Positions 1 to 34,984 of a DNA stretch of 34,984 bases are shown piece after piece (position 1 is the stretch's first letter; every line of letters starts with the position of its first letter). The DNA is from Actinomycetota bacterium. Lineage in GTDB: Bacteria > Actinomycetota > Actinomycetes > JACCUZ01. The stretch spans positions 1 through 34,984 of the forward strand of contig JAVEDJ010000150.1 in NCBI GenBank assembly GCA_030841025.1, read 5' to 3'. The position numbers and the translations under genes were made by a program. Below the pieces are notes generated by a model. The model made no database searches. It saw nothing but the letters and a program-made list of their open reading frames with translations, and had not been told where the DNA came from.

Positions 1-1398
1 TTCGCCGACCTGGTGCTGTGGCTCCCGCTCGAGCAGGGCCGGGGTGGCTTCGTCGCGGCGGCCCAGATGCGTCCCACGACGGGTCCCACGGTCTATCACG
101 ACGACATCGTCGGCACCGAGGTGCCGCGGGGCCGGCATCCGCAGCTCGAGCTGGCCTACGACCAGGGGCGCATCTGCCGTGAGCGCGACCCCGACTGGCC
201 GGGCAACGTGCCGGTCCGCGAGGAGACCATCCCGGTCGTGCGGGACGACCGGGTGATCGCGGTCGTCAGCCGGCACACCGATCTGGCGGCCGCCCGCACT
301 CCGAGCCGGCTGGAGCTGACCTACCTGCGCACCGCCGACGACCTCGCGTCGATGATCGCGCAGGGCCGGTTCCCACTCCCGGGCGGCGCGGGGCAGGTCG
401 AGGGCGGGCCGCGGGTCGGCGACGGCCTGATCCGGCTCGACGACGCCGGTCTGGTCACCTTCGCCAGCCCGAACGCGCTGTCGGCCTACCGCCGGCTCGG
501 GCTCACCGCTGACCTCACGGGCCGGCATCTCGGTGAGGTGACCGCCGGCCTGGCGCGCCGGGCGCAGCCGGTCGACGAGGGACTGTCGATGGCGATCAGC
601 GGGTGGGCCGCCCGGCAGGCCGAGGTCGAGGCCGGCGGCGCGACGGTCCGGCTGCGCGTCATCCCCCTGACTGCTGGAGCGGAGCGTGCGGCGGCGCTGG
701 TGCTCTGCCGCGACGTCACCGAGGTACGCCGTCAGGAACGCGAGCTGGTCGGCAAGGACGCCACCATCCGCGAGATCCACCACCGGGTGAAGAACAACCT
801 GCAGACCGTCGCCGCCCTGCTGCGGCTGCAGGGCCGTCGGCTACCGGCCGCCGAAGAGACCGCCCGCGACGCCCTGGTGGAGGCCGAGCGTCGCATCGGC
901 TCGATCGCCCTGGTCCACGAGACCCTGTCGCGCACGCTCGACGAGCACGTCGACTTCGACGAGGTGGCCGACCGGGTCGCCGCGCTGGTCGACCTCGCCG
1001 GCGTCGGGGGCGTGCGGGTGGCCCGCGACGGCAGCTTCGGGCCGCTCGTACCGGAGGTTGCCACCCCGCTGGCCCTGGTGCTCGTCGAGCTGGTCCAGAA
1101 CGCCGCCGAGCACGGGCTCGGGGAGGATGGTGGACAGGTCTTCGTGCAGGTACGACGGGGGCCGCGCGCGCTGTGCCTCACCGTCTGGGACGACGGGCCG
1201 GGGAAGGGCGGCGGCGCTGACCTCACGGCCGGCGCCGGGCTGGGCCTGCAGATCGTGCGCACCCTCGTCGAGTCCGAGCTCGGGGGAGAGATCACCAGCA
1301 GTCGCGCCCCCGACGAGGGCGGGGGAGTGCGGGTCACGGTGACGGTGCCCCTGGACACTGACCCGGCCGGGCCAGTGCCCCCTGAGTGGTCCCCGTGA
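1..1398 (+). CDS. pdtaS: PdtaS-like sensor histidine kinase (HisKA_2/HATPase_c), 5' end outside window
   Basis: Reading frame is open to base 1 (FADLVLWLPLEQ...). N-terminal sensor region resembles PdtaS (FADxxxW...RPTTGPTVYHDDIVGT). HisKA_2 phosphoacceptor EIHHRVKNNLQTVAALLRLQ; HATPase motifs ELVQNAAEHG and GAGLGLQIV. Confidence 0.85.
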   Translation, partial: FADLVLWLPLEQGRGGFVAAAQMRPTTGPTVYHDDIVGTEVPRGRHPQLELAYDQGRICRERDPDWPGNVPVREETIPVVRDDRVIAVVSRHTDLAAARTPSRLELTYLRTADDLASMIAQGRFPLPGGAGQVEGGPRVGDGLIRLDDAGLVTFASPNALSAYRRLGLTADLTGRHLGEVTAGLARRAQPVDEGLSMAISGWAARQAEVEAGGATVRLRVIPLTAGAERAAALVLCRDVTEVRRQERELVGKDATIREIHHRVKNNLQTVAALLRLQGRRLPAAEETARDALVEAERRIGSIALVHETLSRTLDEHVDFDEVADRVAALVDLAGVGGVRVARDGSFGPLVPEVATPLALVLVELVQNAAEHGLGEDGGQVFVQVRRGPRALCLTVWDDGPGKGGGADLTAGAGLGLQIVRTLVESELGGEITSSRAPDEGGGVRVTVTVPLDTDPAGPVPPEWSP

Positions 1399-1431
1399 GC
1401 GGTCCCCCGACTGCCGGGCCCCAGCACGACA

Positions 1432-1463
1432 AAGCCCCGGCCGCCCATCGGGGGCCGGGGCTT
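1432..1463. terminator. Bidirectional hairpin terminator between convergent pdtaS-like and whiB genes
   Basis: Perfect 11-bp inverted repeat AAGCCCCGGCC (1432-1442) / GGCCGGGGCTT (1453-1463) with 10-nt loop, in a convergent intergenic gap. Confidence 0.75.
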
Positions 1464-1499
1464 CGTGGCTCGTTCAGGCGCGAGCGTGGCTCGCGCAGG

Positions 1500-1751
1500 T
1501 CAGGCCGTGCGTGCGCGGTTGCGTGCGCTGCGACGCTTGAGCGCACGGCGTTCGTCCTCGCTCATGCCTCCCCAGACACCGGCGTCCTGGCCGGACTCGA
1601 GAGCCCAGGTCAGGCACTGGTCCAGGACGTCGCAGCGACGGCAGACGGCGCGCGCCTCTTCGATCTGCAGGAGCGCCGGGCCGGTGTTCCCGATCGGGAA
1701 GAACAGCTCCGGGTCCTCATCACGGCAGGCTGCGCGGTGGCGCCAGTCCAT
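1500..1751 (-). CDS. whiB1: WhiB-family [4Fe-4S] transcriptional regulator, WhiB1-like
   Basis: MDWRHRAACRDEDPELFFPIGN...CRRCDVLDQCLTWAL...GVWGGMSEDERRALKRR; four cysteines and GVWGG turn, close to remembered WhiB1 sequence. Confidence 0.93.
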   Translation of the reverse strand: MDWRHRAACRDEDPELFFPIGNTGPALLQIEEARAVCRRCDVLDQCLTWALESGQDAGVWGGMSEDERRALKRRSARNRARTA

Positions 1752-2071
1752 GCTGCGTCACTCCTCTTTTCTTGCTTGCTTACGGGGGACAGTGATCTCT
1801 TCGCGGGCGAGCCTTGTGAAACCGTTCACGAGCTCCCCCGCGCATGAACCGGACCGTGTGGTCCCCCATGCTGACGGGTTTTGCTCGAGCGGTGCGCTGC
1901 CCGGGCGCACCCGCGTGAAACACCTGCCGTCAACCTTGGCAAACCAGGCTGCTTGTTACAAGGCTCGGCGTCGATCTTTTTACGCCACGGTGTGTCACGT
2001 ATGTCACAGGCGTGTAGCCGGACCATCACCCGGTGTGGACGATCTGTCCTAAAAGGACCGAAAGCGACCGA

Positions 2072-3052
2072 TCAGCACACTACGCGGAGCGCATCCGGCA
2101 CCGAGGTGAACGAGGCGCCGTCCCGGCTGCCCAACGGCTCGCCGTCGACCTGCAGGGCGACCGGCCGCGAGGCGGTGACGGTGAACGACGAGAGATCGTG
2201 CCGATTGAGCGCCGCGCGGCCCAGCGGCTCGCGCTGCCGCCGGGAGACGATCTGCCGCACCTGCCGGAGGGTGCTGACTGTGCGTAGCGAGCGCAGGGCG
2301 TAGAGGTCCAGCCCGGTGTCGAAGGAGGCACGCGGGAACGGACCGATGGGGCGGGTCCCCAGATAGGTCCACGGTGCCGTGTTCGCGACCATCACCAGGT
2401 GCAGGTCCGTGTCGTCGGGCAGCGGCTCGTGCGGCGCGCCGGGCTCCCGGCCGGGCTGTTGTCCCGGCTGGGGCCCCGTGTAGGAGACGGTGAGCGCCGG
2501 GTGCCGGCGGTCGGTGCCGGCGAAGAAGCGGCGCAGCGCCGCCCGGAAGTAGTCGTGCGCGCCCGTACGGCCGCTGGACTCGGCGCGGCGGCGGTCGACC
2601 TCCTCGACCACCTCGGCGTCCCAGCCGAGGCCCGCGTTGAACGTGAACCAGCGGGCGTCGACCTGCCCGAGGCCGACGCGGCGTCGGCGACCGTCGCGCA
2701 GCGCGGTCAGCAGTGCACCGGTCGCCTCGACGGGATCCCGCGGCACGCCGAGAGCACGGGCGAAGACGTTGGCGCCGCCGCCGGGCACCACGGCCAGATC
2801 GGGCACGTCGGGGTGCGGCCCGTCGGCGAGCAGCCCGTTGACCACCTCGTTGACGGTGCCGTCGCCGCCGAAGGCGATGACGATCCCCATGCCGTCGGCT
2901 CGGGCCTGCCGGGCCAGCTCGGTCGCGTGCGCTCGGTGCGTCGTGTGTGCCACCTCGAGCTTGAGCTCGCCCTCGAGCGCAGCCACCAGTACCTCGCGGG
3001 TGCGGGCAGACGCTGTGGTCGCATTGGGGTTCACGACCAGCAACGCCCTCAT
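2072..3052 (-). CDS. Diacylglycerol/lipid kinase family protein
   Basis: MRALLVVNPNATTASARTREVL... and GGDGTVNEVVNGLL catalytic motif. Start chosen at the internal ATG of the 348-aa ORF. Confidence 0.88.
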   Translation of the reverse strand: MRALLVVNPNATTASARTREVLVAALEGELKLEVAHTTHRAHATELARQARADGMGIVIAFGGDGTVNEVVNGLLADGPHPDVPDLAVVPGGGANVFARALGVPRDPVEATGALLTALRDGRRRRVGLGQVDARWFTFNAGLGWDAEVVEEVDRRRAESSGRTGAHDYFRAALRRFFAGTDRRHPALTVSYTGPQPGQQPGREPGAPHEPLPDDTDLHLVMVANTAPWTYLGTRPIGPFPRASFDTGLDLYALRSLRTVSTLRQVRQIVSRRQREPLGRAALNRHDLSSFTVTASRPVALQVDGEPLGSRDGASFTSVPDALRVVC

Positions 3053-3109
3053 GGCGGCCCAGGATAGCCGTGGACCCCGCCCCTGGGCTGCCCGATAGTC
3101 TGCGTCCCC

Positions 3110-3514
3110 GTGCCGCAATCACCGCTGCCGCGCTCACCGCTGGCGCTCGTTGCCGGCCTGGTGGGCCTGCAGGGAGTGGTCCTGGTGGTCATCGCGGTCG
3201 CCTTCGTCGTCGAGCTCGCCGTGGCGACGGCCGCCGACGTCACCCGAGCCCTCGTCACCGCCCTGCTCGCGCTGGTCAGCGGGGTCGCCCTGCTGCTGGT
3301 CGCCCGTGGCCTGCGACAGGGGCGCCGGTGGGCCCGGGCACCTGCGCTGGTGACCAACCTGATCCTGGTACCGGTCGCGATCGGGCTCTTCCAGGGCGGT
3401 CGCTGGCAGGTCGGCGCGCCGCTGCTCGCGGCGGCGGCCGCGGTCGTCGTACTGCTGTTCTCGCGTCCGGTGAACGCGGTGCTCGACGAGACCGACCCCG
3501 ACCAGCAGCGCTGA
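3110..3514 (+). CDS. Small integral membrane protein of unknown function
   Basis: 134-aa ORF with four hydrophobic segments (LALVAGLVGLQGVVLVVIAVAFVV; VTALLALVSGVALLLVA; LVTNLILVPVAIGLF; LLAAAAAVVVLLF). Confidence 0.65.
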   Translation: MPQSPLPRSPLALVAGLVGLQGVVLVVIAVAFVVELAVATAADVTRALVTALLALVSGVALLLVARGLRQGRRWARAPALVTNLILVPVAIGLFQGGRWQVGAPLLAAAAAVVVLLFSRPVNAVLDETDPDQQR

Positions 3515-3526
3515 GGCGGCGGCCCC

Positions 3527-4474
3527 TCACTCCTCGACGAGCAGGCCCTCCCGCAGCTGGGCCAGCGTGCGCGCGAGCAGTCGGGACACGTGCATCTGCG
3601 AGATGCCCACCTCGGCCGCGATCTCGGACTGCGTCATGTTCTTGAAGAACCGGAGCATAAGGATCTTCTTCTCACGCGGTGGCAGGCTCTCGAGCATCGG
3701 CTTGAGCGATTCGCGGTACTCCACCCCCTGCAGCGACTCGTCCTCGACGCCGAGGGTCTCCGACACCGGCATGGGCTCGTCGCCGCTGCCGGAGTCGCCG
3801 GCGTCCAGGGAGAGCGTGCTGTAGGCGTTGGCCGACGCCAGGCCCTCGAGGACCTCTTCGTCGCTGATCGTGAGGTGGGCTGCGAGCTCCGAGACCGTAG
3901 GCGCCCGGCCCTGTTTCTGGGACAGCTCGCTGGTCGCCGAGGCGAGCGAGAGCCGCAGCTCCTGGAGGCGGCGCGGCACCCGGACGGCCCAGCCCTTGTC
4001 GCGGAAGTGCCGCTTGATCTCGCCGACGATGGTCGGCGTGGCGTACGTCGAGAACTCGACGCCTCGCTCGAGATCGAAGCGGTCGACCGACTTGATCAGT
4101 CCGATCGTCGCGACCTGCACGAGGTCGTCGTAGGGCTCGCCGCGGTTGCGGAACCGGCGGGCCAGGTGCTCAACGAGCGGCAGGTGCGCCTCGACGAGAG
4201 CGTCGCGGGCACGCTGTCGCACCGGGTCGCTCTCGGCGGCGGACTGCAGCTCGACGAACAGCTCGCGGGTGCGTTCGCGGTCGACGGAGAGACGGGAGCT
4301 CTGCCGCGGCGGAGCCGGCGTGTCGGCACCGCCATCCGGCGTCGCGCCCTCGAGCGCGCCGGCATCGGCCGTGCTGTCGGCACCCTCGGGCTCGGCGACG
4401 CCCTCGCTGAGGCTGGGCTCGTGCGTGGGCGGCTCGCTGGCGGGCTCGGCCGCCGCCTTGGCAGGAGAGGTCAC
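3527..4474 (-). CDS. sigF: RNA polymerase sigma factor, SigB/SigF family
   Basis: Region 2 motif YDDLVQVATIGLIKSVDRFD, EFSTYATPTIVGEIKRHFRDKGWAVRVPRRLQEL; region 4 LPPREKKILMLRFFKNMTQSEIAAEVGISQMHVSRLL. About 65-aa low-complexity N-terminal extension. Confidence 0.92.
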   Translation of the reverse strand: MTSPAKAAAEPASEPPTHEPSLSEGVAEPEGADSTADAGALEGATPDGGADTPAPPRQSSRLSVDRERTRELFVELQSAAESDPVRQRARDALVEAHLPLVEHLARRFRNRGEPYDDLVQVATIGLIKSVDRFDLERGVEFSTYATPTIVGEIKRHFRDKGWAVRVPRRLQELRLSLASATSELSQKQGRAPTVSELAAHLTISDEEVLEGLASANAYSTLSLDAGDSGSGDEPMPVSETLGVEDESLQGVEYRESLKPMLESLPPREKKILMLRFFKNMTQSEIAAEVGISQMHVSRLLARTLAQLREGLLVEE

Positions 4475-4478
4475 ACCG

Positions 4479-4943
4479 TCACCCGCTGCCGGTCGGAGTG
4501 CGGCGCTTGCGCAGCTGGATCCAGACGTCGCGCTCCGCGTTGGTCCCGGTGTCCACGTCGCCCGCCAGAGCGCTCAGCACGGTCCACGAGAAGGTGTCGC
4601 GCTCGGGCAGCTGGCCGCGCGTGGTCGGGATCGTCACGGTCACCGTGAGCGTGTCGGGCGTCAGCTCGAACCGGCAGGTCAAGGTAGCGGTCTCGATGGC
4701 ATGCGGCAACAGCATCGCGCAGGCCTCGTCGACCGCGATGCGCAGGTCCTCGATCTCGTCCAGGGTGAAGTCCAGCCGAGCGGCGAGGCCGGCGGTGGCG
4801 GTGCGCAGCACCGAGAGATAGGCCGAGTCGGCCGGCAGCCGGATCTCGACGGCGTCCTCGATGGCCGTCTCCACGCCCTGCGCCTGGGCAGCCGGGACCG
4901 CCTCACCCAACGATGCGCTGCTCGTGACCACCCGTTCACTCAC
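4479..4943 (-). CDS. Anti-sigma factor, RsbW/UsfX-type GHKL serine kinase
   Basis: DEIEDLRIAVDEACAMLLPHA N-box-type motif; directly upstream of and tightly coupled to sigF. GTG start chosen inside the 188-aa ORF. Confidence 0.85.
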   Translation of the reverse strand: MSERVVTSSASLGEAVPAAQAQGVETAIEDAVEIRLPADSAYLSVLRTATAGLAARLDFTLDEIEDLRIAVDEACAMLLPHAIETATLTCRFELTPDTLTVTVTIPTTRGQLPERDTFSWTVLSALAGDVDTGTNAERDVWIQLRKRRTPTGSG

Positions 4944-5125
4944 CCTTGTCCTCCGGTCGTTCCCTGCCCTCGATCCGACGAGACCGCACGGTACAGGCCG
5001 GATCGGGACACCCGCAGACCCCGGTCGGCCGCTGGACCGCCGCATTTAACCACCACAGCTGCTTGAGCGAGGGCTTGGTCCTGCCGACCATCAAAGCACG
5101 CCGACCGAGGAACGGATCGTCCGCA

Positions 5126-6709
5126 ATGCATTCGACCCGCACCGCTATCGCCGCCGGAGCCGCCGCGCTCGTGGTCGGCGCCTTTGCCATGTTCCTCGGC
5201 GTGAGCGGCGCCAGCGACGACACGGTGCTGGTCGTGAACAACCTGCTGCAGACCCTCGCCGCCCTCGCTGCCGGGCTGGTCTGCGCCTCAGTGGCGGTCT
5301 ACGGGCGGACCGGGCGGCGCTTCGGCTGGATGTCGATGGGTGTCGCACTGGTTGGCTGGGGCCTCGGCCAGGCCTACTGGAGCTGGTCCGAGATCGTCGC
5401 CAAGACCGAGACGCCGTTCCCGTCTCCGGCCGACGTCGGGTTCCTCGTCTTCCCCGTCGCGGCGGCGGTCGCGGTCCTGAGCTTCCAAAAGGAGACCTCG
5501 GCGGGCCGGTCCCGGCTGCGGGCCGCCTCGGACGGGGCGATCGTCTCGACGGCGTTGTTCCTCATCAGCTGGGCCTTGGTCCTCGGACCGGTGTACGACG
5601 CCGGTGGCGACAACGCGTTCGCCTTCGGCGTCGCGGTGGCCTATCCCATCAGCGACCTGCTCGTGGTGGCGCTGGTCTTCCTGCTGCTCTCCCGGACTGC
5701 CGGCAACCGGACGCCCATGCTCGTACTTTCCGCCGGCCTGCTGGCCATGGCTGTTGCCGACAGCGGTTTTGCCTATCTCTCGACCTCGGGTGACTACCAC
5801 ACGGGCAGCATCATCGACGTGGCCTGGGTGGCGGCCTTCCTGCTGTGCGCCGTGGCCGCCGTGTCGGACATGGGCAGCTCGCACCGCACCAGCGACTTCA
5901 CCGGCGTCACGAAGCTGGCCTTATACCTGCCACTGGTGCCGTTCGTGGCCGGGACGGTAGTGCTTGCCGGAGAGGCTTGGGAGTCGAGGATGGATCATGC
6001 CCTCGTCGTCTCCGGGATCCTGCTGCTGTGCCTCATCGCGTTTCGGCAGATGCTCGTGCTGAACGAGAACGGTCTGCTGGTCAGGACCGTTCACCAACGC
6101 GAGGAGCAGCTGCGTCACCAGGCCTTCCACGACCCGTTGACGGGCCTGGCCAACCGGCTGCTGTTCCGCGACCGGCTCGAGCACGCGGCGAGCGTGCGGC
6201 AGCGGGACACCAACGACCTGACCGTGCTCTTCCTCGACCTCGACGACTTCAAGCTGGTCAACGACCGGCTCGGGCACGCCGCGGGTGACGCCCTGCTGGT
6301 TGATGTGGCCGAGCGGATGCGTGCTTGCCTTCGCAAGGGCGACACGGTGGCGCGTCTCGGTGGTGACGAGTTCGCCGTACTTCTCGAGGACGACCGTGAG
6401 CCTGCCGATCAGCTGGCCCGCCGCATCGTCGACTCGATGGAGATGCCGTTCCAGCTGGGCAGGCAGCGGGTGCAGGTGACCGGCAGCGTCGGTGTCGCGA
6501 CCCTGGCGGTCGCCGGCGAGGACGCGCAGGCCGTCTCCGACCGACTGTTGCAGTGCGCCGATGTCGCCATGTACACCGCCAAGCGCCAGCACAAGGGTTC
6601 CTACGTCGTGTGGCACCCCTCGCTGCGCATGGACGTAGGGCACGGCCAGCATGCGCCCGACCCGGAGCACGGCAGGGCCAGCACCGCGAGCGAGGCCGTC
6701 GCGCGCTGA
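5126..6709 (+). CDS. Membrane-anchored GGDEF diguanylate cyclase
   Basis: Multiple N-terminal TM segments; HDPLTGLANRLLFRDRL...ARLGGDEFAVLLEDD active site; RxxD (RKGD) I-site five residues before GGDEF. Start at ATG 5126. Confidence 0.92.
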   Translation: MHSTRTAIAAGAAALVVGAFAMFLGVSGASDDTVLVVNNLLQTLAALAAGLVCASVAVYGRTGRRFGWMSMGVALVGWGLGQAYWSWSEIVAKTETPFPSPADVGFLVFPVAAAVAVLSFQKETSAGRSRLRAASDGAIVSTALFLISWALVLGPVYDAGGDNAFAFGVAVAYPISDLLVVALVFLLLSRTAGNRTPMLVLSAGLLAMAVADSGFAYLSTSGDYHTGSIIDVAWVAAFLLCAVAAVSDMGSSHRTSDFTGVTKLALYLPLVPFVAGTVVLAGEAWESRMDHALVVSGILLLCLIAFRQMLVLNENGLLVRTVHQREEQLRHQAFHDPLTGLANRLLFRDRLEHAASVRQRDTNDLTVLFLDLDDFKLVNDRLGHAAGDALLVDVAERMRACLRKGDTVARLGGDEFAVLLEDDREPADQLARRIVDSMEMPFQLGRQRVQVTGSVGVATLAVAGEDAQAVSDRLLQCADVAMYTAKRQHKGSYVVWHPSLRMDVGHGQHAPDPEHGRASTASEAVAR

Positions 6710-6733
6710 CGACCGCCCAGGTCAGTCCAACGG

Positions 6734-7252
6734 TCAATCCCGCGTTACGTCCCGCGCCGCCAACGTTCGCAGTGCGTCACCGGTGAGCCGCTGCACCGTC
6801 CACTCGTCCATCGGTACCGCATCGATGGAGCGGTAGAACGCGATGGCTTTCTCGTTCCAGTCGAGCACCCACCACTCCAGCCGGCCGTAGTCGCGGTCCA
6901 GGCAGATCCCGGCGAGCTCGCGCAGGAGTGCAGTACCGACGCCGCAGCCGCGCGCCTCCGGCCGCACGTACAGGTCCTCCAGGTAGAGGCCGTGCTTGCC
7001 CAGCCACGTCGAGAAGTTGGGGAACCACAACGCATAGCCCACCGGTTGACCGACAACCTCGGCGATGTGGCAGAACACTGCAGGCTGCCCGGCGAACAGG
7101 CTCTCCCGCAGATTCTCCTCGGTGGCCAGCACCTCGTGCAGCGACCGCTCGAACTCCGCCAGCTCGCGGATCATCGAGAGGATCAGCGGGACGTCGTCGA
7201 CGGTGGCCGTCCGCACGACGACCGCCTCGCTGCGCTCCTCGGGTGCGGTCAT
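6734..7252 (-). CDS. GNAT N-acetyltransferase (diamine/SSAT-like)
   Basis: VRTATVDDVPLILSMIRELAEFE...GYALWFPNFSTWLGKHGLYLEDLYVRPEARGCGVGTALLRELA...WWVLDWNEKAIAFY; motif A R/QxxGxG/A present. Start taken at the second Met (MTAPEE). Confidence 0.88.
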   Translation of the reverse strand: MTAPEERSEAVVVRTATVDDVPLILSMIRELAEFERSLHEVLATEENLRESLFAGQPAVFCHIAEVVGQPVGYALWFPNFSTWLGKHGLYLEDLYVRPEARGCGVGTALLRELAGICLDRDYGRLEWWVLDWNEKAIAFYRSIDAVPMDEWTVQRLTGDALRTLAARDVTRD

Positions 7253-7313
7253 GACGACATCCAACCGGGCGGGCGGAGCGCCTGCAGCCTCGGGTCGCGT
7301 TCAGGTGGTCGAG

Positions 7314-8591
7314 TCAGCCCCGTGGCTCGATGACCTTCTTCCCGAGATAGGGCACCAGCACCTCGGGCACCTCGACGGTTCCGTCGCTGCGCTGTCCGTG
7401 CTCGATGATCGCGGCCCACACGCGTGGAGTCGCCAGGCCCGAGCCGTTGAGGGTGTTGACCGGCGCGGTGCGACCGCCGGGCACGCGGTAGCGGATGTTG
7501 CCGCGGCGGGCCTGGAAGTCGGTGAAGTTGCCGACCGACGAGACCTCCAGCCACTTGTCCACGCCGGGGGCGTAGACCTCGAGGTCGAAGATGCGCGAGG
7601 ACGAGAACGTCAGGTCGCCCGCGGCCAGATCAACCACGCGGTAGGGCAGCTCGAGCCGCTGCAGTGACGTCTCCGCGTCGTTGAGCAGCTGCTCGAACTC
7701 CTGCTGAACGGTGTCCGGCGTGCAGATGCGCACCAGCTCGACCTTGTGGAACTCGTGGACCCGTTGGAGCCCGCGGGTGTCCTTGCCCGCGGACCCTGCC
7801 TCGCGCCGGAAGCACGCCGAGTAGGTCATGTAGCGCTTGGGCAGCTCCTCCGGGTCGAGGATCTCGTCCTGGTGCAGGCCCGTGAGGGGCACCTCGCCGG
7901 TGGGGATGAGCCACAGGTCGTCGCTCTCGATGTTGTAGGCGTCGTCGGCGAACTTCGGCAGGTGCCCGGTCCCCTCCATCAGCTGCCCACGCACGACGTG
8001 CGGCGCGAGGACCTCGGTGTAGGTCTCGCCGTGCAGGTCGAGCGCAAACTGCCCGAGGGCCCGCACGAGCCGGGCGCCGTCGCCGTAGAGCAGCGCGAAG
8101 CCGGAGCCGCTGAGCTTGGCGGCGCGCTCGGGGTCGAAGATGCCGAGGTCGCCGGCGACGTCCCAGTGCGGTCGGTAGGTGGTGCCGCGGAACTCCTCCT
8201 CCGCACGCCCCCAGCTGCGCAGCACCACGTTGTCGGCCTCGCCGCCGTCGGGTGCCTCGGGCGCCGGCAGGTTGGGCAGCTGCAGCATCTCCTGGCGCGC
8301 AGCGTCCTCGGCCTCCCGGTTCCTGGTCTCCTGCTGGGCGATGCGCGCCTTGAGGTCACCGAGCCCGGCTCGCTCGGTCTCGGCCGAGGGATCCTTGGCG
8401 GCCATCAGCCGCCCGACCTCCTTGGACCGGCGGTTCATCTCCGCCCGCATCGACTCGAGCTCGGACAGCACACTGCGGCGGTTGGCGAGCGCGTCACGCG
8501 CGGCCAGCACCGTGTCCTCGGCGACGCCCTTGCGGGCGAGGGCCGCGACGACAGTCTCGGTGTCGTCGAGCAGGAGGTTTGCGTCGAGCAT
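7314..8591 (-). CDS. serS: Seryl-tRNA synthetase
   Basis: Class II motif TGEVPLTGLHQDEILDPEELPKRYMTYSACFRREAGSAGKDTRGLQRVHEFHKVELV; N-terminal MLDANLL coiled-coil arm; C-terminal NGSGLATPRVWAAIIEHGQ. Confidence 0.97.
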   Translation of the reverse strand: MLDANLLLDDTETVVAALARKGVAEDTVLAARDALANRRSVLSELESMRAEMNRRSKEVGRLMAAKDPSAETERAGLGDLKARIAQQETRNREAEDAARQEMLQLPNLPAPEAPDGGEADNVVLRSWGRAEEEFRGTTYRPHWDVAGDLGIFDPERAAKLSGSGFALLYGDGARLVRALGQFALDLHGETYTEVLAPHVVRGQLMEGTGHLPKFADDAYNIESDDLWLIPTGEVPLTGLHQDEILDPEELPKRYMTYSACFRREAGSAGKDTRGLQRVHEFHKVELVRICTPDTVQQEFEQLLNDAETSLQRLELPYRVVDLAAGDLTFSSSRIFDLEVYAPGVDKWLEVSSVGNFTDFQARRGNIRYRVPGGRTAPVNTLNGSGLATPRVWAAIIEHGQRSDGTVEVPEVLVPYLGKKVIEPRG

Positions 8592-8710
8592 CAGGATCTA
8601 CTTTCGCGGTAACAGGGCGGTTGCGACGTGCTGCTGCGGCCGGGACTCCGGTCGCAGGGACAAATCGAGACTAGCGCCGTTGGGCGGGACGGTCGGGGGA
8701 CGGCACTTCG

Positions 8711-10321
8711 TCAGGCCGGCACGACACCCGGGGAGCCCGCCGCGGTCACGAAGGCAGCTGTGGTCCGCACCGGTGACGAGCGGGTGGCGATCGTGTCCAC
8801 CGACCGCTGCTCGACCTGGACGCGTTGCCGGTTCACGTCGATGCGCAGATAGCCGCGCCGCGCGCCGTCGAAGTGGCGGATGTGAGGGTTGAGGGTGGGG
8901 TTGGCAGCCTTGAGCGCGGCGTCGTCGCCCGGTGCGAAGCCCGAGGAGATCGACGTGGCGAGGTACTCCGACGCGACGATCTGGGAGGTGGGGTCGTCGA
9001 AGTTCAGCCTGACGTCGCTGAAGCACGATGCGTGCAAGTCGCCGGCCAGTACCACGGGGTTTGCCACTCTTGCGGAGGCGAGGAAGTGCAGCAGCCGGTC
9101 GCGGGCGGGTGCGTAGCCGTCCCACTGGTCCAGGTTTGTCACGTACTGGGTCTGGCCCGGCTCGGTGGGAAACCGCAATCGGCTCATCATCACCTGCTGC
9201 GCGATCACGTTCCACCGCGCAGGCGAAGACCGTAGTCCGGCGTGCAGCCAGCGCTCCTGACCCGATCCCATCAGGGTGCCGTGGGTGTTCGCGCGCCCGG
9301 CATCCTCCGCGCCGTAACCACCGCCGCGACCATCTGGCTGCGGGGTGCGGTACTGGCGCGTGTCAAGGACGTTCAGGCGCAGCAGGTTCCCGAAGTCGAA
9401 GCGCCGGTAGATGCGCAGGTTCGGCGATCCGACCCGGTAGGGCACCCGGATCGGCATGTGCTCGTAGTAGGCCTGGTAGGCCCGCGCCCGCTCGCGGGCG
9501 AACCGCACCGGTCCCTGCCGCCGGGGCCTATGAGGGTCTGCGTCGACCCGGTTGGCGTAGTTGCTCTCGACCTCGTGGTCGTCCCACGTGACCACCCAGG
9601 GGAAGGCCGCGTGCGCTGCCTGCAGGGCTGGGTCGGTCTTGTACAGGGCGTGCCGGTTGCGGTAGTCCGCGAGGGTGAAGAGCTGGTTGAGGCCCGACCG
9701 GTGCGGCTTGGTGTGCAGCCGGTCGCGGTAGGCGCTGGCCGGGTCGGACTCGTAGATGTAGTCGCCGAGGTGCAGGACCACATCCAGGTCCTCGTCGGCG
9801 AGCGCGGTGTAGGCGGGCCAGTATCCGCTCTGCCAGTCCTGGCAGTTGGCCACGCCGAGGCGGAGGTGCTGGATGGACGCGCCGTGCTCCGGCGCGGTCC
9901 GGGTGCGGCCGGTTTCGCTGACATGGCGCCCGACGCGGAAGCGGTACCAGTAGTCCGTCGCGGGTCGCAGTCCACCGACATCGACATGCACCGAGTGCGC
10001 CAGCCGGGGCAGCGCTCGGACGACGCCGTGCCGCCGCGCTCCGCGGAACCTGGGGTGTCGGGACAGCTCCCACTCGACCGCTACGGGACGTCGCGGCATG
10101 GAGCCGGCGTCGAGGGGGTCACGGACCAGCCGGGTCCACAGCACCACGCGATGGGGGAGTGGGTCACCGCTCGCGACCCCGAGCGCGAACGGGTACCTGC
10201 GGACGACGGCCCCGTGGGCCAGCCGCACGTCGGCCGGGCCGGCGAGCAGTACGACGCCGGTCGCGGCGCTGCCTGCGAGGAACGCGCGGCGGCTGATGGG
10301 CGCGGCGTCCGCCACGCTCAT
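8711..10321 (-). CDS. phoD: PhoD-like alkaline phosphatase, Tat-exported
   Basis: Tat signal ISRRAFLAGSAATGVVLLAG; LHLGDYIYESDP, TWDDHEVESNYANR, VVLAGDLHASCF motifs. Start at ATG 10321. Confidence 0.9.
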   Translation of the reverse strand: MSVADAAPISRRAFLAGSAATGVVLLAGPADVRLAHGAVVRRYPFALGVASGDPLPHRVVLWTRLVRDPLDAGSMPRRPVAVEWELSRHPRFRGARRHGVVRALPRLAHSVHVDVGGLRPATDYWYRFRVGRHVSETGRTRTAPEHGASIQHLRLGVANCQDWQSGYWPAYTALADEDLDVVLHLGDYIYESDPASAYRDRLHTKPHRSGLNQLFTLADYRNRHALYKTDPALQAAHAAFPWVVTWDDHEVESNYANRVDADPHRPRRQGPVRFARERARAYQAYYEHMPIRVPYRVGSPNLRIYRRFDFGNLLRLNVLDTRQYRTPQPDGRGGGYGAEDAGRANTHGTLMGSGQERWLHAGLRSSPARWNVIAQQVMMSRLRFPTEPGQTQYVTNLDQWDGYAPARDRLLHFLASARVANPVVLAGDLHASCFSDVRLNFDDPTSQIVASEYLATSISSGFAPGDDAALKAANPTLNPHIRHFDGARRGYLRIDVNRQRVQVEQRSVDTIATRSSPVRTTAAFVTAAGSPGVVPA

Positions 10322-10540
10322 GCCGCCATCCGGCGGGCAACCGCCGGGATCACCGGCATGACGCTGCGGGCTGTCGGTCGCCGGTGATGAGCGCAACAGA
10401 ACCCCCGTAGGCGAGCGGGCAGCATCGGGCAGCTCCGCTGACACGTAGACCGCGGTGTGGCGCCACGATAGGCCGTTCCCCGCGGCCCGTGGTCCTCGTT
10501 CTCCCCGCGGCAGCGGACCAACCTTGAGCACGCTGCTCCG

Positions 10541-10733
10541 TCATCCCGCTGTCCGCTCCTGCAGGTGCAGGGTGACCGTGTCTGCGGCCTGCCTGCCGAT
10601 CGACTTGCGCAGGTCGGCCTCGACCGGGAGCTTGTGCGTGCCATCAACGAGCTCTGCAACGGATGGTCGTCGATGGTGCCTCGAACCTTGCCGGGCTCTG
10701 GTGCAGGGTTGCGGTGAACTGGGCGTCGATCAT
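10541..10733 (-). pseudogene. Degenerate DUF1905-like gene with frameshifts
   Basis: Minus-strand fragments in different frames, in order: MIDAQFTATL / GKVRGTIDDHPLQSSLMA / VDGTHKLPVEADLRKSIGRQAADTVTLHLQERTAG*. They resemble successive parts of a DUF1905 domain, but no single frame spans them and the middle is shortened. Confidence 0.5.
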
Positions 10734-11458
10734 GGCTTCCTCCGGGTGCTGCCCCAGTGTCGCGCCGAGTGCCTGACACTGGACAGACCCGGTGGCTGGT
10801 GCAGAGTCGTCGCTCGCGACGACCGCAGTTGCCCAGCCATGCCTTCAGACCACGGTGAAGCCGTACCGTCTGCCGAGCTTCGTCAAGCTCCGCTTGTCCG
10901 GCACGCCGCTTCCTTCGACGCCGACCTTGTGCTGCCACCTGCGACAGGCATGCGCGGCCTTCGGTGCAGCGCCGCCATCCGCCTGTGCCTGGGCCGCGGC
11001 CTGCAGTTTGGTCAGCCGCACCTTCCGGGGCACGTACACGAGCACATGCCGAGGGGAAATCGGCCCGTCGAAACGTCCCCGCGGATGACACGTTGCTGTT
11101 CGCGCTTCATGTCTGGTTCATGGCGTTGGTCCTGCCGGATAGCGGACAAGCCAGGACGAAGCCGGACAAGCAACAGTGCCGCGCGCAAACATCTCCATGT
11201 GCTGGCGAGATGTGCGCCCAGAAGCCTTGACGGCCAGTTGACCGGTATGCAGAGATGTCCTCCGGATGGAAGAAATAGTTTCCTCTGTGCAGATATTCGC
11301 CCCAGGCGTTCGGATGCCACATGTCCGACTAACTCGGGCTAAGACCCCGGAGTACTTAGCACGTACAGCGTTCGCACCGGATCTCACCCAGGCAGTTGGT
11401 GCCTGAGCGAGTCACGGCTCGTCAAAGACTTTGTCGACTGCATGAAGGAGCACGTTCC

Positions 11459-12664
11459 ATGCGCGGGAATCACAGGCGGATCGGTCGAGGGGTCGCTGGC
11501 TCCCTTGCAATGGCGCTGCTCCTCGCGGGCTGCGGAGGCGGGGATTCGGCGACTGAGGCCGGAGCTGGAGCTGGCTCGGGCGACATCGTCATCGGTGTTC
11601 CCGTAGGACTCTCCGGGGCCAACTCAGTGGTCGCCCCGTCCGTCGTCCAGGCCTCCGAGCTTGCCGTCGACGAGATCAACAAGGCAGGTGGAGTGCTCGG
11701 ACGGAAGATAAAGCTCAAGGTCTACGACGACCGAAGCGGCGCCGAGGGAGCGGCTCAGGCGTTCACGACTGCCATCATCAAGGACAAGGTTGCGGCGATC
11801 GTCGCCATGGAGACGAGTTCTGCCCGCAATGCGGGTCAGCCGATCGCGGCGAAGACGAACACGCCTTACATCTACACCTCGCCCTACGAGGGCGCCGCCT
11901 GCGGAGCCAATCTGTTCCTCGACGGCCCTGTCCCCGTGCAGATGGTGGAGCCGTCGGCTCAGTACTTCGCAGAGAAGTTCCAGGCCAAGACCTGGTTCTT
12001 GATCGGCAGCGACTATGCCTACGGCAGGGGCCAGCTGGCGCATGTGCGCAGCGTCGTCGAAGCCGCCGGCGGCAAGGTCGTCGGCGAGGAGTACAACCCG
12101 GTCGATGCATCGGACTGGTCGAGCATTCTCCAGAAGGTGCGCTCCGCCAAGCCCGACGCGATTGCCACGGCAACAGCCGGCGGAGCGCCGAACGTCAGCT
12201 TCCTCAAGCAGTGGAAGCAGGGTGGCTTCGAACAGCCCTCCCTGAACCTGAGCCTCGACGAGGGAACCGCCGAAACGATCGGCGCTGCCGCCGAGGGCGT
12301 GTACTTCCCGAGCCAGTACTTCACGGGCATCGAGAGCGAGAAGAACCGCGCGTTCCTGGAGGCCCTCAAGGCGAAGTTCGGGGCCGAGGCCAAGACACCA
12401 AACTTCCTATCAGTACCGCAGTACTACGGCATTCACCTCTATGCCCTTGCCGTGGAGAAGGCCGGTTCAACGACGTCGGCAGCCGTCATCAAGGCCCTCC
12501 CCACTGTCAGCTTCGACGGCCCAGCCGGCCCCGTGTCGATGAACAAGCAGCACCACGCCGGGCTGAACATCTGGCTTGGACAGGCCGATGCCACCGGCAA
12601 GACCCAGATCACCGAGGACTTCGGCGCGGTTGACCCCGGGGCGCAGTGTCCGGACCTGAAGTAA
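11459..12664 (+). CDS. Branched-chain-amino-acid/amide-type ABC transporter substrate-binding lipoprotein (LivK-like)
   Basis: Lipobox LLLAGC; IVIGVPVGLSGANSVVAPSVVQASELAVDEINKAGGVLGRKIKLKVYDDRSGAEGAAQAFTTAI periplasmic binding protein type I motif. Confidence 0.93.
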   Translation: MRGNHRRIGRGVAGSLAMALLLAGCGGGDSATEAGAGAGSGDIVIGVPVGLSGANSVVAPSVVQASELAVDEINKAGGVLGRKIKLKVYDDRSGAEGAAQAFTTAIIKDKVAAIVAMETSSARNAGQPIAAKTNTPYIYTSPYEGAACGANLFLDGPVPVQMVEPSAQYFAEKFQAKTWFLIGSDYAYGRGQLAHVRSVVEAAGGKVVGEEYNPVDASDWSSILQKVRSAKPDAIATATAGGAPNVSFLKQWKQGGFEQPSLNLSLDEGTAETIGAAAEGVYFPSQYFTGIESEKNRAFLEALKAKFGAEAKTPNFLSVPQYYGIHLYALAVEKAGSTTSAAVIKALPTVSFDGPAGPVSMNKQHHAGLNIWLGQADATGKTQITEDFGAVDPGAQCPDLK

Positions 12665-12718
12665 GGGCCGGTGCAGCAGATGCCCTGTCACTGCCCTCGC
12701 TGACGAGTCGGAGCGCGT

Positions 12719-13561
12719 GTGCCAATGGTCGGACTACTCTTGGATTGCCTCACCACGTCGGCGCTGTTGTTCCTCGTCACGGTGGGACTGCTCATCATCT
12801 TCGGGATGATGCGGATCATCAACTTCGCGCACGGCGCCTTCATCACCGTCGGGGCGTACTCCAGCGTTGTCGCCGGGCAGTACGGCCTGTCTCCGTGGCT
12901 GACCTTGATCCTTGGTCCGTTGGCTGCGGGAGCGATCGGTGCAATCGCCGAGCCGCTCGTGCTCAGGCGGTTGTACGGACGTCAGCTCGACACCATCCTC
13001 GCAACGTGGGGATTGGCCCTCATCATCACTCAGCTCGTCACGCTCAAGTTCGGGAGAGGCACGCAACCGGTAGACAGCATCGATCTAGGAACCGTGACCG
13101 TCCTCGGGACGCCCTACTCCAGCTACCGGCTTGCCGTCATCCCACTCGTCCTGGTCCTGTCCATCGCTATCTTGCTGATCCTGCGTAGGACCAGATATGG
13201 ACTGGTGGGGCGCGCGGTCATCATGGATGACGACCTCGCGCAGACGCTCGGCGTCAACGTCAAACGGGTGCGCTTCACGTCCTTCGTGCTCGGATCAGCA
13301 ATTGCCGGGTTGGCGGGCGCGGTGCTCGTGCCCATGTCCAGCGTAGATCCGAATCTCGGCCTCCCTTGGCTGATCAATGCGTTTCTGATCTCCCTGCTCG
13401 TCGGAGTGTCGACAACCGCTCTTGCGTTCGCGAGTCTCGCCCTAGGGAGCGCACAGGTCTTGGTCGGGTTGTCGTTCAACTCGGTCTCCGCCACGCTTGC
13501 CATACCTGTGCTGGCCGTGGTCCTGCTCCGCTTGCGAGCGCATGGATTTGTCCGTGGCTAG
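12719..13561 (+). CDS. ABC transporter permease (LivH-like)
   Basis: GLLIIFGMMRIINFAHGAFITVGAY, typical LivH N-terminal motif; multiple TM segments. Confidence 0.93.
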   Translation: MPMVGLLLDCLTTSALLFLVTVGLLIIFGMMRIINFAHGAFITVGAYSSVVAGQYGLSPWLTLILGPLAAGAIGAIAEPLVLRRLYGRQLDTILATWGLALIITQLVTLKFGRGTQPVDSIDLGTVTVLGTPYSSYRLAVIPLVLVLSIAILLILRRTRYGLVGRAVIMDDDLAQTLGVNVKRVRFTSFVLGSAIAGLAGAVLVPMSSVDPNLGLPWLINAFLISLLVGVSTTALAFASLALGSAQVLVGLSFNSVSATLAIPVLAVVLLRLRAHGFVRG

Positions 13562-13606
13562 CGCGTGGAGCGGACGGGACATCGGTGGCAGCACGGTGAT
13601 CCGGGG

Positions 13607-15454
13607 ATGAGCGCTCACACCGCGCAGGAGCCGGCGACGGGATCTTCACGGGCGCGACCGTCCAGAGACCGACAGGACTACCGAGCCCTTCTCGGTCCCA
13701 TGGGTGGCGCGTTGCTGGCAGTCGCGGCTCTCTTGGCTTCCGGGCCGCTTCTCGGTGACTACGACAGAAGCATCCTTGTCCAGGGCATGCTCTTCGCAGT
13801 CGCAGCGGTCACGGTAGACATCCTCTGGGGTTACACCGGTGTCCTCAGCTACGCACAGTCGGTCTTCTTCGGGCTGGGCGCATACGGGCTTGCAATCTAC
13901 TCTGTGGAGTTCGGGTTCAGCTGGACAGGCGCAGTCATTGCGATCGTGCTCAGTGCCGTCGCGGCCTGCGTCGTGGCTCTGCTGCTTGGTCTGCTCTCGT
14001 TCCACTCAAAGGCAGACTGGCTGTACGTCGCGACGGTCACCTTCGCCGCGACGTTTGCCTTCGAGAAGGTCATCCTTGCCGGTGGCTCCCTGACCGGGTC
14101 CAGCAGCGGGCTCTCCGGGTTCGTCCTGCAACCTGTGGGTATCGCCGATGGCTATCGGCTCAGCGGTCTGCTGCTCATCGCGGTGACACTCGGCGCCTGT
14201 CTGCTCGTTCGATCCGACGCAGGACGCGTGATGCGGGCCATCCGCGAGAACGAGGGGCGCAGCCAGTATCTGGGAATCCGCGTCCACAGAGTAAAGATCC
14301 TGCTGTTCGCCGTAGCGGCGTGCGTCGCAGCCATCGCGGGGTCGCTCTACGCAACGACGCAGAACGTGGTCGCCCCAGACCTGGGGGGCTTCCAGCTCGG
14401 AACAGCCATGGTGATCTGGGCCGCTGTGGGGGGCCGCGGCACCCTACTGGGGCCCGTAGGCGCCGCCATCGGCATCAATCACCTGAATGCCTACCTCAGT
14501 GGATCAATACCGTTTCTTTGGCAACTGGTCCTCGGCCTGGTATTCGTCTTGGTCGTCACCTACGCCCCGGGCGGCGCCGCCTCACTCATAGGCTTTCCGA
14601 TTCGCTGGCTCCAGTCCAAGCTTCGCGTGCCTGGCGGCTCAATGCCGGGTGGCCTGCTGACCGTCGTACCGCACATGAAGGCGCACGAGGCTTCGGCACG
14701 GACAACGCGGCCGTTGTTGGAGGTCACCGATGTCTCCCGCAGCTTTGGGAGCTTTCACGCCGTCAAGGCCGTGGCCCTCGCGGCGGACGGCGGTGAGATC
14801 GTCAGCATCGTGGGGCCGAACGGCGCCGGCAAGAGCACGTTCATGAGGTGCATCAGCGACGGTGGTTACCGCACCTCCGGATCGGTGCGCGTGGCCGGCA
14901 GCGACATAGGGCGACTGACGCCTGATGTGATCTCCAGGCTCGGAGTAGGTCAGAAGTTCCAGACCGCGAGCGTGTTCGCGTCACTGAGCGTCTTTGAGTG
15001 CCTCAGCGTCGCGACTCGTGCGCGTCGGCCGTCAATCTGGAGGCGTACGTCGCAGCTGGAGATCCCCGCTCCAGCGTTTGAAATCATCCAGATGACCGGA
15101 CTGGACCGACTCCTTCACCACACCGTCTCCGGCCTGTCGCATGGTCAGAAGCAGTCGCTGGAGCTGGCCATGGTGATGTGCACGGAGCCTCGCGTGATCC
15201 TGCTCGACGAGCCAACCGCTGGCCTGTCCCAGACCGAACGAGCCGCCATCGGCGCTGTACTGCGAAAGATCGCGACCGATCATCTGGCTCTGCTGATTCT
15301 CGTTGAGCACGACCTCGACTTCGTGCAAGAGATCAGCTCGCGTGTGCTCGTCCTGCACCACGGGGAGCTCCTGATGGATGGCACCGTCAGCGAAGTGGTG
15401 TCGTCTGAGCTGGTCCAGGAGATCTACACCGGCTCACCGGCGGGAATGGAATGA
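13607..15454 (+). CDS. Fused ABC transporter permease-ATPase (LivM-LivG)
   Basis: N-terminal LivM domain (LWGYTGVLSYAQSVFFGLGAYGLAIY) continuous with C-terminal ATPase (IVGPNGAGKSTFMRC, LSHGQKQSLELAM, VILLDEPTAGLS). Confidence 0.92.
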   Translation: MSAHTAQEPATGSSRARPSRDRQDYRALLGPMGGALLAVAALLASGPLLGDYDRSILVQGMLFAVAAVTVDILWGYTGVLSYAQSVFFGLGAYGLAIYSVEFGFSWTGAVIAIVLSAVAACVVALLLGLLSFHSKADWLYVATVTFAATFAFEKVILAGGSLTGSSSGLSGFVLQPVGIADGYRLSGLLLIAVTLGACLLVRSDAGRVMRAIRENEGRSQYLGIRVHRVKILLFAVAACVAAIAGSLYATTQNVVAPDLGGFQLGTAMVIWAAVGGRGTLLGPVGAAIGINHLNAYLSGSIPFLWQLVLGLVFVLVVTYAPGGAASLIGFPIRWLQSKLRVPGGSMPGGLLTVVPHMKAHEASARTTRPLLEVTDVSRSFGSFHAVKAVALAADGGEIVSIVGPNGAGKSTFMRCISDGGYRTSGSVRVAGSDIGRLTPDVISRLGVGQKFQTASVFASLSVFECLSVATRARRPSIWRRTSQLEIPAPAFEIIQMTGLDRLLHHTVSGLSHGQKQSLELAMVMCTEPRVILLDEPTAGLSQTERAAIGAVLRKIATDHLALLILVEHDLDFVQEISSRVLVLHHGELLMDGTVSEVVSSELVQEIYTGSPAGME

Positions 15455-16209
15455 TGGCTTCCGATCAAGAACCTGCAACGCAGGGCCTGCGCCGACGGGG
15501 AGCTTCTGGATCGGCCCTTGAACTCAGCTCCGTGTCAAGTGGATACGGGCAGGCCAGTGTCCTGCACGACGTGAGTCTGACGCTCCAGGCCGGCGAGATC
15601 ATGGCCATCGTCGGCAGGAACGGCATGGGCAAGTCCACGCTGCTGCGAACCATCGCCGGGTTCCTGGCACCCACGCAGGGATCGATTCAGGTGCTGGCCC
15701 ACCCGACGGCGCAGAAGCAACCGTTCGAGGTCGCCCGTATGGGATTGGGCTACGTCGCCCAGGCGCGCGCACTCTTCCCGGATCTCACGATCCAGGAGAA
15801 CGTCGCTCTGGCACTGGCACCCCGGAACAGCCTTGACGATGCGTTTGCTCGCATCGGCGAGATCTTCCCGGTGCTCGCGGACCGCCGCCAACAGTTGGCC
15901 GGAACTCTGAGCGGCGGCGAGCAGAAGATGTTGATCCTCGCCAGGGCCCTCATCGCGGATCCGCGGCTGTTGCTCATCGATGAGATCACGGAGGGGCTCC
16001 AGCCATCTGTGCGGGAGACACTGCGTCTGGCTCTGGCAACGGAGACTGCCCGCAGGAGCATGACTGTGGTTCTGGTTGAGCAGGACCTGGCTTTCGCTTT
16101 TGCCCTGGCCGAACGCTACGCGGTGATGAAGCTGGGCCGAATCGTCAAGGACGAGCCGACCGAGGGCCGCCAATGGCAGGAGGTGGCGAGGGACCACCTC
16201 GCCGTATGA
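15451..16209 (+). CDS. ABC transporter ATP-binding protein (LivF-like)
   Basis: IVGRNGMGKSTLLRTIAGF, LSGGEQKMLILARAL, LLLIDEITEGLQP; start codon overlaps stop of upstream gene (ATGATG). Confidence 0.93.
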   Translation: MMASDQEPATQGLRRRGASGSALELSSVSSGYGQASVLHDVSLTLQAGEIMAIVGRNGMGKSTLLRTIAGFLAPTQGSIQVLAHPTAQKQPFEVARMGLGYVAQARALFPDLTIQENVALALAPRNSLDDAFARIGEIFPVLADRRQQLAGTLSGGEQKMLILARALIADPRLLLIDEITEGLQPSVRETLRLALATETARRSMTVVLVEQDLAFAFALAERYAVMKLGRIVKDEPTEGRQWQEVARDHLAV

Positions 16210-16248
16210 CGAAGCCGGCGCGCGTCGGCGAAAGATTGGAGTTCACAC

Positions 16249-16953
16249 GTGAGCCGCACCACAGATGAGGAAATCAGTTGGCAGGCCGGACTAGGCCGCA
16301 CGCTTGAGCCTGGTAGGCGGCCCGCGATTGTCGTCGTGGACTTCATCCGCGCCTTCACCGACCCCCGATGCCCGTTGGGGTCAGACACCATCGAGCAGGT
16401 CAAGGCGACCAGAAGTTTGCTCGACGCTGCTCGCACCAAGGATGTCCCGGTCTTCTTCACAACGGTGCACCTCGAGCCCGGACTTCGCGACGCCGGCCTG
16501 TGGCTGGAGAAGCTCCCCGGTCTCGCCTGCCTGGAAGCGGGGACCGAGTGGACGTCGAGCGACCCGAGGGCCGATGTCGACCCCCTGCTCGCCATGCAGG
16601 ACAACGAGGTCCTGATCGTGAAGAAGGGCGCCTCTGCCTTCTTCGGGACCAATCTCGCGTCCCTTCTGACAGCGCTCTCAGTCGACACAGTGATTCTCTG
16701 CGGCGCCTCTACCAGTGGCTGTGTTCGAGCCACCGCGATCGACGTGATGCATCACGGGTTCAGGGGACTGGTCCCTCGTGACTGTGTCGCCGACCGCGTG
16801 GCCGCTGCGCACGAGGCGAACCTCTTCGACATCCAGGCGACAAGCGCTGAGGTCGTGTCCTCCGCCGACGTGCTTCAGTACCTCGGGGCGGTAGCAGTGC
16901 GTGACTTGCCCGACCAGGGACACGGGCAGCACGCGGACGTTCGAGCAACCTGA
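16249..16953 (+). CDS. Isochorismatase-family cysteine hydrolase (N-carbamoylsarcosine amidase/maleamate amidohydrolase-like)
   Basis: Asp in AIVVVDFIRAF, Lys in IVKKGASAFFGTNLASLL, nucleophile Cys in LCGASTSGCVRATAIDVMHHGF. Confidence 0.88.
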   Translation: MSRTTDEEISWQAGLGRTLEPGRRPAIVVVDFIRAFTDPRCPLGSDTIEQVKATRSLLDAARTKDVPVFFTTVHLEPGLRDAGLWLEKLPGLACLEAGTEWTSSDPRADVDPLLAMQDNEVLIVKKGASAFFGTNLASLLTALSVDTVILCGASTSGCVRATAIDVMHHGFRGLVPRDCVADRVAAAHEANLFDIQATSAEVVSSADVLQYLGAVAVRDLPDQGHGQHADVRAT

Positions 16954-16962
16954 TTCCGGGGC

Positions 16963-16981
16963 ACAACATCTCCGGAGTTGT
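16963..16981. other. Imperfect inverted repeat after the cysteine hydrolase gene (terminator or operator)
   Basis: ACAACatCTCCGGAGTTGT: palindrome ACAACTCCGGAGTTGT interrupted by two extra bases. Confidence 0.35.
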
Positions 16982-17270
16982 TTCCTGGTGTGACTGATTT
17001 CCGATGTACTGACCTGTCAGAGACGGATATTGCTCCACCGCAGCCATCTCGGCCGCCTTGCCGCTCATCATCCGTCGACGTTGCTCATGTTCGGGGCTCA
17101 GATGTCATGGTCAGATCGACTGGGACGGGTGGGGTGGTGATGGTGCGTGGCAGCGATCCTTCTGACCTCAAGGTCCTCGATGACAGACCTCTTGTCTTGG
17201 AGCGATCCGCCGCCGTCCCCGCGGTTGTCAATGGCGAGTCCTGTTCAGCGTTGGAGGGTTAGACCCCGCC

Positions 17271-18053
17271 ATGCAGAAGAAGCGGCTGGACGGATGGGCG
17301 GGTGAGACACCGCGATACCCGATCGAATCAGTCGATAACGCACTTCGGCTCCTGCTTCTGCTGGGTGAGCGTGCGGAGGTACGGCTGACGGAGGCGAGTC
17401 AGTACCTGGAAGTGGCTTCGTCCACGGCGCACAGAGTGCTGGCCATGCTTCAGTACCGAGGGTTCGTTCGCCAGGATGCCGCCACGAAGGCCTACCGCGC
17501 CGGCCCAGCGCTGACCAGCGTCGCCTTCGCGATACTGGGACGGCTGGACATCCGGGAACGAGCTCGCCCAGTTCTTCGTCGGTTGAACCAAGAGTTCGAC
17601 GAAACGGTTCATCTCGGTGTCCTGGATGGCGGCATGGTGCATTTCATCGATGCCGTTGAGAGCCAGCAGGCCGTGCGGGTGTCGTCCCGAACGGGAAGTT
17701 CCATGCCCGCTTACGCGACGTCGACCGGTAAAGCGTTGCTTGCCCAGCTTTCCCGGGAGGAACTGACCCGGCTGTACCCCGAGCAGGACCTCAGGCCGGT
17801 CACATCGCATTCACTGACCAGTCGCTCCCAGCTGGAAAAGGAACTTGCGAAGGCCCGCAAGCAGGGATTCGCCGTCAGCCAGCAGGAGAGCGAGCCCGGG
17901 GTCGCCTCGGTAGCCGTCGCGGTGCCCAACCCGATCGGCACCGCTCTCGCGATCAACTGCGCCGTCCCGGACAACCGCATGAACGGTGTCCTGCAGAAGC
18001 GGATAGTCGAGGCGTTGAAGAAGGCCAGTCTGGAGCTCGGCGACCTCCTGTAA
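17271..18053 (+). CDS. IclR-family transcriptional regulator
   Basis: N-terminal wHTH (ESVDNALRLLLLLGERAEVRLTEASQYLEVASSTAHRVLAMLQYRGFVRQD); C-terminal IclR effector domain (MPAYATSTGKALLAQLS; GVASVAVAVPNPIG). Confidence 0.94.
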   Translation: MQKKRLDGWAGETPRYPIESVDNALRLLLLLGERAEVRLTEASQYLEVASSTAHRVLAMLQYRGFVRQDAATKAYRAGPALTSVAFAILGRLDIRERARPVLRRLNQEFDETVHLGVLDGGMVHFIDAVESQQAVRVSSRTGSSMPAYATSTGKALLAQLSREELTRLYPEQDLRPVTSHSLTSRSQLEKELAKARKQGFAVSQQESEPGVASVAVAVPNPIGTALAINCAVPDNRMNGVLQKRIVEALKKASLELGDLL

Positions 18054-18103
18054 CTCCGTGCGGCGGGTCCGCTCTTCGGCAGATGAATGCAGCCTGACGC
18101 TTC

Positions 18104-18121
18104 CATGACGGATTCGTCATG
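18104..18121. promoter_or_regulatory. Perfect 7-bp inverted repeat upstream of the multicopper oxidase (possible operator or short hairpin)
   Basis: CATGACG-GATT-CGTCATG in the iclR-MCO intergenic gap. Confidence 0.4.
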
Positions 18122-18189
18122 CGCCCCCGGGTCCGACCGGAGCAGCGCAGCCTCCTCGTAGCGGCAAGACCTAGGGGAGGACCCATCAC

Positions 18190-19386
18190 ATGAACAGACA
18201 ATGGAAGATCTGCGCGACTACGGCGGCGACCGCGCTTATGGTCGCGGCCTGCGGCCCGCAGCCGGCAACGCCTGAGGCACACCACAACGGTCATCACGCG
18301 ATCGCGCAGGCGGCGGCGCTCACCACCGGACAACTGCGGTCGTACTTCGTTGCGGCTGACGAGGTCCGCTGGGACTATGCGCCAGACGGCAAGAACGACA
18401 TCACTGGCGAGCCGTTTGCTCCGGACCAAGAGGTGTTCACCAAGCAGGGCCCCAACCGCATCGGGCACAAGTACTGGAAGGCGCTGTACCGCGGGTACAC
18501 GGATGCCTCCTTCACCCAGCTCATCCCGCGGCCCACATCGTGCGCTGTCACCTCCCGTGCTTGCGACGACACGCTGGGAATGCTCGGCCCCGTGATCCGC
18601 GCCGCCGTGGGCGACACCATCAGGGTCGTGTTCAAGAACAACACCTCGCGACCAACCTCGATCCACGCCCACGGCGTCTTCTACCAGAAGGACGCGGAAG
18701 GGGCGCCGTACGACGATGGGACCAACCGCGCCGCCAAGGCTGACGACGCTGTGCCGCCCGGGGCGACGTACATCTACAACTGGCAGGTGCCCGACCGGGC
18801 GGGGCCCGGCCCCATGGACGGCTCCTCGGTCCTGTGGATGTATCACTCCCACACCGACGAGGTGGCCGACACCAATGCCGGCCTCATCGGGCCGATCGTT
18901 ATCACGGCCAAGGGAAAGGCTGACCCGGCGACCGCGGCACCCTTGGATGTCGACCGCGAGATCTTCTCGTACTTCACCGTTGAGAACGAGAATGCCAGCC
19001 CGTACCTGGAGCGCAACCTCCAAGAGATCGCGGGGCCCCCGCATTCCATCCCGCCTGGCGACGAGGAGGCCTTCGAGGAGAGCAACCTGATGCACTCCAT
19101 CAACGGTTACGTCTATGGCAACGGCCCCGTCCCGACGATGCGCAAGGGCCAGCGCGTGCGGTGGTATGTCTTCACGCTGGGAACCGAGGTCGACCTGCAC
19201 ACGCCGCATTGGCACGGCAACACCCTTACCACGAACGGGATGCGCAGCGACATGCTGCAGCTCATGCCCGGGATGATGATGGTCAGCGACATGGTTCCGG
19301 ACGACGCTGGCACGTGGCTCTACCACTGTCACGTCAATGACCACATCCTCGCGGGCATGCAGATGCGCTACCGAGTCACCAACTGA
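18190..19386 (+). CDS. Two-domain multicopper oxidase lipoprotein, ceruloplasmin/hephaestin-like
   Basis: Lipobox MVAAC; YFVAADEVRWDYAPDG, YRGYTDASFTQ, LGMLGPVIRAAVGDTIRVVFKNN; Cu motifs SIHAHG, WMYHSHT, HTPHWHGN, WLYHCHVNDHILAGM. Confidence 0.9.
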   Translation: MNRQWKICATTAATALMVAACGPQPATPEAHHNGHHAIAQAAALTTGQLRSYFVAADEVRWDYAPDGKNDITGEPFAPDQEVFTKQGPNRIGHKYWKALYRGYTDASFTQLIPRPTSCAVTSRACDDTLGMLGPVIRAAVGDTIRVVFKNNTSRPTSIHAHGVFYQKDAEGAPYDDGTNRAAKADDAVPPGATYIYNWQVPDRAGPGPMDGSSVLWMYHSHTDEVADTNAGLIGPIVITAKGKADPATAAPLDVDREIFSYFTVENENASPYLERNLQEIAGPPHSIPPGDEEAFEESNLMHSINGYVYGNGPVPTMRKGQRVRWYVFTLGTEVDLHTPHWHGNTLTTNGMRSDMLQLMPGMMMVSDMVPDDAGTWLYHCHVNDHILAGMQMRYRVTN

Positions 19387-19405
19387 GCCGGGGGCAGGAG
19401 GAGGC

Positions 19406-19433
19406 GGGTCCATTGGATCACTTCAGTGGACCC
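19406..19433. terminator. Hairpin downstream of multicopper oxidase
   Basis: GGGTCCATTG (19406-19415) / CAGTGGACCC (19424-19433), 10-bp stem with one G-U pair, 8-nt loop, 20 bp past the stop codon. Confidence 0.6.
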
Positions 19434-19554
19434 CCCTCTGTCGCTCAGGCTTTTCGTCAGGTCGCCAGGGCACCTTGGAAGTCAAGGCGGCGGCTGTTCG
19501 CCGGCAGCCCTGCTAGCTCTGCGTCTCGGCGGACAGCGTCAGTGTGGAGGGATA

Positions 19555-20217
19555 GTGGCTCGGCTATTGGTCGTCGACGACGAGCCTCGCATCTGCCGCT
19601 TCGTTTCCCGCGCTCTCGAGGCACATGGCCACTCCGTCGAGACCGCCAGGACGGGCGAAGAAGCGCTTCAGGCGGCGGCCGCTTCCGACTTCGCGCTCGT
19701 CGTGCTGGACCTGCTTCTCCCGGGCATCGACGGCTATGAGGTCCTCGAGCGGTTGCTGGCACAGGACAGCAAGACCCGCGTGCTGGTCCTCTCGGCGGTG
19801 GGTGACGTCGAGTCACGCGTGCAGTGCCTGCGCATGGGCGCCGCCGACTACCTACCCAAGCCCTTTGCGGTCGCCGAGCTGCTTGCTCGAGTCGACTCGC
19901 GCCTGGCAGAACAGCCGACGGGTGCGGCATCGCGATGGCTCAAGGTCGGCGGTGTGCATCTGGACCTGCAGAAACGGGTGCTCTACGACGGCCAGCGGAG
20001 CGCGACGCTCTCCCAACGCGAGTTCGTCCTCCTCGGCCACCTGATGCGTCGAGCGGGTGAGGTCTGCACCCGTCATGAGCTCCTTGGCGACGTGTGGGGT
20101 TTCTGCTTTGACCCCGGCAGCAACGTCCTCGACGTCTGTGTCGGGCGACTACGTAGCAAGCTGGAACGACGGCATATCGAGACGGTGCGCAATGTGGGCT
20201 ACAGCTTCAGTGCGTGA
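19555..20217 (+). CDS. OmpR/PhoB-family response regulator
   Basis: ARLLVVDDEPRICRFV; phosphoacceptor LVVLDLLLPGIDGYE; Lys in ADYLPKPF; C-terminal wHTH ending VRNVGYSF. GTG start preceded by GGAGGG. Confidence 0.93.
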   Translation: MARLLVVDDEPRICRFVSRALEAHGHSVETARTGEEALQAAAASDFALVVLDLLLPGIDGYEVLERLLAQDSKTRVLVLSAVGDVESRVQCLRMGAADYLPKPFAVAELLARVDSRLAEQPTGAASRWLKVGGVHLDLQKRVLYDGQRSATLSQREFVLLGHLMRRAGEVCTRHELLGDVWGFCFDPGSNVLDVCVGRLRSKLERRHIETVRNVGYSFSA

Positions 20218-21289
20218 GCGTCTGCTCCTGCCGGCTTGGGCGGTGTTCGCAGGCGCCAACGCAGCACTCATGTATGTCGTGCCCGGCGCCGAGACGATCC
20301 CCTTTCACTTCGCCTGGGTGAGCACCGCGCTCGCCTATGGCCTCCGCCCGTGGTCCTTGCGCTACATGTGGGTCACGTGTGCGGCGGTGACGATCGCAAC
20401 CGGAGTCCCGCTCGTACGCGACGCGAATGCTGGAGTCATCGGTTGGCAGGAGACCACCGAGATCCCGCTCATGGCGCTCCTGTTCCTTGTCATGGTCTGG
20501 CACGTTCGCCGACGCATGGCTGCCACCGCCGAGGCGTGCCGGCTGGCGGAGGTCGAACGCCAGGGCCGCGAGGCGCAACGCCGCTTCGTCCGCTTTGCCT
20601 CACACGAGCTGCGTACGCCCATTACGGTGGCGCGGGGTTTCACCGAGCTGCTTCGTGAGGCGCACTCCGAGCATCGGGCGGAAGCCGACATTGACGTCGT
20701 GCTCGATGAGCTGGACAAGCTCGAAGCAATCGCGGCGAGGCTGCTCGCCCTCGCTCAATCCGACGAGGTCGCCCTGAACTGTGAGGAGATCGACCTCGCA
20801 GCTCTTCTCGAGCGAACCGTGCACCGATGGCGCGGGGCCTCGCCGCGTCGGAGCTGGATCGTCGACTGCTCCCAAGTCTCGCTCCAGGCAGATCCGCAGC
20901 GCCTGGAGGTGGCCAGCGACAGCGTGGTGGAGAACGCCGTCCGGCACACCGGCGACACGGGCAGAGTGATCCTGCGTGGGACCGCCCGCGGCCAGGTGGT
21001 TGTGCTCGAGGTCGAGGATGACGGGGACGGCATTGCCGTGTCCGAGCTACCGCGGGTCTTCGAGGGCTTTCACAGCGCGGGACCGCACGCTGGTACCGGG
21101 CTGGGACTGGCAATCGTCAAGGCGGTGGCAGGGGCACATGGCGGCACGGTGTGTGCGGCGAACGGCAGGAACGGCGGCGCCGTCATCAGCCTGATACTGC
21201 CCGTCGGCCGGGCGCTACCTCAGCGGGCAGCGTTGGCTGCGCGCAGCCGCTCATGGGTGCCGCCCATCGCTGTGGCGCCGCGCAGGTAG
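20192..21289 (+). CDS. Membrane sensor histidine kinase
   Basis: N-terminal TM region; HisKA RRFVRFASHELRTPITVARGFTELL; HATPase VVENAVRHTGDTG, DDGDGIAV, GTGLGLAIVKAVAGAHGG. Overlaps the response regulator end (start could also be GTG 20210). Confidence 0.9.
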   Translation: MWATASVRERLLLPAWAVFAGANAALMYVVPGAETIPFHFAWVSTALAYGLRPWSLRYMWVTCAAVTIATGVPLVRDANAGVIGWQETTEIPLMALLFLVMVWHVRRRMAATAEACRLAEVERQGREAQRRFVRFASHELRTPITVARGFTELLREAHSEHRAEADIDVVLDELDKLEAIAARLLALAQSDEVALNCEEIDLAALLERTVHRWRGASPRRSWIVDCSQVSLQADPQRLEVASDSVVENAVRHTGDTGRVILRGTARGQVVVLEVEDDGDGIAVSELPRVFEGFHSAGPHAGTGLGLAIVKAVAGAHGGTVCAANGRNGGAVISLILPVGRALPQRAALAARSRSWVPPIAVAPRR

Positions 21290-22248
21290 CTCTTGGCCAT
21301 CTTGGCGACGACCGTGTAGTTGGTGTCCACAACGTTGGCTATAGGTGTGAGGGCCGTCTGCGACACCAGCTGGTAGGCGTCCATCGCCGACAGCCGGGTC
21401 AGCTCGCGTACCCAGCCGACGAGCTCCGTGTGGGCGATGCGGAAGGCATCCTCGAGCGGTCGCGCGGAGCCGGCCGTCATGATGAACTCGTCGTCTTCGA
21501 GCCGCGGCCATGCGGTGGGCGGGAGTCCCTTGATGACGTCGACCACCAGTTCGGTGTCCATGGCGCACTCGACGGCGACGCCACAGGTCTCGCCCTCCCC
21601 CTGCCGTGCGTGACCGTCCCCGAGGCTGAACAGGGCGCCCTCGACGTTGACGCCGAGGTAGCAGGTGGTGCCGGCCCGCATCTCGGGCGTGTCCATGTTG
21701 CCACCCCACTGGCCCGGCGTGAGCGCGGACCGCACCTCGCCGAGAGCCGGCGCGACACCCACGGTCCCGTGCATGGGGTCGAGCGGGAGGTCGACCTGGA
21801 ACACTGAGTCGAGCGCGTCGTAGCGCACGACTCCGGCCGCCTGGTCGATCTCATAGACCCAGGTCCGTTCGGGGAGCGGGTCGTGGAGCATCGCAGTGAG
21901 GTTCGTCGCGGTGAGCGATCCGAACAGCGGCACGGTGGTGCTGACGCCGCGACCGCCGCGCGGAACGATGCGGCGGAAGTGCACGGCGAGCGTGTCTCCT
22001 GGTTGCGCACCCTCGACGAAGAACGGCCCGGTCTGCGGGTTCAGGAACCGTGGGTCGCAGACCTCCGACACGAGGTCGGCCGTGGAGCGGACTCGCCCTG
22101 CGAAGCAGTCCATCGTCCAGGTGGAGATGACCGTGCCCGGCCGGACGCTGACCAGCGGCGCGAATCCCCCGAAGGTATAGGCGAGCGCCGCGGGGTCGCC
22201 GTCCGAGTCGGGCTCGAAGCGCAACACGTCATGGGCCGTCGTGCTCAC
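21220..22248 (-). CDS. Acetamidase/formamidase family protein
   Basis: VSVRPGTVISTWTMDCF, QPGDTLAVHFRRIVPRG, GNMDTPEMRAGTTCYLGVNVEGALFSLGDGHARQGEGETCGVAVECAMD. GTG start at 22248. Confidence 0.92.
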   Translation of the reverse strand: MSTTAHDVLRFEPDSDGDPAALAYTFGGFAPLVSVRPGTVISTWTMDCFAGRVRSTADLVSEVCDPRFLNPQTGPFFVEGAQPGDTLAVHFRRIVPRGGRGVSTTVPLFGSLTATNLTAMLHDPLPERTWVYEIDQAAGVVRYDALDSVFQVDLPLDPMHGTVGVAPALGEVRSALTPGQWGGNMDTPEMRAGTTCYLGVNVEGALFSLGDGHARQGEGETCGVAVECAMDTELVVDVIKGLPPTAWPRLEDDEFIMTAGSARPLEDAFRIAHTELVGWVRELTRLSAMDAYQLVSQTALTPIANVVDTNYTVVAKMAKSYLRGATAMGGTHERLRAANAAR

Positions 22249-22268
22249 GTGCGGTCCTCCAGAACCAG

Positions 22269-22309
22269 GGACGGCAGGGGCAGGGGCCGGAGCCCTGCCC
22301 CCGCCGTCC
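22269..22309. terminator. Strong intergenic hairpin between APC permease and acetamidase genes (terminator/attenuator)
   Basis: 17-nt arms GGACGGCAGGGGCAGGG (22269-22285) / CCCTGCCCCCGCCGTCC (22293-22309), one mismatch, 7-nt loop; no clear U-tract. Confidence 0.5.
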
Positions 22310-22330
22310 GACGGGTCGGTGCTGTGCGGT

Positions 22331-23974
22331 CTAGGTGTGTGGGCCGCCCTGCGCGGGGACGCCGTCACGGGCGTGCGTCTCCTCGAACACGGTCCGACCG
22401 ATCGCGTCGTACACCGGTCGGTTGCGCGACTTCAACCACATCACGGCTAGCAGGCCCACCACGAACGTGAGGACCACGATGTACGGGATCGCCGTGAAGA
22501 ACGGGGCGGACGACGCAGCCCCGCCGGCGAAGTCGATGTTGTCCAGCAGCAGCCAGACGACGTACACCATTCCGAGACCGCCCAACGCCGGGATGATGCC
22601 CGTGGTCAGGATGTTGCCCGGCGCCGCCTTCTTCACGTGGAAGTACCAGATCACTGCCAGCGACGTGATCGCCTGCACGATCAGGATCGCCATGGTGCCC
22701 AGGATGGCAAGCAGCCCGTACTGGTAGAGGTAGGCACCGCGAAGCGGGTCGTCGCCGTTCGTGGTCAGCAGGTAGAAGCCGATGGTCAGCACCAGGGTGA
22801 TCCCGCTCTGCACCATCGACGAGACGTGCGGTGTCTGGTGGGTGCCGTGCGTGCGGCCGAGGTTGTTCTTGGTGGCCGGCACCTCGCGGCCGATGGCGTA
22901 GAGGTAGCGGCTCGCGGCGTTGTGGAACGCCAGCGCGCACGCGAACGATCCGATCATGATCAGGGCGAGGTAGATGTCCCCGATGAACGCGCCACCGAGC
23001 TTGTCCTTGGCCAGGTCGACCCACAGCCCGATCGAGTCGGTGTTGGCCTTCTCGATCGACTGGGCCTTGCCGTTGCCGGCGATCATCATCCAGGACACGA
23101 ACGTGTAGAACAGGCCCAGCCCGACGACTGCGATCAAGGTCGCGCGAGGAACGATGTGCTTGGGGTTACGCGACTCCTCGCCGTAGACCGCTGTCGTCTC
23201 GTAGCCGACCCAGGACCAGAAGGCGAAGAAGAGACCGATAGCCCCGCTGCCTGCCGCGACCGCCTTGCCGTCGATGACCGCCCCGATGCCGCCGCCGCCC
23301 GTCTCGAGCGACTTGAAGGCGTTCAGCGGGTTGACGGCCTCCGCAACCAGCCCGTCCGGCCCGCCGCCACTGAACAGGACCGACAGAGCCAGCGCACCGA
23401 GCAGCAGCACCTCGGCGACAAGGGTCACTCCGAGGACTGCGGCGGCGATGCTGATGTCGAAGTAGCCGAAGAGGCCGACGACGATGATGCCGATGACGGC
23501 CAGTACCAACCAGTTGACGTCCCAGCCGAACCAGGTGTTGAGGGCGCTGTTGCTGAAGTAGGCGAAGATGCCGATGAGGGAGCCCTCGAACACGACGTAC
23601 GCCATCGTGGCGAGTGCGCCCGATGCCATTCCCCACACCTGACCGAGCCCGTGGGTGATGAAGCCGTAAAACGCGCCGGCAGTCGTGATGTAGCGAGCCA
23701 TCGAGACGAACCCGACGGTGAACAGGGTCAGCACGATGGTGGCCACCAGGAAGCCCGCCGGAGCACCGATGCCGTTGCCGTAGCCGACCGCGATCGGCAC
23801 GTTCCCGGTCATCGCGGTGATCGGCGCCGCGTTGGCGACGGCCATGAACAGCACGCCCATCAGGCCGACGGCCCCGGGTTTGAGTCCATGGCCACGCTCG
23901 ACCGGGCGTGTGTCGGTGCCCTGCGGCTGGGCCTCCCGGCTCAGTTCGTCACTGGTTGCCACGTTTGTCTCCAT
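22331..23974 (-). CDS. APC-superfamily amino acid/amine permease
   Basis: 547-aa polytopic protein; GLMGVLFMAVANAAPITAMTGNVPIAVGYGNGIGAPAGFLVATIVLTLFTVGFVSMARY and about 12 hydrophobic segments. Confidence 0.92.
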   Translation of the reverse strand: METNVATSDELSREAQPQGTDTRPVERGHGLKPGAVGLMGVLFMAVANAAPITAMTGNVPIAVGYGNGIGAPAGFLVATIVLTLFTVGFVSMARYITTAGAFYGFITHGLGQVWGMASGALATMAYVVFEGSLIGIFAYFSNSALNTWFGWDVNWLVLAVIGIIVVGLFGYFDISIAAAVLGVTLVAEVLLLGALALSVLFSGGGPDGLVAEAVNPLNAFKSLETGGGGIGAVIDGKAVAAGSGAIGLFFAFWSWVGYETTAVYGEESRNPKHIVPRATLIAVVGLGLFYTFVSWMMIAGNGKAQSIEKANTDSIGLWVDLAKDKLGGAFIGDIYLALIMIGSFACALAFHNAASRYLYAIGREVPATKNNLGRTHGTHQTPHVSSMVQSGITLVLTIGFYLLTTNGDDPLRGAYLYQYGLLAILGTMAILIVQAITSLAVIWYFHVKKAAPGNILTTGIIPALGGLGMVYVVWLLLDNIDFAGGAASSAPFFTAIPYIVVLTFVVGLLAVMWLKSRNRPVYDAIGRTVFEETHARDGVPAQGGPHT

Positions 23975-24225
23975 CCGGATGCTTGTGATGAGCCCCGTTC
24001 CGAGGGACGAGTGTCGCCCTCGGGTGTTTCCGGCCCGAAAAGTCGGCGAAACGAACCGATTGCGGGACGAGGTTAGTTATGGCAGCAGACAGCTCCTCGT
24101 GTGACCGGCGCCACATGAGCGCATCGTTGCAGCGGGGATGACCGCTGACAAGCACTTCGCCAAAATCGGCCAGTCTCGCGATAGCGGACCGTTGACCGGA
24201 CCGGTTGCGAACTGCTAGAAACCAT

Positions 24226-24259
24226 TATGCAGACCAAATATCGATTCGGTATGCAGACC
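24226..24259. promoter_or_regulatory. Candidate GntR operator: 10-bp direct repeat in the divergent permease/aminotransferase intergenic region
   Basis: TATGCAGACC at 24226-24235 and 24250-24259 (24-bp period). The second lies in GGTATGCAGACC, a near-palindrome (GGTNTGCANACC). Confidence 0.5.
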
Positions 24260-24303
24260 TGGTACGCCGGTTCTGCCGGCCGTCCAGTCGGCGAGGTGCC
24301 GTG

Positions 24304-25605
24304 ATGAGCTTCGACTACGGCGAGTTCTCCTTCGCGTCCAAGGAGGAGATGCTCGAGAAATCCCGCGAGTACTGGAACCCCGGCAAGACCGACTTCTGGG
24401 TCGAGACCGGTGTGCCATTGGTCATCGACCGCCGGGAGGAGTACTTCATCTACGACATGTCGGGCAAGCGTCTGCTCGACGTTCATCTCAACGGAGGCAC
24501 GTTCAACCTCGGTCACCGCAACGGCGAGATGGTGCAGGCCGTGACGCAGGCCATGGCCCATTTCGACATCGGCAACCACCACTTCCCCTCGCTGGCCCGC
24601 ACGGCTCTGGCCGAGGCCCTCGTACGCACGGCTCCCGACGGCCTGACCAAGGTGGTCTACGGCAGCGGCGGCGGTGAAGCCATCGACATCGCCATCAAGA
24701 CGGCGCGACACGCCACCCAGAGGCGCAAGGTCGTCTCGATCGTGAAGGCGTACCACGGCCACACCGGTCTGGCAGTGGGCACCGGCGACGACCGGTTCAG
24801 CAAGCTCTTCCTGGCCGACCGGCCGGAGGAGTTCCCGCACGTGCCGTTCAACGACCTGGCCGCCATGGAGGACGCGCTGCGCGGTCGTGACGTCGCCGCC
24901 GTGATCATGGAGACGATCCCGGCTACCTACGGCTTCCCGCTGCCCGATGCCGGCTACCTCGAAGGCGTCAAGAACCTCTGCGAGCGGTACGACGCGCTCT
25001 ACATCGCCGACGAGGTGCAGACGGGGTTGATGCGCACCGGTGAGTTGTGGGCCATCACCAAGCACGGCATCGCGCCGGACATCCTGGTCACCGGCAAGGG
25101 CATCTCCGGCGGCATGTACCCGATCTCCGCGGTGTTGGTCAGCGAGCGGGCGGCTGGGTGGCTCACCGAGGACGGCTTCGGCCACATCTCGACCTTCGGG
25201 GGTGCCGAGCTGGGCTGCATCGCCGCGCTCAAGGCGCTCGAGATCTGCAACCGGCCCGAGACCCGCTCGATGGTGCACTACATCAGCGACCTCGTCGGCA
25301 GCGGCCTTCGTGAGATCCAGTCCGACTACCCCGACTGGTTCGTCGGGATCCGCCAGAACGGCGTCGTCATGGGCTTGGAGTTCGCCCATCCGCAGGGGGC
25401 GAAGTACGTCATGCGCCATCTCTACGAGAACGGCGTGTGGGCGATCTTCTCCACCCTGGACCCGCGGGTTCTCCAGTACAAGCCGGGCATCCTGATGCGC
25501 CCCGAGCTGTGCGAGGAGCTGCTCGACCGCACCGAGGTGGCGATCCGCAAGGCGTGGGCCGAGGTCCGGAACACGTCGCGTGCGGGCGAACGGGTGCCCG
25601 CATGA
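24304..25605 (+). CDS. Class-III aminotransferase-fold PLP enzyme of RMM-type BMC (probable amino-alcohol-phosphate phospho-lyase or aminotransferase)
   Basis: YGSGGGEAIDIAIKTAR, SIVKAYHGHTGLAVGTGDDRFSK, LYIADEVQTGLMRTGELWA, PDILVTGKGISGGMYPISA (PLP Lys). First gene of BMC operon. Confidence 0.9.
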   Translation: MSFDYGEFSFASKEEMLEKSREYWNPGKTDFWVETGVPLVIDRREEYFIYDMSGKRLLDVHLNGGTFNLGHRNGEMVQAVTQAMAHFDIGNHHFPSLARTALAEALVRTAPDGLTKVVYGSGGGEAIDIAIKTARHATQRRKVVSIVKAYHGHTGLAVGTGDDRFSKLFLADRPEEFPHVPFNDLAAMEDALRGRDVAAVIMETIPATYGFPLPDAGYLEGVKNLCERYDALYIADEVQTGLMRTGELWAITKHGIAPDILVTGKGISGGMYPISAVLVSERAAGWLTEDGFGHISTFGGAELGCIAALKALEICNRPETRSMVHYISDLVGSGLREIQSDYPDWFVGIRQNGVVMGLEFAHPQGAKYVMRHLYENGVWAIFSTLDPRVLQYKPGILMRPELCEELLDRTEVAIRKAWAEVRNTSRAGERVPA

Positions 25606-25618
25606 ACGGACTCCCGCG

Positions 25619-27205
25619 ATGACGAGCGAGCTCGCCGCCACCCACCAGCTGGTCGATGCCGCGGGGGTACCGCGTGCCCGGCAGATGCTCGAACGGGCGC
25701 GCTGGGCATCACGGGCCTTCGCGACGTACGACCGGGCCGCCGTGCTGCGCATCGCCGAGGCGGTGGCCGAGGTCGCCGAGGCCAAGGCCCAGTACTACGC
25801 CGAGTGGGCGGTCCGCGAGACCGGCTTCGGTGTCGTGGAGCACAAGGTCATCAAGAACCGGCTGTGCTCACGCGGCATCCTCGACACCTACCGGGACCAT
25901 GACTACGTCACCCCACGCGTCGACGCCGACCGCAAGATGGTGGAAGTGCCGCGCCCAGCAGGTGTGGTGCTGGCGCTGACCCCCAGCACCAACCCGGTCT
26001 CGACGGTCTACTTCAAGATCCTGCTCGCGCTGCTCACCCGCAACGCGGTCGTCCTCAGCCCACACCCGTTCGCCAGGGAGTGCTGTTCCGACGCGGCCCG
26101 CATCCTGGGCGACGCCGCGGTCGCGGCGGGCGCTCCCGATGGGGTGGTGCAGGTGGTGGAGGAGCCCTCGATCCCCCTGATCGACGCTCTGATGACCGAC
26201 GAACGCACCGATGTCATCCTCGCGACCGGTGGCGTCCCCGTCGTACGCGCGGCGTATGCCTCCGGAAACCCCGCGATCGGCGTCGGTCCCGGCAACGTGC
26301 CGGTCCTTGTCGACTCGTCCGCCGACCTCAGGCGTGCGGCCGAGAAACTGGTGTCCAGCAAGGCGTTCGACAACTCGATCTTGTGCACCAACGAGAGCGT
26401 CCTCATCGTCGAGGAGTCGGTCGCCGACCGCTTCCAGCGCGAGATGGAGCGGCAGGGCGCCTACGTCCTGCGGCCGGAGGAACGCGACCTCGTCCGGGCC
26501 GCCGTCTTCCCCGACGGGCAATTCGACACCTCGGTGGTCGGCAAGGATGCGGCGGTGATCGCAGCGAAAGCCGGTGTGCGTGTACCGGGTCGGACGCGGA
26601 TCCTCGTGGCACCGTTCGAGCTCGCTGTCGACGAGGAGCCGCTGGCCCACGAGAAGCTGTGCCCGGTTCTCGGCATGGTTCGGGTGCCCAGCGTGCGACG
26701 TGGCATCCGGACCGCCGTGGCGGTGCTCCGCATCGGTGGCGCCGGCCACTCCGCCGTCATCCACAGCAAGGACCCCGCGAACGTGATGGCGTACGCCGCC
26801 GCGGTGCGCGTCCTGCGCGTCACCGTGAACGAGGGCGGCAGCACCGGCAGCGCAGGTTTCGGTACGCATCTCGCGCCCTCGATGACCATCGGCACCGGGT
26901 TCGTCGGCCGCAGCTCGCTGGGCGAGAACCTCGAGCCCAAGCACCTCGTGAACGTCGCCCGCGTCGCCTACAGCACCGATCCGGCCGAGGTCCTCCCGTC
27001 GTACGACGGTCTGGTCCCGTGGGCGGCCCCGGACGGTCCCGTGCCCCCGTATCCGTTGGCGAGCAATCTCGTCCCCGACGCCTCGCGCGGGCTGACGCCC
27101 GTGTCGACAACGCCCACCGCTGCTCGAGGGGAGGAGGCGAGCGAGCTCCGGGAGGAGCTCCGCCGCCTCATCATCGAGGAGCTCAACACCATCATCAGGG
27201 GCTGA
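25619..27205 (+). CDS. BMC-associated CoA-acylating aldehyde dehydrogenase (PduP/EutE-like) with C-terminal encapsulation-peptide-like helix
   Basis: ALTPSTNPVSTVYFKILLALLTRNAVVLSPHPFA; catalytic Cys in DNSILCTNESVLIVEE; C-terminal linker followed by SELREELRRLIIEELNTIIRG. Start at ATG 25619. Confidence 0.92.
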   Translation: MTSELAATHQLVDAAGVPRARQMLERARWASRAFATYDRAAVLRIAEAVAEVAEAKAQYYAEWAVRETGFGVVEHKVIKNRLCSRGILDTYRDHDYVTPRVDADRKMVEVPRPAGVVLALTPSTNPVSTVYFKILLALLTRNAVVLSPHPFARECCSDAARILGDAAVAAGAPDGVVQVVEEPSIPLIDALMTDERTDVILATGGVPVVRAAYASGNPAIGVGPGNVPVLVDSSADLRRAAEKLVSSKAFDNSILCTNESVLIVEESVADRFQREMERQGAYVLRPEERDLVRAAVFPDGQFDTSVVGKDAAVIAAKAGVRVPGRTRILVAPFELAVDEEPLAHEKLCPVLGMVRVPSVRRGIRTAVAVLRIGGAGHSAVIHSKDPANVMAYAAAVRVLRVTVNEGGSTGSAGFGTHLAPSMTIGTGFVGRSSLGENLEPKHLVNVARVAYSTDPAEVLPSYDGLVPWAAPDGPVPPYPLASNLVPDASRGLTPVSTTPTAARGEEASELREELRRLIIEELNTIIRG

Positions 27206-27208
27206 CCC

Positions 27209-27814
27209 GTGGCCGAGCTCAGGTCGTTCATCTTTCTCGACCAGCTGCAACCGCAGACCATGTGCTATCTCGGCAGCTGGATCAAGGGCAGCCTGCCGCG
27301 CTCCAACATGGCTGCGCAGATCATCGAGGTCGCGCCCGGGCTGGACATCGAGCAGATCACCGATGTCGCGCTGAAGAACACCGAGGTGCAGGCAGGCATC
27401 CTCGTGGTGGAGCGGCAGTTCGGCTATCTCGAGATCCACTCGCGCTCGACCGAGGCGGTCCGGTCGGCCAGTGCCGCTGTGCTCGACGCCTTGGACGCGA
27501 GCGCCTCGGACGCGATGCGGCCAACGGTCCTGGCCTCGCAGGTCGTCTCGCGCATTGATGCCCAGCACGCGTTCCTCATCAACAGGAACAAGGTCGGCTC
27601 GATGGCGCTGCCCGGCGAGTCGTTGTTCGTCCTGGAGATGCAGCCGGCGTCGTACGCGATCCTCGCCACCAACGAGGCCGAGAAGGCCGCGGCCATCAAG
27701 GTCGTGGACTACCGCATGATCGGCGCGACCGGACGGGTCTACCTGACCGGCCGTGAGTCCGACGTGCGCGCCGCGGCCGAGGCTGCCGAGACGGCGTTGC
27801 AGGTGCGGACATGA
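27209..27814 (+). CDS. BMC shell protein, permuted tandem BMC-T (EutL-like topology), copy 1
   Basis: LQPQTMCYLGSWIKG, IEVAPGLDIEQITDVALKNTEVQAGILVVERQFGYLEIHS; second domain VLEMQPASYAILATNEAEKAAAIKVVDYRMIGATGRVYLTG. GTG start. Confidence 0.9.
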   Translation: MAELRSFIFLDQLQPQTMCYLGSWIKGSLPRSNMAAQIIEVAPGLDIEQITDVALKNTEVQAGILVVERQFGYLEIHSRSTEAVRSASAAVLDALDASASDAMRPTVLASQVVSRIDAQHAFLINRNKVGSMALPGESLFVLEMQPASYAILATNEAEKAAAIKVVDYRMIGATGRVYLTGRESDVRAAAEAAETALQVRT

Positions 27815-28281
27815 ACAGCGGCAACGGCGCCCTGTCGGGGATGTCGACCGAGGATCTGCGGGCCGCGGTGCGCGCGGTGCTGCGGGACGTGCTCCCCGCT
27901 GCGCTCACCGACGCCGGGCGCAGTCCGACTCCGGGCGGGACCGCCGAACAGGTCGACATGCGTAGCGACGCGGATCTGGATGCATTCGTACGACGGCTGG
28001 CGGTGCTGTGTGAGGACCCGGGACAGCGAGCCGCCCTGCGCGAGGGGCGGACTCGGTTCCGTCTCGGAACGGGGGCCCCGACCGCCTCCGGTGCCCGTGA
28101 GCACCCGGCGCCGCAGCCGGGCGGCGTGCTGCGGGTGGAACAGGGTGCCGTCACCGAACGCCGGGTCAAGCAGGCCGCAGCCCAGGGTGCGCGACTGGTC
28201 GTCGGCAGCAAGGCCGTGCTGACGCCGTTGGCCCGGGACAAGGCACGAGCCCTCGGGGTCGTCGTGGAGAAGGAGCGCTGA
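27811..28281 (+). CDS. Small BMC-locus protein: N-terminal encapsulation-peptide-like helix, linker, C-terminal EutQ-N-like motif
   Basis: N-term STEDLRAAVRAVLRDVLPAALTDAG (amphipathic) then Pro/Gly-rich linker; C-term GAVTERRVKQAAAQGARLVVGSKAVLTPLARDKARALGVVVEKE resembles the EutQ N-terminal ...ASIITPEAREVAELLGF motif. Confidence 0.75.
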   Translation: MNSGNGALSGMSTEDLRAAVRAVLRDVLPAALTDAGRSPTPGGTAEQVDMRSDADLDAFVRRLAVLCEDPGQRAALREGRTRFRLGTGAPTASGAREHPAPQPGGVLRVEQGAVTERRVKQAAAQGARLVVGSKAVLTPLARDKARALGVVVEKER

Positions 28282-28520
28282 TGCTGAAAGCAGTCGTGGT
28301 CGGCAACGTGTGGGCGACCAAGCGCGTCGAGGGTCTGCCGAACGGCGCATTCCTCGAGGTGGAAGTGGACGGCGGCGGGTCACGGCTCGTGGCCTTCGAC
28401 GTTCTCGGCAGCGGTGTGGGCGAGCGGGTGCTCGTCGCGACCGGCTCGGTGGCTGCCGCCTATTTCCCCGACCCGCATCCGCCCGTGGATGCGTTGGTCA
28501 TCGGTTCGATCGACGAATGA
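28281..28520 (+). CDS. BMC-P pentameric vertex protein (EutN/CcmL family)
   Basis: [29 protein letters not shown]...[27 protein letters not shown]...[10 protein letters not shown]. Confidence 0.95.
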
Positions 28521-28530
28521 GGAGCGAGCA

Positions 28531-28818
28531 ATGAGCAACGAGGCGATCGGGATGATCGAGACAAAGGGTTACGTGGCCGCGTTGGCCGCCGCAGACGCCA
28601 TGGTGAAGGCCGCGAACGTGAGCATCATCGGGCGACAGGAGGTCGGTGACGGCCTGGTCGCCGTGACGATCGTCGGTGACGTCGGTGCGGTGAAGGCGGC
28701 GACCGAGGCCGGAGCCGAGACGGCCGGCCAGGTCGGCGAGCTCGTGTCCGTGCACGTCATCCCGCGTCCGCACGCCGAGCTGTCGAGGCACTTCGACACG
28801 GCCGGGTCCGAGGGGTGA
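28531..28818 (+). CDS. BMC-H hexameric shell protein
   Basis: [63 protein letters not shown], canonical BMC domain. Confidence 0.97.
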
Positions 28819-29495
28819 CGACCGGTCCCACGACGCCGGCCACCGCCGGCGTACCCCTCCCGCCGCGTCCTGAGCTGCGGGTCTACCTCCTGGTTGAGGA
28901 CCTGCAGCCGCAGTTCGCCGCCTACCTCGGGACGCCGACCCGTGCTCGCGGTTACCCGCCGTTCGCCGGCCAGCACTCGCTCATCGTGGAGGTGGCGCCA
29001 GGCCTGGCGATCGAGCGCGTCACCGACCTCGCCCTACGCACCGTCCCGGCGGTGGAGCCAGGAATCCTGTTCGTCGAGCGCCAGTTCGGCGTGCTGGAGG
29101 TGCACGCCACGCGGCTTGATGATCTCAACCGGGCCGGGGCCGCGATCCTGGAGGGTCTCGGTGCCAGTCCCACAGATCAGCTGCGGCCGCGAGTTCTCTA
29201 CACCGACGTGATCGAGGACGTCACCGACCAGCACGCGGTCATCATCAACCGCAACCGGCAGGCGTCCATGCTCATGCCGGGCCAGAGCCTGCTCGTCCAC
29301 GAGATGACGCCGGCCTTGTTCGCGACCGTTGCCGCAAACGCTGCCGAGAAGGTGTCGCCACGTGCGACGCTCGTCGACGTGTCCATGATCGGTGCGGCGG
29401 GTCGGGTCTACCTGGCCGGCTCCACCGAGGACGTGCTGCGCGCGCAGGACGAGATCACTCGGGTGCTTCGCGAGGTGGAGGGGCGGGACCACTGA
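28815..29495 (+). CDS. BMC shell protein, permuted tandem BMC-T (EutL-like topology), copy 2
   Basis: [78 protein letters not shown]; paralogous to 27209..27814. GTG start overlaps stop of BMC-H. Confidence 0.9.
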
Positions 29496-30505
29496 TGAGC
29501 GTGCACGACCTGTCCGCAGAGGACGTCGCCGCGCGGCTCGAGCCGGTCGCCCGGCGGGCGCTGACGGAGTTCGGCGTCGCGCCGGATGCCACGTTGACGC
29601 TGCTCAACGTCAGCGAGAACGCCACCTATGCCGTCGATGATGCTGCCTCCGGCCAGCGGACAGTCCTGCGGGTTCATCGCCACGGTTACCACGACGCGGC
29701 AGAGATCGTCTCCGAGCTCGCGTGGTTGGACGCCCTGCGTGCGGAGGCGGACGTCCGCACCCCGCGGGTGCTGCCGACGGTCGACGGCCGGCGGCTGCTC
29801 GCGATGCCCGAGGCTGGCTCGCCCGACCCGCGCTACGTCGTGCACTTCGAGTGGCTCCCCGGCACCGAGCCGACGCCGACCGACGACCGGTTGCCCCAGT
29901 CGTTCGAGCTGCTCGGCGCCATCACCGCGCGGATGCACGAGCACGTGCAGACCTGGCAGAAACCCCAGGGCTTCCACCGCTTCGCGTGGGACTACGACGG
30001 TTCGTTCGGCACCATGGCCAGGTGGGGCCGCTGGCAGGACGGCATCGCGGTCGGCCCCGCGGAGCGCGAGGTGCTCGGCCGGCTGGACGCGACGCTGCGC
30101 GAACGGCTGGCGAGGTTCGGCTCCGGACCGGCCCGCTACGGCTTGGTGCACGCCGACATGCGGCTGGCCAACCTGCTCGCGGACGGCGACCAGACCTACG
30201 TCATCGACTTCGACGACTGCGGGTGGGGATGGCTCCTCTACGACTTCGGGTCCGCCGTCAGCTTTTTCGAGCACGACCCCCGGGTACCGGAGCTGGCGGA
30301 CGCCTGGGTGCGTGGCTACCGCACCGTGCGGCCGCTCTCTGCGGACGACGAGGCCGAGCTCCCCACGTTCGTGATGATGCGCCGTCTGCTGCTCGTGGCT
30401 TGGATCGGCTCGCACTCAGGCACCGACCTGTCCCGGTCGATGGGAGCCGCCTACACGGCCGGCAGCGCAGATCTCGCCGAGGACTATCTCTCGCGCTTCG
30501 GCTGA
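29495..30505 (+). CDS. APH-type kinase of RMM-type BMC (probable 1-amino-2-propanol/amino-alcohol kinase)
   Basis: [43 protein letters not shown]; catalytic loop [37 protein letters not shown] (DFG-like). TGATG overlap with BMC-T. Confidence 0.9.
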
Positions 30506-30513
30506 CCAGCCAC

Positions 30514-30553
30514 GCCGGACAGGTAACGCCGGCACAGGTCAGGCCGGACAGGT
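30514..30553 (+). repeat. Three short imperfect tandem repeats between kinase and SDR genes
   Basis: GCCGGACAGGT (30514-30524), GCCGGCACAGGT (30528-30539), GCCGGACAGGT (30543-30553), period 14-15 bp. Confidence 0.6.
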
Positions 30554-30578
30554 GCAGCACCGACAAGGAGGAGGCAGG

Positions 30579-31361
30579 GTGTTCACACGGCTGGATGGTC
30601 GCTCGGTCATCGTGACCGGTGGCAGCAAGGGCATCGGCAAGGGCATCGCCCGGGTCTTCGCGCGCGCCGGCGCGCAGGTGCTGCTTGCCGCGAGGGACGA
30701 GGCGGCTCTCACGGCCGCGGCCGAGGACCTCGGCAAGGAGACGGGCGCGCGCATCGAGACCGTCGCTGCAGACGTCGCCAGCGTCGCCGACTGTCGGCGG
30801 ATCGCCGCGGCCGCCGTCGAGCAATTCGGCGGTGTCGACGTGCTCTGCGCCAACGCCGGTGTCTTCCCGGACAAGCCGCTGGCCCAGCTGACCGAGGAGG
30901 ACGTCGACGCCGTCTTCAACTGCAACGTCAAGGGCACCATGTTCATGGTCCAGGCCTGCCTTGCGGCTCTCGAGGCGAGCGGTCACGGCCGGGTGGTCAT
31001 CACCTCGTCCATCACCGGTCCGATCACCGGTTACCCCGGCTGGTCGCACTACGGCGCGAGCAAGGCCGCGCAGCTCGGCTTCCTGCGCACGGCAGCGATC
31101 GAGCTGGCACCGAAACGCATCACTGTCAACGCGGTACTGCCCGGCAACATCGCCACGGAGGGCCTCGCGGACATGGGTGAGGACTACCGTCGCGGGATGG
31201 AGGCCGCCATCCCCCAGCGCCGCCTCGGAGAGGTCGAGGACATCGGCTACGCCGCTCTCTTCTTCGCCACGGACGAGGCCAGCTACATCACGGGGCAGTG
31301 CATGGTCGTGGACGGCGGCCAGATCCTGCCCGAGTCGCCGGCGGCGCTCGAGGGGATCTGA
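30579..31361 (+). CDS. Short-chain dehydrogenase/reductase of RMM-type BMC (probable aminoacetone/amino-alcohol oxidoreductase)
   Basis: TGGSKGIG cofactor motif, CANAGV (NAG), SS...YGASK catalytic motif. GTG 30579 start after AAGGAGGAGG. Confidence 0.92.
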
Positions 31362-31373
31362 CCAGGTGGCGCG

Positions 31374-32174
31374 GTGACCGAGACCGGGATTGTCATTGGG
31401 CCGGCAGCAGAGGACACCCGTCGTCGGCTGCTGGACCAGATCAGTCGCGGCCAGCTGCGCCCGGGGGAGCGGCTGGGGGCCGAGCGCGACCTCGCCCAAG
31501 CGCTCGGCGTGAGTCGCTCGACGGTGCGTCAGGCCCTGGCCGCCCTCGAAGCAGCAGGCGTCGTACGGCGGGTCCCGGGTCGCGGTGGCGGCACGTTCGT
31601 CCGCCAGCAGAAGGTCGAGCGGGACCTCTCCCAGGTCGTCGGGGTACCTGCCCTGTTGCGGCAGCAGGGCATGACGGCCGGCTCCCAGGTCGTGAGCACC
31701 GGGCTCGGCCTCGCGGACGAGGAGACTGCGACCGCTCTCGGGCTGCCGGCTGATGGCTACGTGATCGACGTGGTGCGCATCAGGTTGGCCGACGGCACGC
31801 CCATCTCGCTCGAACACGTCCGGCTGCCCGCCCAGCTGTTCCCCGGCCTGCTCGACCTGCCTCTCGGCGGATCGCTCTACGAGCTGCTGCAGGAGTACTT
31901 CGGCACGGTCCCCGGCGAGGCGGTGGAGCACATCGAGGTCGTCTCCGCGGCTGAGGACGAGGCGTCCATCCTCGGCGTGGAGGCGGGCGCGGCACTCCTG
32001 TCCATCACGCGCACGACCAAGGACGCCGCCGGCAGTCCATTCGAGTTCTCGCATGACCTCTTCCGCGCTGACCGGACGTTCATCACCGTGCGCACACCGG
32101 CGTCGACCGGCGCCCGGAAGGGTTCCGCGGAGCACGGCCGGGTGGTCCAGATGCGCCCGCGACCACGGCGGTGA
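31374..32174 (+). CDS. GntR-family regulator, HutC/UTRA subfamily
   Basis: LLDQISRGQLRPGERLGAERDLAQALGVSRSTVRQALAALEAAGVVRRVPGRGGGTFV wHTH; UTRA-type C-terminal domain. Confidence 0.93.
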   Translation: MTETGIVIGPAAEDTRRRLLDQISRGQLRPGERLGAERDLAQALGVSRSTVRQALAALEAAGVVRRVPGRGGGTFVRQQKVERDLSQVVGVPALLRQQGMTAGSQVVSTGLGLADEETATALGLPADGYVIDVVRIRLADGTPISLEHVRLPAQLFPGLLDLPLGGSLYELLQEYFGTVPGEAVEHIEVVSAAEDEASILGVEAGAALLSITRTTKDAAGSPFEFSHDLFRADRTFITVRTPASTGARKGSAEHGRVVQMRPRPRR

Positions 32175-32851
32175 CTGCGACGGCGCTCGTCATCGCCAAC
32201 TCGACCGACTCCGACTCCGGCTACGTGGGTGAGCGTCTGACCGAGCGCGGTTACCTCCTGCGCACGTTGCTGCGGGACAAGGGCGAGGTGCCGTACGACG
32301 TCGCGGACGCGGGTGACGTCGACGTCGTACTGCTGCTCGGCTCCGAGTGGTCGGTGCACTCACCCGTGGACCACGAGTCGCTTGCTGCCGAGTGTGCGCT
32401 CGCTCGGTCGGCCCGCGACGCGGGTGTGCCGGTGCTGGGCCTCTGCTACGGCGCCCAGGTCTTGGCGGAGGCGCTCGGGGGCAGCGTCTCGCCGGCGCCG
32501 CAGCCGGAGGTCGGCTGGGTGCACGTCGAGTCAGACGATGAACAGCTGGTGCCGGTCGGGCCCTGGCTGGCGTTCCACCTCGACGTGGTGCAGGCACCTC
32601 CCGGCGCGCGTGTGGTGGCGCGGAACGGCTGTGGGCAGCAGGCGTTCGTGTTCCCCGGTGTGCTGGGCGTGCAATTCCATCCCGAGGTCCGGCCCGAGAC
32701 CTTGGACAGCTGGGCAGGTCGCTTCCCGGAGCTCCTCGTCGGCGCCGGCCTTCGCCGCGAGGAGCTCGTTGCCGAGGCACGGGCGCGCGAGTCACAGGCC
32801 AGAGCCGCCGCGCACGCGTTGGTCGACGCCTTTCTGGACCGTGTCGCCTAG
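32171..32851 (+). CDS. Class I glutamine amidotransferase-like protein
   Basis: Nucleophile elbow VPVLGLCYGAQVLAEALGG, catalytic His/Glu in GVQFHPEV; 4-bp overlap with GntR gene. Confidence 0.88.
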   Translation: MTATALVIANSTDSDSGYVGERLTERGYLLRTLLRDKGEVPYDVADAGDVDVVLLLGSEWSVHSPVDHESLAAECALARSARDAGVPVLGLCYGAQVLAEALGGSVSPAPQPEVGWVHVESDDEQLVPVGPWLAFHLDVVQAPPGARVVARNGCGQQAFVFPGVLGVQFHPEVRPETLDSWAGRFPELLVGAGLRREELVAEARARESQARAAAHALVDAFLDRVA

Positions 32852-34506
32852 CGCGCCAGCCCGCACAGCAACCCGTAGGCCACGGCGTACCGGTGACCGA
32901 GTGAGCCGGCGACGTTGCCACGACCCACTGCGACTCCCTCGGGGAGCGCCCGGGCGACCGCCGCCAGCACCTCGTCGTCGCCCGCCGGACCGCCGACGAC
33001 GACGACGGTCCCCGGTGCCACGTCCAGGCTGCGCAGCGAGCGAGCCACGTTCCCGCCAAGCAGCTCGACCTTGAGCCGCAGCCGGAGCGCGCGCCACTCA
33101 CCGGGTGCGAGGGTCCGGTGGAACGCCAGCAGCCCGGCCGGTCCGCGCACCACGAGGGCCCCCATCGCCTCCGCAGGCGCCGGAACGTCCAGGAACGCGC
33201 GCGAGCCGTCCTCGGCCAGCAGCACCTGTGGGGCCTCGACGCGGTGTGCGGGCCCGCGTTTGACCCACTCGGCGGCTGCGTTCGACGCACCCGTGAGCAT
33301 CGCGACCGACACGGTCAGCAGCTCGCCGCCACCAGCCGCGACGACCGCCGCCGAGCGCGACACGGTGTCGACGGTCCCGCCGCCCAGGTCGATGACCACG
33401 GCATCGCCTGCACCCGGAGTGGAGGTCGCGCCGCTCCACGCGGCCCGAGCCTCCGACCCGGCGACCTCGACCGGAACCCCCAGCCGTTCGGCAAGTGCCG
33501 CGCCCGGGTCGGCGTACGGCGCGTCGGCGTGCAGCACGGCCAGCCCGATGGCCCGCGACTGCGCGACACCCACCCGGGTCATGACTGTGTCGGCCACGGC
33601 CGACAGGTCAACGGTCCACAGGTCGTCGACCGGCCGAGGATCCTGCTGGGGTGGAACGGCGTAGGACCGCGCGGCCCCGACGAGCCCGGCGCGGATGGCC
33701 TCGTGCCCGGCCGCGAAAGACAGCCGGCTGCCGCCGACGTCCACCCATCCGGCCGTCTGCGTGCCTGCAGCTGCGGCCGCCGGGCCGAGGGCGACCACTG
33801 CGTTGGAGGAGTCGTAGAGCCGTGCTGCGACCCGCGCCGCGTCGGCCCGCTCGTGGTCGTGCAGCTGGAGCGCGTCGGCCAGTCGAAGCGGGTCGGTCAG
33901 CACGCGCAGCGGGTGTCCGGCGGCGGCTACCTCGACCGCGACCAACCCGGCGCGGAGCACCTCGTCGCCGTCGACCTCGTCGACCACCGGCACCTGGTCG
34001 CCCAGCCGGTTGCCGACCAGCACCGCCTCGTCGTCCTCCAGCACGACGGCGGCGAGACGCCCGTCCGAGGCGAGGCCGCGCAGCTGCTCGACGGCCTCGA
34101 GGTAGCCGGTGCCGGCGGCCACGACGACGACCAGGGGATCGTTGCCCTCCGCGACGTCACCGAGTCGGTGCGGGCGCCCCACGCCGTGGCCGCCGCCGCC
34201 CGCTGTGCTGACGCCGGCGCTGACGACACGCAGCCGCCCGGTAGCTGCATGGGGTTCCGGCAGTGTTGCCGTCCGGGTGAGGACCGGTCGCAGGTGGGCC
34301 GCTGCCGCCAGGTCGATGCGCAGCTGGTGTGTCCGCTCCAGCCGGTGGACCAGAGCGGCCGCACCGTCGAGGCTTTGTGGCGAGCCCTTCGTCCGCCGCG
34401 TCGGCGTTCGGCCGGTGCAGAGGACCTCGATGCCATCGGGGGTGAGCCGACCGATCACGACCTCGGTGCTCGAGTTGCCGATGTCGATGCCTGCGGCGAC
34501 CGTCAC
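32848..34506 (-). CDS. Diol/glycerol dehydratase reactivase, large subunit (PduG/DdrA-like)
   Basis: N-term AGIDIGNSSTEVVIGRL; VVLEDDEAVLVGNRLGDQVPVVDEVD; VVIDLGGGTVDTVS; C-term VAVGRGNVAGSLGHRYAVAYGLL, matching remembered PduG motifs. Confidence 0.92.
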   Translation of the reverse strand: MTVAAGIDIGNSSTEVVIGRLTPDGIEVLCTGRTPTRRTKGSPQSLDGAAALVHRLERTHQLRIDLAAAAHLRPVLTRTATLPEPHAATGRLRVVSAGVSTAGGGGHGVGRPHRLGDVAEGNDPLVVVVAAGTGYLEAVEQLRGLASDGRLAAVVLEDDEAVLVGNRLGDQVPVVDEVDGDEVLRAGLVAVEVAAAGHPLRVLTDPLRLADALQLHDHERADAARVAARLYDSSNAVVALGPAAAAAGTQTAGWVDVGGSRLSFAAGHEAIRAGLVGAARSYAVPPQQDPRPVDDLWTVDLSAVADTVMTRVGVAQSRAIGLAVLHADAPYADPGAALAERLGVPVEVAGSEARAAWSGATSTPGAGDAVVIDLGGGTVDTVSRSAAVVAAGGGELLTVSVAMLTGASNAAAEWVKRGPAHRVEAPQVLLAEDGSRAFLDVPAPAEAMGALVVRGPAGLLAFHRTLAPGEWRALRLRLKVELLGGNVARSLRSLDVAPGTVVVVGGPAGDDEVLAAVARALPEGVAVGRGNVAGSLGHRYAVAYGLLCGLAR

Positions 34507-34859
34507 CGCAGCAGACCGCGCCGGACGTACACGTCGGCGGCTTCACGCACGAGGGCAGCGGACAGCGGCGCGGGGTACGCCTCGAGCCGGCGGGCCAGCA
34601 GCTCCAGCTCCTCGGCGGTCGAGCGATGCGGGCGCAGCGCCTCGTACATCGACATGACCTCTGCCTCGGGCACCAGCGCCAGCTCGGCCGCGCGGCGGAA
34701 GTTCGCCGCGAGCTGCGGATTGCCGTGCTGCTCGGCCACCTGTGCCTGCAGCTCGAGAGTCTCGGGATGGATGCGTACGTCGTCGGTGTCCAGCTCTTCG
34801 CGGGCCAGCCGGTCGGGGGTCAGCTCGCTGGCGTCCCGCCCCGAGAAGGCGCGGGTCAC
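34503..34859 (-). CDS. Diol/glycerol dehydratase small subunit (PduE-like)
   Basis: DVRIHPETLELQAQVAEQHGNPQLAANFRRAAELALVPEAEVMSMYEALRPHRSTAEELELLARRLEAYPAPLSAALVREAADVYVRRGLL closely parallels PduE. GTG start. Confidence 0.95.
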   Translation of the reverse strand: MTRAFSGRDASELTPDRLAREELDTDDVRIHPETLELQAQVAEQHGNPQLAANFRRAAELALVPEAEVMSMYEALRPHRSTAEELELLARRLEAYPAPLSAALVREAADVYVRRGLLR

Positions 34860-34984
34860 AACGTCACCTCGATGTCCTCGTTGCCCAGTGCCCGGTCGAC
34901 GCAGCCCCGTTCCAGCGCCACGAGAGCGATCACGCTGGTGTGGTAGCGCGCCTCGATCGCCTCGTCGGTATAGGGGTTGCGCGC
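34856..34984 (-). CDS. Diol/glycerol dehydratase medium subunit, C-terminal fragment (gene continues beyond window)
   Basis: Reverse-strand frame ARNPYTDEAIEARYHTSVIALVALERGCVDRALGNEDIEVTL*, overlapping the small-subunit start (TTGTGA); C-terminus resembles PduD. Confidence 0.75.
   Translation of the reverse strand, partial: ARNPYTDEAIEARYHTSVIALVALERGCVDRALGNEDIEVTL

Follow-up and report, generated by a model that had tools for sequence, protein, structure and literature searches.

Gene content of the locus

The window, i.e., the whole stretch of 34,984 nucleotides analysed here, is the complete contig C342 of a 4.09-Mb genome in 433 contigs. Toward its right end, two sets of genes face each other (Table 1). 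The plus strand carries an operon of the RMM type of microcompartment (BMC), and the RMM core set is complete, with a class-III aminotransferase, an aldehyde dehydrogenase (AldDH), BMC-H, BMC-P and BMC-T shell proteins, an APH kinase, an SDR, a GntR regulator and the permease. Since the first BMC-T protein is closest to MSM0275 of Mycobacterium smegmatis, the RMM assignment holds. We take 6ci8/6ci9, the nearest structures to the SDR, as those of the aminopropanol dehydrogenase from the M. smegmatis RMM, which their record name does not state. Besides AldDH, the scan of the window proteins turned up no obvious PTAC and no alcohol dehydrogenase that could recycle cofactors.

The 156-aa protein has no Pfam or NCBIfam match. 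It carries the conserved C-terminal motif VTERxVkqAaxxGArLVxGxxAVLTPLARDxAR, occurs in most RMM shell loci and was not detected in the shell-less ones described below. It is a candidate cargo protein without a characterised family. Elsewhere in the window (13565-15454), branched-chain-type ABC permease and ATPase domains are fused in one 629-aa frame, with a second ATPase, an isochorismatase-type hydrolase and an IclR regulator downstream.

Table 1 Features of the RMM operon, its divergent genes and the convergent dehydratase genes in the window
Feature	Position	Strand	Basis or remark
FmdA/AmdA-type amidase	21220..22368	-	In other families the dehydratase operon lies directly after FmdA
APC-type amine/amino-acid permease, divergent from the RMM operon	22331..23974	-	
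Putative amino-alcohol-phosphate lyase, class-III aminotransferase fold	24205..25605	+	Start probably near 24304
CoA-acylating AldDH, C-terminal encapsulation-peptide-like helix	25580..27205	+	
BMC-T shell protein	27209..27814	+	Best PDB match RMM shell protein MSM0275 (5l39), 5.5e-91
156-aa protein, probable cargo	27811..28281	+	N-terminal encapsulation-peptide-like helix STEDLRAAVRAVLRDVL
BMC-P (pentamer) shell protein, 79 aa	28281..28520	+	Assigned from position, size and conservation
BMC-H shell protein	28531..28818	+	PF00936, 1.3e-25
Second tandem-domain (BMC-T) shell protein	28815..29495	+	45-50% identity to the other BMC-T in relatives; no Pfam match of its own
APH-fold amino-alcohol kinase (by homology)	29495..30505	+	Best PDB match 6ef6, 6e-103
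SDR	30552..31361	+	Best PDB matches 6ci8/6ci9, other SDRs next
GntR/UTRA regulator of the RMM operon	31374..32174	+	Pfam
Glutamine amidotransferase, class-I, last gene of the plus-strand operon	32171..32851	+	PF00117, layouts; only in part of the window-family loci
Reactivase large subunit (DdrA/PduG-like)	32848..34506	-	Pfam PF08841 (DDR) + PF18427 (DDR_swiveling)
Dehydratase small subunit, 118 aa, without N-terminal extension	34503..34859	-	PF02287 (Dehydratase_SU), relatives
3' end of fused large+medium dehydratase subunit (whole about 745 aa)	34856..34984	-	Rest on contig C32 (L002:2-2005)

The original prediction placed a B12-type dehydratase cluster on the opposite strand, and the Pfam matches together with the C-terminus of the medium subunit confirm these genes. 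The frame at 34859-34984(-), ARNPYTDEAIEARYHTSVIALVALERGCVDRALGNEDIEVTL, corresponds to the last 42 codons of the medium-subunit domain. With the continuation on contig C32, large-, medium- and small-subunit domains are all found, as expected of the dehydratase family. The TIGR04491 PduG model gives the reactivase 183.6 bits, under its cut-off of 400.

The large subunit, expected beyond base 34984, is indeed found on C32, in the only large-subunit gene of the genome. There it runs into the medium-subunit domain with no stop between, and an HbpS-like gene is upstream. In all the complete relatives, 105 bp separate the codon of the fused-subunit gene at the end of C32 from the one that opens the window fragment, so C32 is the continuation of the window after about 105 missing bases. 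Thus, as read from the two contigs, the operon order is HbpS, fused large+medium subunit, small subunit and reactivase, with about 105 bp unsequenced between the contigs. Further out on C32, a ROK-family regulator and a xylulokinase (L002:2585-5323) adjoin the dehydratase operon. The additional pdu genes expected beyond the window were not found on C32.

The combination itself is not new. Axen et al. 2014 (PMC4207490) split RMM loci by diol dehydratase genes, which are absent in RMM1 and present, on the opposite strand, in RMM2. The list of Sutter et al. 2021 (PMC8217296) includes RMM2 too, with outlying members from other phyla. The window has its diol dehydratase genes on the opposite strand and is a member of this RMM2 type, known since 2014. 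The assumption that a diol dehydratase is foreign to the standard RMM set was therefore wrong, because it is what defines RMM2.

The convergent junction

The stop codons of the glutamine amidotransferase and the reactivase share CTAG, which gives the predicted 4-bp overlap. An intrinsic terminator, whose absence had also been claimed, was not found at 32300-33400, nor was a sigma-70-type promoter, a result of little weight in a high-GC actinobacterium. The overlap was considered as a conserved regulatory feature and rejected, as relatives have overlaps of 4-40 bp or gaps of 365 or 2817 bp. The plus-strand operon meets the reactivase through the glutamine amidotransferase, which is not a core RMM gene and occurs in only part of the convergent-layout loci.

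Because the two sets are convergent, the dehydratase and RMM genes are not co-transcribed in the window. A simple palindrome search recognised no GntR operator shared between the divergent promoter region of the RMM genes and the upstream region of the dehydratase in convergent loci. A cobalamin riboswitch had been anticipated, and Rfam matched nothing except tRNAs in the window, C32 and seven relatives. For the suggested link through the cobamide precursor 1-amino-2-propanol phosphate, no cobamide genes were seen in the locus.

Co-occurrence and linkage in relatives

The original prediction called for a survey of RMM shell and dehydratase genes. Among 40 relatives, the reactivase is present in all nine BMC-positive genomes and in none of the 31 BMC-negative ones, so that no genome has one alone. 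In 297 genomes of the class, 14 have both, 6 have a BMC only, 4 have the reactivase only and 273 have neither (Fisher p = 3e-16, without phylogenetic correction). The six BMC-only genomes comprise three with plain RMM1 (G050, G089, G290), one with an RMM-like variant and two with other BMC types.

Using the fused subunit as the query and one genome per species, we retrieved 78 loci, and counted the 75 with a substantial match. RMM or pathway genes adjoin the dehydratase at 67 of the 75, in at least four layouts. Shell genes are present at 42, and another 25 have kinase, lyase, SDR or GntR genes or the permease and FmdA. The remaining eight show none of these; five of these are on contigs of at most about 5 kb, and in one the contig breaks inside the dehydratase gene. 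The possibility that the adjacency is unique to one genome is clearly false.

Layout A is the convergent one of the window family, Nocardioides and relatives. Layout B is the commonest among the other loci (L005/L006, L009, L034, L051 and many more). Here one strand carries the permease, FmdA, HbpS and dehydratase genes in this order, spaced as in an operon, and the lyase, AldDH and shell genes diverge from them. In layout C (L032, L036, L069, L085, L096) the dehydratase follows GntR on the same strand, with a gap of -1 to about 100 bp in L032, L036 and L085. In layout E, found in Gammaproteobacteria (L076/L134-L135), the order is dehydratase, ABC transporter and then a complete RMM operon with SDR, kinase, lyase, AldDH and shell. 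In the majority of loci, the dehydratase is thus part of the permease-FmdA operon or placed directly behind the RMM operon in the same orientation. The shared transcription that is missing from layout A is supplied by layouts B and C. On a tree of the fused subunits, the layout label has to change 11 times. The linkage persists through these rearrangements, which argues against accidental proximity; since dehydratase and shell genes travel together through them, they probably work together.

Five of the RMM2 loci are in MAG records labelled Spirochaetaceae or Bifidobacterium breve (L017, L055, L059, L071, L082). They are near-identical to, or nested among, those of other Actinomycetes, and L017 equals G007 of the window family. 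From these sequences, the labels are probably wrong.

Versions of the pathway without a shell

Six loci, L027 (Paractinoplanes), L028 (Dactylosporangium), L033 (Thermocatellispora), L044, L054 (Trebonia) and L057, are in genomes with no BMC domain genome-wide, and keep the kinase, phospholyase, SDR and GntR genes adjoining the dehydratase. The tree forces at least three changes for the shell-less state, which occurs in at least three lineages. The AldDH of L033 is without the C-terminal helix found on complete shell-linked AldDHs. Since the pathway genes are kept without the shell, the partner of the dehydratase is the amino-alcohol module rather than the shell itself.

A search for close RMM2 relatives on plasmids gave none above 60% identity. 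It yielded Rhizobiaceae plasmids with a distant fused dehydratase (about 50% identity) in an operon without a shell. In L110 and L111, from Agrobacterium cucumeris and Shinella plasmids, the genes are an ABC transporter, the fused dehydratase (with Asp301), an SDR, a phosphotransferase, a class-III aminotransferase and GntR. These two operons have no reactivase gene nearby.

Packaging and reactivation

Neither the small nor the fused subunit has a targeting extension like the encapsulation peptides of PduD and PduE at its N-terminus. The small subunit has nothing ahead of its core fold, and the medium subunit continues from the large one in a single chain. No targeting peptide is therefore visible, and the N-terminal targeting peptide that PDU systems have on the medium subunit is absent. 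The proposed co-packaging of the dehydratase in the shell is accordingly unsupported. Encapsulation-peptide-like helices are present at the C-terminus of AldDH and the N-terminus of the 156-aa protein. The phospholyase has no clear encapsulation peptide either, so the missing peptide does not discriminate, and we set it aside as proof of a cytosolic enzyme.

There is one PF02288 (medium-subunit-type) domain per RMM2 genome, and there are two in a genome with a canonical reactivase. The second reactivase subunit (DdrB/PduH) is therefore absent from the genome, and the two-part PduG and PduH reactivase of PDU systems is not found here. With a fused large+medium chain and the reactivase large subunit alone, reactivation by the DdrB subunit swap is not possible in its usual form. 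All seven genomes checked encode a corrinoid adenosyltransferase.

The active-site pocket and the substrate

The catalytic and metal-site residues of the Klebsiella enzymes (Gln141, His143, Glu170, Glu221, Gln296, Asp335 and Ser362) are kept, whereas the C3 subsite is non-canonical. Every linked-clade sequence covering the site has Asp in place of Ser301 and Ala in place of Gln336. Outside the linked clade, Asp is found with Asn or Thr (G158, G488, Rhizobiaceae) or with Ala (L087). We treat Ser301 and Gln336 as a mark of propanediol/glycerol specificity, not of family membership. In the S301A/Q336A double mutant of the Klebsiella enzyme, the Km for 1,2-propanediol is 40-fold higher (PMC7674605). 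Since both residues are replaced clade-wide, 1,2-propanediol, which the original prediction assumed, is a doubtful substrate, and judging from the pocket the substrate is probably not plain 1,2-propanediol.

The enzyme could nevertheless be a conventional 1,2-propanediol/glycerol dehydratase, forming a second PDU-like entry that would deliver propionaldehyde to the shared AldDH. This is the version of the original prediction and the bifunctional alternative of Axen et al. The conserved catalytic and metal-site residues agree with it, and Paracoccus yeei, which carries RMM2, grows on propylene glycol (PMC8156839). The growth is weak evidence, however, because its authors ascribe it to oxidation to pyruvate, with no pdu operon (PMC5773746). 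Against this reading are also the changed pocket and the fact that the linkage tracks the amino-alcohol genes even without a shell, and we consider it possible but doubtful.

An acid at position 301 would suit a cationic group at C3. The substrate may thus be one with such a group near C3, for instance 3-amino-1,2-propanediol or a different amino polyol or amino alcohol, in which case amino compounds would come in by both entries of the module; the ammonium group would be bound by Asp301, in space left free by Ala336. In the pro-S pose of glycerol, the C3-OH lies opposite Ser301 (PMC7674605), the linked Actinomycete/Gammaproteobacteria clade has Asp301 throughout, and the adjoining transporters are an amine-type permease or ABC systems. 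Asp301 is also found in the separate Rhizobiaceae lineage (about 50% identity), which carries a kinase, a class-III aminotransferase and an SDR, though this may be shared ancestry. Since Asp301 also occurs where no amino-alcohol genes are nearby (G158, G488, L087), we regard the amino substrate as a tentative assignment, with less than an even chance of being right. In its fullest form, which we put forward with caution as somewhat improbable, the proposal makes the dehydratase an AdoCbl enzyme of its own kind, with an amino-bearing diol or amino alcohol as its substrate. It would pair a B12 route with an ATP/PLP route in one aldehyde module, with or without a microcompartment, and would have a one-part reactivase acting on a fused subunit.

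Discussion

By homology, which underlies all functional statements here, the convergent genes encode an AdoCbl-dependent dehydratase, made of a fused large+medium chain and a small chain, and its reactivase. We suggest that in this RMM2 locus the dehydratase probably joins the amino-alcohol kinase, phospholyase, SDR and GntR regulator in one catabolic module, as a second, B12-dependent aldehyde-forming entry that feeds AldDH. Its aldehyde product would be taken by the CoA-acylating AldDH, which would sit in the shell where a shell exists. From the sequences, we infer the enzyme activity, the sharing of AldDH and the co-regulation in the convergent layout.

The co-occurrence of BMC and reactivase in relatives, the linkage conserved across several layouts, the operon-like arrangement that most relatives show with the permease or the RMM genes, the link of dehydratase, kinase and lyase that persists after shell loss, and the Rhizobiaceae plasmid operons that join a fused dehydratase to pathway genes without a shell all favor this shared module. 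However, the genes are convergent in the window and no shared operator was recognised, though this is a weak test; RMM1 loci (G050, G089, G290) work without a dehydratase; kin dehydratases have no pathway nearby in G158 (Mycobacteriaceae-type), G488 and L087; and the dehydratase has no visible encapsulation peptide, which does not discriminate, since the phospholyase has no clear one either.

Axen et al. 2014 (PMC4207490) preferred the view that the RMM2 compartment probably does not use the dehydratase, with a bifunctional compartment as the alternative. The two would then be independent catabolic cassettes, co-inherited as carbon-source islands, with a cytosolic, unrelated dehydratase. The opposite strands in the window layout, the absence of the dehydratase from RMM1, the lack of an encapsulation peptide and the ROK regulator and xylulokinase that adjoin the dehydratase on C32 are in line with this. 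Nevertheless, the linkage has outlasted three or more rearrangements as well as shell loss, and the dehydratase is, at most loci, in one apparent operon with the RMM permease or with the RMM operon. We thus think independence unlikely, and favor a shared module.

The idea of two routes to one aldehyde is plausible and is backed by the conserved linkage, even though 1,2-propanediol is doubtful in view of the pocket and co-packaging is not supported. It cannot be presented as new, as the bifunctional idea and its alternative are already in Axen et al., and it is better supported here than in the original description. While those authors leaned against the RMM2 dehydratase belonging to the microcompartment, our survey leans the opposite way. 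The question is also sharpened, since the dehydratase is tied to the amino-alcohol pathway whether or not a shell is present, and the pocket points away from propanediol as the substrate. What the shell adds to the same pathway can be asked in natural pairs of shell-bearing and shell-less genera, i.e., Microbispora or Microtetraspora versus Thermocatellispora, and Nocardioides versus Dactylosporangium or Paractinoplanes.

Comparison with known systems

The naturally fused glycerol-dehydratase-like proteins of M. smegmatis and Mesorhizobium loti (PMC7674605) have the same large+medium fusion; the mycobacterial-type relative G158 has no RMM genes nearby. Like the window, PDU systems (PduCDE, PduGH) have an AdoCbl dehydratase and a reactivase near BMC genes and a CoA-acylating AldDH. 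They differ in the pocket residues of the dehydratase and in having a separate PduD with a targeting N-terminus, PduH, PduL and PduO, which are not seen here. The RMM1, AAUM or Aut loci of M. smegmatis and R. erythropolis share the permease, phospholyase, AldDH, shell set, kinase, SDR and GntR regulator, and their BMC-T protein MSM0275 is the closest to that of the window, but they have no dehydratase. The RMM2 loci of Axen et al. and Sutter et al. have both the RMM gene set and the opposite-strand diol dehydratase genes. RMM2 was described from very few genomes. The present study covers many more, including same-strand layouts and shell-less versions, and adds to the description the fused large+medium subunit, the Asp301/Ala336 pocket and a reactivase without DdrB.
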